Part shown: in pieces, positions 1-64,000 of the stretch
How positions within the stretch are numbered: the stretch's first letter is position 1
Layout: every line of letters starts with the position of its first letter
Assembly (NCBI RefSeq): GCF_000021325.1
Contig: NC_011365.1
Coordinates: 3,128,001 to 3,192,000, forward strand
Length of the DNA: 64,000 nucleotides
From: Gluconacetobacter diazotrophicus PA1 5
Lineage (GTDB): Bacteria > Pseudomonadota > Alphaproteobacteria > Acetobacterales > Acetobacteraceae
Direction: 5' to 3'
The notes under the pieces: generated by a model
Databases searched by the model: none
Seen by the model: only the letters and a program-made list of their open reading frames with translations
What the model was told of the DNA's origin: nothing
Program-made: the position numbers and the translations under genes

Positions 1-470
1 TGAACGTGATCTCGGTCGGCGGGTTCTGCGCCGCCCCCTATGCCGCCGCCTACAGCGCCAGCAAGTTCGGCCTGCGGGGGTTTTCCGAAGCCCTGCGCGG
101 GGAATTGTCGGCGCACCCGCATATCCATGTCTGCGATGTCTGTCCCGGCTTCGTCGATACGCCCGGTATCTCGCACGGCGCGAATTATACCGGGCGCCGC
201 CTCTCGGCGCCGCCGCCCCTTCTGGAGACGCGGCGGGTCGCCGCCGCGATCGCGAACCTGCTGGCGCACCCGAGGGACACCGTCATGGTCGGGTCCGGGG
301 CCTGGGGCGGGCGGTTCGCCCACATGCTGGCGCCGGCCCTGACGGCGCGGATCATGAACCGCGTCTTGACGCGATATTTCGCGCGCGCCGATGCCGCGCC
401 GGTGACGGACGGCAACCTGTTCGCCCCGGCCGCCGACGAGGGCCATGTCGACGGCGGCCTGCGCACCTAG
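1..470 (+). CDS. Short-chain dehydrogenase/reductase, 5' end cut by window edge
   Basis: This is the C-terminal part of a classical SDR; its reading frame is open to the left edge, so the Rossmann N-terminus lies outside the window. The visible part begins within the substrate-binding strand (NVISVGGF), followed by the catalytic YSASK motif (Tyr and Lys of YxxxK) and the PGFVDTPG segment after strand 6. The tail contains a hydrophobic stretch (HMLAPALTARIMNRV) and a short acidic end, as in SDRs annotated as general oxidoreductases. The substrate cannot be told. Two tiny ORFs and a zinc alcohol dehydrogenase follow on the same strand, suggesting a stress-metabolism transcription unit. Confidence 0.85.
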   Translation, partial: NVISVGGFCAAPYAAAYSASKFGLRGFSEALRGELSAHPHIHVCDVCPGFVDTPGISHGANYTGRRLSAPPPLLETRRVAAAIANLLAHPRDTVMVGSGAWGGRFAHMLAPALTARIMNRVLTRYFARADAAPVTDGNLFAPAADEGHVDGGLRT

Positions 471-494
471 CCGCGGAGCCGGGAGAAGAGGCAG

Positions 495-581
495 GTGCTG
501 GCTGTCGTGACGATCCTGATGGTGCTGGGGCTGACGACCTTCTTCCGGACGCATCGTCATACCGATGGAGAAGCCCGATGA
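495..581 (+). CDS. Putative 28-residue hydrophobic peptide
   Basis: A GTG-initiated ORF of 28 codons preceded by a purine-rich stretch (GGGAGAAGAGG) that could serve as ribosome binding site. The product is a single hydrophobic segment (LAVVTILMVLGLTTFF) followed by a charged tail ([11 protein letters not shown]), resembling a one-pass membrane micropeptide. Its stop overlaps the ATG of the next small ORF in an ATGA arrangement, which argues for translational coupling. It may also be the degraded end of a larger gene. No family is recognised. Confidence 0.35.
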   Translation: MLAVVTILMVLGLTTFFRTHRHTDGEAR

Positions 582-715
582 CGGAAAGGAACGACGAGCG
601 CTTTCCCGCGCAGCAGCAGGAGCCGCCCGGCCGGACAGCCGGCCGATGTTGTGACGGCCGGACCATGCGTGCCGGCCGTCGTGCCGCCGCCCGCGAAAAG
701 GGAGACGATCCATGA
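578..715 (+). CDS. 45-residue ORF, possible N-terminal remnant of a YghA-like SDR
   Basis: This 45-codon ORF starts in an ATGA overlap with the preceding micro-ORF and ends in an ATGA overlap with the alcohol dehydrogenase start at 712, so the three ORFs form a coupled chain. Its start [18 protein letters not shown] resembles the disordered leader of YghA-type SDRs, which typically begin with an acidic stretch, then FPxQxQxxPG, then an M-x-P-x-PD segment. Here the sequence becomes Arg/Ala-rich and stops instead of entering a Rossmann fold. It is either a decayed SDR whose leader survives as an upstream coupling cistron, or a small basic peptide. The assignment is inference. Confidence 0.35.
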
Positions 716-1881
716 AAGCCCTGGTATGGCACGGCAAGAGCGATATCCGCTGCGAAAGCGTGCGGGACCCGATCCTGGAAAACAGCCGCGACGCGATCAT
801 ACGGGTGACCGCGTGTGCGATCTGCGGGTCGGACCTGCATATCTTCGACGGGATGATCCCGGAAATACACCATGGCGACGTCCTGGGCCATGAAACCATG
901 GGCGAGGTGGTGGAGGTGGGCAAGGACGCCGGAAACCTGAAGGTCGGCGACCGCGTGGTGGTACCGTTCACCATCGCATGCGGGGAATGTTTCTTTTGCA
1001 GCAAGGGATTCTTCTCGGGCTGCGAGCGGACCAACCCCGATCATGCCAGGGCGGAGAAGCTGTGGGGCCATTCGCCGGCCGGCCTGTTCGGGTATTCCCA
1101 CCTGCTGGGCGGCTATGCGGGCGGGCAGGCGGAATATCTGCGCGTTCCCTATGCCGATGTCGGGCCGATCAAGGTTCCGGACCATTTGACGGACGAACAG
1201 GCGCTGTTCCTGTCCGATATCTTTCCGACGGGCTACATGGCGGCGGAGTTCTGCAATATCCAGCCCGGACAGACGATCGCGATCTGGGGCTGCGGGCCGG
1301 TGGGACAGATGGCGATCCGCAGCGCCTTCCTGCTGGGCGCCGAACGCGTCCTTGCGATCGATACCGTTCCCGAGCGGCTGGCCCTGGCCGAGGCCGGGGG
1401 AGCCGAGATGATCAATTTCAGGACCGAGGACGTCTATCCCCGCATCCAGGACCTGACGGCGGGCCGTGGCGCCGATGCCTGCATCGATGCCGTGGGCACC
1501 GAGGCCGATACCTGGAGCGGCATCGACGCGGTCGTGGACCGCATCAAGACGGCGACGTTCCTGGGTACCGACCGGCCCCATGTGCTGCGGCAGGCCATCA
1601 TGTGCTGCCGGAATTTCGGGACCGTCTCGATCGTCGGCGTCTATGGCGGCCTTCTGGACAAGATCCCGATGGGGTCCGCCATCAACCGGGGCCTGACGTT
1701 CCGCATGGCCCAGACGCCCGTGCAGCACTACCTGCCGATGCTGATGGACCGGATCGTGAAGGGCGACATCGATCCGTCCTTCGTCATCACGCATCGGGCC
1801 TCGCTGGAAGAAGGTCCCGAACTCTACAAGACGTTTCGCGACAAGCGGGATGGATGCATCAAGGTCGTCATGAAACCCTGA
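712..1881 (+). CDS. Zinc-dependent alcohol dehydrogenase (formaldehyde dehydrogenase-like MDR)
   Basis: A complete 389-residue medium-chain dehydrogenase that oxidises an alcohol or aldehyde adduct with NAD(P)+ in the cytoplasm. Visible features are catalytic zinc ligands Cys38 and His60-Glu61 (GHE), a structural zinc site with four cysteines (C90, C93, C96, C104), and a GxGxxG-type nucleotide motif (GCGPVGQ) near residue 190. Length and the long loop after the structural zinc fit the glutathione-independent formaldehyde dehydrogenase-like branch of the MDR superfamily; substrate cannot be fixed from sequence. The ATG overlaps the stop of the upstream 45-codon ORF (ATGA), and GGGAGACGATCC just before it supplies a ribosome binding site. 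Confidence 0.9.
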
Positions 1882-1906
1882 ATGAAGCCCCGAGCCGATG
1901 CTCCGC

Positions 1907-2074
1907 TCAGTTCAGCGGGTTTCCCGGGTCCTTAGGCATCGGCGGCGGCTGGTCGGGCGACGGGGGCGGGGCCGGCTGCTCCGGCGGATAGGGGGCCGGC
2001 GGGTGGGACGTGACGGCGTTGCGCCATGTGGGCGATGTGTGGGCCGGGATCTGCATATCCGTATTCAGCGTCAT
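1907..2074 (-). CDS. Small proline-rich hypothetical protein
   Basis: A 55-residue ORF with an extreme C-terminal proline bias (PPAPYPPEQPAPPPSPDQPP then PMPKDPGNPLN). The start chosen is the ATG at 2074 because GAAGGA lies about 11 bases upstream; an ATG seven codons earlier lacks a good site. Short Pro-rich proteins of this composition accompany stress genes in many alphaproteobacteria, and this one lies downstream of the YciE-like gene on the same strand. No function is assigned. It is convergent with the alcohol dehydrogenase. Confidence 0.5.
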   Translation of the reverse strand: MTLNTDMQIPAHTSPTWRNAVTSHPPAPYPPEQPAPPPSPDQPPPMPKDPGNPLN

Positions 2075-2163
2075 GTTCGGCGCGATCCTTCGCATGATGG
2101 TGATAGCGCGACGCGGGGAGCCGCCCGTCGGGCGACCCCCCTTCGTCCCTGGTGTCGGGTGGG

Positions 2164-2670
2164 TCAGGCCGTCTGGCGTTGGGCCTGCGGATTGCTTTCC
2201 CGTTCCGCGATCTCGGAGAGCAGGGCGTCGGTCCGCTTCTCCTCTTCCAGGGTTTCGGCCAGCAGTTTTTCCGCATCGTCCAGGCCGAGATCGGCGGCCC
2301 ACGCCCTGAGCGTGCCATAGCGCGCGATCTCGTAATGTTCGATGGCCTGGGCGGACCCGATCAGCACGGCGTCCGCCGCCTTGGTCGAGCCGAATTCCTC
2401 GAGGTCTTCCTCCATTTCGGCCAGGATGCCCTGCGTTGCCTCGCAGGTCTTGGCCCGGGGGGCGCGGCCGATGATGCCGAAGACGTCGTTCAGGCGTTCG
2501 ACGTGGGTGGCGGTCTCGGTCGCGTGGGTTTCGAACGCCTTCTTGAGATCCGGCGCCTGGGCGGCGCGCACCGACCTGCGGAGCGCCTTCAGGATCTGCT
2601 TTTCGGCGAAATAGATGTCCTTGAGCGTTTCGTAGAACGCGTCGGACAGAGTCTTGTCCTGGGTTGCCAT
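2164..2670 (-). CDS. YciE/YciF family ferritin-like protein (DUF892)
   Basis: A 168-residue all-helical protein matching the YciE/YciF family of rubrerythrin-like four-helix bundles induced by osmotic or stationary-phase stress. The first helix contains DIYFAEKQILKAL, followed by HATETATHVERL, EHYEIARYGTLR and LLAETLEEEKRTD, each contributing Glu/His residues at the spacing expected for a di-iron centre. The GTTGCCAT boundary fixes an ATG start with AAAGGCAATC upstream. A small proline-rich ORF lies downstream. Family identity is clear; biochemical activity is not established for most members. Confidence 0.9.
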   Translation of the reverse strand: MATQDKTLSDAFYETLKDIYFAEKQILKALRRSVRAAQAPDLKKAFETHATETATHVERLNDVFGIIGRAPRAKTCEATQGILAEMEEDLEEFGSTKAADAVLIGSAQAIEHYEIARYGTLRAWAADLGLDDAEKLLAETLEEEKRTDALLSEIAERESNPQAQRQTA

Positions 2671-2940
2671 GATGATTGCCTTTCCATTTTATGGCCCCGC
2701 ACGGGGTCGGCAAACGTCGTCCCGGAAAATCAGCCTCTACACGTGCAGGTTCTGCTGGAGAGGGCGGCGTTGCGTCCGCGGGATATCGGTGGTCCGCGCG
2801 GCGTCCTGTCGCGCAGGGAGCGTTGGCCCGTATCCGGGATATCCTGGCGATCGGAATCGTTACGCGCATACGCGGATATGACTCCCCCAATGGAAAGCCA
2901 CATCCGAAAATACGCGTTTTGGTCTGGATGGTTTCCGGAC

Positions 2941-2959
2941 GGCGGGAATTTCTCCCGCC
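2941..2959 (-). terminator. Hairpin downstream of purD
   Basis: A perfect 7-bp stem (GGCGGGA / TCCCGCC) with a 5-nt loop lies just 3' of the purD stop. No clear T-run follows on the minus strand, so it may act as a weak or Rho-assisted terminator or as an mRNA 3' stabiliser. The rest of the gap up to 2670 holds no convincing gene. Confidence 0.35.
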
Positions 2960-2964
2960 GTGGC

Positions 2965-4245
2965 TCAGGACGAGGCGCGCAGCGCCCGCTCGCCGATGTC
3001 GCGGCGCCAGACCGCGTCGTCCCAGCGGATGGCGGCCACGCCGTCATAGGCGCGGGCGCGGGCCTGGGCCAGGGTGGGGCCGGTGGCGCAGACCGTCAGC
3101 ACGCGCCCGCCCGCCGCCACGATCCGGCCCTGGTCGTCGCGCCTGGTGCCGGCATGGAAGACGTGCACCCCCGGAAGCGCCCCGGCCTGTTCCAGGCCCG
3201 CGATCACGCCGCCGGCGGCGGGCCTGCCGGGATAGCCGCGCGCGGCCAGCACGATGCTGACGGAATGGTCGTCGGAAAAGCGGATGTCCGCCGCGTCCAG
3301 CGTGCCGTCCGCGACCGAGGCCAGGGCGGGCAGCAGGTCGGATTGCAGGCGGATCAGCAGGGCCTGGGCCTCGGGGTCGCCGAAGCGGACATTGTATTCG
3401 ATCAGCTTGGGGCCGTCTTCGGTCAGCATCAGCCCGGCGAAGATCACGCCCCGGAACTGCGTGCCGCGACGGACCATCTCGGCCAGCATCGGGCGGACCA
3501 GCAGGTCCAGCGCCGCTTCCTGCCGCGCGCGGTCGAACCCGGCGGGGGGTGACACCGCGCCCATGCCGCCGGTGTTCGGGCCGGTATCGCCCTCGCCGAT
3601 GCGCTTGTGGTCCTGCGCCGCGCCGATCAGCACGGCGGTATCGTCGGCGCAGAAGGCGAACAGCGAGATTTCGTCGCCGGTCAGGCATTCCTCGATCACC
3701 ACCGACCGGCCGGCCTCGCCCAGGGCGGCGTCGTCCATCATGGCGCGGATCGCCTTCTCGGCCTCGGCCACGGTCTGGGCCACGACGACGCCCTTGCCGG
3801 CCGCCAGCCCGTCGGCCTTGATCACGATCGGCGCGCCGCGACGGCGGACGAAGTCCAGCGCCGGGGCGGCGGCGTCGAACCGTTCCCACCGCGCGGTGGG
3901 GATGGACGCCGCGTCGCAGATTTCCTTGGTGAAGCTCTTGCTGCCTTCCAGTTCCGCCGCCGCGCGGCTGGGGCCGGCGCAAGGGATGCCGGCCTGGGCG
4001 CAGGCGTCGGCCAGGCCCGCGACCAGCGGGGCCTCGGGGCCCGGCACCACCAGGTCGATCCGCTCGGCCCGGGCCAGGGCGACCAGGGCGGGTACGTCGT
4101 CGGCGGCGATGGCGACGTTGGTGCCCAGCGCCGCCGTGCCGGGGTTGCCGGGGGCGATGAACAGGGCCTCGAGCCTGGGCGAGCGCGCGATCGCTTCCGC
4201 CATCGCATGTTCCCGTCCGCCCGATCCGACCAGCAGCACCCGCAT
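2965..4245 (-). CDS. purD: Phosphoribosylamine--glycine ligase (GARS)
   Basis: Catalyses ATP-dependent ligation of glycine to 5-phosphoribosylamine, the second step of de novo purine synthesis, in the cytosol. The 426-residue length is standard. The N-terminus shows the family signature RVLLVGSGGREHAMA, then the ATP-grasp domain with KADGLAAGKGVVVA near residue 145 and the substrate/metal segment YNVRFGDPEAQ near residue 285. It is divergent from xseA, 81 bp away, so both promoters must lie in that gap. purF, the preceding pathway step, is also in the window at 20.8 kb but not linked. Confidence 0.97.
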   Translation of the reverse strand: MRVLLVGSGGREHAMAEAIARSPRLEALFIAPGNPGTAALGTNVAIAADDVPALVALARAERIDLVVPGPEAPLVAGLADACAQAGIPCAGPSRAAAELEGSKSFTKEICDAASIPTARWERFDAAAPALDFVRRRGAPIVIKADGLAAGKGVVVAQTVAEAEKAIRAMMDDAALGEAGRSVVIEECLTGDEISLFAFCADDTAVLIGAAQDHKRIGEGDTGPNTGGMGAVSPPAGFDRARQEAALDLLVRPMLAEMVRRGTQFRGVIFAGLMLTEDGPKLIEYNVRFGDPEAQALLIRLQSDLLPALASVADGTLDAADIRFSDDHSVSIVLAARGYPGRPAAGGVIAGLEQAGALPGVHVFHAGTRRDDQGRIVAAGGRVLTVCATGPTLAQARARAYDGVAAIRWDDAVWRRDIGERALRASS

Positions 4246-4326
4246 CCCATCCGCTCCAACAGTTCACGCCCGGCCTGGTTCATACTCAGGCTTCCGGGGA
4301 CGCCGTCTCTATCATACCCTGTGGCG

Positions 4327-5787
4327 ATGGACGAACCTCTTCGCGACTCCGGCACGGCCGGGGCGGGCAACGTGCCCGAATATTCGGTCTCCGAGATTTC
4401 GGGGGCGATCCGGCGCACGCTGGAGGGCACGTTCGGCCGGGTGCGCGTGCGCGGCGAGATCACGGAATTCAAGCGCTATCCGTCCGGGCATCTCTATTTC
4501 TCGCTGAAGGACGAGGGGGGGAAGATCTCCTCGGTGGTGTGGCGCGGGTCGGTGTCGCGGCTGGGGCTGAAGCCGGAAAACGGGGTCGAGGTCGTGGCGA
4601 CGGGCAAGATCTCGTCCTATGGCGAACGCTCGTCCTACCAGTTGATCATCGACCGGCTGGACTACGCGGGCGAGGGCGCGCTGCTGGCGCGGATCGAGCG
4701 GCTGCGGCTGAAGCTGGCGGCGGAGGGGCTGTTCGACGCGGCGGGCAAGCGGGCGCTGCCGTTCCTGCCCGACGTGATCGGCGTGGTGACGTCCGCCCAG
4801 GGGGCGGTGATGCACGATATCCGCACCACCATCGCGCGGCGCTTTCCCCGCCGGCTGCTGGTCTGGCCGGTCGCGGTGCAGGGCGAGGCGGCGGCCGCGC
4901 AGATCGCCGCCGCCATCGCGGGGTTCGACGCCATCGACGGCAGGGGGCCGATCCCGCGCCCCGACGTGCTGATCGTCGCGCGCGGCGGCGGGTCGCTGGA
5001 AGACCTGATGGCCTTCAACGACGAGGTGGTGCTGCGGGCGGCGGCGGCGTGCCGCATTCCGCTGATTTCCGCCGTGGGGCACGAAACCGACACCACGCTG
5101 ATCGATTTCGTGTCGGACCGGCGCGCGCCCACCCCCACGGCGGCGGCCGAACTGGCGGCCCCGGCCAGGGCCGAGCTGGTGGCCGATCTGGGGCATCGCG
5201 CGGCCCGGCTGACCAGCGGGCTGGCGCGCCTGACGCAGACGCTGCGGCTGCGGCTGGACCGGGCGGCGGCCCGTCTGCCCGACCTGCCGTCGCTGCTGGG
5301 CACGGCGCGGATGCGGCTGGACGATCGCGGCCACCGGCTGGACATGGCGCTGCCGGCGCTGGTCGCGCGGCGGCGCGCGGCGCTGCTGGCGGTGGAACGG
5401 GCCATGCCGTCCGCCAGCCTGCTGACCGGCCCGCGCCGGGCCAGGCTGGCGCTGGCGGCCAGCCACCTGCAATCCGGCCTGCGCCAGGCCCTGCGCGACG
5501 GGCACGCGCGGGCGGACAGGACGCGCCTGCGCCCGGCCCCGCTGGCGGCGATGCTGCGCGAGCGGCGTGCCCACCTGGCCGGGCTGGCCGGGCGGCTGGA
5601 GTCGTTGTCGCCCATGGCGGTGCTGGAACGCGGCTATGTCCTGGTGCGCGACCCGGCGGGGGTGCCCGTCACCCGCGCCGCCGACGTCCGTCCGGGCGGC
5701 CGGCTGGTGCTGATCTTCGCGGATGGCGAGGCGGCGGTGCGCGCCGACAGGTCCGGCGAGGCCGCCCAGGGGCGGCTGGATATCTGA
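4327..5787 (+). CDS. xseA: Exodeoxyribonuclease VII large subunit
   Basis: Large catalytic subunit of ExoVII, which degrades single-stranded DNA bidirectionally with XseB during repair. The 486-residue product has an N-terminal OB fold (YSVSEISGAIRRTLEG, then RVRGEITEFKRYPSGHLYF, residues about 12-60), the catalytic core with VVTSAQGAVMHDI near 150 and ARGGGSLEDLMAFNDE near 220, and the conserved GHETDTTLIDFVSDRRAPTP segment near 255. The frame stays open far upstream, but homology begins at MDEPLRD; a GTG two codons earlier is the alternative. xseB is not in the window. A lipoprotein gene follows 13 bp downstream and is probably co-transcribed. Confidence 0.96.
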   Translation: MDEPLRDSGTAGAGNVPEYSVSEISGAIRRTLEGTFGRVRVRGEITEFKRYPSGHLYFSLKDEGGKISSVVWRGSVSRLGLKPENGVEVVATGKISSYGERSSYQLIIDRLDYAGEGALLARIERLRLKLAAEGLFDAAGKRALPFLPDVIGVVTSAQGAVMHDIRTTIARRFPRRLLVWPVAVQGEAAAAQIAAAIAGFDAIDGRGPIPRPDVLIVARGGGSLEDLMAFNDEVVLRAAAACRIPLISAVGHETDTTLIDFVSDRRAPTPTAAAELAAPARAELVADLGHRAARLTSGLARLTQTLRLRLDRAAARLPDLPSLLGTARMRLDDRGHRLDMALPALVARRRAALLAVERAMPSASLLTGPRRARLALAASHLQSGLRQALRDGHARADRTRLRPAPLAAMLRERRAHLAGLAGRLESLSPMAVLERGYVLVRDPAGVPVTRAADVRPGGRLVLIFADGEAAVRADRSGEAAQGRLDI

Positions 5788-5800
5788 AAGGCAGCGGATC

Positions 5801-6196
5801 TTGAAACAGCTTCTCCTCTCGCCGTCCGGGCGTGCCCGGCCGGCCCTGTTCCTGCCGGTGCTGCTGCTGCCCGTGCTGTGCCTGATGGGGTGCGCGGCGC
5901 AGCCGGTGCCGCCCACGGCCCGGACGGCGCCGGCCCGCCGGCCGCCGCTGCAATTCGCGCCTGGCACGGTGGTCGAAACGCCCCCGCCGGCGAACGAGGC
6001 GCAACTGGTCAACGACCCCTCCGCCCCCGCCGACACGCCGCTGTGCGGCGCCGCGGCGCGCGAGGGGCTGGCCATGGCCGCCAGGGTGAACCCGGCGCCC
6101 CTGGCCTCGGGCAATGCCTGCACCGCCAATGCCTGTTTCGATCCGCTGACCGGGACCTATATCGGGGCCGACGGAAACCGGCACGTGTGCCGGTAG
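5801..6196 (+). CDS. Small predicted lipoprotein
   Basis: A 131-residue protein that probably starts at a TTG preceded by AAAGGCAG. It has an N-terminal hydrophobic core (ALFLPVLLLPVLCLMGC) ending in the lipobox LMGC, so Cys33 or thereabouts would be lipidated and the mature protein anchored to a membrane facing the periplasm. The C-terminal part has four regularly placed cysteines (LCGAA, NACTANACFDP, HVCR), suggesting two disulfides. The region after the lipobox is Pro/Ala-rich. It is only 13 bp after xseA. Family unknown to me. Confidence 0.7.
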   Translation: MKQLLLSPSGRARPALFLPVLLLPVLCLMGCAAQPVPPTARTAPARRPPLQFAPGTVVETPPPANEAQLVNDPSAPADTPLCGAAAREGLAMAARVNPAPLASGNACTANACFDPLTGTYIGADGNRHVCR

Positions 6197-6352
6197 ACGC
6201 CTGTTCCGGGCCGCTCCCGCCTGTCCTGCCCGCATTCGCGGAGCAGGCCCGAAGGCGCGAAATCCGGCCGGTCGCACAACCGTTATCGGGAAACGGCCGT
6301 GCGGCGCAGGTTCTGATTGACAGTCGGCGGGGCGGGGCAACATCGTTCCATC

Positions 6353-6826
6353 ATGACCGGCCATTCCCCTGTGGATGGCGCCGATGACGGTGCGGCGACC
6401 GTCCATCACTTCCCCCTGCGGCGCATGTTGCCGCTGGAGGATGCTGCGCTTTACCTGGGCATTCCCGCGCGGCGGCTGCGGATCCTGGGCCTGCTGAATG
6501 CGGGCCCGCGTCCGGCGGCACGCCATGGCAGGAATGCGATGTACCGGGTCGAGGACCTGGATCGCTATGTGGCCACGCTGTATGCGGAGGCGCGGATTTC
6601 CATGGCCGAGCAGGCGCGGCAGCGGCAGGAATGGCGGGTCCGCGCCGCCACGACGGTCGATTTCGACGCGCATGGCCGGCGGCGCGGGCCGGTCGATCCC
6701 TGCATGCAGATCCTGACCCTGAACGCGCTGGTGTCGGTGGGCAGCCCCCTGGTGCTGAAGATGCTGTTCGTATCGGGGCTGGGGGTGATCTTCCTGTCGC
6801 ATACGCCGCTGGTGTGGCGGCTGTAG
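6353..6826 (+). CDS. Hypothetical protein with N-terminal HTH_17-like domain and hydrophobic C-terminus
   Basis: A 157-residue ORF. Residues about 24-70 (LPLEDAALYLGIPARRLRIL, then MYRVEDLDRYV) follow the pattern of excisionase/MerR-like winged helix domains that read L-x-x-x-E-A-A-x-Y-L-G then a Y-R-x-x-D-L-D-x-W/Y ending. A charged linker follows, and the last 45 residues are hydrophobic (LTLNALVSVGSPLVLKMLFV then GLGVIFLSHTPLVW) with one or two possible membrane segments. A membrane-tethered DNA-binding protein is possible but speculative. No phage genes flank it, so an excisionase role is unlikely. The ATG start is chosen because it precedes the domain closely; a TTG at 6317 is the alternative. 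Confidence 0.6.
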   Translation: MTGHSPVDGADDGAATVHHFPLRRMLPLEDAALYLGIPARRLRILGLLNAGPRPAARHGRNAMYRVEDLDRYVATLYAEARISMAEQARQRQEWRVRAATTVDFDAHGRRRGPVDPCMQILTLNALVSVGSPLVLKMLFVSGLGVIFLSHTPLVWRL

Positions 6827-6937
6827 GGAACAGCGGGCGTGACGCCGGGAACATTGGCATCACGCACCGGCGTCACACCTGCCTGTGTAGGATTGAATTG
6901 TAACCAAATTATGACCCGCGTTCCGGCATTCGGGCCT

Positions 6938-7336
6938 TCAGCACGATGATGTCGCCGCGCAGGGGGGAACGGGCGGCCCCATCGGCGGCAGGGGCGCGCG
7001 TTCGCCCACCGGTGGCGGGGGCACCACCTGCGGCACGGTGGGCGGCAGCGCCTGGACGTCCGTGGGCTGGGCCGGGGGAATCGCCTGGCCGGGATAATAG
7101 ATCGGCCCGCGATAGTTCGGGGCCGTCTGCGCCGCGTTCAGGCGGTCGATGAGCGAATCGCCGGTGCCGTCGGGATAGGCGGAATGCGGCTGTGCGGCCC
7201 GGGAGGGCGCGGCCGGCGGCGGGGCCGCCCGGGCAGCCAGGGGCGCGACCCAGGGGATGGCCAGGGCGGCCGGCAGCAGGACGGTCCGCAGCAGGGCGGC
7301 CCGTGGCGTCCGGGTAGGGCTGGAGTGCGTTGTCAT
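6938..7336 (-). CDS. Secreted proline-rich hypothetical protein
   Basis: A 132-residue ORF with a typical signal peptide (AALLRTVLLPAALAIPWVAP then AARAAPP, cleavage probably after ARA near residue 39). The mature part is low complexity and Pro-rich, contains the patch SLIDRLNAAQTAPNYRGPIY, and ends in PPCAATSSC. The start at 7336 has AAAGACAG upstream; an in-frame ATG 26 codons earlier would put an awkward extension before the signal peptide. It is divergent from the OmpH-like gene. Function unknown; an envelope location is the only supported inference. Confidence 0.6.
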   Translation of the reverse strand: MTTHSSPTRTPRAALLRTVLLPAALAIPWVAPLAARAAPPPAAPSRAAQPHSAYPDGTGDSLIDRLNAAQTAPNYRGPIYYPGQAIPPAQPTDVQALPPTVPQVVPPPPVGERAPLPPMGPPVPPCAATSSC

Positions 7337-7537
7337 CGGGGCTGTCTTTCGCGTGGTGATGGGTGGTGCCGGAACGCGGCCCGGTGGCGCATGGTTTTGT
7401 GTCCCGTTCGGCATCGCGCGCCCCGCTTTCCGGCGGTCGAGGACTGTTCAGGTCCCTGGCGATCCGCTAGGCAACAAGACATGTCCTTTCTGCTTCGCGC
7501 CCTGCCGCGCCCCATGCAACTGTCACGGACCGCGACC

Positions 7538-8314
7538 ATGATCGATTTTCCCCGTGTTCCTGGCCATCGGACCGGGATGACCCCGCTTGGCCGGCGGATT
7601 CTGGCCGGCCTGTGCGTCGCGGCCGCGATGGGCGCGGGCCTGGCGCCCGCCGCTGCGCCGGCCGCCCCCGCCCCGGCCGCGGCCAGCCAGGACGGTGTGG
7701 CCGGCGGTGGGCCCCCGCCCGTGCTGCCGGCCCCCCCGGTGCCCGATTTCGGCCCGCTGCCCGCGGGCGCCCGCCCGCCGCAGCCGGTGATCGGCGTGTT
7801 CGATACCAACGAGATCATGCGCCAGTCCGTCGCCGTCCAGCAGGTCGAGCAGGAAATGGGAACCCGGCGCGAGGCGCTGATCCACGATGTCCGAGCCGAG
7901 GAGGAACAGATCCAGGCCCTGCGCCAGCGCATGCTGAATGCCCCCCGCGACCAGGCCGAGGCCCAGCAGCGCGCGCTGCAGCAGCGCCTGGCGGCCGACC
8001 GGCAGAAATTCGGCAACCGCAACCGTATCCTGCAGGAAGACACCCAGATCGCGCTGAACCAGGTCCAGCGCGAGGTGGACCAGGTTCTGGCCACGGTGGC
8101 GAAGTCGCGCGGACTGACGATCGTGGTGCAGTCCAGCGGCACGGTCCTGCATGGGCCGCAGGTCGATATCAGCGAGCAGGTTGCCAGCCGGCTGAACGCC
8201 GTGCTGCCGCATGTCTACCTGCCCGCGGCGAACGAGGACCCGGAAGTGATCGCGAAATCGGGCAAGTTCCCCACCGCGCCCGTGCAGATGACCGACCCGA
8301 ACCAGCAGGGGTAA
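7538..8314 (+). CDS. OmpH/Skp-family periplasmic chaperone-like protein
   Basis: A 258-residue protein with a signal peptide (RRILAGLCVAAAMGAGLAPA) and a Pro/Ala linker, then the OmpH/Skp domain: GVFDTNEIMRQSVAVQQVEQ, a long charged coiled coil (about residues 105-190, rich in Q/E/R), and the terminal strand LTIVVQSSGTVLHGPQVDIS. Skp-type proteins form trimeric jellyfish-like cages that carry unfolded outer-membrane proteins across the periplasm. The usual acetobacterial OmpH lies beside bamA; this one does not and is longer, so it may be a paralogue. A second possible start is at 7577, which gives a more compact signal peptide. An OprB porin gene lies next to it, convergent. Confidence 0.8.
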   Translation: MIDFPRVPGHRTGMTPLGRRILAGLCVAAAMGAGLAPAAAPAAPAPAAASQDGVAGGGPPPVLPAPPVPDFGPLPAGARPPQPVIGVFDTNEIMRQSVAVQQVEQEMGTRREALIHDVRAEEEQIQALRQRMLNAPRDQAEAQQRALQQRLAADRQKFGNRNRILQEDTQIALNQVQREVDQVLATVAKSRGLTIVVQSSGTVLHGPQVDISEQVASRLNAVLPHVYLPAANEDPEVIAKSGKFPTAPVQMTDPNQQG

Positions 8315-8360
8315 AGCCTGTCTCTGCGGAGGCGCGCCGACGACGAACCGGCGCGCCCGG

Positions 8361-9833
8361 TCACAGGATTTCGATATGGCTCTTGAAGCCCAGCAGCGTG
8401 GCGTTGCGCAGGTTGGACTGGGCGTTGGGGTTGAAATAATATTCGAACACCGGCTGGAACACCACGCCACGGCAGACATGGATGGCGTAGTTCACTTCCA
8501 GCACCTCGGCATGGCCCTGGATGCCGGTCGCGTGGTTCGGCAGGGACTTTCCCACGTTCATCAGGTACCCGTCGGTCAGCGACACCCCACGGTCGATTTT
8601 GGTATAGGTAAACGCGGCGCCGATCGTGTCGAAGGGGCGCGAGGGCCAGAAACCCCGGTCCAGGAAGGCGACATAGCCCACGTAGTTCCGCAGTGACGTA
8701 TGCGGATCGTTATAGGTGATGCCGGTCAGCATCGTGATTCCGGCATCCTTGCCGCCACCTTTCGGGTGATAGAGCCGCTGGTCGAACATCGCCCAGCTTT
8801 CCCATCCCGCGCTGTGCATGCGCGGCGCGCGGCCGCTCAGCGCGTAGGGCCGCCCGTCGTTGTCGAACAGGTTGTCGGGCATCGGTTCGTCCAGCGCCGC
8901 CGCCCCGACCTTGTAATGTCCGGGCAGCGTGCCGTGCCCGAACACGGGTTCCCATCCCGTTTCGACGGGGATGGTGTAGCCCAGGATGTTGGACCCGTTG
9001 AACTTGAACCCGGTGCGGTGCTGGGCCACGGCATAGACGCCGTTTTCCATCGGATAGACACCGGTCTGGATATAGGTGGCGCGGGTGGGTCGGCCCCGGA
9101 CGCGGAACCCCCAGGTCGAGGCCGGATAGCCTGGCATGTAGTTCGAATCCGTAATGCCCTTGGGGCGGCCGCACATGCTGCCGTTCATGAAATTGCAGAA
9201 CAGCGGGCTGGCCGCGAAATCCGACGCCAGGGGAATACGCCCCGCCGCGATGGCCAGGCGGCCGCCGAACAGGGTTTCCTCGCCATAGGCCAGCACCAGA
9301 TGCACCGCGACGTTGCCGCCGCCGCCGTAATCTTCCGACGCGTGGTCCAGCCAGTCGCCGAACATGCGGTTGGCGGTGGTGCCGTACCGCCCCACCGTGA
9401 TGACATGGGTGGCAAAGCCGGCCAGGCCCGCCAGCTTCTCCCAGTTGATGTCCAGTTCGTTGGCGTACTGACCGGCATTGCTGGCGCCCTGGCGATAATT
9501 CCGGAATCCGGGGGTCGGCTGCGTCAGCGCGCCCGCGAATTCGTTGGTGTTGTCGAACAGGAAATTGATGCCGCGATCGCGCAGGTATCTCGTCAGCCCG
9601 AACGGGTTGGGAAACAGCGCCTCGGGCTGGGAAAAGGGCGGAACGGATGTCGTCAGCGACGCCGCCGCGGGCAGCGGCGTGCTGACGCGGATGCTGGGGG
9701 CCGAGCCGATATCGTTATCGAGCACCTGCGCGTGTGCGGCGGGGATGCAATGCGGCAGAAGGGTGCTGAGCGCGCAGGCCGTCAGTCCGCGACGAAAGGA
9801 CCGGTCGATGCGCCGGACAGAGAGGAACCGCAT
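8361..9833 (-). CDS. OprB-family carbohydrate-selective porin
   Basis: A 490-residue outer-membrane beta-barrel of the OprB family, which lets sugars and polyols diffuse across the outer membrane, a trait matching acetic acid bacteria that oxidise sugars in the periplasm. The signal peptide (LTACALSTLLPHCIPAAHA-Q) is followed by a short Ser/Thr-rich linker and the family core: YLRDRGINFLFDNTNEFAGA, ELDINWEKLAGL, GRIPLASDFAASPLFCNFMN, and multiple amphipathic strands such as YIQTGVYPMENGVYAVAQHR. The C-terminal part carries PVFEYYFNPNAQS. A start 15 codons upstream (GTG at 9878) is possible, but signal-peptide logic favours MRFLSVRR. Confidence 0.93.
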   Translation of the reverse strand: MRFLSVRRIDRSFRRGLTACALSTLLPHCIPAAHAQVLDNDIGSAPSIRVSTPLPAAASLTTSVPPFSQPEALFPNPFGLTRYLRDRGINFLFDNTNEFAGALTQPTPGFRNYRQGASNAGQYANELDINWEKLAGLAGFATHVITVGRYGTTANRMFGDWLDHASEDYGGGGNVAVHLVLAYGEETLFGGRLAIAAGRIPLASDFAASPLFCNFMNGSMCGRPKGITDSNYMPGYPASTWGFRVRGRPTRATYIQTGVYPMENGVYAVAQHRTGFKFNGSNILGYTIPVETGWEPVFGHGTLPGHYKVGAAALDEPMPDNLFDNDGRPYALSGRAPRMHSAGWESWAMFDQRLYHPKGGGKDAGITMLTGITYNDPHTSLRNYVGYVAFLDRGFWPSRPFDTIGAAFTYTKIDRGVSLTDGYLMNVGKSLPNHATGIQGHAEVLEVNYAIHVCRGVVFQPVFEYYFNPNAQSNLRNATLLGFKSHIEIL

Positions 9834-10040
9834 TGAGGGGGCAACTGACCGCTGAGTCGAAAGGAAAAGGCGCACCACGTATCACGTTTCAGCATGGCTG
9901 TCCCCGCATTGCCGCGTCAATACAAGAAAATTATCCGGTTTTGCCTGCCCGGGCGCGGCTTGCCTGTTCCGGCGTCAGGATGGAGATTGGACCGCGAACC
10001 CGGGACGGAACCGGGACCACGGGAAGCGGGAGCGAAGGGA

Positions 10041-10610
10041 ATGACGACGAAGACATGGCATGCCGACCCTCTGACCTGGGGCCATGGCCCGAGAGTGTTC
10101 GAGATGTTCCTGGAGCCGACCTGCCCGTTTTCCGTCCGCGCCTTCGGCAAGCTGGACGACCTGCTGGCGCAGGCGGGCATGGATCGGATTACCGTCAGGC
10201 TCCGCCTGCAATCGCAACCCTGGCACATGTATTCCGGGGTGATCGTGCGCTGCATCCTGGCGGCGTCCACCCTGCCGGGGGGGCGGGAGACCGCCCGGGC
10301 CGTGATGGCGGCGGTGGTGGCTCATCGCGAGGAATTCGAATTCGCGCATCATTGCGCCGGCCCGAACATGGACGCCACGCCCAACCAGATCATCGCGCGG
10401 ATCGAAGCCTGTAGCGGCGTCGCGCTGGCCGAGGCCTTCGCCATTCCCGACCTGGACCGGGAAATCAAGTGGCACTGCAAATATGCCCGGCAGAACGGCA
10501 TCCACGTCTCGCCGACCTTCATGATTGACGGACTGGTGCAGCCGTCCATGAGCAGCGGCGACACGGTGGCGGAATGGGTGTCGCACCTGCTGCCGGCATC
10601 GGGCGCGTGA
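10041..10610 (+). CDS. Thioredoxin-fold (DsbA/KdpT-like) protein with CPFS site
   Basis: A 189-residue cytoplasmic protein lacking a signal peptide. It has a thioredoxin fold: the active-site region FLEPTCPFSVRAFGKLDDLL (about residues 22-41) and the cis-proline loop HVSPTFMIDGLVQ near residue 155. The usual CxxC is CPFS, so only one redox cysteine is kept, as in some glutathione S-transferase kappa or monothiol-type proteins. The start is well supported by GCGAAGGGA directly upstream. Its stop abuts the lepB stop (convergent genes with adjacent TGA/TCA). Specific substrate unknown. Confidence 0.75.
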   Translation: MTTKTWHADPLTWGHGPRVFEMFLEPTCPFSVRAFGKLDDLLAQAGMDRITVRLRLQSQPWHMYSGVIVRCILAASTLPGGRETARAVMAAVVAHREEFEFAHHCAGPNMDATPNQIIARIEACSGVALAEAFAIPDLDREIKWHCKYARQNGIHVSPTFMIDGLVQPSMSSGDTVAEWVSHLLPASGA

Positions 10611-11348
10611 TCAGCGCACCCATTTCAGGAACCGGTCCGGACGGACCGAAGCCAGATACTGGCCGACGCTACCGACCGGCGCCGCGCTGTCGCGCGAGGC
10701 GGTGATGACCTCCACCTTGCCCTGAAGGTTCCAGAGCGGCAGCAGGCCCACGCCGCCTTGTGCCTGCGGCACGCGGCTGTCGGCCGAATTGTCGCGATTG
10801 TCGCCCATCACGAACAGATGCCCGGCGGGGATCGTGATATCCGCCATGTCGTCCAGCGGCGTGCCGTCCGGCGTCTTCAGCAGAAGGTGCCGGACGCCGC
10901 CGGGCAGCGTTTCGGAAAAACGCTCCGCCGGGGCGGTGCTGCCGTCGGACAGTTCTTCCCGCGCCGGTCCCTCGTCCGTCCACGGCAGTTCGGCGCCGTT
11001 CAGCCGGACCCGCCCGCCGGAAAGGCCGATCCTGTCACCCGGCAGCCCGATCACGCGCTTGACGAAGGTGGTGCCCGGTTCGGCCGGGCTGCGAAAGACG
11101 ATGACGTCGCCACGTGCCGGCATACGGCCGAACAGCCGGGCGCCCTGCGGCAGATGGTCGCCGAACGGCAGGTTGGCGGTGCTGAAGCCGTAGGCGAGGG
11201 GCTGGGCCATCAGGCGATCGCCGATCAGCAGGGTGGGCTGCATGGAGCCCGACGGCACCACATAGGGCGTCGCGAGGGCGACGCGGCTGAGGAGAATGAA
11301 GCCGGTAAAGAGACCCCAGCCTTTGACCCATCCGAACCTGTCGCGCAC
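10611..11348 (-). CDS. lepB: Signal peptidase I
   Basis: Cleaves signal peptides from secreted proteins at the periplasmic face of the inner membrane. The 245-residue product has one N-terminal membrane segment (WGLFTGFILLSRVALATPYV), the catalytic Ser35 in VPSGSMQPTL, the general-base Lys in TTFVKRVIGLPGD near residue 97, and box E GDNRDNSADSR near residue 182. It lies alone and convergent with the thioredoxin-fold gene, rather than in the lepB-rnc-era operon, so this may be a second signal peptidase paralogue. Confidence 0.94.
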   Translation of the reverse strand: MRDRFGWVKGWGLFTGFILLSRVALATPYVVPSGSMQPTLLIGDRLMAQPLAYGFSTANLPFGDHLPQGARLFGRMPARGDVIVFRSPAEPGTTFVKRVIGLPGDRIGLSGGRVRLNGAELPWTDEGPAREELSDGSTAPAERFSETLPGGVRHLLLKTPDGTPLDDMADITIPAGHLFVMGDNRDNSADSRVPQAQGGVGLLPLWNLQGKVEVITASRDSAAPVGSVGQYLASVRPDRFLKWVR

Positions 11349-11488
11349 CGGTCTGTACTCCTCGCTTGGAGTGAGGACTGTAATTTGCCGGTATTTCTTC
11401 TGTAAAGTTAAAGATCAGAAAGCGGGATGACGTCGGCAACGGCATCGTTCCCGATATGTTGCGTTGTGTGCCGCCCGCCGGCACGGCA

Positions 11489-11505
11489 GAGGCTGTTTCA
11501 AAGCC
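11489..11505 (+). repeat. Left copy of inverted 17/18-bp repeat flanking mgtC-like gene
   Basis: GAGGCTGTTTCAAA-GCC here is the reverse complement (one base shorter) of the copy at 12319-12336. The pair brackets the MgtC-like gene and sits outside its ribosome binding site. The same 14-base motif also bounds the 113-bp element at 55.1 kb. It resembles terminal inverted repeats of insertion sequences, but no transposase or target duplication is seen. Confidence 0.7.
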
Positions 11506-11533
11506 CCGCGGTCCTGGGGAAGGGAGGGTTCCA

Positions 11534-12307
11534 ATGGCGATATCTGACCTGCCGGGACAGGGGTGGTATCAGTTCGGGGAACTGACGCTGGCTTTCGTCC
11601 TGTCCGGCCTGGTCGGGCTGGAGCGGGAGATACGCCAGAAGAGTGCCGGGCTGCGGACCTACAGCCTGGTCGGCGTGGCGGCGGCCCTGTTCATGCTGGT
11701 GTCCAAATACGGGTTTACCGACGTGCTGGCGAACGAGAGGGTGGTCCTCGATCCGTCGCGGGTCGCGGCCCAGATCGTCTCGGGCATCGGGTTCATCGGC
11801 GGCGGCGTCATCTTCATGCGGCGCGATGTCGTCCGGGGGCTGACGACGGCGGCGTCGCTGTGGGTGACCGCCGCCGTGGGGATGGCATGCGGGGCGGGCC
11901 TGCTGGCCCTGGCCGTGGCGGCGACGATCGGGCATTTCGTCATCATGCTCGGCATTCCCCTACTGCTTCGCTACCTGCCGCGCGAGCGGCGGACCGTGGC
12001 GACCCTTCGGGTGTCCTATGACGACGGAAAGGGCATCCTGCGGGCGATCCTGGTGGATTGCTCGCGCCTGCGCTTTGCGATCGACCATGTCCGGATCGGG
12101 CATAACGGACAGTATGAAGAGGTGCCGGAGGCGATCCGGGACCAGGCCGACGACGAGGGTACGGACCTGTCGCCGCGCGCTCCGGCCGGGGTGACGCTGT
12201 CCATGCAGGTCAAGGGAAAACGGCCGATTTCCCACCTGATTTCCAGCCTGTCCGATATTCCGGGGGTGACGGCCGTGGGGACCGTCGGCCATGACGAACT
12301 GGATTAG
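11534..12307 (+). CDS. MgtC/SapB family membrane protein
   Basis: A 257-residue inner-membrane protein. The N-terminal half matches MgtC/Sap[21 protein letters not shown] then [40 protein letters not shown] and [17 protein letters not shown], giving about four membrane helices up to residue 145. The C-terminal part is a soluble ACT-like region ([20 protein letters not shown], ending [17 protein letters not shown]). MgtC proteins aid survival under low magnesium and in hosts, partly by modulating ATP synthase; this exact role is not proven here. AGGGAGGG lies directly upstream of the ATG. The gene is bracketed by 17/18-bp inverted repeats, suggesting acquisition or mobilisation as a unit. Confidence 0.9.
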
Positions 12308-12318
12308 ATCGGCTTAAA

Positions 12319-12336
12319 GGCTTTTGAAACAGCCTC
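12319..12336 (-). repeat. Right copy of inverted 17/18-bp repeat flanking mgtC-like gene
   Basis: GGCTTTTGAAACAGCCTC is the inverted partner of the copy at 11489-11505. It lies between the convergent mgtC-like and lipoprotein genes, ending exactly where the lipoprotein stop codon begins. Confidence 0.7.
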
Positions 12337-12801
12337 TTACCATCCAATCGGCCCCATGCCCGGGTCCCAGTTCCCCCAGGCGGGATTCCAGCCATACCAG
12401 CCGCCGCCCATACCGGGCCCCCAGGTGCCCCAGTTCCACTGGGCGTCCTGGTAGTCCATGGCCGTTTCCTGCTGTTCGTCCGCCAGGGCCTTGGCCTGCC
12501 GGTATTGCTGGTACTGGGCATAGGCCGCCTGGTCGCCGACATAGAGGCAGTCGCATACGGTCGGGTCGGAATAGACGTAGAACACCTGTCCGCCCTGGAC
12601 CCGCCGCACGAAGTGATGGGCCGGCAGCCGGTTCAGCATCTTCTGCCGGGCCGGGGTATCGGCCGGCTTGAACGCGAAGCCCGCCGCCGCGAGGTGGTCC
12701 TCCTTCTGCGCGATCGCGGTCGGGCTCTGGCAGGATGCCAGCAGTGTGAGCGACGCCAGGGCGGCCCAGCCGAAAGATCCTGTCCCGTATCGTGTTGGCA
12801 T
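12337..12801 (-). CDS. Predicted lipoprotein with Trp/Gly-rich tail
   Basis: A 154-residue protein with an N-terminal signal ending in the lipobox LLASC (Cys at about residue 24), so a lipid-anchored envelope protein. The middle contains YVYSDPTVCDCLYVGDQAAY, a segment seen in small acetobacterial lipoproteins, and a Gln-rich helix. The last 40 residues are an unusual W/G/P-rich repeat-like tail (QWNWGTWGPGMGGGWYGWNP) with aromatic residues every 3-5 positions. The start is set by a strong CGGAGGAAGGGAAA ribosome binding site. Function unknown. Confidence 0.7.
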   Translation of the reverse strand: MPTRYGTGSFGWAALASLTLLASCQSPTAIAQKEDHLAAAGFAFKPADTPARQKMLNRLPAHHFVRRVQGGQVFYVYSDPTVCDCLYVGDQAAYAQYQQYRQAKALADEQQETAMDYQDAQWNWGTWGPGMGGGWYGWNPAWGNWDPGMGPIGW

Positions 12802-12885
12802 GACTTTCCCTTCCTCCGATGTTCGGCAATGTTTTGACATATTCGAACGTCGGGTGCCCCGCGCGCAAGGGGCGCGGGACGTCGA

Positions 12886-13539
12886 TCATGACGGACTTTG
12901 TCGATGCGCCCAATTGTCGAGGGTATTCAGGGCCGTATCGAGGTCGGCGAGGGCGAAATTGATCGTGATCGATGCGCCCTGAATGGTGCCGATCTGTATA
13001 TGGCCGATCTTGCCGTGCCGGGCGTCGACCAACCAGGCGTCGGGAATGGCCGGCACACTGGCGATGCATCCCCTGGTGGAGCAGACCTGCCAGGTCAGGG
13101 GCACGGGGGTGCCGTCGTCGACGGCGATGGTGGGGGGCCGGACCAGCGAGACCATGAGCGGCATCTGCACAGCGACGCGATAGGACGTGGGGAAGCCCGT
13201 GGCAGTCCGCTCGCGGCTGAAGGCCACGACTCCTACCGGTACCGCTTTCTTCTGCGGGTCCTGCGTCGTCAGGCGCTGCTCCGCCGAACACAGGACCGGC
13301 CCGCCGGCTGGCGGTCGGCCATACAGGCAGCGATAGGCCCACGGTCCGGACGACTGGGAAAGCTGCGCCAGGGAGGAGGTCGTGTCCGCCGGTGCGGCTG
13401 GGGCCGTTGCGGCGGTATGGGGCGTGGCATGGGCGGGTGCCGGAAAAGTCGGATTGCCGCCATATACCTCGACCAGGGCGAATGCCGCTGCCGTGCACCC
13501 CGCGCCGATGGTCATGAGTTTGATCGTGGAGATTTTCAT
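12886..13539 (-). CDS. IalB-like (invasion-associated locus B family) protein
   Basis: A 217-residue exported protein. An N-terminal hydrophobic stretch (IKLMTIGAGCTAAAFALVEV) acts as signal or anchor, followed by an Ala/Pro linker. The globular part fits the IalB family: WAYRCLYGRPP, then CSAEQRLTTQDPQ, VAVQMPLMVSLVRPPTIAVD, the paired cysteines of QVCSTRGCIASVPA and the final amphipathic segment. IalB was named in Bartonella, where it affects erythrocyte entry; free-living relatives are of unknown role. It lies directly downstream of the autotransporter gene on the same strand, so an envelope-surface context is likely. Confidence 0.8.
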   Translation of the reverse strand: MKISTIKLMTIGAGCTAAAFALVEVYGGNPTFPAPAHATPHTAATAPAAPADTTSSLAQLSQSSGPWAYRCLYGRPPAGGPVLCSAEQRLTTQDPQKKAVPVGVVAFSRERTATGFPTSYRVAVQMPLMVSLVRPPTIAVDDGTPVPLTWQVCSTRGCIASVPAIPDAWLVDARHGKIGHIQIGTIQGASITINFALADLDTALNTLDNWAHRQSPS

Positions 13540-13558
13540 TTCTGTCTTTCAGGCGTGA

Positions 13559-13584
13559 CGCCATGGCCGGCTTCGGCCATGGCG
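13559..13584 (-). terminator. Strong hairpin between autotransporter and ialB-like gene
   Basis: A perfect 11-bp stem (CGCCATGGCCG / CGGCCATGGCG) with a 4-nt loop sits 22 bp past the autotransporter stop. No T-run follows on the minus strand, so it could be an attenuator or mRNA-stabilising structure that reduces readthrough into ialB rather than a canonical terminator. Confidence 0.45.
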
Positions 13585-13606
13585 GTAAAAGCCGGCGGGG
13601 ACCGGA

Positions 13607-16600
13607 TCAGAACTTCAGGCTGAGGGTGCCGGTGACGCCGCTGTCCGTGGATTGGTCGCCATACTGGCCGATATAGGTGAGACCGACATCCAGCCGGTCG
13701 GTCAGCCTGGCCTGCAATCCGGCCTTGAGCAATGCGGCGTCGGTGGACAGCGGTACGCCGGCCACGTCGAATGCGCCGCCGTTCTGCACGAAGGATTCGC
13801 GCGTGGTCGGGGTCGTCAGGCCGAAGGCGTGGCGATAGCCCAGGGTCGCGTTCGGTATCAGCGTGACGCCGCCGACCTTCAGGCGGCCGGCCAGTCGTGC
13901 CCCGAAGGTCGCATAGGTCGTGCCGGTGTCCATGGCACGGCCGGTCAGTGCTGCCGCGCCGCCATGTTCGGTAAAGCGGTCGGTGTGCAGGTTGACATAG
14001 GCCACGTCAGCAAAGGGCTCGACCATCAGCGGCCCCAGGTCCATGCGGTAGCCCAGGTCGCCGAATGCCTGGGCGGTGCCGCCGTCATAGCCGCTGTTCA
14101 GCCGGTCCGAATATCCGGTGAAGGCGACGTTGCGCGTCATGGACAGCATGTTCCAGCTATAGGAAACGCCCGTTCGCAGGGCGAGGCGCCCCCAGTGGGT
14201 GCCGGCATAGCCGCCCAGGCTGATCGTGTTGCCATGGCCGTACGATGCCGCGGCGCCGCTGTCGAATGCGCTATGGCCGTAGCCGACCAGCCCGCCGACA
14301 TGCCAGCCCACTACCGGCGCATCCGCCCCCATCACGAAGCCGCCTGCCGAATGGCTCATGGCCGAGGCGTTGCCGTTGGCCGTGTTGTGCCCGAAGGTGC
14401 CGTAACCCTGCATCCACAGCGATGCGTGGTCGGGCCGGCAGGTGCCGTCGGTGCGTGTGCCGTCGGACGCGGCGGTCTTCATGCCGCTGTCCGCGCCGGG
14501 CGCGCATTCCGTGCCGCGCAGCCGCTCGACCGCCGCGTCGCGCACATAGAAGCTGTCCTGGATCAGCGCGGTGCGCGCCGAGGCATGCAATTCGCCCGAC
14601 AGCGCGCCCAGGGCATGGCGGGCTGTGGCGGCATCGGTCTGCACCAGTTCGTTATACAATTGTCCCGAGGTCACGTTCTGCAGTGCGACGCCGACGGCCG
14701 TCTGGTTACGCGTAGTGCTGACATCCGCGAAATTCAATTCGTTGCGCTGCAGATTGACGACGATGCCGTCCGCTCCGGCGGTGATGTTCGACGTCAGGAA
14801 GGCGAAGTTCGACACCACGGTGCCGAACGTGCCGGACACCCCGCCGGTCGCGGTCATGATGGTGTTAGGGTGGGTAATGTTCCACGTTCCATCGGCCGCC
14901 AGGACGGTGATGGCACCGCTGCCCAGCGATACGTGACCCGATACCCGCACGGAATCATGGTCGCCGGCGGTATTCACGCTGACGATGTAGTTCGATCCCG
15001 CTGCCATCGTCAGGTTGCCGTTGACGGTCAGCGTGCCGACCGCTCCACTGCCGGCCGGCGACAGGGTGGCGCCGCTCCTGATCGTCGTCGTGCCCACCGA
15101 ACCATTGCCCGACAGGGTGGTGCCGCTATCGGCCACCACGGAACTGGCCAGGCTGCCATCGACCTGCAGCGTGCCGCCCGATATTTCGGTGCCGCCGCTG
15201 TAGGTGCTGTTGCCGTTCAGGACCAGGGTGCCCACGCCCGTCTTGACCAGGATGCCGGCGGTCGAACCGTCGACAAGCGTGCCGGTCAGGCTGTCGGTGC
15301 CGCTGTCGACCTGGACCGTGGGGTCGCCGTTCAGGACGATGGCGTTGCCCAGGGCCAGGTTGCTGCCAGCCAGGACCAGCGTCGTGTTCTCGGCCATGTT
15401 CAGCGCGCCGGTGCCCAGGGCCGACGCGTTGGTCAGCGTCAGCGTGCCCGACCGCAGCAGCGTGCCGCCGGCATAGCTGTTGACCCCGGCCAGCGTCACG
15501 TTGCCCGCACCCGATTTCGTCAGGATGCCCGAGCCGCTGACGGTATTGGTCAGTACGCCGTCGCTGTTCTGCGCCAGGTTGAAGATGCCGTTATCCACGA
15601 TGGCACCGCTGCCGAAGCTGGTCGTCGTGCCGGTCAGCGCACCCGCGCGGATCGTGGTGCCTCCAGTATAGGTGTTGGCGCCGGTCAGGGTCTCGCTGCC
15701 GCCGGCGATGGTCAGGCCGCCGGAGCCGCCGAGGGTGCCGGCGAAGCTGTCGGCGGCATTGCTCAGGGTCAGGGTGCCGGCGAGGGTGCCGGTCCCGGCG
15801 CCGGCCAGCGAGGCGGCGGTGCCGCCGCTGGCGGTGACGGCGAGGGCGCCGTCGTCGGTGAGGGTGCCGCCGACCGTGCCGCCGTCGAGGGTCAGGCTGC
15901 CGGCATTGGCGAGGGCACCGGCGACCGAGCCGGAAAGGTTCAGTCCGGCGCCGGCGTCGATGGTGGTGGCGCCGGTGTAGGTGTTGGCGCCGGTCAGGGT
16001 CTCGCTGCCGCCGGCGATGGTCAGGCCGCCGGAGCCGCCGAGGGTGCCGGCGAAGCTGTCGGCGGCATTGCTCAGGATCAGGGTGCCGGCGAGGGTGCCG
16101 GTCCCGGTGCCGGCCAGCGAGGCGGCGGTGCCGCCGCTGGCGGTGACGGCGAGGGCGCCGCTGTCGGTGAGGGTGCCGCCGACCGTGCCGCCGTCGAGGG
16201 TCAGGGTGCCGGCATTGGCGAGGGCGCCGGCGACGGAACCGCCCTGGAGGTCGAGTGCGGCGCCGGCGTCGATGGTGGTGGCGCCGGTATAGGTGTTGGC
16301 GCCGGTCAGGGTCTCGCTGCCGCCGGCGATGGTCAGGCCGCCGGTGCCGCCGAGGGTGCCGGCGAAGCTGTCGGCGGCGTTGCTCAGGGTCAGGGTGCCG
16401 GCGAGGGTGCCGGTCCCGGCGCCGGCCAGCGAGGCGGCGGTGCCGCCGCTGGCGGTGACGGCGAGGGCGCCGCTGTCGGTGAGGGTGCCGCCGACCGTGC
16501 CGCCGTCGAGGGTCAGGCTGCCGGCATTGGCGAGGGCACCGGCGACCGAGCCGGAAAGGTTCAGTCCGGCGCCGGCGTCGATGGTGGTGGCGCCGGTGTA

Positions 16601-19153
16601 GGTGTTGGCGCCGGTCAGGGTCTCGCTGCCGCCGGCGATGGTCAGGCCGCCGGTGCCGCCGAGGGTGCCGGCGAAGCTGTCGGCGGCGTTGCTCAGGGTC
16701 AGGGTGCCGGCGAGGGTGCCGGTCCCGGTGCCGGCCAGCGAGGCGGCGGTGCCGCCGCTGGCGGTGACGGCGAGGGCGCCGCTGTCGGTGAGGGTGCCGC
16801 CGACGCTGCCGCCGTCGAGGGTCAGGCTGCCGGCATTGGCGAGGGCGCCGGCGACGGAACCGCCCTGGAGGTCGAGTGCGGCGCCGGCGTCGATGGTGGT
16901 GGCGCCGGTATAGGTGTTGGCGCCGGTCAGGGTCTCGCTGCCACCGGCGATGGTCAGGCCGCCGGAGCCGCCGAGGGTGCCGGCGAAGCTGTCGGCGGCG
17001 TTGCTCAGGGTCAGGGTGCCGGCGAGGGTGCCGGTCCCGGTGCCGGCCAGCGAGGCGGCGGTGCCGCCGCTGGCGGTGACGGCGAGGGCGCCGCTGTCGG
17101 TGAGGGTGCCGCCGACCGTGCCGCCGTCGAGGGTCAGGCTGCCGGCATTGGCGAGGGCACCGGCGACCGAGCCGGAAAGGTTCAGTCCGGCGCCGGCGTC
17201 GATGGTGGTGGCGCCGGTGTAGGTGTTGGCGCCGGTCAGGGTCTCGCTGCCGCCGGCGATGGTCAGGCCGCCGGAGCCGCCGAGGGTGCCGGCGAAGCTG
17301 TCGGCGGCGTTGCTCAGGGTCAGGGTGCCGGCGAGGGTGCCGGTGCCGGTGCCGGCCAGCGAGGCGGCGGTGCCGCCGCTGGCGGTGACGGCGAGGGCGC
17401 CGCTGTCGGTGAGGGTGCCGCCGACCGTGCCGCCGTCGAGGGTCAGGGTGCCGGCATTGGCGAGGGCACCGGCGACGGAACCGCCCTGGAGGTCGAGTGC
17501 GGCGCCGGCGTCGATGGTGGTGGCGCCGGTATAGGTGTTGGCGCCGGTCAGGGTCTCGCTGCCGCCGGCGATGGTCAGGCCGCCGGTGCCGCCGAGGGTG
17601 CCGGCGAAGCTGTCGGCGGCGTTGCTCAGGGTCAGGGTGCCGGCGAGGGTGCCGGTCCCGGTGCCGGCCAGCGAGGCGGCGGTGCCGCCGCTGGCGGTGA
17701 CGGCGAGGGCGCCGTCGTCGGTGAGGGTGCCGCCGACCGTGCCGCCGTCGAGGGTCAGGGTGCCGGCATTGGCGAGGGCGCCGGCGACCGAGCCGGAAAG
17801 GTTCAGTCCGGCGCCGGCGTCGATGGTGGTGGCGCCGGTGTAGGTGTTGGCGCCGGTCAGGGTCTCGCTGCCGCCGGCGATGGTCAGGCCGCCGGTGCCG
17901 CCGAGGGTGCCGGCGAAGCTGTCGGCGGCGTTGCTCAGGGTCAGGGTGCCGGCGAGGGTGCCGGTCCCGGTGCCGGCCAGCGAGGCGGCGGTGCCGCCGC
18001 TGGCGGTGACGGCGAGGGCGCCGCTGTCGGTGAGGGTGCCGCCGACGCTGCCGCCGTCGAGGGTCAGGCTGCCGGCATTGGCGAGGGCGCCGGCGACGGA
18101 ACCGCCCTGGAGGTCGAGTGCGGCGCCGGCGTCGATGGTGGTGGCGCCGGTATAGGTGTTGGCGCCGGTCAGGATGAGCGTGCCGCCGGTGCCGCTGTTC
18201 GCGATGGTCAGGCCGCCCGGAACGCCACTGGACTGGTCGGATATGGGATTGGAGATCGTGGCGCTCTGACCGGCGAGGTCGATCGTGCCGTTGTTGCCGG
18301 TAATGGAGAAGCTATAGGGCGTGATGTTCGTGCCATCGAGCGTCAGCGTCCCGCCATCCAGGATCGGCAGGATGGTCGCGGGGCTGGAGGCCAGGCCGGA
18401 TGCGTTCTGGAGGGTGGTAATGGGCGTTGCGGACGAACCGGCGTTGATGGTCTGCTCCGGCGTCGCGGCCGCCGTAAATCCGGAACCGCCCGCGGGCGTG
18501 CAATTTGCGCCTGAAGTCAGGGAGGTACACGGGCCGGTATAGACACCGAGTTGGACGCCGCCATCGGTTGCTGTCGATGCAACACCCGAAGACGTCGTGA
18601 ATGAGATCGTGTAGGTATCGCCGGCGACCAGGTTGATCCCCTGGTAGATGCCGTCGAAGCTGCCTACCGCGCCGTCAAACCAGGTGCCCGCCGTTCCGGC
18701 TGCCAGCGAGGGTGTGGACGCCCCGGCCGAACTGGAAGGGGCTTGCCAGGTGCCGGCAGTGTTTGGCGGGGTTCCGGTCTGATAGACGACGCCCCAACTG
18801 GCGGGCGCCTCGATTCCGTTCGTGCTGCCGCTGACCGTCCCGCCGGAGAGAAAATACGGATCGGTGAGGAGATTGGTCGTTCTGCCCTGGACGGCCAGGC
18901 TGACATCCCCGAAAGTCCAGTAATCCGGATCATTGCGGAAGGCGAAAAGGATATAATTCGTGCCGGTCGTCTGCGCGGTAAAGCTGACTGTATAGGTCTG
19001 AAGAGTACCTGTCGTGCTGTACGCAGTCGTATTCGCCCCGCTCCCGTCGGTCAGGGCCAGCAGGTAGTCCGTCGGCAAGGTCTGGGCGAACGATACGGAG
19101 GTCACGGCCGTGAATGGCGATGCGATCAGGACCAGGCGAAAGATCCCGGCCAT
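13607..19153 (-). CDS. Giant autotransporter adhesin with tandem passenger repeats (type Va secretion)
   Basis: A 1848-residue autotransporter. A signal peptide (LVLIASPFTAVTSVSFA-QT) is followed by a non-repetitive head (residues about 25-330), then a beta-helical passenger built on the autotransporter-associated motif GANTYTGATTIDAGA. Residues about 331-1160 are eight near-identical units of 103/104 residues that alternate two variants (AGAGLNLSGS versus AGAALDLQGGS). Diverged repeats follow (NSYAGGTLLRSGTLTLTNAS, NSTYSGGTEISGGTLQVDGS), and the C-terminal 12-strand barrel occupies about residues 1570-1848, ending in the required aromatic (LSLKF). A cysteine pair (ECAPGA ... TCRPDH) lies just before the barrel. 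The passenger is presumably displayed on the cell surface; ligand unknown. Confidence 0.95.
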   Translation of the reverse strand: MAGIFRLVLIASPFTAVTSVSFAQTLPTDYLLALTDGSGANTTAYSTTGTLQTYTVSFTAQTTGTNYILFAFRNDPDYWTFGDVSLAVQGRTTNLLTDPYFLSGGTVSGSTNGIEAPASWGVVYQTGTPPNTAGTWQAPSSSAGASTPSLAAGTAGTWFDGAVGSFDGIYQGINLVAGDTYTISFTTSSGVASTATDGGVQLGVYTGPCTSLTSGANCTPAGGSGFTAAATPEQTINAGSSATPITTLQNASGLASSPATILPILDGGTLTLDGTNITPYSFSITGNNGTIDLAGQSATISNPISDQSSGVPGGLTIANSGTGGTLILTGANTYTGATTIDAGAALDLQGGSVAGALANAGSLTLDGGSVGGTLTDSGALAVTASGGTAASLAGTGTGTLAGTLTLSNAADSFAGTLGGTGGLTIAGGSETLTGANTYTGATTIDAGAGLNLSGSVAGALANAGTLTLDGGTVGGTLTDDGALAVTASGGTAASLAGTGTGTLAGTLTLSNAADSFAGTLGGTGGLTIAGGSETLTGANTYTGATTIDAGAALDLQGGSVAGALANAGTLTLDGGTVGGTLTDSGALAVTASGGTAASLAGTGTGTLAGTLTLSNAADSFAGTLGGSGGLTIAGGSETLTGANTYTGATTIDAGAGLNLSGSVAGALANAGSLTLDGGTVGGTLTDSGALAVTASGGTAASLAGTGTGTLAGTLTLSNAADSFAGTLGGSGGLTIAGGSETLTGANTYTGATTIDAGAALDLQGGSVAGALANAGSLTLDGGSVGGTLTDSGALAVTASGGTAASLAGTGTGTLAGTLTLSNAADSFAGTLGGTGGLTIAGGSETLTGANTYTGATTIDAGAGLNLSGSVAGALANAGSLTLDGGTVGGTLTDSGALAVTASGGTAASLAGAGTGTLAGTLTLSNAADSFAGTLGGTGGLTIAGGSETLTGANTYTGATTIDAGAALDLQGGSVAGALANAGTLTLDGGTVGGTLTDSGALAVTASGGTAASLAGTGTGTLAGTLILSNAADSFAGTLGGSGGLTIAGGSETLTGANTYTGATTIDAGAGLNLSGSVAGALANAGSLTLDGGTVGGTLTDDGALAVTASGGTAASLAGAGTGTLAGTLTLSNAADSFAGTLGGSGGLTIAGGSETLTGANTYTGGTTIRAGALTGTTTSFGSGAIVDNGIFNLAQNSDGVLTNTVSGSGILTKSGAGNVTLAGVNSYAGGTLLRSGTLTLTNASALGTGALNMAENTTLVLAGSNLALGNAIVLNGDPTVQVDSGTDSLTGTLVDGSTAGILVKTGVGTLVLNGNSTYSGGTEISGGTLQVDGSLASSVVADSGTTLSGNGSVGTTTIRSGATLSPAGSGAVGTLTVNGNLTMAAGSNYIVSVNTAGDHDSVRVSGHVSLGSGAITVLAADGTWNITHPNTIMTATGGVSGTFGTVVSNFAFLTSNITAGADGIVVNLQRNELNFADVSTTRNQTAVGVALQNVTSGQLYNELVQTDAATARHALGALSGELHASARTALIQDSFYVRDAAVERLRGTECAPGADSGMKTAASDGTRTDGTCRPDHASLWMQGYGTFGHNTANGNASAMSHSAGGFVMGADAPVVGWHVGGLVGYGHSAFDSGAAASYGHGNTISLGGYAGTHWGRLALRTGVSYSWNMLSMTRNVAFTGYSDRLNSGYDGGTAQAFGDLGYRMDLGPLMVEPFADVAYVNLHTDRFTEHGGAAALTGRAMDTGTTYATFGARLAGRLKVGGVTLIPNATLGYRHAFGLTTPTTRESFVQNGGAFDVAGVPLSTDAALLKAGLQARLTDRLDVGLTYIGQYGDQSTDSGVTGTLSLKF
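15672..18155 (-). repeat. Eight tandem 309/312-bp units (four 621-bp super-repeats)
   Basis: Unit boundaries fall at 15672, 15981, 16293, 16602, 16914, 17223, 17535 and 17844, with strictly alternating lengths of 309 and 312 bp. The alternation comes from two codon blocks (a GLNLSGS form and an ALDLQGGS form). Neighbouring units differ at only a handful of positions, for example GGTGG versus GGSGG and TDSG versus TDDG, and these variants are shuffled among copies. This points to recent amplification of a 621-bp dimer with ongoing gene conversion. The array stays in frame, so copy-number change would lengthen or shorten the adhesin in 207-residue steps. Confidence 0.95.
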
Positions 19154-19535
19154 GGCAGGGCGGTATTTTTTTTAATAGTGAATAATATCCCTGATTTGTC
19201 ACGGCGGCTCTTGAATTGTTATTTGTATATTTGGAAATACGATCGGAATTTTCCAGAGTGACGTGATATCGTTTCTTTGTCGTAATTTTCATGGATGCAG
19301 GCCTGGTGGAAGGGGAGCAGCCGGAAGCGTGGTGCTGATTTTCCAAAATATACAAAAATTAATTAATGTCTATGCGGGTTTGAATAAGTCAGCCGACAAA
19401 TCCGAATGGTCATAAAACTTAAAAAGAGCAGAAACGGCGGTTTGTGTCCGTTTTGTACCATTTTCTTTTCGGAATCATGACATCGCGCCACCGGATGGTC
19501 CGGGGGAGACGCAAAGGCGTGGGGCCGCCGATGCT
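19154..19535. other. Lower-GC gap upstream of the autotransporter gene
   Basis: About 380 bp without a supported gene, between the autotransporter start and the ybaK stop. It is strikingly AT-richer than its surroundings (runs such as TTTTTTTTAATAGTGAATAA and AAATATACAAAAATTAATTA). It must hold the autotransporter promoter and leader; I see no unambiguous -35/-10 pair and no good ribosome binding site before the ATG at 19153, where an A-rich tract lies instead. Confidence 0.5.
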
Positions 19536-20036
19536 TTATGCGGCCGTCAGGTCCGCCAGGGTGGCATCGCAGGCGCGCAGCGCGTCGTCGGGGGCCAGGC
19601 GGACCTGGAGGCCGCGCTGGCCGCCGTTGGTGTAGAGGTAGGGCAGGTCCGCCGCCTGGCGGGCGAAGGCGGTGGGGACGCGCTTCTTCTGGCCGAAGGG
19701 ACTGATGCCGCCGACGCGGTAGCCGGTGACGCGTTCGGCGTCGGCGGGCTTCATCATCTTCGCGCTCTTGCCGCCGAAGGCGGCGGCCAGCTTCTTCATG
19801 CTGACCTCGTGGTCCGACGGGACGACCACGCAGACCGCGCGGCCGTCGATCTCCGCCATCAGGGTCTTGTAGACGTGGGCGGGCGGTTCGCCGATGGCCT
19901 CGGCGGCCTGCACGCCCAGCCGGTCGGCGTCCGGATCATAATGGTAGGTGACGGCGGTGAAGGCGATTCCCGCACGGGTCAGGGCCTGGGTGGCCTGGGT
20001 GCCGGTTGCCTGGGGATGGGAATTTTTCTTGGCCAT
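19536..20036 (-). CDS. ybaK: Cys-tRNA(Pro)/Cys-tRNA(Cys) deacylase YbaK
   Basis: A 166-residue cytosolic editing enzyme that hydrolyses mischarged Cys-tRNA(Pro). The fold is seen in TQALTRAGIAFTAVTYHYDP, HVYKTLMAEIDGRAVCVVVP with the conserved catalytic-site Lys, KKLAAAFGGKSAKMM, the GYRVGGISPFGQKKRVPTAF block and the terminal strand YLYTNGGQRGLQVRL. Length equals the family norm. It probably forms a run with the SDR and purF on the same strand, with a 31-bp gap to the SDR. Confidence 0.93.
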   Translation of the reverse strand: MAKKNSHPQATGTQATQALTRAGIAFTAVTYHYDPDADRLGVQAAEAIGEPPAHVYKTLMAEIDGRAVCVVVPSDHEVSMKKLAAAFGGKSAKMMKPADAERVTGYRVGGISPFGQKKRVPTAFARQAADLPYLYTNGGQRGLQVRLAPDDALRACDATLADLTAA

Positions 20037-20067
20037 GCCGGTGTTATAGCAGGGCGGGGCGGTCGCG

Positions 20068-20787
20068 TCAGGATGCGCGGATACGCTGCCCGTGCCGGGT
20101 CTCGTCCGGCCGGCACAGGGCGGCGATGGCCGCGCCCGCCGCGTCCGGGCGGGGCAGGGCGGACAGGTCGGCGGCCGGCATGGCCTGCACGCGCAGGCGG
20201 GTGGCCACCGGGCCGGGGTCGTACAGATTGACCCGCAGGGGGCTGCCGGGGGCGATTTCGTCGGCCCAGGTCAGGACGACGGCCTCCATCGCGGCCTTGG
20301 ACGCGGCCATCATGCCCCAGAAGCTGGCGGGGTGCGTCGCGTGCCCGTCGGTCAGGAACACGGCGCGGCCGGCGGGCGCGCGTTCCAGCAGGGGCGCGGT
20401 GGTGCGGATCATCCGCCAGGCGGCCGTGGCGTTGACCGCCAGCGTGGCGGTCCAGTCGGCGTCGCGCATATGGGTGACGGGGGTCAGGACCCCCAGCATG
20501 GCGGCGCAATGGACCAGCACGTCCAGCCGGCCGAAGCGGGCGGCGATCGACGGGCCCAGCGTGTCGATCGCGTCCCCGTCGCGCAGGTCCAGCGGCAGCA
20601 GGGTCGCGCGGCGGCCGGTGCGGCGTTCGATCAGGTCGTCGGTTTCCTCCAATCCGCCGGGGGTGCGGGCGGTCAGGATGCAGTGCGCCCCGCCCGCGGC
20701 CAGGGCCAGGGCGGTGGCGCGGCCGATGCCCCGGCTGGCCCCGGTGACCAGTGCCACCGGGGCCCCGGTCACTGTGGCTGGAGTCAT
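20068..20787 (-). CDS. SDR-fold protein lacking the catalytic Tyr, coupled to purF
   Basis: A 239-residue short-chain dehydrogenase-like protein. The NAD(P) site is intact (VALVTGASRGIGRATALALA, then LDLRDGDAID, and CAAMLG in place of the usual NNAG). The expected YxxxK catalytic motif reads MAASK within SFWGMMAASKAAMEAVV, so Tyr is replaced by Met, and the preceding catalytic Ser region reads FLTDGHATH. It keeps Lys and the PGPVATRLR segment. Either an unusual active site or a regulatory SDR is implied. Its ATG overlaps the purF stop (ATGA), so the two are translationally coupled. Related SDRs occur beside purF in other alphaproteobacteria. Confidence 0.85.
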   Translation of the reverse strand: MTPATVTGAPVALVTGASRGIGRATALALAAGGAHCILTARTPGGLEETDDLIERRTGRRATLLPLDLRDGDAIDTLGPSIAARFGRLDVLVHCAAMLGVLTPVTHMRDADWTATLAVNATAAWRMIRTTAPLLERAPAGRAVFLTDGHATHPASFWGMMAASKAAMEAVVLTWADEIAPGSPLRVNLYDPGPVATRLRVQAMPAADLSALPRPDAAGAAIAALCRPDETRHGQRIRAS

Positions 20788-22337
20788 GGAGTGCCGGGAC
20801 GCGCGTCGTCGCCTGCGGCTTCGTAATCCACCAGGGGGATCGGGTAGTCGCCGGTGAAGCAGGCGTCGCAGTACCGGCCGGCGGCGGCGGCGCGGTCGGC
20901 GTGGCCCAGCGCGCGGTACAGCCCGTCGAAGGAGATGAAGGCCAGGCTGTCCACGCCGATCAGTTCGGCCATTTCCTTCAGGTCGTGCTGGGCCGCCAGC
21001 AGCTTGCTGCGCTCGGGCGTGTCGATGCCGTAGAAGCAGGAATGCGTCGTGGGCGGCGAGGAGATGCGCATGTGCACCTCGCGCGCGCCGGCGGCGCGGA
21101 CCATGTCCACGATCTTGCGCGACGTGGTGCCGCGCACGATCGAATCATCGACCAGGACCACCCGCTTGCCGTCCAGCACCGGCCGGTTGGTCGAATGTTT
21201 CAGCTTCACGCCCAGATGGCGGATCTGGTCGGTCGGTTCGATGAAGGTGCGGCCGACATAATGGTTGCGGATGATGCCCAGTTCGAAGGGAATGCCGCTG
21301 GCCATGGAATAGCCCATGGCCGAGGGCACGCCGGAATCGGGTACCGGGACGATCACGTCGGCCTCGACCGCGCTTTCGCGCGCCAGTTCCACGCCGATGC
21401 GCTTGCGCGCCTCGTAGACCGGCTTGCCGTCCATCACCGAATCCGGGCGGGCGAAATAGATGTATTCGAACACGCAGAAGCGGGATTTCCGCTCGCCGAA
21501 CGGCTTGACCGAACGGACGCCGTCATTGTCGATGATGACGATTTCGCCCGGTTCCACGTCGCGGACGAATTCCGCGCCCATGATGTCCAGCGCGCAGGTC
21601 TCGCTGGCCAGGACCCAGGAGGGGGCGGCGCCGTCGGTCTCGCCGGGGATGCGGCCCAGGATCAGCGGCCGCACGCCCAGCGGGTCGCGCACGCCCATCA
21701 GCGCGTCGCGCGACAGCACGACCAGCGAATAGGCCCCCAGCACCTGCTTCAGCGCGTCGATCAGCCGGTCCAGCACCGTGGCGTAGAGCGAGATCGCCAG
21801 CAGGTGGATGAACACCTCGCTGTCCGTCGTGGACTGGAAGATGCAGCCCCGGCGCACCAGCGCGCGCTTCAGCGTCTCGGCGTTCGTCAGGTTGCCGTTG
21901 TGCGCGACCGCCAGACCGCCGAATTCGAAATCCGCGAACAGGGGCTGCACGTTGCGGATCAGCGTCGCCCCGGTGGTGGCGTAGCGGTTGTGGCCCACCG
22001 CCCGGTGGCCCGGCAGGGTGGCCATGACCCGGGCGTCACCGAACACGTCGCCCACCAGGCCCAGCCCCTTGTGGGTGTGGAAGCGCGTGCTGTCATAGGA
22101 CACGATGCCCGTCGCCTCCTGCCCGCGATGCTGCAGCGCGTGCAGGCCCAGCGCGGTCAGCGCCGACGCGTCCTTGACGTTCCAGACGCCGATGACGCCG
22201 CATTCCTCGTGCGGCTTGTCGTCGTCATGCCATTGCAGCGGCATGTCGTCCCGCGCGTGGCCGGTGGCGCACAGGGGGCAGGAGCAGGCGGCGCTGTCCG
22301 GGGTGACGGCCTGCGGGGCGGTGGGGCGGGTCGACAT
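20784..22337 (-). CDS. purF: Amidophosphoribosyltransferase ([4Fe-4S] type) with extended propeptide
   Basis: Transfers the amide nitrogen of glutamine to PRPP, the committed step of purine synthesis. The 517-residue precursor has a roughly 46-residue leader before the nucleophile Cys in EECGVIGVWN, which must be exposed by propeptide removal. The glutamine amidotransferase domain shows GHNRYATTGA; the phosphoribosyltransferase loop reads VVLVDDSIVRGTTSRKIV. The C-terminal RYCDACFTGDYPIPL and SPPTTHSCFYGID cysteines match the Bacillus-type enzyme with an oxygen-sensitive Fe-S cluster. The leader itself contains an unusual CSCPLC cluster. An SDR gene is coupled downstream and cvpA lies upstream, the classic cvpA-purF pair. 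Confidence 0.97.
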   Translation of the reverse strand: MSTRPTAPQAVTPDSAACSCPLCATGHARDDMPLQWHDDDKPHEECGVIGVWNVKDASALTALGLHALQHRGQEATGIVSYDSTRFHTHKGLGLVGDVFGDARVMATLPGHRAVGHNRYATTGATLIRNVQPLFADFEFGGLAVAHNGNLTNAETLKRALVRRGCIFQSTTDSEVFIHLLAISLYATVLDRLIDALKQVLGAYSLVVLSRDALMGVRDPLGVRPLILGRIPGETDGAAPSWVLASETCALDIMGAEFVRDVEPGEIVIIDNDGVRSVKPFGERKSRFCVFEYIYFARPDSVMDGKPVYEARKRIGVELARESAVEADVIVPVPDSGVPSAMGYSMASGIPFELGIIRNHYVGRTFIEPTDQIRHLGVKLKHSTNRPVLDGKRVVLVDDSIVRGTTSRKIVDMVRAAGAREVHMRISSPPTTHSCFYGIDTPERSKLLAAQHDLKEMAELIGVDSLAFISFDGLYRALGHADRAAAAGRYCDACFTGDYPIPLVDYEAAGDDARPGTP

Positions 22338-22413
22338 GGTCAGCTACCTCTTTTCCTCGACGGGCGCCCGGGTGGTGCTTCCCGGGCAGGCACAAGGCGG
22401 CCCCGCGAAGGGG

Positions 22414-22962
22414 TCAGATCGGGGCGTCATGGCGCGTCTGCATCAGTTGCGCAAGGCTGGGCTTCATGGAAATGGGCAGGACGCGCTGCAGAAAGAAGGC
22501 CCCCTGCGACACAAGCGGCAGCAGGCGTGCCGTCTGCACCGCCAGCGGCCATTCGGCGGGCGCGGCAACCAGGCCCGCGACCAGGTACGCCGCGACCAGC
22601 ACGCCATAGCCCCGCACCCCGCCGAACAGCAAGCCCAGCATGCTGTTCAGCCCGCCCAGGGCCGAGTCCCGGACCACGCGGCCGATGGCCTGCGTGACCA
22701 GGGTGAAGACGACCAGCAGCCCGATGAAGGGCAACGCGAAGGCAACGACACCGGCCACCAGCGGGTTGGTGATCGACGGCGCGATGGCCTGCAGCACCGG
22801 CCCGGTCAGGCGCGTCGCCAGCACCGCCGCCCCGATCCAGCTTCCCAGCCCCAGCAATTCGCGCACCAGGCCCCGTCCATAGCCGAACAGGGCCGAGACG
22901 ACCACCACCAGGCCCGCCGTCACGTCGATCCAGTCCGCGCCGATCTGGGTTCCGCCGGTCAT
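22414..22962 (-). CDS. cvpA: CvpA family inner-membrane protein
   Basis: A 182-residue membrane protein with about four hydrophobic segments (WIDVTAGLVVVVSALFGYGR; LGLGSWIGAAVLATRLTG; LVAGVVAFALPFIGLLVVFT; GYGVLVAAYLVAGLVAAPA). CvpA is tied to colicin V production and membrane stress tolerance in enterobacteria. The conserved GLGGLNSMLGLLFGGVRGY-like block (here SALGGLNSMLGLLFGGVRGY) identifies the family. It sits directly upstream of purF with a 76-bp gap, an order conserved in many proteobacteria, and is probably co-transcribed. Confidence 0.92.
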   Translation of the reverse strand: MTGGTQIGADWIDVTAGLVVVVSALFGYGRGLVRELLGLGSWIGAAVLATRLTGPVLQAIAPSITNPLVAGVVAFALPFIGLLVVFTLVTQAIGRVVRDSALGGLNSMLGLLFGGVRGYGVLVAAYLVAGLVAAPAEWPLAVQTARLLPLVSQGAFFLQRVLPISMKPSLAQLMQTRHDAPI

Positions 22963-23129
22963 GCGGCCGCCCGGTTGTCCATGGAAAGCTGGGAGGGGAC
23001 CCGGGTCATGGGGTCGGGGCGTTCCTTGTGCTGCGGCCGGTCAAGCGATGGGGTGATTTCGGGCCGGTTATGCCATCACCGGAGGCGCCGCGACAGGGGA
23101 AAGATCGCGCGGGGCGCCGGGACGCCGCG

Positions 23130-23576
23130 TCAGGGCAGCTTGGTGGTGCGGATCTTCCACGGTCGGGCGATGGCGCGTCCGGCCCGCCGCGTGGGCGTGT
23201 TGTTCAGGGTCAGCAGCAGTTCGCCCACCTGCGTGCGGCGGTCCAGTTCGGTCCACACGGCGTCGGCGGATACGTTCCGCGCGGCCCAGATCTGCATCAG
23301 GCGCGTCAGTGTTTCGGCACTTTCGCGGATCAGCGCCGCGCGGTCATCGGCGATCAGTTCCATGACGCAATGTTCGGCATGCAGCCCGAACGCCCGCGCG
23401 ATGCGGCGGACATGCTGCTCGGCCCGCGGGTCGGGCGGCAGGGGGGCCGACCCGGCGGCGGCAATGGTAGTGGGAGACGCGACGAGTCCGGCCCACAGCG
23501 CCGCCAGCACCGTCCGCGCATCCGGCACGGACGGTGCATCGTCGTCGCTTGGCGGCGGGGGGGCGGATTCGGACAT
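23130..23576 (-). CDS. Orphan protein resembling the C-terminal half of phosphoribosyl-ATP pyrophosphatase (HisE/MazG-like)
   Basis: A 148-residue cytosolic protein. The first 50 residues are Pro/Ala-rich and probably disordered. Residues about 65-125 (AEHCVMELIADDRAALIRES, then AETLTRLMQIWAARNVSADA and VWTELDRR) follow the alpha-helical HisE pattern in which E-x-x-E, E-S/A-D-x-x and V-x-x-E-L-x-x-R positions carry the metal-binding and structural residues. The N-terminal HisE portion with its substrate loop is not evident, so catalytic activity is doubtful. It lies between cvpA and metH on the minus strand, not in a his operon. Assignment is tentative. Confidence 0.55.
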   Translation of the reverse strand: MSESAPPPPSDDDAPSVPDARTVLAALWAGLVASPTTIAAAGSAPLPPDPRAEQHVRRIARAFGLHAEHCVMELIADDRAALIRESAETLTRLMQIWAARNVSADAVWTELDRRTQVGELLLTLNNTPTRRAGRAIARPWKIRTTKLP

Positions 23577-23646
23577 TCCGCCATGATGCCGGGGCGCGGT
23601 TCACGCGGTCAACGCCGCGGCAGGCGCCGCCGCCCCGCAAGTGGGC

Positions 23647-26600
23647 TCAGACCGAAAAATATTTCGCTTTCGGATTGAGAACCACCAGCGCCGAGGTCGA
23701 TTGCTCGGGGTGCAACTGGTAGCCGTCGGTCAGCGAGACGCCGATCCGTTCGGCGTCCAGCAGCTTCAGAATGGGGTCCTGGTCCTCCAGCCGGGGGCAG
23801 GCGGGGTAGCCGAAGGAATAGCGCGAGCCGCGATAGCCCTGCTGCAACAGCTTGTTCATGTCGCGGTCGTCCTCGGCGGCGAAGCCCAGTTCGGCGCGGA
23901 TGCGCTTGTGGGTGTATTCGGCCATCGCCTCGGCCATTTCGACCGACAGGCCGTGCAGGTACAGGTAGTCCTTGTAGCGGTTGGCCTCGAACCATTCGCG
24001 CGCCATGTCCGACGCCTTCTGCCCCACGGTCACGACCTGCAGGCCGATCACGTCGCGCCGGGCGTCATCCACGTCGCGGACGAAATCGGCGATGCACTCG
24101 CCGTCCTCGCGCGGCTGGCGGGGCAGGGTGAAGCGCGCGGCCTCGGTGGTGCCGTCGGCTTCGAACAGGATCAGGTCGTTGCCCTGGCCGGCGGCCTTCC
24201 AGTAGCCGTAGGCCGCCTGGGGGCGCAGGATGTCCTGCTCCGCCGCCAGGGCCAGCATGCGGCGCAGCACCGGGCGCAGTTCCTGCCGGGCCCAGCCCAT
24301 GAAATCGTCCAGCGAGCGGCCCTGCTTGCGGAAGCCCCACTGGAATTGATACAGCGACCGCTCGTTCAGGAACGGCAGCACGGCGTCCGGCGCGGCCTCG
24401 ATGACCCGCGCGCCCCAGAAGGGCGGTTCCACCGCCGGTTCGTCCTGCGTCAGGCGCGCCCGGCGGGCGCGGGCGGCGGCCACGTCCACGGGGGCGAAGC
24501 CGCGAGTGTCGGCCTGTTCCATGTCGCGGGGGCGGGCGCGGGTGGCCTTGCCGGCGCGGCGGGCGCGGGTGGCGGCCAGGTAGTTGTCGAATTCGCCCTG
24601 CGCCACCTGGTCCATCAGCGACAGCCCGTCGAACGCGTCGCGGGCATAGGCGACGCGGCCGTCGGTGCCGTAGGCGGCGGTACAGTCTTCCTCGACATAA
24701 TTGCGGGTCAGCGCGGCACCGCCCAGCAGCACCGGGACGTCCAGCCCCTGGCGGGCCATTTCCTCCAGGTTCTCGCGCATCACCACGGTCGATTTCACCA
24801 GCAGGCCGGACATGCCCACCGCGTCGGCCGCGTGTTCGCGGGTGGCGGCGATCATGTCGGCCACCGGCACCTTGATGCCCAGGTTGACGACGCGATAGCC
24901 GTTGTTGGTCAGGATGATGTCGACCAGGTTCTTGCCGATATCGTGCACGTCGCCCTTGACCGTCGCCAGCACGATGGTGCCGCGCGTCTGGCCCTCGGCC
25001 CGTTCCATGTGCGGTTCCAGGTGGGCCACGGCGGCCTTCATCGTTTCGGCCGACTGCAGGACGAAGGGCAGTTGCATCTTGCCCGCGCCGAACAGTTCGC
25101 CCACCACCTTCATGCCGTCCAGCAGGATGGTGTTGATGATGTCCAGCGGCGGGATGGTCCGCATCGCCTCGTCCAGGTCGGCTTCCAGCCCCTTGCGGTC
25201 GCCGTCGACGATGCGCTCCTTCAGCCGTTCGTCCACGCGGTCCGACCGGGTCTTCTTCACCGCGTCGCTGGCCTTGCGGTCCGCGAACAGTTCCAGCAGG
25301 CGCTGCAGCGGGTCGTAGCCTTCCTCGCGGCGGTCGAAGATCAGGTCTTCGGCGACCTTCACCTCTTCCTCGGGGATCAGGTGCAGCGGGCGGATCTTGG
25401 AGACATGGACGATCGCCGCCGTCATGCCCGCGCGCACCGCATGGTCCAGGAACACCGAATTCAGCACCGCGCGCGCCGCCGGGTTCAGGCCGAACGAGAT
25501 GTTCGACAGCCCCAGCACGATCTGGATGTCGGGGAAGCGGTCGCGGATCTGGCGGATGCCCTCCAGCGTCCACAGCCCCAGCTTGCGGTCGTCCTCGACC
25601 CCCGTGCCGATGGTGAAGGTCAGCGGGTCGATCATCAGGTCGGATTGCGGCAGTCCATGCCGGTCGCAGGCGAATTCGACCAGGCGGGTGGCGATGCGCA
25701 GCTTGTCCTCGGCGGTCTTGGCCATGCCGACTTCGTCGATGGTCAGCGCCACGACGGCGGCGCCGAACTTGCGCGCCAGAAGCATGCGGTCGGTGGCGTG
25801 GCCCTCGCCGTCCTCGAAATTGATCGAGTTGATGATCGCCTTGCCGCCGTACAGCTTCAGCGCGGCCTCGATCACCGGGGTTTCGGTGGAATCGATGACC
25901 AGCGGCGCGTTGACCGAAGAGGTGAAGCGGGTCACGACCTCGTTCATCTCGCGCATTTCGTCGCGGCCGACGAAGGCGGTGCAGAGGTCCAGCGCGTTCG
26001 ACCCCTCGGCCACCTGTTCGCGCCCGATGGAGACGCAGCCGTCCCAGTCGCCCTCTTCCTGCAGGGTGCGCCATTTCTTCGACCCGTTGGCGTTGCAGCG
26101 CTCGCCGATCGAGAAATAGCTGTTTTCCTGGCGCAGCGGCACCTGAGTGTACAAGCTGGACACCGACGGAATCCAGACCGGGCGGCGCGGGACCGGGGCG
26201 GGGCGGTGGCGGCCGGTGCCCTCGGCCCGGCGGCGCAGCATGGCGTCCAGCGCCGCGATATGCGGGGTGGAGGTGCCGCAGCACCCGCCGACCAGGTTCA
26301 GCCCGTCCTCGGTGATGAAGCGGTCCACCCAGGTGGCCATGTCGGCGGGCGAGAGCGGGTAGTGGGTCTGCCCGTCCACCAGTTCCGGCAGGCCGGCATT
26401 GGGCTGGATCGAGATCAGGCCCGGCCAGTTGCCGGCCAGCCAGCGCACGTGCTCGGCCATTTCCTGCGGGCCGGTGGCGCAGTTCAGGCCCATCAGCGGC
26501 ACATCCAGCGCGTGGATCGCGGTGGCGGCGGCGGCGATGTCGGGGCCGACCAGCAGGGTGCCGGTGGTTTCCACTGTCACCTGGACGAAGATCGGGGTAT

Positions 26601-27153
26601 CGGTGCCCAACTCGGCGCGGGCGATCTTGGCACCGTTGACGGCGGCCTTGATCTGCAGCGTGTCCTGGCAGGTTTCGATCAGCAGCGCGTCCACGCCGCC
26701 GTCGATCAGGCCGCGGCACTGCTCGGCCAGCCCGGCTTCCAGCGTGTCGTAGTCGATATTGCCCAGCGACGGCAGCTTGGTCCCCGGCCCGACCGATCCG
26801 ATGACGTAGCGGTGGCGGCCGTCGGCGAAGCTCTCGGCGGCCTCGCGCGCCAGGTGGGCGGCGGTGCGGTTGATCTCGCGCGCCCGGTCGGCCAGCCCGA
26901 ATTCGCCCAGCGTGATGGGCGTGCCGCCGAACGAATTGGTCTCGACCATATCCGCCCCGGCCTCGAAATAGCCGCGATGGATCTCACGCACCAGTTCGGG
27001 GCGCGACAGGTTCAGGATCTCGGTGCAGTTCTCCTGCCCCCAGTAGTCGCGCTCGACATCCAGGTCCAGCACCTGCACGCGCGACCCCATGCCGCCGTCA
27101 CACAGCAGCACCTGGTCGCGAAGGGCGTCGAGAAGATGGGGACGTGCGGTCAT
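23647..27153 (-). CDS. metH: Cobalamin-dependent methionine synthase, full length
   Basis: Transfers methyl from 5-methyl-THF to homocysteine via cobalamin. The 1168-residue protein carries all four modules: homocysteine-binding barrel (NCATGP and the zinc cysteines in GGCCGTS, residues about 1-310), pterin-binding barrel (SIGERCNANGSKKWR at about 345, NSINFEDGEG at about 450), cobalamin domain with the axial His in GDVHDIGKN near 740, and the SAM-dependent reactivation domain (residues about 880-1168, including RYSFGYPACPRLEDQ). No riboswitch is recognisable in the 217-bp gap upstream. Confidence 0.98.
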   Translation of the reverse strand: MTARPHLLDALRDQVLLCDGGMGSRVQVLDLDVERDYWGQENCTEILNLSRPELVREIHRGYFEAGADMVETNSFGGTPITLGEFGLADRAREINRTAAHLAREAAESFADGRHRYVIGSVGPGTKLPSLGNIDYDTLEAGLAEQCRGLIDGGVDALLIETCQDTLQIKAAVNGAKIARAELGTDTPIFVQVTVETTGTLLVGPDIAAAATAIHALDVPLMGLNCATGPQEMAEHVRWLAGNWPGLISIQPNAGLPELVDGQTHYPLSPADMATWVDRFITEDGLNLVGGCCGTSTPHIAALDAMLRRRAEGTGRHRPAPVPRRPVWIPSVSSLYTQVPLRQENSYFSIGERCNANGSKKWRTLQEEGDWDGCVSIGREQVAEGSNALDLCTAFVGRDEMREMNEVVTRFTSSVNAPLVIDSTETPVIEAALKLYGGKAIINSINFEDGEGHATDRMLLARKFGAAVVALTIDEVGMAKTAEDKLRIATRLVEFACDRHGLPQSDLMIDPLTFTIGTGVEDDRKLGLWTLEGIRQIRDRFPDIQIVLGLSNISFGLNPAARAVLNSVFLDHAVRAGMTAAIVHVSKIRPLHLIPEEEVKVAEDLIFDRREEGYDPLQRLLELFADRKASDAVKKTRSDRVDERLKERIVDGDRKGLEADLDEAMRTIPPLDIINTILLDGMKVVGELFGAGKMQLPFVLQSAETMKAAVAHLEPHMERAEGQTRGTIVLATVKGDVHDIGKNLVDIILTNNGYRVVNLGIKVPVADMIAATREHAADAVGMSGLLVKSTVVMRENLEEMARQGLDVPVLLGGAALTRNYVEEDCTAAYGTDGRVAYARDAFDGLSLMDQVAQGEFDNYLAATRARRAGKATRARPRDMEQADTRGFAPVDVAAARARRARLTQDEPAVEPPFWGARVIEAAPDAVLPFLNERSLYQFQWGFRKQGRSLDDFMGWARQELRPVLRRMLALAAEQDILRPQAAYGYWKAAGQGNDLILFEADGTTEAARFTLPRQPREDGECIADFVRDVDDARRDVIGLQVVTVGQKASDMAREWFEANRYKDYLYLHGLSVEMAEAMAEYTHKRIRAELGFAAEDDRDMNKLLQQGYRGSRYSFGYPACPRLEDQDPILKLLDAERIGVSLTDGYQLHPEQSTSALVVLNPKAKYFSV

Positions 27154-27370
27154 CGTGGTCCTGATGGCTGGTGCAAAAGCGGGAGGGTAGCTGTTATTCC
27201 CATGCCACCGTCACGTGTCCAGTCCGATGTGACTGATTGGCCGGCGAGATGGTCTGGAGTGGACTATCTGGTGTTTCGGGCCGCAATCAGTAAGCCGAGC
27301 AGGCGATCGACGCGGCGGCGAAGGATGGTCTTCCGTTGCGGTGATGCCATGTGTCGGAACGGGGGACTTC

Positions 27371-27748
27371 ATGCAACGGGATGACGGGCGGATCGCGCTG
27401 GACCTTGTGGAGGATGCGGCGTTTTCCCGGATGCCGGGCGACGGGGGGACGCTGGTGGTGCGCGTGGGGGCCGCCGAGGGGGCTGGGGACAATGGGGGGT
27501 GGCTGGACGTGGTCGGGGTGCCGGCCATCACGCCGTTCGCCCATGGCGCGGGCTGTGTCTGCTGTGCGCCGGATGGTGCGATTGCCGCCGTGCTGGCCGA
27601 CCTGTTTCGTGCGCGGGTGACCGGGCGGCGTCCCTGGTTCGACCGGGTGATGGTGGTGGTGCCGGCCGCGCTGCATGCGGGGATGCGGCAGGCGCTGGAG
27701 GGCAATAACGTGGTTGCGGCGCGTTATCGCCCCGTCTGGCGGCGTTAA
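27371..27748 (+). CDS. CobW/G3E-GTPase-like fragment without Walker A
   Basis: A 125-residue ORF with a good ribosome binding site (GGGGGACTTC-ATG). The segment AHGAGCVCCAPDGAIAAVLA, followed by FRARVTGRRPWFDRVMVVVP, aligns with the central part of COG0523/CobW metallochaperone GTPases: the GCxCC metal-binding motif, a helix, then the FDRVVIE strand. The N-terminal P-loop and the C-terminal domain are absent, and the acidic Glu of the FDRVVIE strand is replaced by hydrophobic residues. It is either a degenerate remnant or a stand-alone metal-binding mini-protein. It lies 60 bp before the type I secretion genes and is divergent from the cobalamin-dependent metH. Confidence 0.5.
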   Translation: MQRDDGRIALDLVEDAAFSRMPGDGGTLVVRVGAAEGAGDNGGWLDVVGVPAITPFAHGAGCVCCAPDGAIAAVLADLFRARVTGRRPWFDRVMVVVPAALHAGMRQALEGNNVVAARYRPVWRR

Positions 27749-27808
27749 CCGTCCTTTCGTCTTTGCCTTCCTAGGGTTGCTGCAGCGGGACCTAGTGAAG
27801 GACGATCC

Positions 27809-30034
27809 GTGGCGCAGCCAGACCCTGTGGAAGACACGCGGCCGACCCCGACGACGATCTGCCTGCATGCGGCCGCGGCGGCGGCGCGCTATCACGGGCT
27901 GTCGGTCGATGTCCGCGATTTCGTGGCCGAGCCGGGCGAGGTCTCGCCTTCGCCGGCGGCGCTGGCGCGGTGGCTGAACGACCAGGGGGCGGTGGCGCGG
28001 GGCATGCGCCTGTCCTGGCGGGCGCTGGTGCGGGTGCGGAGTGCGCCGCCGGTGGTGCTGATGTTCCGCGACGGGTCGGCGGGACTGATGGTGGCGGGCG
28101 ATCCGGCGCGCGGCGTCGTGTGGCTGCGCGACCCGATGGGGGACGAGGGCACGCCCCCGGTGCCGCTGGACGAACTGCGCCTGTCGCAGGTCTGGACGGG
28201 CGACGTGCTGCTGGTCAAGCGCCGCCGCGACCAGTCCGAGGCCGACGCCCCCATCAATGCCGAATGGCTGGGCCGCATGGTCCTGCGCGAACGGCGCGCG
28301 CTGCGCGATATCCTGCTGGCCTCGATGGTGCTGAGCGTGCTGGCGATCTTCCCGCCGCTGATCGTCATGCAGGTGATCGACAAGGTGGTGAACTACCGGT
28401 CCATGTCCACCCTGGTTTCGATCACCGCGATCCTGGGCGTCATGAGCTTCTATGAAATCCTGCTGACCTATGCCCGGCGGGAACTGGCGCTGGTGGTCAC
28501 GACGCGGCTGGATACGCGGATTTCGCTGCTGGTGTTCGACCGCCTGCTGGCGCTGCCGCTGGAATTCTTCGAACGCCAGCAGGCGGGGCAGGTCATCGGC
28601 CGCGTATCCGCCATCTACCGGGTGCGGGACTTCATGACCGGCCGGCTGATGAACACGGTGCTGGACCTGTTCACCCTGGTCGTGGTGCTGCCGTTCCTGT
28701 TCTATTTCAGCGCCACCCTGGCGTGGATGACGCTGGCGGCGGCGGGGGCGATCGGGCTTGTGGTCGCCGGCTTCATGCTGCCCGTGGGGCGGCTGGTCGC
28801 GCGCAAGGTCCAGGCCGACACCGCGCGCGGGGCGGCGCTGTACGAAACCGTGGCCGGCATCCGCACCATCAAGACGCTGGCGCTGGAACGCACGCGGCGG
28901 GAATTGTGGGACGACCGGTCCGCCCAGTCGGCGCTGTGGGGGCTGGCGGCGGGGCGGATGGGCAACGTGGCCGCGACGGTCGCCCAGCCCTTCGAACTGT
29001 TCATCAATCGCGGCATCCTGCTGGTCGGCGCGTACCTGGTACTGACCAACCGGGGGGACATGGCCGGCGGCGCACTGATGGCGTTCATGATGCTGGGCGG
29101 CCGCGTCGCGGCCCCGCTGGTCGGGCTGGCGCGGCTGCTGGACGATGCCGGCGAGGTCCGCACCGCCCTGGCCGAAGCCGGAACGGTGCTGAACCAGCCG
29201 ACCGAGCGCCTGGCCATGACCACCGGCCTGCGGCCCCGCATTCGCGGTGCCCTGTCCTTCGCCGATGTCAGCTTCAGCTATCCCGGCGCCACGACGCGGG
29301 CGCTGGCCGATGTCAGTTTCGAGGTCCCGGCCGGCAGCATGCTGGGGCTGGTGGGGCGCAGCGGATCGGGCAAATCCACCATCACCCGCCTGCTGCAGGG
29401 CGTCAGCCGGTCCTATACCGGATACCTGAAGCTGGACGGAGTGGACCTGCGCGAGATCAACCTGGTGCATCTGCGCCGGTCGTTCGGCGTGGTGCTGCAG
29501 GACAATTTCCTGTTTCGCGGCACCGTGCGCGACAACATCACCGCCGGCCGGCCGGGCCTGACGCTGGACGATGTGGTGCGTGCCGCCCGGCTGGCGGGGG
29601 CCGAGGAATTCATCGAGCGCATGCCCGCCGGCTACGAGACCTGGATCGAGGAAGGATCGACCAACATCTCGGGCGGGCAGCGGCAGCGCCTGGCCATCGC
29701 GCGCGCGCTGATCTGCGACCCCAGGCTGCTGATCCTGGACGAGGCGACATCGGCCCTGGACCCGGAAAGCGAGGCCGTGGTCAACGCCAACCTGCAGCGC
29801 ATCGCGCGCGGGCGGACGATGGTGATCGTCTCGCACCGCCTGTCCTCGCTGGTGGACTGCGACCAGATCTGCGTCATGGACCAGGGACGGGTGGCCGATA
29901 TCGGGCCGCACGCGGCGCTGCTGGACCGCTGCGCGATCTATCGCACGCTATGGTTCCAGCAGAACCGGCACGAGGCCCGGGGCCGCGAGCCCGCCCATCC
30001 CGCCGCCATGCTGGCCGAGGGGCAGGAGGCATGA
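27809..30034 (+). CDS. Type I secretion system ABC transporter with C39-like domain
   Basis: A 741-residue inner-membrane exporter of the PrtD/LapB type. Residues 1-140 form a C39-peptidase-like domain whose helix reads TICLHAAAAAARYHGLSV; the usual DCGxxCL motif is not preserved, so it probably binds substrate without cleaving it. Membrane helices span about 160-440 (e.g. LASMVLSVLAIFPPLIVMQV). The ATPase has Walker A GRSGSGKST near 515, the Q-loop VVLQDNFLF, signature NISGGQRQR and Walker B LLILDEATSALD. GTG start with GTGAAGGAC upstream. The stop overlaps the HlyD gene start (ATGA), showing coupled translation. No TolC gene is present nearby. Confidence 0.93.
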   Translation: MAQPDPVEDTRPTPTTICLHAAAAAARYHGLSVDVRDFVAEPGEVSPSPAALARWLNDQGAVARGMRLSWRALVRVRSAPPVVLMFRDGSAGLMVAGDPARGVVWLRDPMGDEGTPPVPLDELRLSQVWTGDVLLVKRRRDQSEADAPINAEWLGRMVLRERRALRDILLASMVLSVLAIFPPLIVMQVIDKVVNYRSMSTLVSITAILGVMSFYEILLTYARRELALVVTTRLDTRISLLVFDRLLALPLEFFERQQAGQVIGRVSAIYRVRDFMTGRLMNTVLDLFTLVVVLPFLFYFSATLAWMTLAAAGAIGLVVAGFMLPVGRLVARKVQADTARGAALYETVAGIRTIKTLALERTRRELWDDRSAQSALWGLAAGRMGNVAATVAQPFELFINRGILLVGAYLVLTNRGDMAGGALMAFMMLGGRVAAPLVGLARLLDDAGEVRTALAEAGTVLNQPTERLAMTTGLRPRIRGALSFADVSFSYPGATTRALADVSFEVPAGSMLGLVGRSGSGKSTITRLLQGVSRSYTGYLKLDGVDLREINLVHLRRSFGVVLQDNFLFRGTVRDNITAGRPGLTLDDVVRAARLAGAEEFIERMPAGYETWIEEGSTNISGGQRQRLAIARALICDPRLLILDEATSALDPESEAVVNANLQRIARGRTMVIVSHRLSSLVDCDQICVMDQGRVADIGPHAALLDRCAIYRTLWFQQNRHEARGREPAHPAAMLAEGQEA

Positions 30035-31470
30035 GCGCCGGAATGCTACCGCCCGGCGAGGGCGGCGCGATCGAGGGCTACATCCTGCCGGCGGCGGAGG
30101 CGTCCACGGGCGACATGCCGCGCGCGCTGCTGGAATTCCATTCGCCCAGCGCGGCGCTGATCGACCTGCCGCCCAACCCCGCCGCGCTGTATATCACGTG
30201 GCTGATCTCGACCCTGGCGATCGCGGGCATCGTCGTGATGTCGGTCTGTCCGCTGGACCAGGTCGTGTCCGCGCAGGGGCGGCTGACTTCGACCGACACC
30301 ACGCTGGTGGTCCAGCCGCTGGAAACCGCGATCATCCGGTCGATCGACGTGCAGGAAGGGGATGTCGTCCACAGGGGCCAGGTGCTGGCCCACCTGGACC
30401 CCACCGTGACCGACGCGGATGTCGAGAACATGCGCCAGCAGCAGGCGGCCTATGCCGCCCAGGTCGCGCGCCTGACCGCCGAGGCCGAGGGGCGGGACTA
30501 TATCCCCGACCCTGCCGACCCGGCATCGGTGCAGGAGGCGGCGGCCTTCCAGCGTCGCCGCGCGGAATTCACCGCCAAGGTCGAGAATTTCGACAAGCAG
30601 GCCGCCGGCGCGCGCAGCGACATGCAGGGCAGCCTGGCGGATGCCGCGATGTATGGCGCCCGCGCCCGCGTGGCGGCGAACGTACATGCCATGCGCCTGC
30701 GCCTGCAGCGCGACCAGGTGGGCAGCCGCCTGTCCACCCTTTCGGCCCAGAACGACCTGATGGAGGTCGAGCGCGCGCAGATCGCGGCGCAGCAGGCCGC
30801 CGGCAGCGCCCGCGCGAAGCTGGAGGGCGTGACGGCCGCGCGCGACGGCTTCATCCAGAACTGGAAGGCCACGGTGTACCAGGACCTGGCCACGGCGCAG
30901 CACCGGCTGGCCGATGCCGGGGACGATTACCGCAAGGCGGGGCTGCGCCGCAGCCTGATCGTCATGCGCGCCGACCGCGATGCCGTGGTGCTGAACATCG
31001 CCAGCCTGTCGGTGGGGTCCGTCATGCAGTCGGGCAACCAGTTGATGACCCTGGTGCCGGTCGATGGCGGGCTGGAGGTCGAGACGGCGGTGCGGGGATC
31101 GGATGTCGGCTTCATCCGGCCGGGGGACCCGGTGCTGCTGAAATTCGCCACCTTCCCCTACACCCAGTATGGCGGGGCCGAGGGCACGGTCCGAATCATC
31201 AGCGCCGATTCCTTCGCCCCCGGCGATGGCGGGCATGCCGCCCCCGGCACCGGCGCGCAGGTGCCGCGCCCCGACGCGGGCGGGATGGAGGCCTATTATC
31301 GCGTGCGGGTGCGCGTCGACCGCTACACGCTGCACGGCGTGCCGTCCTTCTTCCACCCGCATCCCGGCATGCCGGTCGAAGCCGACATTCATGTCGGCCG
31401 GCGCACCATGATGCAGTACCTCCTGAATCGGCTGGTGCCGACGCTGACCGATGGCATGCGCGAACCATAG
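30031..31470 (+). CDS. HlyD/LapC-family membrane fusion protein of the type I secretion system
   Basis: A 479-residue periplasmic adaptor linking the ABC exporter to an outer-membrane channel. It has a short cytoplasmic N-terminus, one membrane segment (LYITWLISTLAIAGIVVMSV, residues about 51-70), the lipoyl/barrel-sandwich hybrid halves (VVQPLETAIIRSIDVQEGDV and SLIVMRADRDAVVLNIASLS), a long coiled coil (residues about 130-300) and the beta-barrel with the HlyD signature region VGFIRPGDPVLLKFATFPYT. The C-terminal LLNRLVPTLTDGMREP is the usual end of this family. It overlaps the ABC gene by 4 bp. Confidence 0.93.
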   Translation: MSAGMLPPGEGGAIEGYILPAAEASTGDMPRALLEFHSPSAALIDLPPNPAALYITWLISTLAIAGIVVMSVCPLDQVVSAQGRLTSTDTTLVVQPLETAIIRSIDVQEGDVVHRGQVLAHLDPTVTDADVENMRQQQAAYAAQVARLTAEAEGRDYIPDPADPASVQEAAAFQRRRAEFTAKVENFDKQAAGARSDMQGSLADAAMYGARARVAANVHAMRLRLQRDQVGSRLSTLSAQNDLMEVERAQIAAQQAAGSARAKLEGVTAARDGFIQNWKATVYQDLATAQHRLADAGDDYRKAGLRRSLIVMRADRDAVVLNIASLSVGSVMQSGNQLMTLVPVDGGLEVETAVRGSDVGFIRPGDPVLLKFATFPYTQYGGAEGTVRIISADSFAPGDGGHAAPGTGAQVPRPDAGGMEAYYRVRVRVDRYTLHGVPSFFHPHPGMPVEADIHVGRRTMMQYLLNRLVPTLTDGMREP

Positions 31471-31495
31471 TGCCCGTCCGGAGACGCGGCCTGGT

Positions 31496-31516
31496 GGCGA
31501 TCCGACGCGCGTTTCC
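31496..31516 (+). repeat. 21-bp core of dispersed repeat
   Basis: The 21 bases starting GGCGATCCGACGCGCGTTTC are identical to 55168-55188 and match 63677-63697 (reverse strand) with two differences. Here the core runs directly into a small palindrome (GTTTCCG-AA-CGGAAAC, 31511-31526) and a T-run about 20 bp further on, so this copy may contribute to transcription attenuation between the hlyD-like and Sel1 genes. Confidence 0.7.
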
Positions 31517-31569
31517 GAACGGAAACCCGTGTTCATGACTGGATTTTTTATAACTTTTGGTGGGTCCTG

Positions 31570-33351
31570 ATGCGGGTCTTGTCTGCTTTGGGGGCGCGGT
31601 TGTCCCTGCGGGGGCGGCTGGCGCATGGCGTGCGGCTGATCGAGGCGGGCGACGCGGTGGGGGGTGTCGCCCAACTGGGCATGGTGGCCGAGGCCGGGGT
31701 GGCGGAGGCCCAGTTTCGTGTCGGGCGGGCCTATCTGGAGGGGACCGGCGTGCCGCGCAGCCTGGTCGAGGGCGCGCGCTGGATGCGCCGCGCGGCCGAG
31801 GCCGGGTGGGTCGAGGCCCGGCTGGTGCTGGGGACGCTGTATCTGTTCGGCCTGCCGCGCGACGCGGCATCGGACCATGGCGTGCGGCTGGCGGCCGAGG
31901 CGCCGGGCGATCGCGTGCCCGACCCGGACGAGGCCGCGTACTGGACGCACCTGGCGGCCGAGGCGGGCTCCCCCGACGCGCAGGCGCTGTACGGCTACAT
32001 CCTGGCCGATGGCCCCGTCGGCCTGCGCGACCGGGTGGCGGCCGAGGGCTGGTTCGCCCGCGCCGCCGCCGCCGGCTGCGCGCAGGGTCATCTGGGGCTG
32101 GGCCTGACCTGGATGCGCGCGGCGCTGCGGCACTCGCCGGAGGCCGCGTCCTCGGGCGAGGCCGACCGTGCGCGCGCCGCCGGCGCGCTGCGCGTGGCCG
32201 CCGAGGCCGGGCTGGGCTCGGCGCAGTTCCTGCTGGGGGCGCTGACCGAGCAGGGCAGCGGCGTCGCCCGCGACGTGGCGGCGGCCACCGCGCTGTATGC
32301 CAGCGCCGCCCGGGCCGGGGTGTGCGCGGCGCAGGCGCGCTACGGCCTGGCGCTGCTGGAGGGCAGGGGCTGCGCGCGCGACGCCGTGCAGGGCGAAAGC
32401 TGGCTGCGCCGCGCGGCCCTGGCCGGCGACCGCGAGGCCGCGTCGCTGCTGGGCGACCTGTATGCAAGGGGCGGCGACCTGCCGCCGAACGACGTGGAAG
32501 CCGCGTCGTGGTACCACCGCGCGGCGGCGCTGGGCCATGCGGCGGCATGCCGGGCGCTGGGGCTGCTGCACCTGGCCGGGGGCGGCCTGCCGCGCGACGC
32601 GGCCGAGGCCGCGCGCTGCTTCCGGCAGGCCATGGCGCTGGGCGACGCCCGGGCGGGTGCCGATCTGTGCAACCTGCTGCTGGCCGACCCGACGCTGAGC
32701 GCCGCGATGTCGGACGACGAGCGGCGCGAGTTAGGCCGTTCCTTCGCCCGCGCGGCGCAGGAGGGGGATGCGGTCGCGGCGTTCAATTTCAGCATCTGCC
32801 TGGCGCAGGGGCTGGGGGTGGAGCGCGACGAAAACGCCGCCGCGTCGTGGATGAAGCGGGCGGCCGACGGAGTGGTGAACGCCCGGTACTGGTATGGCCG
32901 CATGCTGCTGGAGGGCCGGGGGCACGCGCCCGACCCGGTGGCCGGCCGTGCCTGGATCGCGCGGGCCGCCGAGGCCGGCATGGCCGAGGCGCAGGTGGCG
33001 CTGGCGCAATTGCTGCTGACCGGCAACGGCGGCGCCCGCGATCACGTCGGGGCGGCGGACTGGTATCGCCGGGCGGCGGAGCAGGGGCAGGTGGATGCCA
33101 TGTTCTCGCTGGGCGCGCTGCTGGGCGGGGGGCATGACATCCCGATGGACCGTGTCCAGGCCCAGCACTGGTTCCGCATGGCCGCCGAACGCGGCAACGC
33201 GCTGGGGCAGTTGATGCTGGGGCGCTATCTGCTGCGCGGGCTGGCCGGCACGATGGACGGCGCGCAGGCCCGGCACTGGCTGGACCGCGCCCGGGCGCAG
33301 GGCGTGGCGGACGCGGCGGCCGAACTGGCGCACATGGATGGGGCGGGCTGA
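31570..33351 (+). CDS. Sel1-repeat (tetratricopeptide-like) protein
   Basis: A 593-residue protein composed almost entirely of Sel1-like repeats of about 36 residues (roughly fifteen), each with the pattern A-x-x-x-L-G-x-x-Y/L-x-x-G-x-G-V-x-R-D. Clear units include AEAQFRVGRAYLEGTGVPRS, AQFLLGALTEQGSGVARD and AMFSLGALLGGGHDIPMD. No signal peptide or membrane helix is evident, so it is likely a cytosolic scaffold. It sits between the secretion pair and the glycosyltransferases; Sel1 proteins next to exopolysaccharide machinery in other bacteria (AlgK, ExoR types) serve as assembly scaffolds or regulators, which is the suggested role by context. Confidence 0.88.
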   Translation: MRVLSALGARLSLRGRLAHGVRLIEAGDAVGGVAQLGMVAEAGVAEAQFRVGRAYLEGTGVPRSLVEGARWMRRAAEAGWVEARLVLGTLYLFGLPRDAASDHGVRLAAEAPGDRVPDPDEAAYWTHLAAEAGSPDAQALYGYILADGPVGLRDRVAAEGWFARAAAAGCAQGHLGLGLTWMRAALRHSPEAASSGEADRARAAGALRVAAEAGLGSAQFLLGALTEQGSGVARDVAAATALYASAARAGVCAAQARYGLALLEGRGCARDAVQGESWLRRAALAGDREAASLLGDLYARGGDLPPNDVEAASWYHRAAALGHAAACRALGLLHLAGGGLPRDAAEAARCFRQAMALGDARAGADLCNLLLADPTLSAAMSDDERRELGRSFARAAQEGDAVAAFNFSICLAQGLGVERDENAAASWMKRAADGVVNARYWYGRMLLEGRGHAPDPVAGRAWIARAAEAGMAEAQVALAQLLLTGNGGARDHVGAADWYRRAAEQGQVDAMFSLGALLGGGHDIPMDRVQAQHWFRMAAERGNALGQLMLGRYLLRGLAGTMDGAQARHWLDRARAQGVADAAAELAHMDGAG

Positions 33352-33354
33352 GCG

Positions 33355-36300
33355 GTGGTGGGGCGGTTCCGGCCGCAGGGGGTGACGGGTGCCGATCGGG
33401 CCGCGTGGCAGGCGTGGGCCGATGCGCGTGCCCAGGCGGCCTTTCGCCGTGCGCGCCTGCTGGAGGATGCGGGCGACCCGGACGGGGCCTGGCGATGGTA
33501 CGAGCGGGCGAACCGCCTGGCTCCCGACAGCCCGAACGTGATGTTCCCGCTGGCGGTGGCGCGGCTGCGCGGCGGGGACACCGCCGGCAGCGTGCGTCTG
33601 CTGCGTGAACTGACCCGGCGTTTCGATTTCCCCGAGGGCTGGGCGGCCCTGTCCGGCGCCCTGCTGGCGGCGGGCGAGGACGCGGACGCCATCGCGGCGG
33701 CGCAGCACACCCTGTCCCGCCACGCGCCGCCGGCCGGCATGGATGCGCTGTTCGGGCGACTGGCGGCCCGGGCGGGCCGGCCCGGCTGGTGCGGCCTGTC
33801 GGCATCGGGCCGGCTGCATGGCGGTGGTGTCCGCGACCCCGATATATTCTTCGATGGGCAGCCGGTCCGATCGCGGGCCGGGGCGGACGGGCCGGTGCTG
33901 CCGCCCTGCTGGCGCCTGGCCCGGCAGGTCGAGGTGCTGGCGGGCGGCGTGCCGCTGCTGGGCAGCCCGCTGGACCCGGCGGCGGTGCAGCGGACCGAGG
34001 GATTCGTCGAATCCGGGCCACGGGGCCTGTCGGGCTGGCTCTGGCACCCGGCGGACCCGGACCATGTGCCCGAACTGCGCCTGCTGGACGGGCGGACCGG
34101 GCGCCTGCTGCTGCGCCAGGCGGTGCCCGAACCGGCGACCGAGGTCAGCAGTGCGGTGCCGCTGGCCCGGCCGCGCGGCTTTGCCATTCCGGCCGCCTGC
34201 CTGCCGGCCGGCCCGGTGCGCGTGCTGGGGTCCGACGGGCGCGACCTGCTGGGCAGCCCGCTGGCCACGGCCTGCGAACCGTGCGGGGGCGGCTGCCCGG
34301 GCGAAGCCGATTGCCCGAAACGCCTGCCTACCGGCCGGCCGCCCTGCCGCCCGCCGGATGCGCCGCCGGCCCGTGGACGCCCGGCGATCGTGATTCCGGT
34401 CCATGGCGACCGCGCGGCCACGCTGGCCTGCCTGGAATCGGTGCGCGACAGCGTGGGGCCGGACGTGCCGGTGGTCGTGGTCGATGACGCGACGCCGGTC
34501 GCGGCCCTGGCCGCCGACCTGGACCGGCTGGCGGCGGCGGGGACGATCCGGCTGGTCCGGCACGCGCGCACGCTGGGCTTCCCGGCCTCGGCCAATGACG
34601 GGATGCGCGCGATGGCGGGGCACGACGTCGTGCTGCTGAACAGCGATACGCTGGTGGCGGGCGGCTGGCTGGCGGAACTGGCCGACGTGGCCTATGGCGC
34701 GGCGGATATCGGCACCGTGACCCCGCTGTCGAACCAGGCCAGCATCTTCTCGTGGCCCGGACCGGACCGGGCGCCGGACGCGGAATTCTGCCCGGCGTTC
34801 GACCTGGCCCGGGTGCGGCACGTGATGGCGGCGGCGCGGGCGGCCAATCGCGGGGTGGCGGTCGATGTGCCGACCGGGCACGGATTCTGCCTGTTCATCC
34901 GCCATGACTGCCTGGATGCGTTCTGGCGGCTGCAGCCCGGCGCGCCGGATTCGGGCCCCTTGCGGGCCGACCTGTTCGCCCAGGGCTATGGCGAGGAAAA
35001 CGATTTCTGCCTGCGCGCCGCCGCCGGGGGGTGGCGGCATGTCGCCGCGCCCGGGGCGTTCGTCGGCCATGTGGGCGGGGCCTCGTTCGGTGCGGCGCGG
35101 CCGGACCTGCTGCGGCGGAACCTGGACATCGTGAACGCCCTGCACCCGGGCTATGACGCGCGGGTCGCCGCCCATGTCGCCGCCGACCCGCTGTTCGCGG
35201 CACGGCGGCGGCTGGACCTGGTGTGCTGGCGGCGCGGCGGGGCCGGGTGGGATGGGGCGGTGCTGCTGGTCACGCACGACCAGGGCGGCGGGGTGGAACG
35301 CGTGGTGCGCGCCCGCGCCGCCGCCTGGCGCGCACAGGGCGCGCGGCCGGTGGTGCTGCGCCCCGCCCCCGGCGGCTGTCGGCTGGAGGACGTGCCGGAC
35401 ACGGCGTCCGGGCCGTCCGCCGCGGCGTTCGCCAGCCCGCGATTCCGCCTGCCCGGGGAAGGGGACATGCTGCTGGCCGTGCTGCGCGCGTCGGGGGTCG
35501 ATTCGGTGGAATGGCATCATTCGCTGGGCCACGGGATCGATGTCCGCACGCTGGCCGCCTCGCTGGGCGTGCCGTACGAGGTGCATGTCCATGACTATGT
35601 GTGGTTCTGCCCCCGGGTGGCGCTGGTCGGGGCGTCGGGCCGCTATTGCGGCGAACCGGGACCGGCGGGATGCGCCGCCTGCCTCGCCCCCGGCGGCAGC
35701 CTGCTGGAGGACGGGGAGGGGACGATCCCCGATCGGCTGGCGCGCCACCTCGCGCGGTCCCGCGCGGACCTGCTGGGCGCGCGCGCCGTCATGGCGCCGT
35801 CGGATGACGCGGCCCGGCGCATCGGGCGGCATTTTCCCGAAATCGCGGTCCGGGTGACGCCGCTGGAGGACGACCGGCCCGGGATGGACCTGGCATCCTT
35901 CGTCCGGATCTATGGCGGGGTGGCTTGTGGCGGGGCGGCGCCGGCGGGACGCGCGCGGCCCGCCGGCCGGGTGCGCGTGGCGGTGCCCGGCGCGATCGGG
36001 GTCGAGAAGGGTTATGGCATCCTGCTGGAGGCCGCGCGGGACGCGGCGGCGCGGGACCTGAATCTGGAATTCGTGGTGGTGGGCCACACGCCCGACGACG
36101 ACGCGCTGATCGGCACCGGCCGGGTGTTCGTCACCGGCCCATACCGCGAATCCGATTCCGTCGCCCTGCTGGCGGCGCAGGGGGCGGACCTGGCGCTGCT
36201 GCCCTCGGTGTGGCCGGAGACCTGGTGTTTCGCGCTGGGGCTGGCGTGGCGGGCCGGCCTGCGGGCCGTGGTCTTCGACCTGGGGGCCATGGCCGAACGG

Positions 36301-36384
36301 GTGCGGCGCACGGGCCGGGGCCGGGTCCTGCCATTGGGTATGCCGATTCACGAATTGAATACGTTTTTGCTCTCCTATGCCTGA
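33355..36384 (+). CDS. Three-module glycosyltransferase: TPR + GT2 + GT4
   Basis: A 1009-residue cytosolic protein. Residues about 20-130 form TPR-like helices (AAFRRARLLEDAGDPDGAWR, then YERANRLAPDSPNVMFPLAV). A linker with a Cys cluster (CEPCGGGCPGEADC) precedes a GT2 domain from about 340: AIVIPVHGDRAATLACLES, VVVVDDATP, VLLNSDTLVAGGWL (DXD-like) and GYGEENDFCLRAA. A GT4 domain fills the C-terminus: VHVHDYVWFCPRVAL, GVEKGYGILLEAARD and SVWPETWCFALGLAWRAGL. In that last block the second Glu of the EX7E motif is Leu. It starts 3 bp after the Sel1 gene. Two transferase domains imply sequential sugar additions. Confidence 0.88.
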   Translation: MVGRFRPQGVTGADRAAWQAWADARAQAAFRRARLLEDAGDPDGAWRWYERANRLAPDSPNVMFPLAVARLRGGDTAGSVRLLRELTRRFDFPEGWAALSGALLAAGEDADAIAAAQHTLSRHAPPAGMDALFGRLAARAGRPGWCGLSASGRLHGGGVRDPDIFFDGQPVRSRAGADGPVLPPCWRLARQVEVLAGGVPLLGSPLDPAAVQRTEGFVESGPRGLSGWLWHPADPDHVPELRLLDGRTGRLLLRQAVPEPATEVSSAVPLARPRGFAIPAACLPAGPVRVLGSDGRDLLGSPLATACEPCGGGCPGEADCPKRLPTGRPPCRPPDAPPARGRPAIVIPVHGDRAATLACLESVRDSVGPDVPVVVVDDATPVAALAADLDRLAAAGTIRLVRHARTLGFPASANDGMRAMAGHDVVLLNSDTLVAGGWLAELADVAYGAADIGTVTPLSNQASIFSWPGPDRAPDAEFCPAFDLARVRHVMAAARAANRGVAVDVPTGHGFCLFIRHDCLDAFWRLQPGAPDSGPLRADLFAQGYGEENDFCLRAAAGGWRHVAAPGAFVGHVGGASFGAARPDLLRRNLDIVNALHPGYDARVAAHVAADPLFAARRRLDLVCWRRGGAGWDGAVLLVTHDQGGGVERVVRARAAAWRAQGARPVVLRPAPGGCRLEDVPDTASGPSAAAFASPRFRLPGEGDMLLAVLRASGVDSVEWHHSLGHGIDVRTLAASLGVPYEVHVHDYVWFCPRVALVGASGRYCGEPGPAGCAACLAPGGSLLEDGEGTIPDRLARHLARSRADLLGARAVMAPSDDAARRIGRHFPEIAVRVTPLEDDRPGMDLASFVRIYGGVACGGAAPAGRARPAGRVRVAVPGAIGVEKGYGILLEAARDAAARDLNLEFVVVGHTPDDDALIGTGRVFVTGPYRESDSVALLAAQGADLALLPSVWPETWCFALGLAWRAGLRAVVFDLGAMAERVRRTGRGRVLPLGMPIHELNTFLLSYA

Positions 36385-36423
36385 AACGGGGCGTACGGGC
36401 CCACGGGGAAAAGGGAGAACCCG

Positions 36424-37548
36424 ATGCCGGACAGCATGACCGAAAGCCAGGGCCGGATCGTGGATCTGAAGGTCGCGGGCCACCTGATGACCCTGGACCC
36501 TGGGCTGTACTGCGTCTTCCACGCGCCGCAGCCCGATCCCGGCCCGGGATTCGACCGGGGGACGTTCCATCAGGGCGGCGCGGAGGACCTGCCGGGGGTG
36601 CGGATTTCGCGCGCGCCGGGGGCGGCGGGCGCCGGGGTGGCGATCGTGACCTTCGACGCCGATGGCTGGCTGGGCGCCGCGCGCAATGCGGCGCTGGTGC
36701 GCGTGCCGGCCAACGCGGCGCAGGTGCTGGTCACCTTCTACCAGGACCCGATCCTGGCGTCGGAGATCCCGCGCCTGAAGGTCGTGCGCCTGGCCGATAT
36801 GCCGGGGCCGACCCCGGTGCCGGTGCCGCAGGGAGTGGAATCCACGCCCGGCCTGGTCCCGACGCCCTCCGCACCCGCGCCGGCACAGCCCGGCGGGGGC
36901 ATCACGGCCCATATCCAGCGCCGGGGGGATGTGGTGTCCGCCATGGAGGAGTGGATGGGCGTTCCGGGCAGCAAGGCCTGGATCGAGGGGTTCGCCGTCG
37001 TGCCCACCCGCCTGATCGCGGCCGAGGACATCGAATACCAGGCGGTGCTGGGGCGCGGCTGGCTGTCGCCCTGGTCGGCGGGGGGCCAGTATTGCGGCAG
37101 CCGGGGCATGGCCCTGCCGATCCTGGGCCTGCGCGTGCGGTTGAAGCCCGAGGCCGCGCGCCGGTTTTCCTGCCGTGTCTCGGCCAGCTTCACCGACGGC
37201 ACGCGGGCGGGGCCGACCGGTGACGGCGCGGTGGTCGAGGCCGAGAGCCTGGCCCCGCTGGAGGCCTTTCGCATCGATATCGCGCCGCTGGACGTCGCCG
37301 AAACCCCGGACGCGGAGGAAGAGGCCCTGCTGGCGATCGTCTCCGCCCCCGATCCCGCCCCCGCCGTGCCGAAACCGGCGCGGACGCGGGCCCGCCGCGC
37401 GAAGGCCGAAGCCCCCCTGGCGGAAGCCCCGCCGATCGATCCGGTGCGCCCCGGCCGGGGCCGCAAGGCGCCGGGGTCGCGGGTGGAACTGCTGAAGGCG
37501 CGCAGGCAGAGGGCCGCGCGCCGGAAGACGTCGCGCGGAGGGTCGTAA
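36424..37548 (+). CDS. Hypothetical protein with ChW-like tryptophan repeat and basic tail
   Basis: A 374-residue protein with no signal peptide. Residues 1-130 form a beta-rich domain (VDLKVAGHLMTLDPGLYCVF ... VLVTFYQDPILASEIPRLKV). After a Pro-rich linker, residues about 185-245 contain DIEYQAVLGRGWLSPWSAGG then GSRGMALPILGLRVRLK, which follows the ChW pattern: I-x-Y, GW, W, G, G, then a hydrophobic I/L-x-L strand. The C-terminal 70 residues are Pro/Ala then Arg/Lys-rich (KARRQRAARRKTSRGGS), suited to binding nucleic acid or acidic polymer. It lies between two glycosyltransferases, 39 bp after the first; a glycan-binding or substrate role is inferred. Confidence 0.6.
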   Translation: MPDSMTESQGRIVDLKVAGHLMTLDPGLYCVFHAPQPDPGPGFDRGTFHQGGAEDLPGVRISRAPGAAGAGVAIVTFDADGWLGAARNAALVRVPANAAQVLVTFYQDPILASEIPRLKVVRLADMPGPTPVPVPQGVESTPGLVPTPSAPAPAQPGGGITAHIQRRGDVVSAMEEWMGVPGSKAWIEGFAVVPTRLIAAEDIEYQAVLGRGWLSPWSAGGQYCGSRGMALPILGLRVRLKPEAARRFSCRVSASFTDGTRAGPTGDGAVVEAESLAPLEAFRIDIAPLDVAETPDAEEEALLAIVSAPDPAPAVPKPARTRARRAKAEAPLAEAPPIDPVRPGRGRKAPGSRVELLKARRQRAARRKTSRGGS

Positions 37549-37571
37549 CCGGCGCGGCGCGGGATGGCGTT

Positions 37572-38849
37572 TTGAGATATCTGTTCGTCCACCAGCATTT
37601 TCCCGGTCAGTACCTGCACCTGCTGCGCCACCTGCGGCAGGACCCGGGCAACGAGATCGTCTTCATCAGCGAACCGAACGACAACCACCTGCCCGGGGTG
37701 CGGCGGGTGGCCTATCGCCCGCCGCGCGGCGGGGCCCCCGGAGTTCATCCGGCGGTACGGGATTTCGACCTGGCGATGCTGCGGGCCGAATCGGTCGCGC
37801 GGGCGGCGGCCAGCCTGCGCGACCTGGGCTATCGCCCCGACATCGTGATCGGCCACCACGGCTGGGGCGAATTGCTGAATATGGGGGACGTGTTCCCCGG
37901 GGTGCCGGTGCTGGGCTATTTCGAATTCTTCTACCATGCCGACGCGCTGGATGTGGGCTTCGACCCCGAATTCCCGTCGCCCCGCGGCAGCCTGCCGGTC
38001 ATTCGCGCCAGGAACGCCATCAACCTGCAGGCGCTGGCGGGCGGCGGCGATGGGACTGTCCAGGGCCAGACCCCCACCCGCTTTCAATGGATGACCTATC
38101 CCGCCTGGGCGCGCGGCGGGATCGAAATCCTGCCCGAGGGCGTGGACCTGGCCGCCTGCTCGCCCGATCCGGCAGCGTTCCGGCGGACGCTGCGGATCGG
38201 CGAGATCGCCATCGCGCCGCGCGACCGGCTGGTGACCTATGTCGCGCGTGACCTGGAACCCTATCGCGGCTTCCATGTCTTTATGCGCGCGCTGCCGCGC
38301 ATCCTGGCGGCGCGGCCGGACGTGCGGGTCGTGCTGGTGGGCGGCGACGGGGTCAGCTACGGCGCGCGCCTGCCGGCCGGATCGTGGCGGGCGCGGATGC
38401 TGGCCGAACTGACGGGGCGGATCGACCTTGACCGCGTCCATTTCCCGGGCAAGGTGGAGTACGACGTGTTCCGCGCCCTGCTGCGCCGGTCCGACGCGCA
38501 TGTCTACCTGACCTATCCGTTCGTGGCGTCCTGGTCGTTGCGCGAGGCCATGGCCATGGGATGCGCGATCGTCGGCAGCGATACGGCGCCGGTGCGCGAA
38601 TTCCTGTCCGACGGGCGGACGGGCCGCCTGGTGCCGTTCCTGGACCCGGACGGCATCGCGGCCGGGGTGCTGGAGGTGCTGGAGGACCGCGCGCTGGCCA
38701 CCCGCCTGCGCCGCGCCGCCCGCCGGCAGGCCGAACGGACACTGGATATGGGGGAGTACATGGCACGGTATCGGGACCTGATCGACCGGATGGTGCGCCA
38801 GGGGCGGCGGGGCCGCGCGTCCCTGCGGATCGCGGCGCGGTCGGCCTGA
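37572..38849 (+). CDS. GT4-family glycosyltransferase
   Basis: A 425-residue cytosolic retaining glycosyltransferase. The N-terminus RYLFVHQHFPGQYLHLLRHL is the family's characteristic opening and fixes the start at a TTG at 37572, since no ATG or GTG lies close. Other features: IVIGHHGWGELLNMGDVFPG, EILPEGVDLAACSPDP, RLVTYVARDLEPYRGFHVFM (start of the second Rossmann domain), VDLDRVHFPGKV-like region and YPFVASWSLREAMAMGCAIV with the donor-binding Glu. It is probably translated from the same transcript as the upstream genes; gap 23 bp. The sugar donor cannot be predicted. Confidence 0.9.
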   Translation: MRYLFVHQHFPGQYLHLLRHLRQDPGNEIVFISEPNDNHLPGVRRVAYRPPRGGAPGVHPAVRDFDLAMLRAESVARAAASLRDLGYRPDIVIGHHGWGELLNMGDVFPGVPVLGYFEFFYHADALDVGFDPEFPSPRGSLPVIRARNAINLQALAGGGDGTVQGQTPTRFQWMTYPAWARGGIEILPEGVDLAACSPDPAAFRRTLRIGEIAIAPRDRLVTYVARDLEPYRGFHVFMRALPRILAARPDVRVVLVGGDGVSYGARLPAGSWRARMLAELTGRIDLDRVHFPGKVEYDVFRALLRRSDAHVYLTYPFVASWSLREAMAMGCAIVGSDTAPVREFLSDGRTGRLVPFLDPDGIAAGVLEVLEDRALATRLRRAARRQAERTLDMGEYMARYRDLIDRMVRQGRRGRASLRIAARSA

Positions 38850-38857
38850 CGGTGCGG

Positions 38858-39196
38858 ATGCTGCTGGGGTCGTTCGCGGTCTATGCCGCCGCCGCGCTGT
38901 GCGAGATCGGCGGATGCTATGCCTGGTGGTGCTGGCGGCGGGCCGGGGCGGGGGCGTGGGTGCTGCTGCCGGGCATGGCCAGCCTGGCGCTGTTCGGCTG
39001 GCTGCTGACGCTGGTGGACAGCGACACGGCGGGCCGCACCTTCGCGGCCTATGGAGGGATCTATATCGTCGGCGCCATCGTCTGGCTGCGGCTGGTCGAA
39101 GGGCGCCCGGTCACGCCGCGCGACGCGGCCGGGGTCGCGATCTGCCTGGCGGGCGCCGCGATCATCCTGTCCGCCGGGCGCGGAGCGGAACGGTAG
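38858..39196 (+). CDS. ynfA: YnfA family small membrane protein (UPF0060)
   Basis: A 112-residue inner-membrane protein with four predicted helices: LLGSFAVYAAAALCEIGGCY, WVLLPGMASLALFGWLLTLV, YGGIYIVGAIVWLRLVEG and GVAICLAGAAIILSAG. The family signature AALCEIGGCYAWWCWRR and TFAAYGGIYI are intact. YnfA proteins are distant relatives of SMR transporters. The ATG lies 8 bp after the glycosyltransferase stop; a GTG two codons upstream is an alternative. It may simply ride at the end of the glycosylation operon. Confidence 0.9.
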   Translation: MLLGSFAVYAAAALCEIGGCYAWWCWRRAGAGAWVLLPGMASLALFGWLLTLVDSDTAGRTFAAYGGIYIVGAIVWLRLVEGRPVTPRDAAGVAICLAGAAIILSAGRGAER

Positions 39197-39206
39197 GGAA
39201 CGGAAA

Positions 39207-39227
39207 GGCCGGGGCGGGGCCCCGGCC
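39207..39227. terminator. Hairpin between convergent ynfA and ppa
   Basis: An 8-bp perfect GC stem (GGCCGGGG / CCCCGGCC) with a 5-nt loop sits exactly between two converging genes, a position typical of a shared bidirectional terminator. No long T-run is present on either side. Confidence 0.5.
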
Positions 39228-39234
39228 CACCGGC

Positions 39235-39759
39235 TTACTTCCGGGCCGCCGCCAGCGAGGCCTTGATCACCTCGCCCGCTTCCTCGCGACCGGCCCAGCC
39301 GGCCACCTTGACCCACTTGCCCTTCTCCAGGTCCTTGTAGCGGGTGAAGAAATGCTCGATCTCCTGGATGACGATCTCGGGCAGGTCCTCGATCTTCTCG
39401 ACCTTGGAATAGTACGGGTGCACCTTGTCGTGCGGCACGCAGACGATCTTCTCGTCCTGGCCGCTTTCGTCTTCCATGCGCAGCATACCGATCGGGCGCG
39501 CACGGATCACGGCGCCGGGCACCACCGGGGCCGGGATCAGCACCAGCGCGTCGGCCGGGTCGCCATCGGCGGCCAGCGTGTTGGGAATGAAGCCGTAGGC
39601 GGCCGGATAGGCCATCGGTGTGAACAGGACGCGGTCGACGACGATGGCGCCGCTGTCCTTGTCGATCTCGTATTTCACCGACGATCCCTGCGGGATCTCG
39701 ATGACGACGTTGATATCGAACGGTACGTCCTTGCCGGGCGAGATTTTCGACACATCCAT
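39235..39759 (-). CDS. ppa: Inorganic pyrophosphatase, family I
   Basis: Hydrolyses pyrophosphate released by biosynthetic reactions, pulling them forward; cytosolic hexamer in bacteria. The 174-residue product shows INVVIEIPQGSSVKYEIDKD, the AYPAAYGFIPNTLA strand, the metal-binding D-x-D-x-x-D signature in DGDPADALVLIP and KVHPYYSKVEKIEDLP. The ATG at 39759 is favoured by GGAG nine bases upstream over an in-frame ATG five codons earlier. Confidence 0.96.
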   Translation of the reverse strand: MDVSKISPGKDVPFDINVVIEIPQGSSVKYEIDKDSGAIVVDRVLFTPMAYPAAYGFIPNTLAADGDPADALVLIPAPVVPGAVIRARPIGMLRMEDESGQDEKIVCVPHDKVHPYYSKVEKIEDLPEIVIQEIEHFFTRYKDLEKGKWVKVAGWAGREEAGEVIKASLAAARK

Positions 39760-39886
39760 GGCGGCGCTCCACACTCTACGGAACAGAAAAGAGACCGTCG
39801 AACCTATCGAGGCGTGTCCCCATTGCCAAGCATCCCTATAAGGCTTGCCAAACGGCCGAACATGGGCGAAGTGAGGACCGGCCTGC

Positions 39887-39960
39887 GCGCCCGTAGCTCA
39901 ATTGGTTAGAGCGGGCCGCTCATAACGGCTTGGTTGCGGGTTCAAGTCCTGCCGGGCGCA
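39887..39960 (+). tRNA. tRNA with CAU anticodon, probably tRNA-Ile2
   Basis: A 74-nt cloverleaf: 7-bp acceptor GCGCCCG/CGGGCGC with discriminator A, D-arm AGCTC...GAGC, anticodon loop CTCATAA on a GCCG/CGGC stem, and T-arm GCGGG-TTCAAGT-CCTGC. CCA is not encoded. The CAU anticodon fits elongator Met or lysidine-modified Ile2; the variable region CTTGGTTGC and overall similarity to the proteobacterial CTCATAATCGCTTGGTCGC pattern favour tRNA-Ile2 (reads AUA). A terminator follows directly. Confidence 0.92.
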
Positions 39961-39969
39961 GGCTTTGGT

Positions 39970-40013
39970 CCGGCCCACGCCCCCCTGGACCGGGGATGCG
40001 GGCCGGCGTTTTT
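39970..40013 (+). terminator. Rho-independent terminator after the tRNA
   Basis: CCGGCCC (39970-39976) pairs with GGGCCGG (40000-40006) around a 23-nt loop, immediately followed by CGTTTTTC. Position 10 nt after the tRNA end and the T-run support termination of the tRNA transcript before ettA. Confidence 0.7.
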
Positions 40014-40047
40014 CTACCTCTTTCTCTGGATACCGGGAGCCCTCGTC

Positions 40048-41727
40048 ATGGCCGCCACGCAATATGTCTATGTGATGAAGGACCTGACCAAGGCGTATCC
40101 GGGCGGGCGCGAGGTCTTCAAGGGCATCACCCTGTCCTTCCTGCCGGGGGTCAAGATCGGGGTGCTGGGCGTCAACGGCGCCGGCAAATCCACCCTGCTG
40201 AAGATCATGGCCGGGATCGAGAAGGAATTCGGCGGCGAGGCCTGGGCCGCCGAGGGCGCCCGGATCGGCTATCTGGAGCAGGAGCCCAAGCTGGACGAAT
40301 CGCTGACGGTCGGCGAGAACGTGGCGCTGGGCTTCGGCGCGCTGAAGACCGCCGTCGATCGCTTCAACGAAATCTCGATGCTGTTCGCCGAGCCGATGTC
40401 GGACGACGAAATGACCGCCCTGCTGGCCGAACAGGCCGAACTGCAGGAAAAGATCGATGCCGGCGACGGCTGGGAACTGGACCGCAAGATCGACATCGCG
40501 CTGGACGCGCTGCGCTGCCCGCCGGCCGAAAGCGCCGTGACCCGCCTGTCGGGCGGCGAGCGCCGGCGCGTGGCGCTGTGCCGCCTGCTGCTGGAAAAGC
40601 CCGACCTGCTGCTGCTGGACGAACCGACCAACCATCTGGACGCCGAAAGCGTGGCGTGGCTGGAACGCACGCTGCGCGACTACCAGGGCACGGTGATGGT
40701 CATCACCCATGACCGCTACTTCCTGGACAACGTCACCAACTGGATCCTGGAGCTGGAGCGCGGCCGGGGCTTCCCGTTCCAGGGCAATTATTCCTCGTGG
40801 CTGGAACAGAAGCGCAAGCGCCTGGCCCAGGAGGAAAAGGAAGAAAGCGCCCGCCAGCGGGCCCTGGCGGCCGAGCAGGAATGGATCGGGTCCAGCCCCA
40901 AGGCGCGCCAGGCCAAGAGCAAGTCGCGCATTGCGCGCTACGAGGAAATGCTGGCCCTGAACGCCGAGCGTGCCGGCGGCACCGCCGACATCGTCATCCC
41001 GCCGGGCCCCCGCCTGGGCGGCACGGTGATCGAAGCCGAGGACCTGCGCAAGGCGTTCGGCAACCGGCTGCTGATCGACGACCTCAGCTTCAAGCTGCCG
41101 CCGGGCGGCATCGTGGGGGTCATCGGGCCCAACGGCGCGGGCAAGTCCACCCTGTTCCGCATGATCGTGGGGCAGGAAGAGCCCGACGCGGGCTCGCTGA
41201 AGGTCGGGGAGACCGTCAAGCTGGGCTATGTGGACCAGTCGCGCGACAGCCTGGATGACGACAAGACGGTGTGGGAGGAAATTTCCGGCGGCACCGACGT
41301 CATCTATCTGGGCAAGCGCGCGGTGCCGTCGCGGGCCTATGTCGGCGCGTTCAACTTCAAGGGCGCGGACCAGCAGAAGAAGGTCGGCATCCTGTCGGGC
41401 GGCGAGCGCAACCGCGTGCACCTGGCCAAGATGCTGCGCCAGGAAAGCAACGTCATCCTGCTGGACGAACCGACCAACGACCTGGACGTGGACACGCTGC
41501 GCGCGCTGGAAGATGCGCTGGCGGAATTCGCCGGCTGCGCCGTGATCATCAGCCATGACCGCTGGTTCCTCGACCGCCTGGCGACGCATATCCTGGCCTT
41601 CGAGGGCGACAGCCACGTCGAATGGTTCGAGGGTAATTTCCAGGCCTATGAAGAGGACAAGCGACGCCGACTGGGCCCTGACGCGACCGAGCCGGGACGG
41701 ATCAAATACCGCCCGCTCGCACGCTGA
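40048..41727 (+). CDS. ettA: Energy-dependent translational throttle protein EttA (ABC-F)
   Basis: A 559-residue soluble ABC-F ATPase that binds the ribosomal E site and gates the first peptide bond according to ATP/ADP ratio. Two nucleotide-binding domains are intact: Walker A GVNGAGKSTLL near 45 and GPNGAGKSTLF near 365; signatures LSGGERRRVAL and LSGGERNRVHL; Walker B LLLLDEPTNHLD and VILLDEPTNDLD. The inter-domain PtIM linker (RKRLAQEEKEESARQRALAA, then EWIGSSPKARQAKSKSRIAR) and the arm region after the first Walker A identify EttA rather than Uup or YheS. No membrane segments. Confidence 0.96.
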   Translation: MAATQYVYVMKDLTKAYPGGREVFKGITLSFLPGVKIGVLGVNGAGKSTLLKIMAGIEKEFGGEAWAAEGARIGYLEQEPKLDESLTVGENVALGFGALKTAVDRFNEISMLFAEPMSDDEMTALLAEQAELQEKIDAGDGWELDRKIDIALDALRCPPAESAVTRLSGGERRRVALCRLLLEKPDLLLLDEPTNHLDAESVAWLERTLRDYQGTVMVITHDRYFLDNVTNWILELERGRGFPFQGNYSSWLEQKRKRLAQEEKEESARQRALAAEQEWIGSSPKARQAKSKSRIARYEEMLALNAERAGGTADIVIPPGPRLGGTVIEAEDLRKAFGNRLLIDDLSFKLPPGGIVGVIGPNGAGKSTLFRMIVGQEEPDAGSLKVGETVKLGYVDQSRDSLDDDKTVWEEISGGTDVIYLGKRAVPSRAYVGAFNFKGADQQKKVGILSGGERNRVHLAKMLRQESNVILLDEPTNDLDVDTLRALEDALAEFAGCAVIISHDRWFLDRLATHILAFEGDSHVEWFEGNFQAYEEDKRRRLGPDATEPGRIKYRPLAR

Positions 41728-41890
41728 ACGGTCCGGCCCGCCATGCGCGCCCCTGACGGCGCCGCCCCGGGTGGCCCACATGGCGCGGCCGCCGTCAGGG
41801 TCTGACGCGCCGCCGGTTTCGGCCCTGGCGCATCATCCGCGCCGCGGCCCCTGGGGGCAGCCGGCCGGGCGGACGGGGTGGGAGGCACGC

Positions 41891-42451
41891 ATGCCGATTG
41901 CCGGCGGCCAGATCCGCACCCCCCGGCTGGTACTGGAACCGATTTCGTGGCGGGACATGGACGACATGGCCCGGCTGAAGGCCGATGCCGGCGCGTTCGG
42001 CATGATGCTGGGCGGAATCCGCAGCCGGCAGCAGGCCGAATCCGACATGGCCGACGACCTGGCCTGCTGGGCGCGGCGCGGCGTCGGGATCTTCGCGATT
42101 CGCGAGGACGGACGCTTCATCGGCATGACCGGCCTGCATGAACGCCCCGACGGGCGGGGCCTGGGCCTGCGCTTCGCCCTGTGGCCGTGGGCCGCCGGGC
42201 GCGGCCTGGCGCGCGAGGCCGCGTCGGCGGTGCTCAGCTTCGCCCATGATGCGGGGATCCGCCGCGTGATCGCGGTGACGCGCGACACCAACATCGCCTC
42301 GCGCACCATCCTGGGGGGGATCGGCATGACCGAATGCGGCAGCTTCGCCCGCGACGGCCATCTGATGCTGGTGTACGAAAGCGTGCGCGATACGGCCCGC
42401 GACCCGCTGCCGCCCCTGCCGCCGCGCCGCCCGGTCAGGCTGCCGGAATGA
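41891..42451 (+). CDS. GNAT-family N-acetyltransferase (RimJ/RimL-like)
   Basis: A 186-residue protein of the RimJ/RimL-type GNAT group. It opens with IRTPRLVLEPISWRDMDDMA, contains the central beta-bulge region FIGMTGLHERPDGRGLGLRF, the acetyl-CoA pyrophosphate-binding loop WAAGRGLAREAASAVLSFA and the C-terminal RDTNIASRTILGGIGMTECG block typical of the fold. Acceptor substrate unknown. A GGGAGGCACGC ribosome binding site lies upstream of the ATG. The Pro-rich last 20 residues extend beyond the domain. Confidence 0.9.
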   Translation: MPIAGGQIRTPRLVLEPISWRDMDDMARLKADAGAFGMMLGGIRSRQQAESDMADDLACWARRGVGIFAIREDGRFIGMTGLHERPDGRGLGLRFALWPWAAGRGLAREAASAVLSFAHDAGIRRVIAVTRDTNIASRTILGGIGMTECGSFARDGHLMLVYESVRDTARDPLPPLPPRRPVRLPE

Positions 42452-42457
42452 TCCGCG

Positions 42458-42733
42458 CTACATGCACAGGACTTCGAGTTCCTCGAGCCTGGACAGCGTC
42501 CGCCCGTCATCCAGCTCTTCCAGAAGATCCTTCAGGGTGGGCAGGAAATTGTGCAGCACCCGCAGGTCGTCCAGCCCCTGCGCGTGCGCGATGACGCGCT
42601 GTCGGAGGAAATAATCCCAGAACGGGCTGGTGCTTCCGTCGAAATGGGGTTGCAGCAGGGCGAAGACTTCCGCCGTCCTGCGTTCCCATTCCACGTTCCG
42701 GAAGCTGACATATCGGTCGATCTGCTCGGTCAT
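42458..42733 (-). CDS. Conserved hypothetical protein, small helical
   Basis: A 91-residue, mostly helical acidic protein: QIDRYVSFRNVEWERRTAEV, FWDYFLRQRVIAHAQGLDDL, then FLPTLKDLLEELDD and LSRLEELEVLCM. No motif I recognise. The start could be the ATG at 42733 or the GTG at 42742; AAGGCAAGTGTGGAAA lies upstream of both. It is convergent with the GNAT gene with a 6-bp gap. Confidence 0.6.
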   Translation of the reverse strand: MTEQIDRYVSFRNVEWERRTAEVFALLQPHFDGSTSPFWDYFLRQRVIAHAQGLDDLRVLHNFLPTLKDLLEELDDGRTLSRLEELEVLCM

Positions 42734-42826
42734 TTTCCACACTTGCCTTCATGAACCGGGGGCGGAGTGTGGAGCGATCCGCGCGTGCCGTCTGTCAGCC
42801 AGGCGACAGATCCGGTGTTTACCGCC

Positions 42827-43501
42827 TTACGCCAGCCGCGTTTCTTCTCCGCTGGCCCAGTTCTTCAGCAGCGCGACGTTGCCCAGGCGGAGGTACCCCC
42901 GCCGTTCGCGCGAAAACGCGCCCTCGCGGATCATCGCGTTGAATTCGGTCGAGACCGTCTGGCGGGTCGTTCCCAGCAGCGCGGCCATGTCCTCCATGCC
43001 CAGCGACAGCGGAACGACCTGGCCACCTTCGATGCCGATGCCGGCATGGGCCGCGCTGCGCAGGATATAGCGGGCGATCCGGCCCCTGGCATGATGGAAG
43101 GCCAAATCCTCCAGCAACGTGATGGTCTGGCCCAGGATTCGGGCCAGGCCATGGATCAGCGCATGCTGCAGCGCCGGATGATCGGCCGATATGCGCTCGA
43201 TCGCGGACCGGCGGGCCATCAGCAGGTGCGTGACCTCGCTGGCTTCCATCTGCACCCGCGTATGGGTGCTGAACATGTCGCCGCGATGCAGGTAGGCCAG
43301 GCTTAGCTCCCGGTCGAAGGCCAGCAGAAAGGCCCGCAGCCGCCCCGTCCGGACGATGAATATGGAATCGGTATCCTCAAGGTTCGACAGGCGCTGGCCG
43401 CGCTGGAACGTCACCGCCCGAAAGGCAGCCTGCAACGTCCCGGCCTCCGGCCGTTCCAGAAGATCCAGGATGGATGGCGGTCCGTGGCTGTGCGCTGACA
43501 T
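42827..43501 (-). CDS. Crp/Fnr-family transcription regulator
   Basis: A 224-residue regulator with an N-terminal cyclic-nucleotide-binding-like sensor (VTFQRGQRLSNLEDTDSIFI, VRTGRLRAFLLAFDRELSLA, YLHRGDMFSTHTRVQMEASE), a dimerisation helix (LTHGLARILGQTITLLEDLA-like) and a C-terminal winged HTH (LSLGMEDMAALLGTTRQTVS, then TEFNAMIREGAFSRERRGYL). The FNR-type N-terminal cysteines for an Fe-S cluster are absent, so it is not a classical oxygen sensor; an unknown small-ligand sensor is more likely. Targets are not indicated. Confidence 0.92.
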   Translation of the reverse strand: MSAHSHGPPSILDLLERPEAGTLQAAFRAVTFQRGQRLSNLEDTDSIFIVRTGRLRAFLLAFDRELSLAYLHRGDMFSTHTRVQMEASEVTHLLMARRSAIERISADHPALQHALIHGLARILGQTITLLEDLAFHHARGRIARYILRSAAHAGIGIEGGQVVPLSLGMEDMAALLGTTRQTVSTEFNAMIREGAFSRERRGYLRLGNVALLKNWASGEETRLA

Positions 43502-43575
43502 GATGCCGTTTCACCACGCAAACCTTGTGCCACGCCGCGCGCGATGGGGTCGGGACCTCTGCCGGAAGCAGCGTC

Positions 43576-44199
43576 TCAGGCGTGGCCGGCCAGGGCGCTC
43601 AGCCGGATCGGGTCGATATTGATCGCGGCCAGGGCCTGCCGCCATTTCGTCCGGTGATCCGATCCGAACAGGATATCGTCGCTGGCCGGGGCGGGCAGCC
43701 AGGCATTGCGGTGGATGATCTCGTCTTCCAGCTGGTCGTCCTGCCAGCTTGCATGGCCCAGCGCCAGCAGCGCGCGGCGGGGGCCGGCGCCGTCGGCGAT
43801 GTCGCGCAGCACGTCCAGGCTGGCGGTCAGGGTGGTCTCGCCGTCGATGGACATGCTGCCCTCGCCCGTCCAGTCCGACGAATGCAGGACGAAGCCCCGG
43901 CCCCCGTCCACCGGCCCGCCGGCGCACAGGTCGATCCGTCGGCGCGGCGGCACGGGGTCGATCCCCAGTTGCCCCAGCACGTCGTCCAGTCCCGGCTGCG
44001 GCAGGCGCCGGTTCACGATCAGGCCCATCGCGCCCTGCCCGGGCACATGGGCGCACAGGAAGATGACGCTGCGCGCGAAGGGGGTATCGGCCAGGGCGGG
44101 GCTGGCCACCAGCAGGGACCCGGTCAGTGACGCGGCCGATGTGGGGGAAACGGGGAACATTCCGTCCATAGAAACAGAACCGACCGGCATTGCAACCAT
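43576..44199 (-). CDS. yqgE: YqgE/AlgH family protein
   Basis: A roughly 207-residue UPF0301 protein. The family core starts at LTGSLLVASPALADTPFARS, continues with VIFLCAHVPGQGAMGLIVNR, the CAGGPVDGGRGFVLHSSDW block and GHASWQDDQLEDEIIHRNAW. Three ATG codons (44199, 44190, 44169) are possible starts and none has a clear ribosome binding site, so the first 10 residues are uncertain. AlgH influences alginate production in Pseudomonas, but the molecular role of the family is unknown. Confidence 0.92.
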   Translation of the reverse strand: MVAMPVGSVSMDGMFPVSPTSAASLTGSLLVASPALADTPFARSVIFLCAHVPGQGAMGLIVNRRLPQPGLDDVLGQLGIDPVPPRRRIDLCAGGPVDGGRGFVLHSSDWTGEGSMSIDGETTLTASLDVLRDIADGAGPRRALLALGHASWQDDQLEDEIIHRNAWLPAPASDDILFGSDHRTKWRQALAAINIDPIRLSALAGHA

Positions 44200-44301
44200 G
44201 ATGCGCCGATTTGCGGCCCGCCCGAATTCGCGGCCGTCACATTTGCGACCCCTGGGCGAATGGCGCTTAATACGCAGCGAATGGAAAAGGAGGGGCCGGC
44301 G

Positions 44302-45060
44302 ATGGCGATGACGGTACTGGTGACGGGGGCGACGGCGGGATTCGGCCGCGCGATCGCGGAACGATTGGTGCGTGACGGTTATCGCGTGATCGCGACCGGG
44401 CGACGCCAGGACCGCCTGGACGCGCTGGCGAAGGCGCTGGGGCCATCGCTGCTGCCCTTCCGCCTGGACATGAACGATGCCGACGCCCTGGCGGCCCTGC
44501 CGGGCAGCCTGCCCCCCGGCTGGCAGGAAATCGATATTCTGGTCAACAATGCCGGCCTGGCCCTGGGCCTGGACAAGGCGCAGGACGCCACGATCGCGGA
44601 CTGGCAGCAGATGATCGCGACCAACGTGACGGGCCTGGTCGAAATCACCCGCGCCCTGCTGCCGGGGATGGTCGCGCGCAATCGCGGGCACGTCATCTCG
44701 CTGGGCAGCACGGCCGGGACCTATCCGTATCAGGGGGCCAATGTGTACGGCGCGTCCAAGGCGTTCGTGTCGCAGTTCATGCGCAACCTGCGCTGCGACC
44801 TGCTGGGGACGCGGGTACGGGTGACCAACCTGGAACCCGGCCTGTGCGGCGGCAGCGAATTCAGCACCGTGCGCCTGCGCGACGACGCCAAGGCCGCCGC
44901 CGTGTACCAGGGCACCCATCCCATCCTGCCCGAGGACATCGCCGAAACCGTATCCTGGGTGATGGGCCTGCCGGCGCATGTGAACATCAACCAGATCGAG
45001 CTGATGCCGACCTGCCAGGCCGCGGCGGGCCTGGCCGTGGTCAAGGGGCTGGAGGATTGA
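44302..45060 (+). CDS. ydfG: NADP-dependent 3-hydroxy acid dehydrogenase (YdfG-like SDR)
   Basis: A 252-residue classical SDR that oxidises 3-hydroxy acids such as L-allo-threonine, serine or 3-hydroxypropionate with NADP+. Visible: VLVTGATAGFGRAIAERL, the NADP-preferring GRRQDRL after strand 2, DILVNNAGLALGLDKAQDA, catalytic Ser in HVISLGSTAGTYPYQGANVY and the YGASK catalytic motif; then EPGLCGGSEFSTVR and the terminal NINQIELMPTCQAAAG typical of YdfG. A near-perfect AAAAGGAGGGG Shine-Dalgarno precedes the ATG. ppk2 starts 5 bp after its stop. Confidence 0.92.
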   Translation: MAMTVLVTGATAGFGRAIAERLVRDGYRVIATGRRQDRLDALAKALGPSLLPFRLDMNDADALAALPGSLPPGWQEIDILVNNAGLALGLDKAQDATIADWQQMIATNVTGLVEITRALLPGMVARNRGHVISLGSTAGTYPYQGANVYGASKAFVSQFMRNLRCDLLGTRVRVTNLEPGLCGGSEFSTVRLRDDAKAAAVYQGTHPILPEDIAETVSWVMGLPAHVNINQIELMPTCQAAAGLAVVKGLED

Positions 45061-45065
45061 CGCAT

Positions 45066-45968
45066 ATGGGGCAGACGCTGGACCTGGCCCGCCTGCTGGC
45101 GCGCTGCCGGGTCGAGGACGGAGCGCATTTCGACCTCGCCGCCCATCCGACCCGGATCGGGCGGATCGACGGCATCGGCAAGAAAGAAGGCGAGGAGATG
45201 CTGCGCAAGGGGGTGCAGCGCCTGGCGGAACTGCAGACCCTGCTGTACGCCAACGGGACATGGTCGCTGCTGCTGGTGTTCCAGGCGCTGGATGCCGGCG
45301 GCAAGGACGGCGTGATCAAGCATGTGATGTCCGGGGTGAACCCGCAGGGCGTCACCGTCACGTCCTTCAAGCAGCCCGGGCCGGTCGAGCTGGAGCACGA
45401 CTATCTGTGGCGCGTGCATATGGCGGCACCCACCTGCGGCCGGATCGGCATCTTCAATCGCAGCCATTACGAGGAGGTCCTGGTCACGCGGGTCCACCCC
45501 GAGATCCTGGTCGGCCAGAAGATTCCCCCCGCCCTGCGCACCGACGCGATCTGGGAGGACCGGTACCGCGACATCCGGCATTTCGAGCAGTACCTGGCGA
45601 ACCAGGGCACGGTGGTCCTGAAATTCTTCCTGAACCTGTCGAAGGAGGAACAGCGCAGGCGCTTCCTGAAGCGGATCGACGAGGACAGGAAGCACTGGAA
45701 ATTCTCGCCGTCCGACGCGCGTGAGCGTACGCACTGGGACGCGTACCAGACGGCCTATCGCGAGGCGATCCGCCATACGGCGCAACCCCGCGCGCCGTGG
45801 ATCGTGGTGCCGGCCGACCGCAAATGGATGACGCGGCTGCTGGTCATGGAAACGATCATCCACGCGCTGGAATCGCTGAAATTGACCATCCCCGAACCGG
45901 CACCCGAACTGGTGACCGATATGGAGACGGTCCGCCGCGAACTGGAAGCCGAGGCGCCGAAGACATGA
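45066..45968 (+). CDS. ppk2: Polyphosphate kinase 2 family protein
   Basis: A 300-residue enzyme that transfers phosphate between polyphosphate and nucleotides (AMP, ADP or GDP depending on class). Walker A is QALDAGGKDGVIKHVMSGVN near residue 80, followed by the NPQGVTVTSFKQPGPVELEH block, the RIGIFNRSHYEEVLVTRVHP strand with the catalytic Arg/Asn, WEDRYRDIRHFEQYLANQGT and the lid helices LNLSKEEQRRRFLKRIDEDR and KHWKFSPSDARERTHWDAYQ. This arrangement is that of single-domain PPK2 class I or III. It overlaps the next gene by ATGA. Confidence 0.94.
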   Translation: MGQTLDLARLLARCRVEDGAHFDLAAHPTRIGRIDGIGKKEGEEMLRKGVQRLAELQTLLYANGTWSLLLVFQALDAGGKDGVIKHVMSGVNPQGVTVTSFKQPGPVELEHDYLWRVHMAAPTCGRIGIFNRSHYEEVLVTRVHPEILVGQKIPPALRTDAIWEDRYRDIRHFEQYLANQGTVVLKFFLNLSKEEQRRRFLKRIDEDRKHWKFSPSDARERTHWDAYQTAYREAIRHTAQPRAPWIVVPADRKWMTRLLVMETIIHALESLKLTIPEPAPELVTDMETVRRELEAEAPKT

Positions 45969-46453
45969 ACGGAAAACGGAACCGGCTGGCGATGACACCG
46001 TCCATACGGGCCGCATGCGCCCTGGCCACCCTGCTGGCCGCATCGGCCGCGGGCACGGCCCACGCGCAGCAGGCCATCGGCCCATCCTGCGACGACCGGC
46101 ACTTCCTGGCGGTGCAGCAGGCGTTCGAGGGCGGGTCGCTGCGCGGCGACCAGCCGGTGCATGTCTGCGGCCGCGTCATCGCGGTCTCCCGCCAGCGGCA
46201 CACGCGCAGCGGCTGGCATGGGTATTTCTACCTCGATGTCGGGGCAGGGGTGTCGATCCGCATCGTCTCGGACCTTGACCGCATGGCCGCCCCGCCCTGG
46301 CCCTGGGTGGCCAAGGGCGACACCGCCGACGTGGTCGGGCGCTACTACTACGACAACCCCCGCAGCCAGGGCATCGACTGGACCCACCACGGCACCGGCC
46401 GGAACTGGGGCATGCCGGGCTATGTCGTGGTCAATGGCGTGCGGTATCAGTGA
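45965..46453 (+). CDS. DUF3465-like exported protein
   Basis: A 162-residue protein with a signal peptide (CALATLLAASAAGTAHAQQA, cleavage after AHA). The mature part (VQQAFEGGSLRGDQPVHVCG, RVIAVSRQRHTRSGWHGYFY, RIVSDLDRM, GDTADVVGRYYYDNPRSQGI and DWTHHGTGRNWGMPGYVVVN) is the DUF3465 pattern, a small OB-fold-like domain with a conserved HHG. Two Cys could form a disulfide. Its ATG overlaps the ppk2 stop (ATGA), so co-translation is likely, though a periplasmic protein and a polyphosphate kinase have no obvious functional link. Confidence 0.85.
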   Translation: MNGKRNRLAMTPSIRAACALATLLAASAAGTAHAQQAIGPSCDDRHFLAVQQAFEGGSLRGDQPVHVCGRVIAVSRQRHTRSGWHGYFYLDVGAGVSIRIVSDLDRMAAPPWPWVAKGDTADVVGRYYYDNPRSQGIDWTHHGTGRNWGMPGYVVVNGVRYQ

Positions 46454-47025
46454 CGTCAGGCAAGGGCACTGCCCTTTGGAAACCCATTCGCTTTGGCCCC
46501 GGTCTCTGAAATATGCCCGGATAGCATGTATAAAAATCTGGATATCGGTTCCCTGCCACCGGGCTGCGGCATGAAGCAGGGGAAACCCTGCGTGACGCAC
46601 TTCTTGCGCGCTGTACCGGTTCCGAAAAACAAGGTTTCCAGGGTCCGAATGGCCAACGTAAACTCTATCCATTCTGGACACTGAACTTTTCCTTGAGAAT
46701 CAGGTTTGTCGGACAAGCCCTCACCGAAAAACCGATGGACGTCCTGGTTGAGTGTGGTTCAAAAGGATTTACGCGGGACTTCCAGCCTGTGCTTGTCCAC
46801 CTTGGTCTGATATTTTCATCGGTCGGGGAGCATTCGGCAAAGCGCCTGTACCACATTTCTCACATAGCTGACATGGAGAGCGTGGAAACGGGCCAGAGTG
46901 GTGCTGAAATATTTGCTCAGCCCGGAATATCGGCCAGATGGCACGAGCATGCCTTGGCAGATGCCTTGGAGCAGCGCGCCAAATGGGGGGATATTGTTAT
47001 CCCGGATGTAGACGATACTGCATAA
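46454..47025. other. Lower-GC stretch with no confident gene
   Basis: About 570 bp with codon use unlike the neighbours. A TTG-initiated frame at 46693-47025 (110 codons, ending DIVIPDVDDTA) is open but matches no family I know and lacks a ribosome binding site. It stops at TAA two bases before the Old Yellow Enzyme-like remnant, in the same frame. Likely decayed or foreign DNA. Confidence 0.4.
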
Positions 47026-47160
47026 TGTCTTTTCTATATTCGCGGCGGTCTGCTGATTACCGAAGCAACGCCGATCGTCCTGACCGGCTACGGTTTCGAA
47101 CGCGCGGCGGGTATTTATGACGACGCATGGATCCCGGCATGGTGTCGCATGGCTAGACCG
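47026..47160 (+). pseudogene. Fragment of an Old Yellow Enzyme (NemA-like) gene
   Basis: Reading from 47026 in frame gives FYIRGGLLITEATPIVLTGY, then GFERAAGIYDDAWIPAWCRM. This follows the conserved OYE segment YYAQRAxAGLIITEATQIxxxGxGYxxxPGIYxxxQVxxWRxV, covering about 40 residues around the FMN-binding Thr/Ala-Glu-Ala-Thr turn. Nothing recognisable of the barrel lies before or after it, and the frame runs into the 3' end of the LysR gene. It is therefore a remnant of an alkene or N-ethylmaleimide reductase gene, of a kind often located beside LysR-controlled redox genes like those following. Confidence 0.6.
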
Positions 47161-47183
47161 ATTATCCGTTTTACCGGGACACC

Positions 47184-48089
47184 TCACGCCGGGTTCAGAA
47201 ACGCCCGTAGCTTCGGAATAACGAAATCCAGGAACACCCGCATGCGTTGCGGCATGCGTTGCGTGCCGGAATAAATGGCGTGGATGTCCTCCTCGTCATG
47301 GATTCCGGCCTGGGCCAGCACCTCCACCAGCCGACCGGCGGCGATATCCTCGCGGACATGATAATTTCCCAGTCGCGCCAGCCCCATCCCCGCGACCGCG
47401 AGGCGCCGGACGGTTTCGCCGTTATTGGCCAGCAGCGTGCCATGCACCATGCGATCGACGATGCGGCCGCCTTCCCTGAGCGGCCAGACGGGCGCCGCGC
47501 GACGGAAATTGAATCCGAGACAATTATGCCGCGCCAGGTCATCGACCGTGTCCGGCGTGCCATGCCGCGCAAGATAGGCGGGAGATGCGACGATCTTCCG
47601 ACGCGCGCTGCCGATCCGCTGTGTGGTCAGTGTCGAATCCGCGAGTTTGCCGACGCGGAATGCGATGTCGGTGCGATCGAGAAAAAGATCGATGATCTCA
47701 TCGGACAATGAGAGATCGACGATGACGTTGGGGCATGCCGACCAGAACGCCGGAAGCAGCGGTTCCAGCCCCAGGGTACCGAACGCGACCGACGCGCTGA
47801 CCCGGACGATACCGCTCGTATGACGCATCCCCTGCGAGACGGTCTGTTCCATGTCATCCAGTTCGGCGAGCAGCGCCTGCCCGCGCTCGTAATAGAGCTG
47901 TCCCTCCGCGCTCAGCGACAGGCGGCGGGTCGAACGTTCGATAAGCCGAACGCCCAGCCGGGACTCAAGTCGTGCGATCAGTTTGGAAACGGTGGACGGC
48001 GTCATGAACAATTGCCGCGCGGCCTCGGAAAAGCTGCCGCACTCCACGACGCGAACGAAGACCTGCATTTCGCCTGTCCGGTTGTCCAT
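47184..48089 (-). CDS. LysR-family transcription regulator
   Basis: A 301-residue LTTR. The N-terminal winged HTH reads EMQVFVRVVECGSFSEAARQ then LFMTPSTVSKLIARLESRLG; the linker helix and two periplasmic-binding-protein-like effector lobes follow (IVRVSASVAFGTLGLEPLLP, IDLFLDRTDIAFRVGKLADS). It belongs to the DsdC/AaeR-like branch that controls adjacent oxidoreductases. It is divergent from the epimerase-like gene, with a T-N11-A box in the 103-bp gap. ATG chosen at MDNRTG with GCGAGGCG upstream; a frame extension of 19 codons is not favoured. Confidence 0.94.
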   Translation of the reverse strand: MDNRTGEMQVFVRVVECGSFSEAARQLFMTPSTVSKLIARLESRLGVRLIERSTRRLSLSAEGQLYYERGQALLAELDDMEQTVSQGMRHTSGIVRVSASVAFGTLGLEPLLPAFWSACPNVIVDLSLSDEIIDLFLDRTDIAFRVGKLADSTLTTQRIGSARRKIVASPAYLARHGTPDTVDDLARHNCLGFNFRRAAPVWPLREGGRIVDRMVHGTLLANNGETVRRLAVAGMGLARLGNYHVREDIAAGRLVEVLAQAGIHDEEDIHAIYSGTQRMPQRMRVFLDFVIPKLRAFLNPA

Positions 48090-48102
48090 GGCGCCTCGCC
48101 TG

Positions 48103-48115
48103 TGAAATTTTTTCA
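48103..48115. promoter_or_regulatory. Candidate LysR box (T-N11-A) in divergent promoter region
   Basis: TGAAATTTTTTCA is a perfect 5-bp inverted repeat with 3-nt spacer and fits T-N11-A exactly. It lies 13 bp upstream of the LysR gene and 77 bp upstream of the epimerase gene, where an LTTR autoregulatory/activator site is expected. Confidence 0.45.
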
Positions 48116-48192
48116 TGAGTTTTGTGCACCGGCGTCGGATTATCAATCCCGATCCACATCATCATGTTCGTTCGGAGCAAGGAGTGGACGTC

Positions 48193-49086
48193 ATGAAAAT
48201 CTTCGTTACCGGCGCAAGCGGTTATATCGGCGGATCGGTCGGTGCTTCCCTGGCCCGGCGCGGGCATACATTGCGCGGCCTGATCCGCAACGCGGCGCGC
48301 GCCGATGAATTGCGCGCTTTCGGCATGGAGCCGGTCGTCGGCACGCTGGACGACAGCGTCCTTCTCATGGAGGAAGCGCGTAATGCCGATGCCGTCATCA
48401 ATGCGGCGAGCAGCGATCATCGCGGCGCGGTCGAAGCGCTGTTGCTCGGGTTGGCCGGGTCGGAAAAGCCGTTCCTGCATACCAGCGGCAGCAGCCTCGT
48501 CGGTGACGAGGCGCTCGGCGAGCCATCGGATGCGATCTTCACCGAGGAGACGCCGGTCGATCCCGCACCGGACAAGATCGCCCGTATTGCGATCGACACG
48601 CTGATCCGCGACGCCGCACCGGGCGTGCGCACCGTCGTGCTGTGCAACACCATGATTTATGGCAATCATCTGGGCCCGGTGTCGCAAAGTGTGCAGATAC
48701 CGCCGCTGGTCGCGCAGGCGAAGGAAAGCGGCATCGCCCGCCATATCGGTCGCGGTCTCAACCGCTGGTCCAACGTGCATATTGCCGACGTCGCGGAACT
48801 CTATGCTCTCGCATTGGAAAAAGCGCCAGCGGGCAGCTTCTATTTCGTCGAGAATGGCGAGGCGTCGTTCAAGGATATCACGGACGCCATCGGCAAGGCG
48901 CTCGATATCGGGGCCTCACAGGACTGGTCGCCACAGGACGCGATCGCCCGGTGGGGCCGGGAACTGGCGGTGTTCGGGCTCAGTTCCAACAGCCGGGTGC
49001 GGGCGGACAAGGCGCGCGCCGAGCTGGGCTGGGCACCCGTGCATCGATCGGTCACCGCGTGGATCGAAGAGGAGATGCAGCGATAA
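48193..49086 (+). CDS. NAD-dependent epimerase/dehydratase-family (extended/atypical SDR) protein
   Basis: A 297-residue atypical SDR. The NAD(P) motif is MKIFVTGASGYIGGSVGASL; MEPVVGTLDDSVLLMEEARN and INAASSDHRGAVEALLLGLA follow. The usual catalytic YxxxK is not evident: the corresponding region reads DKIARIAIDTLIRDAAPGVR, so the protein may be a redox sensor or use different residues. The C-terminal part (NVHIADVAELYALALEKAPA, ARAELGWAPVHRSVTAWIEE) fits the epimerase/YwnB-like group. A strong AAGGAGTGG precedes the start. Probably activated by the divergent LysR protein. Confidence 0.85.
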   Translation: MKIFVTGASGYIGGSVGASLARRGHTLRGLIRNAARADELRAFGMEPVVGTLDDSVLLMEEARNADAVINAASSDHRGAVEALLLGLAGSEKPFLHTSGSSLVGDEALGEPSDAIFTEETPVDPAPDKIARIAIDTLIRDAAPGVRTVVLCNTMIYGNHLGPVSQSVQIPPLVAQAKESGIARHIGRGLNRWSNVHIADVAELYALALEKAPAGSFYFVENGEASFKDITDAIGKALDIGASQDWSPQDAIARWGRELAVFGLSSNSRVRADKARAELGWAPVHRSVTAWIEEEMQR

Positions 49087-49194
49087 GGGCTGGAACCACG
49101 CATCCGTCGCGGCGGTCGGGCAGCCGCGGCGGACGTGTGGGACCGGCATCATCCTTCGGGCGGAAATGGCGCAGAATACGCCCCGTTTCAGTCT

Positions 49195-50013
49195 TCAGTG
49201 TTTCAGGAATTCCAGCAGATCGGCATTGAGCCGATCCCCATGCGTGACGACAAAACCATGGGGAGCGCCTTCATAGATCCTGAGCGTCGCCCCCTTGATC
49301 ATGGCGGCGGCGACCCGTCCGGTGGACTCCAGCGGCACGATCTGGTCGTCATCGCCATGGATCACCAATGTCGGCACATCGATCGTGGCCATGTCCGGAC
49401 GAAAATCCGTCTCCGAGAACGCCGTCACGCAATCGATCGTGCTCTTGACCGATGCCTGCAAGGCGATTTGCAGCGTCTGCGCCATGACGCCATCGGAGAT
49501 TTTCCCGCCATGGTTCACGCCATAGAACGGCGTTGCGAAGTCCTTGATAAATTGCGCCCGGTCGGAAAGGAGACCCGCTCGAATACCATCGAATACCGCG
49601 CGATCGGGGCCGGACGGATTGTCTTCCGTCTTGATGAAGATCGGCGTCACGGCGCCGAGCAAGGCCAGTTTCGCGACACGATCGGTTCCATATCGGGCGA
49701 TATAGCGCGTCACGTCTCCACCACCCATCGAGAAGCCGACGAGCGTGACATCCCGCAGGTCCAGATGCGTCATCAATTCGGCGATGTCGGCGGCGAAACG
49801 GTCATAATCATGACCGTCCCAGGGTTGGCTGGAGCGTCCGAAGCCCCGCCGATCGAACGCGATGGCGCGATAGCCGCGTTCCGCAAGGAACAGCATCTGC
49901 GTATCCCACATATCGGCACTGAGCGGCCAACCGTGGCTGAACAGCACGGGCTGCCCCTTGCCCCAGTCCTTGAAGTAGATTTCCGCACCGTCGGTCGTCG
50001 TGAAATGCGACAT
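49195..50013 (-). CDS. Alpha/beta hydrolase, non-heme haloperoxidase-like
   Basis: A 272-residue alpha/beta hydrolase close to cofactor-free chloroperoxidases and arylesterases. It shows the oxyanion region VLFSHGWPLSADMWDTQMLF, the nucleophile elbow GFSMGGGD (Ser near 95), DRRGFGRSSQPWDGHDYDRF, the acid in LVIHGDDDQIVPLE and the catalytic His in GAPHGFVVTHGDRL. Such enzymes can perhydrolyse carboxylic acids to peracids or cleave esters; which here is unknown. AAGGATAATGATC places the start at MSHFTTTDG. DoxX lies 38 bp upstream on the same strand. Confidence 0.93.
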   Translation of the reverse strand: MSHFTTTDGAEIYFKDWGKGQPVLFSHGWPLSADMWDTQMLFLAERGYRAIAFDRRGFGRSSQPWDGHDYDRFAADIAELMTHLDLRDVTLVGFSMGGGDVTRYIARYGTDRVAKLALLGAVTPIFIKTEDNPSGPDRAVFDGIRAGLLSDRAQFIKDFATPFYGVNHGGKISDGVMAQTLQIALQASVKSTIDCVTAFSETDFRPDMATIDVPTLVIHGDDDQIVPLESTGRVAAAMIKGATLRIYEGAPHGFVVTHGDRLNADLLEFLKH

Positions 50014-50051
50014 GATCATTATCCTTGGTAAATCCACGGAAGCGGGAACGG

Positions 50052-50480
50052 TCACGCGGCGGTCACGGCTTCGCGTCTGGACAGGCGCAGGGTGAAACGC
50101 CCGGGGCCGGCAGCGGCAAGGGCCAGGAGACCGCCGGCGATGCTGATATTCTTGTAGAAATGGATGGTCATGTCGTAGCGAAGCATTCCGTCCATCGTCC
50201 AGAAATGGTGCCCGATGAAAGCCGTCACGACAGTGTAGATCGCCAGCGCGATCGACAGCGGCGTCACCAGGATGCCTGCCACGAGCGCGACCCCGATTCC
50301 CAGTTCGGCGAGGATGGCGATAATGGCGGACACGCCCGGAAGCGGCGCGCCGGTCTGTGTCATATAGGCGACCGTGCCGGCATAATCCGAGAGCTTGCCC
50401 CATCCCATGACGAGGAACAGCAGGGAGAGCGCAAAGCGTGCGGCAAGCAGGGCAATGTCGCGGGACGGAAACTGGTTCAT
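50052..50480 (-). CDS. DoxX-family membrane protein
   Basis: A 142-residue inner-membrane protein with four helices (IALLAARFALSLLFLVMGWG; VSAIIAILAELGIGVALVAG; ILVTPLSIALAIYTVVTAFI; NISIAGGLLALAAAG). DoxX-type features are the KLSDYAGTVAYMTQTGAPLP loop and FWTMDGMLRYDMTIHFYKNI. The family forms redox complexes that respond to thiol or electrophile stress in several bacteria. It heads a probable two-gene unit with the hydrolase (38-bp gap). AAGGATCTCACATC is its ribosome binding site. Confidence 0.92.
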   Translation of the reverse strand: MNQFPSRDIALLAARFALSLLFLVMGWGKLSDYAGTVAYMTQTGAPLPGVSAIIAILAELGIGVALVAGILVTPLSIALAIYTVVTAFIGHHFWTMDGMLRYDMTIHFYKNISIAGGLLALAAAGPGRFTLRLSRREAVTAA

Positions 50481-50680
50481 GATGTGAGATCCTTGTGCGT
50501 TCGTGGGTGGTCGGAGACGGCGAGGCCGAAGCACTGTTCACCGCCGTTGCACACACGTTATGACGCTACCGGGATCGTAAAAATAGAAACAATGGAAACT
50601 CATTGTTTCCTTTAATCAGTCATGCGGACGTGCCGCCGTTCTCCCTTTGAACAGCGGGGACGCTATGACGGGGCGGCCAA

Positions 50681-50713
50681 TAAAAAAGGCCACGCGACAT
50701 ATGCCGCGTGGCC
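50681..50713 (-). terminator. Rho-independent terminator of clpA
   Basis: A 9-bp perfect stem GGCCACGCG / CGCGTGGCC with an 8-nt loop lies 21 bp past the clpA stop and is followed on the minus strand by TTTTTTA, a textbook intrinsic terminator. The rest of the gap to doxX (about 200 bp) shows no gene. Confidence 0.9.
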
Positions 50714-50733
50714 CGTTCTGTTTCGGAAAGAAC

Positions 50734-53070
50734 TCAGTTCGCGGCTTCGGACTCCCGCTCGCTGCCTTCATCGCCTTCGGCCGGGGTTTCGGCGTTGGCT
50801 TCGATATATTCGAAATCCAGCGCCCCGTCCTTCAGCGTGATCTTGACCGCGCCACCCTTCACCAGGCGGCCGAACAGCAGTTCCTCGGCCAGCGGCTTCT
50901 TGATGTGTTCCTGGATGACGCGGCCCAGCGGGCGGGCGCCATACACGCGGTCGTAGCCGCGTTCGGCCAGCCATTCCTTCGCCGCCGACGAGATCTCGAT
51001 CGTGACGTTGCGGTCGGCCAGTTGCGCTTCCAGCTGGAAGACGAACTTTTCGACCACGCGGCCGACGATCTCGGGCGTCAGGTTGGCGAACGGGATGACC
51101 GCGTCCAGACGGTTGCGGAATTCCGGGGTGAAGATGCGCTTGATCGCCTCCTCGTCCTCGCCGCTGCGAACGTCGCGGGCAAACCCGATGGCCTCCTTGC
51201 TGAGGTCGGCGGCGCCCGCGTTGGTCGTCATGATCAGGACGACATTGCGGAAATCCACCGTCTTGCCGTTGTGGTCGGTCAGGCGGCCATGATCCATGAC
51301 CTGCAGCAGGACGTTATACAGGTCCTGGTGCGCCTTCTCGATCTCGTCCAGCAGCAGCACGGCGTGCGGATGCTGGTCGATCGCGTCGGTCAGCAATCCG
51401 CCCTGGTCGAAGCCGACATAGCCCGGCGGGGCGCCGATCAGGCGCGAGATCGAATGACGCTCCATATATTCGGACATGTCGAAGCGGATCAGCTCGATGC
51501 CCAGCGTCTTGGCCAGTTGCTTGGCGACCTCGGTCTTGCCCACGCCCGTCGGGCCCGAGAAGAGGTAGTTGCCGATCGGCTTTTCCGGGTCGCGCAGCCC
51601 GGCCCGCGACAGCTTGATCGCCGCCGTCAGGGCCTCGATCGCGCGATCCTGGCCATAGACCATGCCCTTCAGGTCGCGCTCCAGCGTGCGCAGTGTCTCC
51701 TTGTCGTCGGACGACACGCTCTTGGGCGGGATGCGGGCGATCTTCGCCACGATATCCTCGACATCCTTCAGGGTCACGGTCTTGCGGCGGCGGTTCTCGG
51801 GCACCAGCATCCGCGAGGCGCCGACCTCGTCGATCACGTCGATCGCCTTGTCCGGCAGCTTGCGGTCATGGATGTATTTCGCCGCCAGTTCCACCGCGCC
51901 GCGAATGGCTTCCTCGGTGTAGCGGACCTTGTGGTGCTTTTCGTAGTTGCCCTTCAGGCCGCGCAGGATCTTGACCGCGTCCTCCAGCGTCGGCTCGGCC
52001 ACGTCGATCTTCTGGAACCGGCGCACCAGCGCGCGGTCCTTCTCGAAATGCTGGCGGTATTCCTTGTAGGTCGTGGACCCGATGCAGCGCAGCGTTCCCG
52101 CCGCCAGCGCCGGCTTCAGCAGGTTGGACGCATCCATCGCCCCGCCCGAGGTCGCGCCCGCGCCGATCACGGTATGGATCTCGTCGATGAACAGGATGCT
52201 GCCAGGATTGTTGTCCAGTTCGGTGACGACGGCCTTCAGCCGTTCCTCGAAATCACCGCGATAGCGGGTTCCGGCCAGCAGGGCGCCCATGTCCAGCGAA
52301 TAGATCGTGGATTTCAGCAGCACCTCGGGCACGTCGCCCTCGACGATGCGCTTGGCCAGGCCTTCGGCAATGGCGGTCTTGCCCACGCCCGGGTCACCCA
52401 CGTAAAGCGGATTGTTCTTCGTGCGCCGGCACAGGATCTGGATCGTGCGCTCGATTTCCGGGTCGCGACCGATCAGCGGGTCGATCTTCCCGTCCTCGGC
52501 CTTGCGGTTCAGGTTGGTGCAATAGGCGGTCAGCGCGTCCTGGTTCTTCTGGCTGCCCTTGCCGCCGCGCTCCTCGCGTTCGGACTCGGAACCGTCCTGC
52601 GCGCTGCCGGTGATCGGGCGGCGCGTGGACCGGTCGGGGGCCTTGGCGATCCCGTGCGAGATGAAATTGACGGCGTCCAGACGGGTCATGTCCTGCAACT
52701 GCAGGAAATAGACGGCATGGCTCTCACGCTCGGCGAACAGGGCGACCAGCACGTTCGATCCCGTGACCTCGTCCCGCCCGGTGGACTGGACATGGATCGC
52801 GGCACGCTGGATCACGCGCTGGAACGCGGCCGTGGGCTTGGGATCGACGGTCCGGTCGGACGCCAGGCCGGCCAGGTCCTTGTCGAGGAATTCGGTCAGG
52901 TCCGACCGCAGCTTGTCCAGATCGACACCGCAGGCGCGGAAAACGGTGACGGCGTCGCTGTCGTCGACCAGGGCCAGCAGCAGGTGTTCCAGTGTCGCAT
53001 ATTCGTGGCGACGCTCGCCCGCCAGGGTAAGGGCACGGTGAAGCGTCTGTTCGAGATTGCGTGACAACAT
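50734..53070 (-). CDS. clpA: ATP-dependent Clp protease ATP-binding subunit ClpA
   Basis: A 778-residue AAA+ unfoldase that feeds substrates into ClpP. N-terminal double-Clp repeat domain ([35 protein letters not shown]; residues 1-145) binds ClpS. NBD1 has Walker [16 protein letters not shown] near 228 and Walker [19 protein letters not shown]2 has [15 protein letters not shown] near 510 and [20 protein letters not shown]. The ClpP-contacting loop is AIGFARD near 620. No middle coiled-coil domain, so it is ClpA rather than ClpB. clpS is immediately upstream, and the strong terminator downstream closes the unit. Confidence 0.98.
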
Positions 53071-53301
53071 GCCATGACGCTCCTTTTCCAGGGTCGGGCC
53101 TTTTCCAGGGTCGGTCCAGGGCCCGGAGGCGGTAGTCGGCTAATCAGGACTATATTTGGTGTGTTTTCGTCGGAATGCCAGTGGAAAGATCGACGGACAG
53201 ATCAACAAATTCCGGGCGCGTTTCGCGAAGGCGGCACGGCAGGGGCGCGCGGAGACGCGTGGCCCCATGGACCGTCCGCCGCCGCGTCGTTCCGTCCCCG
53301 T

Positions 53302-53742
53302 CTAGTCCTTTTCGATGGTGCATTGCAGCGGGTGCTGGTTCTGCCGTGCGAGGTCCATGACCTGGGTCACTTTCGTCTCCGCGACCTCGTAGGTGAACAC
53401 GCCGCAGACGCCCACGCCCCGCTTGTGGACATGCAGCATGATGTCGGTCGCCTCGTCCCGCGACTTCTGGAAGAAGCGTTCCAGCACGTGCACGACGAAT
53501 TCCATCGGCGTGTAGTCGTCGTTCAGCATCAGGACCTTGTACATCGCGGGCTTGCGCGTCTGCGGCCGGGTTCTGACGACCACGCCGATGGTGGGCGAAT
53601 CCGGATTGTCGGATTGTCCGTCCTGGTTGCCGCCCTCGCGTCGCGTCGGGGAATTGCCGCCATGGGCCCGCGTGTGCCCGCGTGGCCATGCGTCGCGGGG
53701 GGCGGTCATCGAATGCCGGACGGGAGGAAATGAAGCAGCCAT
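53302..53742 (-). CDS. clpS: Clp protease adaptor ClpS
   Basis: Adaptor that delivers N-degron substrates to ClpAP. The conserved domain fills the C-terminal 100 residues: [20 protein letters not shown] then [40 protein letters not shown] and the [12 protein letters not shown] end. The hydrophobic pocket residues (DD, MEF, HVHKRG) are present. Starts at 53742 or 53709 give an N-terminal extension of about 40 residues that is Gly/Asn/Arg-rich and probably disordered, longer than the usual 20-30. clpA follows 231 bp downstream on the same strand, the standard pairing. Confidence 0.95.
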
Positions 53743-53871
53743 GGTCTTACCATATTGGATGGGCGTGGCGGGTTGAAAGAGCGCGGAGAGGGAAATTAAG
53801 CATGTTTTGCGGCGGAACGATGATCAAATCGGCTGTCGCGTGCGCATCCATGACCGCACCGGGGTGCATGG

Positions 53872-55143
53872 ATGAATGACATGGCCACGAAAAAGCTGCA
53901 TTTTCTTCCGGTTATCGTTCTTTGCTCTGGACGGGTTCCGGAAAATGACCATAAAGTCGCCGAATATGATGCGGATCCTGTGACGGGGGAACGGGCGTTG
54001 GCCGACGGCTCATGGACGGACAGGCGGGGGATGGACGCCGGGCGGGGATGGTTCGCCCGACTGCGTCATGTCGCGGCATCGGGGCGCGGGAAGGTGCTGC
54101 GCCTGTCCTTCGGCCTGTCGGTGGGGTGCGCCGCCGTCATGGCGGGCTTCGTGCCCCGGGCCCATGCCCAGTATGTCGGCCAGATCAGCTCGATCGTCAT
54201 GGACGCCCGCACCGGGGCGATCCTGTCGCAATCCAATCCCGACCTGCAGCGGTTTCCCGCCAGCCTGACCAAACTTATGACGCTGTACCTGGCGTTCAAG
54301 GCCCTGCATGCCGGCCAGATCACGCTGGACCAGTCGGTGCCCGTGTCGGCCCATTCCGCATCGATGGAACCGTCGAAGCTGGGCCTGATGCCGGGCAGCT
54401 ACCTGACGGTCGAACAGGCGGTGCTGGGGCTGGTGACCAAGTCGGCCAACGACGCGGCCTGCGCCCTGGGCGAACTGATGGGCGGCGGGGATGAGGGCCG
54501 GTTCGCCGACCTGATGACCCGTCAGGCCCGGGCGCTGGGGATGACCAGGACCACCTTCCGCAACGCGTCCGGCCTGCCGAATGACGAGCAGGTGACATCG
54601 GCGCGCGACCTGGCGCTGCTGACGCGGCAGATCATCACCGAATTCCCGGATTATTATCATTATTTCTCGGTCCCGGCCTTCTATTTCCACGGGCGGCAGG
54701 TGCCCAACCACGACCCGATGCTGCGGATCTATCCGGGGGCGGACGGGCTGAAGACCGGATACACGACCGATGCCGGCCGCAACCTGGTCACGTCCGCGAT
54801 TCGCGAGAACGTGCGCCTGATCGGCGTGGTGCTGGGCGCGCGGACCAACCCGCAGCGCAGCGCCGTCATGGCCAGCATCCTGGATGACGGGTTCCGCCAG
54901 GAAGGGGTGGCGGACGTGCGCCGTCCGCTGGTGCTGGCGCGCGGGCATCGCGGCCGGGCGGCGATCATGCTGGCCGCGGCCGCGCGGGCGGCCAATGCGG
55001 GCCCCGAACAGGTGGCCGAAGCGCCCGTGGCCCCCCGCCGCCATGGCGTGGCGCGACATGCGCACGCCCGTGTTCCGGCGCATGTCCATATGGTCGCGGC
55101 CGGTCATGTCGCGCACCGCCGCCGTGGACACAACCAGGGCTGA
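53872..55143 (+). CDS. D-alanyl-D-alanine carboxypeptidase (PBP5/DacA family)
   Basis: A penicillin-binding protein that trims peptidoglycan pentapeptides in the periplasm. Serine active-site motifs are intact: SLTK (in FPASLTKLMTLYLAFKAL), SAN (VTKSANDAACALGELMG) and KTG (GADGLKTGYTTDAGRNL). The signal peptide (LRLSFGLSVGCAAVMAGFVP then RAHAQ) lies about 75 residues into the longest ORF, so the true start may be the ATG at 54030. No C-terminal domain or amphipathic anchor typical of PBP5 is present; instead the last 50 residues are His/Arg/Ala-rich (APRRHGVARHAHARVPAHVH), an odd basic tail. A repeat element overlaps its stop. Confidence 0.88.
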   Translation: MNDMATKKLHFLPVIVLCSGRVPENDHKVAEYDADPVTGERALADGSWTDRRGMDAGRGWFARLRHVAASGRGKVLRLSFGLSVGCAAVMAGFVPRAHAQYVGQISSIVMDARTGAILSQSNPDLQRFPASLTKLMTLYLAFKALHAGQITLDQSVPVSAHSASMEPSKLGLMPGSYLTVEQAVLGLVTKSANDAACALGELMGGGDEGRFADLMTRQARALGMTRTTFRNASGLPNDEQVTSARDLALLTRQIITEFPDYYHYFSVPAFYFHGRQVPNHDPMLRIYPGADGLKTGYTTDAGRNLVTSAIRENVRLIGVVLGARTNPQRSAVMASILDDGFRQEGVADVRRPLVLARGHRGRAAIMLAAAARAANAGPEQVAEAPVAPRRHGVARHAHARVPAHVHMVAAGHVAHRRRGHNQG

Positions 55144-55254
55144 GGCTGTTTCAAAAACCCTGCTGCCGGCGATCCGACGCGCGTTTCCTGTGCTCCGATG
55201 CTCACGGCCCGTAAGGCCGCTCTCGCCCGGCATCAGGGCCTTTGAAACAGCCTC
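55142..55254 (+). repeat. 113-bp inverted-repeat element (MITE/REP-like)
   Basis: GAGGCTGTTTCAAAAACCCTG at the left end and CAGGGCCTTTGAAACAGCCTC at the right form 21-bp terminal inverted repeats with two mismatches; the outer 14 bases equal the motif flanking the mgtC-like gene. The interior holds a 54-bp segment (55168-55221) that recurs inverted at 63644-63697 with 47/54 identity, including a small hairpin around CGGCCCGTAAGGCCG. The left end overlaps the TGA of the carboxypeptidase gene by two bases. No ORF inside and no clear target duplication. Confidence 0.8.
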
Positions 55255-55376
55255 GGGCAGGCTCGGTTGACAGGATCATTGGACCATCGCCCTTGCCTTG
55301 ACGGAGCGCGCCGCGCATTTATCCCCCCTGGTGATGCCGTTCTGCGGCTGGACTGGGAGAGCGAGGGGGCATCGAC

Positions 55377-56168
55377 ATGGACGGTGACACGGACGCACGG
55401 CGCGTCATTCTGCATACGGCCGAGGATTTCGCCGGGATGCGTGCGGCAGGACAGTTGGCGGCGCGCACCCTGGACATGATCGCGCCGCATGTCCGCGCCG
55501 GGGTCACGACCGAGGCGCTGGACAAGCTGATCCACGATTTCATGCTCGATCACGGGGCGACGCCCGCCACGCTGGGCTATCGCGGCTATCCGAAATCGAG
55601 CTGCATCTCGCTCAACCACGTCGTCTGTCACGGCATCCCGGGCGAGCGCCAGTTGCAGGACGGCGATATCCTGAACATCGACGTGACCGTGATCCTGGAC
55701 GGCTGGTTCGGCGATACCAGCCGCATGTATACGGTGGGTCCGGTCTCGCGGAAGGCCGAGAAGCTGATCGATGCGACCTACAAGGCGCTGATGCTGGGGA
55801 TCGGCCAGGTGGCGCCGGGCAAGACGCTGGGCGATATCGGGCACGCTATCCAGACCTATGCCGAATCGCACCGGTTTTCGGTGGTTCGCGATTTCTGCGG
55901 CCACGGCATCGGCCGCACCTTCCACGCCGCGCCGAACGTGCTGCATTACGGCCGCCCCGGGCAGGGGCTGGTGCTGCGCCCGGGCATGTTCTTCACCATC
56001 GAGCCGATGCTCAATGGCGGCCGGCCGGACGTGAAGGTGCTGGATGACGGCTGGACAGCCGTGACGCGCGACCGCTCGCTCTCGGCCCAGTTCGAACACA
56101 TGCTGGGCGTGACCGAGGACGGGTGCGAAGTCTTCACCCACTCGCCCGCGGGCATGGAGCGTCCGTAA
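55377..56168 (+). CDS. map: Methionine aminopeptidase type I
   Basis: Removes the initiator Met from nascent proteins. A 263-residue MAP-1: VTTEALDKLIHDFMLDHGAT, the substrate loop HVVCHGIPGERQLQDGDILN, metal ligands in NIDVTVILDGWFGDTSRMY (two Asp), CGHGIGRTFH (His) and FTIEPMLNGG (Glu), and EHMLGVTEDGCEVFT with the last Glu-type ligand region. GDTSRMYTVG and the length fit proteobacterial MAPs. ATG start just after a purine-rich stretch (GGGAGAGCGAGGGGGC). Stands alone, with ggt following 85 bp later. Confidence 0.97.
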   Translation: MDGDTDARRVILHTAEDFAGMRAAGQLAARTLDMIAPHVRAGVTTEALDKLIHDFMLDHGATPATLGYRGYPKSSCISLNHVVCHGIPGERQLQDGDILNIDVTVILDGWFGDTSRMYTVGPVSRKAEKLIDATYKALMLGIGQVAPGKTLGDIGHAIQTYAESHRFSVVRDFCGHGIGRTFHAAPNVLHYGRPGQGLVLRPGMFFTIEPMLNGGRPDVKVLDDGWTAVTRDRSLSAQFEHMLGVTEDGCEVFTHSPAGMERP

Positions 56169-56253
56169 AAACGCGCCGAAGGCGATCCGGCGTTGCCAAT
56201 CCGATGCGGGCTGCGGAAGATAGGTCTCCAAAGCCCCCATTGAAGGATTGATA

Positions 56254-58107
56254 ATGCGGTATTTCCCTGTGCGACGGCGCTGTGCGGCGATCATGCTGGC
56301 GGGTTCGATGCTGGCGGGTTCGATGCTGGCGGGCATGGCGACGCCCGGCATGGCCGCGCCGGCCGGATCGGCACCGGCGGTGCAGGGGCCGGCGGTGCAG
56401 GGGCCGGCGGTGCAGGGGGATGTGCTGACCTTCGGTGGCGAGGGGACCATGCAGGCGCCGCTGCCGCCGGCGGCGGGCGCGCACGGCATGGTGGTGTCGG
56501 CGCAGCACCTGGCCTCCGAAGTCGGGGCCCGCATCCTGGCCCAGGGCGGCAACGCGGCGGATGCGGCGGTCGCGGTGGCCTATGCGCTGGCCGTCGTCTA
56601 TCCGGCGGCCGGCAATATCGGCGGCGGGGGCTTCATGACGCTGCGGACGCCCGACGGACATGCCGTGTTCATCGATTTCCGCGAACACGCGCCGCAGGCC
56701 GCGACCGCCACCATGTTCCAGGATGCCAAGGGCGCGGTCATTCCCAACCTGTCGATCGTGGGATGGAAGGCCGTGGGCGTTCCCGGCACCGTGGCGGGCA
56801 TGGACCTGGTCCTGCGGCGCTGGGGGCACCTGACGCGGCAGCAGGTCATGGCCCCGGCGATCGCCCTGGCACGGGACGGCTTCGTGCTGGCGGAGGGGGA
56901 CGTGCAGTTGCTGGACACCTCGACCGCCGATTTCGCGCGCGACCCCCAGGCCCGCAAAATCTTCCTGCGTCCCGACGGCACGCCGCTCCAGGTCGGGGAC
57001 CGGCTGGTGCAGGCGGACCTGGCAAAAAGCCTGGCCCTGATCGCGCGTGACGGTGCCGCGGCGTTCTATCGCGGCCCCATCGCCGCGCAGATCGCGCAGG
57101 CCAGCCAGGCGGGGGGCGGTATCCTGCGGGCCGACGACCTGCGCCGCTACGCGCCGCGCGTCATGGCGCCGCTGACCTGTTCGTATCGCGGCTATCGCAT
57201 CGATACCGCCCCGCCGCCCAGCGGCGGCGGCGTGGCGCTGTGCGAGATGCTGAACATCCTGTCCGGGTACGACATGCACGCGCTGGGGCTGCACACCGCC
57301 CCGGCGGTCCAGCGCGAGGTCGAGGCGATGCGCCACGCCTATGCCGACCGGCAGGACCTGGGCGATCCGGCCTTCGTGCGGAATCCGGTGCAGCATCTGG
57401 TCGATCCGTCCTATGCGCGGCAGGTGCGCGACGCGATCCCGACCGACCGGGCCGTGCCCTCGGCCGACCTGCGCCCGGGCGAGGCCCAGCCGGAAAAGCA
57501 CGAGACGACCCAGTTCTCGGTCATCGACGGCAAGGGGCTGGCGGTGTCCGTCACCTATACGCTGAACGGCTGGTTCGGCGCCAAGGTCATGGGCGGGAAC
57601 ACCGGCATCTTCATGAATGACGAAATGGACGATTTCTCGTCCCGGCCGGGCGTTCCCAACATGTTTGGCATCGTCGGCAGCGCCGCCAACGCCGTCGCGC
57701 CGGGCAAGACGCCGCTGTCGTCGATGTCGCCCACCATCCTGTCGCGCGACGGCAAGGCGGTGATGGTCATCGGCAGCCCCGGTGGGTCGCGGATTCCGAC
57801 CATCGTGCTGTCGGTGATCCTGGGCGTGGTCGATTACGGGCTGGACATCCAGCAGGCGGTCGACCTGCCGCGCATCCACGAACAATGGCAGCCCGAACCG
57901 GTCGAGGTCGAGAAGGGCGCGCTGTCGGACGCGGTGGCCGCGACCCTGACGCAGGAAGGCTACAAGATCGCGCCCCATGCCCCCTGGGGCGTCGCCGAGG
58001 GCATCCTGGTCGGCGGCCCGCGCCTGGGCGCGGCCGCGACGGGCGGGGCGCGCTATTATGGCGGGTTCGACCGGCGCCATGCCGGGGGTGCGGCCGTCGG
58101 GGAGTAG
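56254..58107 (+). CDS. ggt: Gamma-glutamyltransferase, periplasmic
   Basis: Cleaves and transfers gamma-glutamyl groups from glutathione and related peptides in the periplasm. The 617-residue precursor has a signal peptide with a triplet MLAGS repeat (AIMLAGSMLAGSMLAGMATP), a low-complexity AVQGP repeat, then the large subunit (MVVSAQHLASEVGARILAQG, AGNIGGGGFMTLRTPDG, FREHAPQAA) and the self-cleavage site with the nucleophile Thr in HETTQFSVIDGKGL near residue 413. The small subunit carries SSMSPTILSRDGK and GSPGGSRIPT (oxyanion Gly pair). The residue after the catalytic Thr pair is Gln, where TTHFS is common. GAAGGATTGATA supplies the ribosome binding site. Confidence 0.96.
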   Translation: MRYFPVRRRCAAIMLAGSMLAGSMLAGMATPGMAAPAGSAPAVQGPAVQGPAVQGDVLTFGGEGTMQAPLPPAAGAHGMVVSAQHLASEVGARILAQGGNAADAAVAVAYALAVVYPAAGNIGGGGFMTLRTPDGHAVFIDFREHAPQAATATMFQDAKGAVIPNLSIVGWKAVGVPGTVAGMDLVLRRWGHLTRQQVMAPAIALARDGFVLAEGDVQLLDTSTADFARDPQARKIFLRPDGTPLQVGDRLVQADLAKSLALIARDGAAAFYRGPIAAQIAQASQAGGGILRADDLRRYAPRVMAPLTCSYRGYRIDTAPPPSGGGVALCEMLNILSGYDMHALGLHTAPAVQREVEAMRHAYADRQDLGDPAFVRNPVQHLVDPSYARQVRDAIPTDRAVPSADLRPGEAQPEKHETTQFSVIDGKGLAVSVTYTLNGWFGAKVMGGNTGIFMNDEMDDFSSRPGVPNMFGIVGSAANAVAPGKTPLSSMSPTILSRDGKAVMVIGSPGGSRIPTIVLSVILGVVDYGLDIQQAVDLPRIHEQWQPEPVEVEKGALSDAVAATLTQEGYKIAPHAPWGVAEGILVGGPRLGAAATGGARYYGGFDRRHAGGAAVGE

Positions 58108-58110
58108 GCC

Positions 58111-59055
58111 CTATTCCAGCCAGTCGTCGATCATCCGCCGGGCGATGGTCGTCGGCCCGGGCAGGGTGAAACCCAGTGCGGCATGGTTGCGCACATCGTC
58201 GCGGGTCAGCCACCGGGCTTCCACGATTTCCTCAGGGTCCAGACGCAGCGCATCGGTGTGGGCGATGGCGGTGAAGGCCAGCATCAGGGTTCCCGGATAC
58301 GGCCAGGGCTGGGCCGAATGATAGCGGATGGTGTCCACCGGGAGTCCGACTTCCTCCATGACCTCGCGGGCCACGGCTTCCTCGGGCGTCTCGCCCGGTT
58401 CGACGAAGCCCGCCAGCGCCGACAGGGTGCGGCTTTCGGTGCCGAAGCGGGTGCCGCGCGCCAGCAGCACCCGGTCCTGCCGCTGGACCAGCATGATCAC
58501 CACCGGGTCGGTGCGCGGAAAATGCAGGTGCGTGGGCTCGGCGGTGCAGGCAAGCCGGTGCCCGGCCTGGTCCGGCCGGTTCGGCGCGCCGCAGGTGCCG
58601 CAGAACCGGCTGTGCGCGCGCCAGTGCACCATGCCGCGCGCCTGGGCCAGGATCGCGGCCTCGTCCGGCGGCAGCAGGCCGGCGAGGGGGCGCAGTTCGC
58701 GGAACGTGCCGCGTGCGTGGGGAAACACCAGTTCCGGCTGGTCCAGCAGGCTCAGATCCACGACGAACAGCGGGCGTCCGTCCAGATAGCCGAGGAAGAC
58801 CCAGTTCGACCGGTCCAGGATCTCCGGCGTCAGCAGCGCCGAGCGCCGCGCCGGCAGTTCGATCCGCGCCGAATCGTCCCCATCCTGCACGATCAGGTGC
58901 CGGCCGTGCCAGCACGGGACCAGCAGCGTGTCCCCGCAAGCCAGATACGATGCGATGCGGGCGGCGTCGGCGCGATCCTGCGCGGCGCGGTCCACCGGGC
59001 TGCCGGAATAGAAATTCCCACCGTTCCGGCCGGGCCTGTAAGGGGTCATCGTCAT
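58111..59055 (-). CDS. nudC: NADH pyrophosphatase NudC
   Basis: A 314-residue Nudix hydrolase that splits NADH to NMNH and AMP and can remove NAD caps from RNA. Order: N-terminal domain (residues 1-110), a partial zinc ribbon (FCGTCGAPN, then HRLACTA, three of the four cysteines visible), HFPRTDPVVIMLVQRQDRVL and the complete Nudix box GFVEPGETPEEAVAREVMEE-VG near residue 205, followed by the NudC-specific SAQPWPYPGTLMLAFTAIA. It is convergent with ggt with a 3-bp gap. Start at ATG 59055; a second Met two codons later is equally possible. Confidence 0.95.
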   Translation of the reverse strand: MTMTPYRPGRNGGNFYSGSPVDRAAQDRADAARIASYLACGDTLLVPCWHGRHLIVQDGDDSARIELPARRSALLTPEILDRSNWVFLGYLDGRPLFVVDLSLLDQPELVFPHARGTFRELRPLAGLLPPDEAAILAQARGMVHWRAHSRFCGTCGAPNRPDQAGHRLACTAEPTHLHFPRTDPVVIMLVQRQDRVLLARGTRFGTESRTLSALAGFVEPGETPEEAVAREVMEEVGLPVDTIRYHSAQPWPYPGTLMLAFTAIAHTDALRLDPEEIVEARWLTRDDVRNHAALGFTLPGPTTIARRMIDDWLE

Positions 59056-59120
59056 CGCCGGACTCCCAATCTCGTTTCTACCCTCTTGTGCCCGACACCC
59101 GGTTGCGTGTTAAGAAGGCG

Positions 59121-59219
59121 CCGGGAGATCGGCGATGGACGAGCGCCTTGCCAACCCGGTCAGGTCCGGAAGGAAGCAGCCGCAGTGAGTTTCGCCCGGG
59201 TTATCTGTCCGGTCTCCCA
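59121..59219 (+). ncRNA. ffs: Signal recognition particle 4.5S RNA
   Basis: The universally conserved SRP RNA apical loop core GGTCAGGTCCGGAAGGAAGC continuing AGCC is at 59158-59180, and the ends pair (GGGAGATCGG near 59123 with CCGGTCTCCC ending 59218), giving a rod of about 98 nt as in alphaproteobacterial small SRP RNAs. It lies about 100 bp upstream of dnaX, the location common in this class. Exact ends are inferred from the pairing. Confidence 0.95.
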
Positions 59220-59315
59220 CCCCGGGACTTTCCTGTTCGATCGCGCCGCCCGGGGACCTTCCACCAGGGGCCCCTCCATCGGGGGAATGGCGCCGTTCCC
59301 AGCCCGGAAGCCGTG

Positions 59316-61379
59316 ATGACCGTGTCTTCGGACCAGGACCAATCCGAGGATTCGGGTCTGCCCGTGCCGCCCGATGACGGGCCCGGCCTGTTCGGCGACT
59401 CGCCTTCTCCCGCTGCGCCGCCGCCCGCCCCCCTCGTAGCCCCGGTGGCCGCTTCTGGGGGCGCTTCTGGGGCCGCGAAACCGTATCGCGTGCTGGCGCG
59501 CAAATACCGCCCGACGACCCTGGACGACCTGATCGGCCAGGATTCGACCGTCCGCATCCTGCGCAACGCCTTCGCGCTGGGCCGGGTGGCGCATGCCTTC
59601 ATGCTGACCGGCGTGCGCGGGGTGGGCAAGACGACGACGGCGCGCATCATCGCCCGGGCGCTGAACTGCGTCGGGCCGGACGGCACCGGCGGCCCCACCG
59701 CCGACCCGTGCGGGGTGTGCGCCAACTGCGTCGCGATCCTGGCAGACCGCCACCCGGACGTGCTGGAAATGGACGCGGCCTCGCGCACCGGCGTGGACGA
59801 CGTGCGCGAAATCATCGAGGCCACGCGCTTCCGCCCGATGCAGGGGCGCATGAAGGTCTTCATCATCGACGAGGTCCACATGCTGTCGCGCAACGCGTTC
59901 AACGCGTTGCTCAAGACGCTGGAGGAACCGCCGGCCCAGGTGACGTTCGTCTTCGCCACCACGGAACTGCGCAAGGTGCCGGTGACGGTGCTGTCGCGCT
60001 GCCAGCGATTCGACCTGCGCCGGGTGCCGCAATCCGACCTGGCCGCCCATTTCGGGCGCATCGCCCGGGCCGAGGGCGCGGAATGCACGCCCGACGCGCT
60101 GGCGCTGATCGCCCGGGCGGCGGACGGATCGGTGCGCGACGGGCTGTCGCTGCTGGACCAGGCGATCGCCCAAGGCAGCGTCGAGGGGGATGGCGCGGCG
60201 CCGATCGGCGCGGAACGCGTGGCCGACATGCTGGGCCTGGCGGACCGCGGGCGGGTATTCGACCTGCTGGAAGCCGTGCTGGCCGGCCAGCCGGACCGCG
60301 CGCTGGCCATCACCGACGAGGCCCACGCGCGCGGCGCCGACCTGGGCGTCATGCTGGGGGACGTGCTGGAACTGGTCCATACCGTGTCGCGGCTGAAGGC
60401 GGTGCCGGCGCTGCGCCAGTCGGCCGACCTGCCGGAAGCCGAGCGCGAGCGTGGCGGCGCCCTGGCCGACCGGCTGTCGGTGCCGGTGCTGGGGCGGACG
60501 TGGCAGATGCTGCTGAAGGGCCTGTCGGAGGTCGAAATGGCCCCCGACCGGCGCGAGGCCGCCGAGATGATCCTGATCCGCCTGTGCTACGTGGCCGACC
60601 TGCCGCCGCCGGGCGACCTGGTGCGGCGCCTGACGGAGGGCGGGGAAACCGGGGGCAGCGGATCGGGCGCGCTGTCCGGTGGCCCCGCGCAGGGAACGTC
60701 GCAGGGCACTTCGGCATCGGGCCTTTCCGTTCCGGGCCGCCCGGTATCCGGAAACCCGGTCTCCGGCGGGCAGGTCATGGCCCATGGCGGCTTGCGGATG
60801 GTCGCCAATGGCGGCGTGCGGATCGCCGACCCGGTGGCCGAGCCGGCGCCTGAACCGGTGCCCGTCGAACCCGCGCCCGAACCGGAGCCGGACGCGGCGG
60901 CGCTGACGACGTGGCGCGAGGTCGTGGCCTTCGTGTCCGGGCGCGATGCCATGCTGCACGGCCATCTGCGCCATTCCACCCACCTGGTGGAATTCGCCCC
61001 CCCGCGGATCGCGATCCGGGTGGACCGCGCCGGCCTGCCGGGCCTGACGCGGCGGCTGGAAACCCTGCTGCGGCGCGAGACCGGCCAGGCGTGGGAGGTC
61101 CGCGCCTCGACCGAGGCCGGGCAGCCGACCCTGGCGGAACAGGGTGCCGAGATCATCCAGTTCCATCGCGCGGCGGCCGAGGCCCATCCCCTGGTGCGGG
61201 CGATTTTCGCGCGCTTTCCGGATGCGATTCTGGGGGCCGTGACCGATCATTCGCTTGACGATTACGGTCTTCCGCCCGAAGAGGCGGCATCCGTCGTACT
61301 GGCGCCGGATCTGGAATTCGCGCCCCTCGATGCCGAACTGGTGGATGAGGACGATTTGGACGTGAACGACGACAGGTGA
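59316..61379 (+). CDS. dnaX: DNA polymerase III subunits tau/gamma
   Basis: Clamp-loader ATPase of the replisome. A 687-residue protein: N-terminal Pro/Ala extension (about 55 residues), AAA+ domain with [19 protein letters not shown], Walker [20 protein letters not shown] near 100, zinc-binding CGVCANC, Walker [21 protein letters not shown], sensor region [20 protein letters not shown] and the lid domain. After residue 430 a Gly/Ser/Pro-rich linker leads to a tau C-terminal domain ([20 protein letters not shown]). No slippery A-run for a gamma frameshift is visible. It is followed by ybaB 13 bp later and recR, the conserved dnaX-ybaB-recR operon. Confidence 0.97.
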
Positions 61380-61392
61380 GGAGACGACACCG

Positions 61393-61716
61393 ATGAAGAA
61401 TCTTGCCGGGCTGATGAAACAGGCCACCCAGATGCAGGCGCGCATGGAAGAAATGCAGTCCAAGCTGGAAGGCATGACGATCGAAGGCAGCGCCGGGGCT
61501 GGCATGGTGCATGTCACCCTGAACGGCAAGGGCGACATGAAGGCCGTGAAGATCGACCCCAAGCTGGCCGATCCGGCCGAGATGGAAATGCTGCAGGACC
61601 TGATCGTCGCGGCGTGCGCCGACGCGCGCAAGCTGCTGGACGAACGCGCGTCCGAGGAAATGAAGAAGGTCACGGGCGGCATGAACCTGCCGGCGGGTCT
61701 CAAATTCCCGTTCTGA
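61393..61716 (+). CDS. ybaB: YbaB/EbfC family nucleoid-associated protein
   Basis: A 107-residue DNA-binding dimer of the YbaB/EbfC family. [20 protein letters not shown] then [20 protein letters not shown], the [20 protein letters not shown] strand-helix and the terminal helix match the family over its full length. AGGAGACGACACC lies 5' of the ATG, and the gene sits in the tight dnaX-ybaB-recR array, suggesting translation from the same transcript. Confidence 0.97.
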
Positions 61717-61737
61717 ATCGAACTGGAGGCTGACCGG

Positions 61738-62331
61738 ATGGGCGGCACGGACATCGAACGGCTGATCGCGCTGCTGGCGCGCCTGCCGGGCCTGGGTCCG
61801 CGTTCGGCCCGCCGTGCGGCGCTGGCGCTGCTGCGCCAGCCCCAGGCGCGGATGCTGCCGCTGGCCCAGGCGATGGAGCAGGCGGCGCGGTCGGTGCGCA
61901 CCTGTTCGTCCTGCGGCAACCTGGATACGCATGATCCCTGCACCATCTGCGCCGATCCCGGCCGCGATCGCGGCCTGGTCTGCGTGGTCGAGACGGTGGG
62001 GGATCTGTGGGCGCTGGAACGCGCCGGCGTGCATCGCGGCGTCTATCAGGTGCTGGGCGGCACGCTCTCGGCCCTGGCGGGCATGGGGCCGGATGATCTG
62101 AACGTGGCGTCGCTGCTGGCGCGGATCGAACAGGGCGGGGTGCGCGAAATCATCCTGGCGCTGGGCGCCACGGTCGATGGCGCCACCACGGCGCACTGGC
62201 TGCAGGACCGGCTGGCCGCCTTCGACGTGCCGGTCAGCCGGGTCGGGCAGGGGGTGCCGATGGGCGGCGCGCTGGACGTGCTGGACGACGGCACGCTGGC
62301 CGCAGCCCTCATGGCGAGACGACCTGCTTAA
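61738..62331 (+). CDS. recR: Recombination mediator RecR
   Basis: Part of the RecFOR/RecOR pathway that loads RecA at gaps. The 197-residue protein has the HhH domain (LARLPGLGPRSARRAALALL), the four-cysteine zinc site CSSCGNLDTHDPCTIC near residue 57, and the Toprim domain (LVCVVETVGDLWALERAGVH, VDGATTAHWL). Length and order are standard. GGAGGCTGACCGG precedes the ATG, 21 bp after ybaB. Confidence 0.97.
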   Translation: MGGTDIERLIALLARLPGLGPRSARRAALALLRQPQARMLPLAQAMEQAARSVRTCSSCGNLDTHDPCTICADPGRDRGLVCVVETVGDLWALERAGVHRGVYQVLGGTLSALAGMGPDDLNVASLLARIEQGGVREIILALGATVDGATTAHWLQDRLAAFDVPVSRVGQGVPMGGALDVLDDGTLAAALMARRPA

Positions 62332-62345
62332 AAATCTGGGGGTGA

Positions 62346-63137
62346 ATGACGATGTGGCCGATTCCCGCTGCGATTCCGCGCGTTGCCTTCGTCACCGGGG
62401 GCGCGGTTCGTCTGGGGCGGGCCATGGCCCTGGCGCTGGCCGATGCCGGGTTTTCGGTCGCCATCCATTACCGCTCCGGCCCGGACGAGGCGCGCCGCAC
62501 CGTGGAGGAGATTTCGGCCCGGCGGCAGCGCGCCTGCATGCTGGCGGCCGACCTGGCGGACGAATCCCAGGTGATGTCGCTTCTGGCGCGGGTGCGCGAC
62601 GAACTGGGGCCGGTCGGCGTGCTGGTGAACAATGCCAGCACGTTCGAGCGTGACGAATGGAACGATGCGACCCGCGCGGGGTGGGACGCGCATCTGGAGC
62701 CCAACCTGCGCGCGCCCTTCGTGCTGATGCAGGATTTCGCCCGCCACCTGCCCCAGGGCGCCGAAGGCATGGTGCTGAACATGCTGGACGAGCGCGTCTG
62801 GTCTCTGACGCCGCATTTCGTCAGCTACACCGTGTCGAAATCCGCGTTATGGACGTTGACGCGCAGCATGGCGCTGGCCCTGGCGCCGCGGCGCATCCGG
62901 GTGAACGCCATCGGCCCCGGCCCGGCGCTGCCCAGCCCGCGCCAGACGCAGGCGCAGTTCGCGCGGCAATGCGCCTCGGTGCCGCTGGGCCATGGGACGA
63001 ATCCCGAGGAGGTCGCCCGCGCCGCCCTGTCGCTGCTGTGCCTGCCGTCGGTGACGGGGCAGATGCTGGCGCTCGATGGCGGGCAGCACATGCAATGGTC
63101 GCCGGCCCCGCCCGCCGGCCAGATCCTGGAAGAATAG
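62346..63137 (+). CDS. SDR, pteridine-reductase/dihydromonapterin-reductase-like (FolM-type)
   Basis: A 263-residue SDR. AFVTGGAVRLGRAMALALAD is the TGGxxRLG glycine motif characteristic of pteridine reductases and FolM; VLVNNASTFERDEWNDATRA follows, the catalytic YTVSK is present, and GPGPALPSPRQTQAQFARQC follows strand 6. The TGGAVRLG motif, NNAS, and direct linkage to folB 11 bp downstream support a role reducing dihydropterin or dihydromonapterin in pterin/folate metabolism. FabI/FabG-type activity is less likely. It follows recR by 14 bp, with TCTGGGGGTGA as ribosome binding site. Confidence 0.85.
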   Translation: MTMWPIPAAIPRVAFVTGGAVRLGRAMALALADAGFSVAIHYRSGPDEARRTVEEISARRQRACMLAADLADESQVMSLLARVRDELGPVGVLVNNASTFERDEWNDATRAGWDAHLEPNLRAPFVLMQDFARHLPQGAEGMVLNMLDERVWSLTPHFVSYTVSKSALWTLTRSMALALAPRRIRVNAIGPGPALPSPRQTQAQFARQCASVPLGHGTNPEEVARAALSLLCLPSVTGQMLALDGGQHMQWSPAPPAGQILEE

Positions 63138-63148
63138 AGGCCGACCCG

Positions 63149-63550
63149 ATGTCCATTTTCGCCGCCTGGCCGGAACAGCCGCCGCTGCGCCGCGTGTTCC
63201 TCAAGGACATGGTGCTGCATGCCAATATCGGCATCTATCCGCACGAACAGGGCGTGACCCAGCGCATACGGGTCAATATCTCGTTCGGCGTGGAGGACGA
63301 ACCGGGCCTGACCGTCGGCCGGGACGATCTGAGCCGCACCGTGTCCTATGAGCGAATCGTGCTGATGGTGCGCCGGATCATCGCCGAGGGCCACGTGCGC
63401 CTGGTCGAGACCCTGGCCGAACGGATCGCCATCGGCGTCCTGACCGACGATCGCGTGATCGTCGTGCGGGTGCGGGTCGAAAAACTGGATATCTTCGACG
63501 ACCTGGACGCCGTGGGCGTGGAAATAGAACGCCGCCGCCCGGCGGCGTAA
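63149..63550 (+). CDS. folB: Dihydroneopterin aldolase/epimerase-like FolB
   Basis: A 133-residue T-fold enzyme that cleaves 7,8-dihydroneopterin in folate synthesis. MVLHANIGIYPHEQGVTQRI is the family's first strand and loop (normally hxxIGVxxxE), followed by RVNISFGVEDEPG, DLSRTVSYERIVLMVRRIIA and VRLVETLAERIAIGVLTDD with the catalytic-site E-T-L-A. The usual catalytic Lys equivalent is in VRVEKLDIFDDLDAVGVEIE. It starts 11 bp after the FolM-like SDR, suggesting a small pterin unit at the end of the dnaX operon. Confidence 0.9.
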   Translation: MSIFAAWPEQPPLRRVFLKDMVLHANIGIYPHEQGVTQRIRVNISFGVEDEPGLTVGRDDLSRTVSYERIVLMVRRIIAEGHVRLVETLAERIAIGVLTDDRVIVVRVRVEKLDIFDDLDAVGVEIERRRPAA

Positions 63551-63643
63551 GCCATTAAAGAAGAGTCAGCCAGTTCAGGAACGGGATCTGGTGAGCGAGA
63601 GTGCCGCGAAGCGGCACGGCCGTCGCGTGTTTCCGAGCACCGG

Positions 63644-63697
63644 AGCGGCCTTGATGGCCGCGAGCACCGGAGCACAGGAAACGCGCGATGGATCGCC
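63644..63697 (-). repeat. 54-bp dispersed repeat, second full copy
   Basis: Read on the minus strand, this segment aligns gap-free to 55168-55221 with 47 of 54 identical bases; the first 21 also match 31496-31516 with two changes. It contains a small hairpin (GCGGCC-ATCAA-GGCCGC). The plus strand around it also has the direct repeat GAGCACCGGAGC at 63635 and 63663. It lies between folB and the TIGR02300-type gene. Confidence 0.8.
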
Positions 63698-63720
63698 GCC
63701 AGGTCGCGTTTATGGACTGG

Positions 63721-64000
63721 CTAGTGGTCGTTTTCGTCCGAGTCGGTGCTGACATCGATATCGGCGCTGATCTCGTCATCGTCGTCGTCCAGGTCGGACG
63801 TGTCTTCCATGACGTCGTCGTCGCCGGCATCCTCGTCATCCAGTTCGACGGCATTGTCGATGTCGTCTTCGCCCTTCGCAGGCTTCTGGGTATCGGGCAC
63901 GACGTCGGGGGCGCGGCGCAGGCGGGGCACGTCCGCCGGCTGCTCGGTGCCGCACTTGGGGCAGATCACCGGGCTCTTGTTCAGATCATAGAAACGGGCG
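63721..64000 (-). CDS. TIGR02300-type zinc-ribbon protein, 5' end cut by window edge
   Basis: The frame is open to the right edge, reading ARFYDLNKSPVICPKCGTEQ at the start of the visible part. This is the second half of the N-terminal zinc ribbon (CPKCG; the first Cys pair lies outside) that is diagnostic for the TIGR02300 family of small alphaproteobacterial proteins. The C-terminal 45 residues are almost entirely Asp/Glu with few hydrophobics (DDEDAGDDDVMEDTSDLDDD), predicted disordered and strongly acidic. Function unknown; the fold suggests a nucleic-acid or protein-binding ribbon with an acidic tail. Confidence 0.85.
   Translation of the reverse strand, partial: ARFYDLNKSPVICPKCGTEQPADVPRLRRAPDVVPDTQKPAKGEDDIDNAVELDDEDAGDDDVMEDTSDLDDDDDEISADIDVSTDSDENDH

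Follow-up and report, generated by a model that had tools for sequence, protein, structure and literature searches.

A conserved six-gene unit (genes A to F) in Gluconacetobacter diazotrophicus PA1 5 joins a type I secretion exporter pair to glycosyltransferases. The best reading, on balance a probable one from sequence comparison, is that the unit serves S, an RTX-like protein with its gene at another place in the genome; S would receive sugars in the cytoplasm and leave the cell through A and B. The conserved unit, the S family, its linkage to and co-distribution with the operon, a fusion of D to E, and glycosyltransferase genes beside S were all computed directly. The window, a 64,000-nucleotide stretch (positions 3,128,001 to 3,192,000 of contig NC_011365.1), carries the unit on its plus strand, and the proteins encoded there were compared with Pfam and NCBIfam models.

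Gene A (27809..30034) encodes a HlyB-like ABC exporter with TM and NBD portions (PF00664/PF00005) that aligns collinearly with HlyB from end to end. Its top NCBIfam model is TIGR01846 type_I_sec_HlyB, and at 529.3 bits A falls short of that subfamily's cut-off of 725.55. Walker A, SGGQ, and DEATS motifs are present in all 38 aligned A sequences, including that of the window (L057, L073, and L094 were left out). Pfam finds no Peptidase_C39 in A at E<=0.1, the HlyB-collinear N-terminal region has no conserved Cys, and none occurs across the 38 sequences in two inspected N-terminal stretches, in which the catalytic position was not placed against a known C39 domain. A appears not to be a C39 peptidase-containing exporter. 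Gene B (30031..31470) encodes a HlyD-type periplasmic adaptor matching TIGR01843 at 325 bits, above the cut-off of 208.65. With intact ATPase motifs in A and a HlyD-family adaptor in B, the two are the predicted exporter pair of a type I secretion system (T1SS).

Gene C (31570..33351) encodes a putative scaffold with 10 stretches matching Sel1 repeats in Pfam. The product of gene D (33355..36384) combines TPR, GT2, and GT4 domains, and that of gene F (37572..38849) is a GT4 glycosyltransferase of the PF12000 group with PF12000 and GT1 matches. No GT41 (PF13844) match is found by Pfam in the seven window proteins. Gene E (36424..37548) encodes a ChW-like protein: a single stretch scores 21.8 bits against PF07538, the clostridial ChW repeat, just under the gathering score of 22. 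Two beta-sandwich domains are predicted (about residues 12-125 and 158-290), the second containing the ChW-like motif, and the disordered tail of Lys, Arg, Ala, and Pro varies among homologues. C30 and C224 are invariant in an alignment of 37 of the 41 available sequences (L059, L060, L065, and L080 excluded).

The sequence-only reading had described seven co-directional genes separated by short gaps or ATGA overlaps. The coordinates and shared direction hold, but the seventh gene, encoding a small YnfA/UPF0060 membrane protein (38852..39196, plus strand; a start at 38852 or 38858 is likelier than the 38561 of the ORF), is present in 2 of 40 family neighbourhoods (tblastn E<=1e-6) and is therefore judged to lie outside the unit. 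An ATGA overlap joins A and B only, the remaining gaps from B to F being 99, 3, 39, and 23 nt. The exporter pair, the Sel1 protein, and both transferases are borne out by their domains, and the ChW-like assignment survives as one sub-threshold stretch.

Examining neighbourhoods across Acetobacteraceae, a check proposed along with that reading, finds the order A-B-C-D-E-F kept in 38 of 40 (27 genera). These neighbourhoods were hand-chosen from 202 E-bearing genomes for contig size and genus spread, with those of G007, G029, G031, and G116 added to the 40 later. The same order occurs in 74 of 80 named loci, a set that overlaps the 40 and includes Acetobacter, Gluconobacter, Gluconacetobacter, and Bombella; the other six loci are broken off by contig ends. 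Since every flank cluster beyond the six genes is found in at most 17 of the 40 neighbourhoods, the six-gene association exceeds chance, and the conserved unit is A to F. A Sel1 protein and a ChW-like protein in one unit, earlier called unusual, are indeed so against the other loci compared but not within the family, where E is found in 202 of 299 genomes.

Outside this arrangement, parts of the unit occur alone. D-E-F is found without an adjoining exporter in G572 (locus L187) and G026 (locus L094), and A-B-Sel1 without D-E-F in 5 of 13 loci retrieved outside the family (L212, which is cut by its contig end, and L214-L217); the unit thus joins two separable modules. Conservation of the transferases without the secretion genes, which the sequence-only reading took to count against it, is therefore seen in part. 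In two genomes from other families, D and E form one protein, with E at the C-terminal end of D. In G566, homologues of A, B, C, D, and F lie together in rearranged order; a weak E match there was treated as no E, given its internal stops and a 117-aa ORF without resemblance. A TPR-GT41 (O-GlcNAc-transferase-like) gene adjoins two of the five outside A-B-Sel1 loci (L212 and L217).

The candidate substrate S is an RTX-like beta-solenoid protein of about 450 residues encoded in trans (C1:1236630-1237973). It is Cys-free and rich in Ser, Thr, and Gly, with RTX-like repeats, a conserved C-terminus, and no signal peptide evident by eye. All 14 members of the S profile are Cys-free, with 15-26% Ser+Thr and 0.9-6.2% Lys+Arg; 4 of 18 candidate ORFs (L234, L238, L239, and L240) were omitted as divergent or unrelated. 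An AF2 model of S is mostly beta (pLDDT 85.8, pTM 0.82), and the eight Foldseek hits that rank highest are RTX lipases and the RTX domain of CyaA, without one at E<=0.001. Each of the genome's two other T1SSs has a weakly RTX-like protein nearby; in one comparison these two are 58% identical to each other and neither resembles S. The earlier statements that TolC and an RTX substrate are missing are correct for the locus but not for the genome, which has 43 OEP domain matches and, in S, an RTX-like protein tied to the unit by comparative evidence.

Among the 202 genomes with E, 145 have an S match at E<=1e-10 but only 79 at 1e-25; a large share of the weaker matches may therefore come from other RTX proteins. 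Raw counts at E<=1e-10, with kinship ignored, are 145 genomes with both E and S, 57 with E only, 13 with S only, and 84 with neither (n=299); the corresponding genus counts are 60, 15, 4, and 23 (n=102). In 14 of 30 chosen genomes exactly one HlyD match occurs (E<=1e-20), and the unit holds this sole adaptor; 11 of the 14 have S, and in all 11 the match sits about 6 kb upstream of E. In a set of 30 chosen E-bearing genomes, 13 gave no RTX match at E<=0.01, and generic RTX proteins were rejected as substrates on this ground; S is present in 10 of the 13. Counting against S, it is absent from G029, G116, and G031 despite the operon (G031 lacks D). No S-like protein is found in the 40 operon neighbourhoods or in the 13 other-family loci retrieved for A. 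A local RTX protein or giant adhesin in the flanks was rejected in view of the low flank-cluster counts and the absence of S-like proteins there.

Linkage of S to part of the unit is seen outside the family. A class-wide S search (385 genomes) has as its top non-family match G572:C78:8577-8960 (3e-24), followed by one at 1e-15; neighbour inspection left out five other non-family matches (1e-15 to 8e-13). The class-wide E search also placed the G572 locus first outside the family. There the S match is the gene directly upstream of a D-E fusion and F, in a co-directional group that also includes a methyltransferase gene. Its 65-kb contig has no B and no full-length A, the nearest to an A being a stretch that matches the NBD at 42%. 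The homologues of A, B, C, D, and F in G566 have an RTX protein among them. Its similarity to S spans the final 109 residues (35%, E 3e-12) and is not above what RTX proteins of five further genomes show; for this reason, export of S by A-B is graded down to likely. G126 shows what appears to be joint decay of the operon and S: all six operon genes are broken or absent and S and the two genes after it are broken, while 17 of 20 other compared ORFs are in one piece and 3 in several. Sequencing error may lie behind the broken genes.

Transferase genes also accompany S. Of 31 S loci (L293, the same place as L225, counted once), 20 have by homology a GT4-GT4 gene directly after S on its strand; Pfam confirms the GT4 domains in five of the 20. 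A GT4-GT2 enzyme is also encoded beside S at some loci. At the other 11 loci, including L281, which ends at a contig edge, the fetched stretch has no homologue of either transferase.

In the proposed mechanism, the six genes would together provide type I secretion devoted to a glycoprotein that is encoded elsewhere. S would be produced in the cytoplasm and receive sugars there from D and F, a step that we consider narrowly the likelier outcome, and the GT4-GT4 and GT4-GT2 enzymes, where present, would glycosylate it as well. More tentatively, E may hold the acceptor or growing glycan for D, and C may tether the transferases or S to the exporter through its Sel1 repeats. A and B, with a TolC-family partner that may be one of the genome's TolC-like proteins, would then export S via its C-terminus, and S would fold outside the cell into a glycoprotein of the surface or matrix. 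Of the two earlier suggestions, export of a glycosylated surface protein is now the best-supported reading, with S as its candidate in trans and its glycosylation the conjectural part. The other, a glycan carrier, has lost ground.

Several other explanations bear on the same data. The most serious, although rather unlikely, is that a surface polysaccharide is the product of D, E, F, and the S-locus transferases, with A-B exporting S as an unglycosylated, polysaccharide-binding matrix protein. GT2 and GT4 enzymes are commonly glycan builders, better known for this than for adding the first sugar to proteins. In L187 the genes around D-E-F include GT2, GT4, and RgpF, and RgpF is also near D-E-F in L189. 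PrsDE of Rhizobium leguminosarum is reported to export RTX proteins and a beta-helix protein as well as Rap proteins that bind EPS (PMC9298526). Against this explanation, no polymerase, flippase, or glycan-export family scores above its Pfam cut-off among the six proteins, the flank clusters, counted unannotated, each reach at most 17 of 40 neighbourhoods, and GT41-type transferases adjoin two outside A-B-Sel1 loci. It is improbable that the cargo of A-B is a glycan or glycolipid produced by D, E, and F, with S a bystander: no substrate gene lies in or is conserved near the operon and 13 of 30 E-bearing genomes are without an RTX match, but S adjoins D-E-F in G572, an S-like protein lies amid the unit's homologues in G566, A is HlyB-collinear, and operon and S decay together in G126.

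E itself might be the exported, glycosylated protein: it has no evident signal peptide, its tail varies, and every other protein of the unit is of exporter, repeat-scaffold, or transferase type. Its fusion to D led us to reject this very improbable alternative, and its two invariant Cys residues also argue against it, Cys being unusual in T1SS substrates. Ordinary juxtaposition of a T1SS with unrelated glycosyltransferase genes is the least probable explanation; the modules do occur apart (L094 and L187; L212 and L214-L217), but the fixed order in nearly all neighbourhoods and named loci and the rearranged A, B, C, D, and F of G566 are at odds with it.

The reading of S as a glycoprotein exported by A-B may be set beside known systems. 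The unit resembles HlyB/HlyD-type exporters of RTX proteins in its HlyB-collinear ABC protein and HlyD-family adaptor, and in a substrate candidate that is RTX-like, free of Cys, and conserved at its C-terminus. It differs in A's score under the TIGR01846 cut-off, the candidate being in trans, the lack of TolC in the unit, and the constant presence of a Sel1 protein, two transferases, and E. Streptococcal accessory Sec systems encode an exporter together with accessory proteins and glycosyltransferases acting in the cytoplasm, all serving a single Ser-rich glycoprotein of the cell surface, and the proposed unit would work likewise. It is not a member, having ABC/HlyD components rather than SecA2/SecY2 and, in Acetobacteraceae, an unlinked substrate gene; that it is a type I secretion counterpart, in which D, F, a lectin-like E, and a scaffold C couple S glycosylation to A-B export, is possible but doubtful. 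HMW1C/GT41 enzymes and FlmG are cytoplasmic protein glycosyltransferases, and some such transferases bear TPRs. They share with the proposed line the glycosylation of a surface protein before it leaves the cytoplasm; D and F, in contrast, are GT2/GT4 enzymes, with GT41 genes beside two distant A-B-Sel1 loci. PrsDE, with its Rap/Ply proteins, is likewise an alphaproteobacterial T1SS whose RTX, beta-helix, and lectin substrates are tied to a glycan matrix, and one related A-B-Sel1 locus, L216, flanks two GH16 genes; operon-encoded transferases and a ChW-like protein are features of the unit that do not appear in the passages on PrsDE consulted (PMC9298526).

A conserved exporter-glycosyltransferase line was not found described in the literature searched. 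If the proposed reading is true, such a line runs through much of Acetobacteraceae, and acetic acid bacteria bear a dedicated, so far undescribed glycoprotein coat or matrix protein. An orphan exporter would gain a candidate substrate, the uncharacterised protein family E a function, and the coupling of glycosylation to type I secretion a cultivable model. Upstream of A, a 135-aa ORF of no family (27341..27748, plus strand), whose cluster occurs in 14 of 40 neighbourhoods, is a possible accessory gene.

An exporter pair and several glycosyltransferases are encoded together by six co-directional genes at 27809-38849 of the window, which spans 3128001-3192000 on the larger of the genome's two contigs (3,887,492 and 27,455 bases). 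The genes specify a HlyB-like ABC exporter (A), an HlyD protein (B, joined to A by an ATGA overlap), a Sel1-repeat protein (C), a protein with TPR, GT2 and GT4 regions (D), a ChW-like protein (E) and a GT4 transferase of PF12000 (F). A YnfA/UPF0060 membrane protein gene follows F, and a metH-like gene, judged by eye, lies upstream of A on the opposite strand. Just upstream of A there is also a 135-residue ORF (window 27341-27748, plus strand) that belongs to no family and whose homologue cluster is found in 14 of 40 fetched neighbourhoods. The N-terminal region of HlyB is a site of binding instead of cleavage. The corresponding region of A probably also binds rather than cleaves, because no conserved Cys is seen in the stretches inspected.

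Gene E is present in 202 of 299 Acetobacteraceae genomes and 75 of 102 genera. The 40 neighbourhoods were hand-picked among these 202 genomes (27 genera, six neighbourhoods from Gluconacetobacter), and 38 keep the A-B-C-D-E-F order and direction, with A cut by fetch limits in one (L073). The two exceptions are a locus that ends at a contig edge (L057) and one that has D-E-F without A-C in the 6.5 kb upstream (L094). A further set, partly shared with the first, holds 80 named loci (the top 80 of 296) from Acetobacter, Gluconobacter, Bombella, Commensalibacter, Saccharibacter, Neokomagataea and other genera; 74 have the full order and six are truncated by contig ends. All six genes are likewise present in G029 and G116. 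Because the order is kept across both sets, A-F is a family-wide unit and no oddity of the Gluconacetobacter diazotrophicus genome. The sequence-only reading had proposed a seven-gene locus; its six co-directional genes stand, and its seventh, YnfA, drops out, occurring in 2 of 40 neighbourhoods. The commonest flanking cluster besides the six genes is found in 17 of 40. L176, labelled a Terriglobia MAG, also holds a full operon and is most likely a mis-binned Acetobacteraceae contig.

The same reading had reported no RTX substrate at the locus, and indeed no RTX gene lies near the operon. RTX matches at E≤0.01 are absent from 13 of 30 chosen E-bearing genomes. In other E-bearing genomes, many RTX matches fall within ORFs of about 450-500 residues, 14 of which form one family, termed S. 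Members start with a MAIVTVVGASG-like sequence, end with a ITFVGVTDLKASDFTLS-like one, are Cys-free in 14 of 14 cases and contain 15-26% Ser+Thr and 0.9-6.2% Lys+Arg. The Gluconacetobacter diazotrophicus copy lies at C1:1236630-1237973 on the minus strand. Its structure model is confident and mostly beta (pLDDT 85.8, pTM 0.82). In Foldseek its eight top-ranked hits are all RTX structures, namely lipases and the CyaA RTX domain, and none of them passes the 0.001 significance level.

Searching the 299 family genomes with an S profile gives hits in 158 at E≤1e-10, and 10 of the 13 genomes that lack an RTX match are among these; hits of low score may be other RTX proteins. Without correction for phylogenetic relatedness, the 299 genomes divide at this threshold into 145 with both E and S, 57 with E only, 13 with S only and 84 with neither (60, 15, 4 and 23 by genus); at E≤1e-25 the counts, likewise uncorrected, are 79, 123, 1 (G126) and 96. 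G031 (L273, G031:C272) has A, B, C, E and F, with D missing between C and E, and has no S match either.

Several observations suggest that S may belong to the A-B exporter. At E≤1e-20, 14 of the 30 chosen genomes show a single HlyD match. S is present in 11 of these 14, and in every one of the 11 the match sits some 6 kb upstream of E, the position of B. A single HlyD match over the family cut-off is found in 13 more of the 30. Gluconacetobacter diazotrophicus has three, and its other two type I systems each lie near one weakly RTX-like protein (357 and 352 residues, 58% identical to each other). Neither protein has a Pfam match, and the comparison that gave this identity showed no similarity of either to S. 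The second system (L211, C1:1597000-1616900) includes a Sel1 gene (A 72-73%, B 59%, C about 30% identical), with the 357-residue protein, an AcrB-type pump downstream and a TolC-like gene nearby. The third (L276, C2:4000-23900, on the 27-kb contig; A 72%, B 56%, Sel1 29%) has the 352-residue protein and a MobA/MobL relaxase gene.

In a class-wide search with S, the top match outside the family (3e-24) is in G572, followed by matches of 1e-15 to 8e-13 in five other genomes. The G572 match, 35% identical to S over 363 residues and reaching near both C-termini, is the next gene upstream of a fused D-E gene, at a locus also found with E; about 203 nt separate the two, and the frame offers GTG/TTG starts but lacks an early ATG. 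The 65-kb contig carrying them has no A-B pair. Genome G126 (L271, L272) has A, B and C each split into three fragments and D and F each into two; D also lacks everything beyond about residue 423, and E was not found. The S locus is also broken (S, the glycosyltransferase after S and a DUF2142 gene). Of 20 other ORFs that were compared, 17 are unbroken, one of these being partial, and three are fragmented. The operon and S-locus genes are whole in the congener G046. This joint decay is one event.

The most likely role of E is as a partner domain of transferase D, because D and E form a single reading frame in both clear cases outside the family. A class-wide search of 385 genomes gave seven E matches, four within the family, two clear in other families (G572 and G542) and one weak, which was discounted. 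The fusions are 1324 and at least 1195 residues long. Downstream of each come a gene of roughly 200 codons, which in G572 encodes a SAM methyltransferase, and then F. Among 37 aligned E sequences, 30 of 40 invariant columns fall in the ChW-like half. In the AlphaFold2 model (mean pLDDT 77.9, pTM 0.46), E has two beta-rich domains, each with blocks of pLDDT above 90, and a disordered tail of Lys, Arg, Ala and Pro.

Two modules, exporter-Sel1 and D-E-F, can occur apart but recur together. A class-wide search with A (E≤1e-150) found loci in other families, of which 13 (L212-L224) were fetched besides L189. In all 13, A is followed by B, and in five of them (L212, L214-L217) a Sel1 gene comes after B; D-E-F was not found in the fetched stretches of these five, one of which (L212) ends at a contig edge. 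A TPR-GT41 gene (O-GlcNAc-transferase-like) adjoins HlyB-HlyD-Sel1 in L212 and L217, from other alphaproteobacterial families. L216 has two GH16 genes, L214 a CBM60/beta-helix protein, and L213 a D-like gene with other GT2 genes. In G566 (L189), one rearranged 15-kb stretch carries A, B, RgpF, D, an RTX protein, a methyltransferase, F and Sel1; the RTX protein is 35% identical to the last 109 residues of S (E 3e-12), a level that other RTX proteins also reach.

Every part of the operon belongs to a known kind. Among the results listed by full-text searches of open-licence papers, there was no description of the six-gene combination or of the S assignment, and the passages of PMC5050591 on Kozakia EPS clusters do not name the unit; a passage of PMC11493185 mentions an RTX-related plasmid protein in Sorlinia. 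In the proposed mechanism, S would be made without an evident signal peptide. D and F would glycosylate it in the cytoplasm, E serving as the partner that holds the acceptor or glycan; C would keep S at the exporter, and A-B would export it together with a TolC-like protein whose gene is unlinked. In the strongest rival reading, D-E-F make a polysaccharide to which S, once exported, binds as a lectin; PrsDE with its Rap proteins, described in PMC9298526, is a precedent. RgpF and other glycosyltransferase genes around L187 and L189 fit this alternative as well.

Glycosylation of S itself is inferred as likely, given that S is Ser/Thr-rich, that a tandem GT4-GT4 gene often adjoins it and that two distant A-B-Sel1 loci neighbour GT41-type transferases. 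The GT4-GT4 gene (about 900-1,060 residues where seen whole) lies beside S on the same strand at all 12 loci of a first set and at 8 of 19 others, 20 of 31 together. Eight of 20 S loci compared in one set carry a divergent GT4-GT2 gene as well. This fusion gene, or a homologue, precedes S and points away from the GT4-GT4 gene at L225 (4089-6950), L278, L283, L286, L287, L291, L292 and L294. The 11 S loci without the GT4-GT4 gene include those of reduced genomes (L279-L282, L295, L296), whose genera keep D, E and F (L067, L068, L075).
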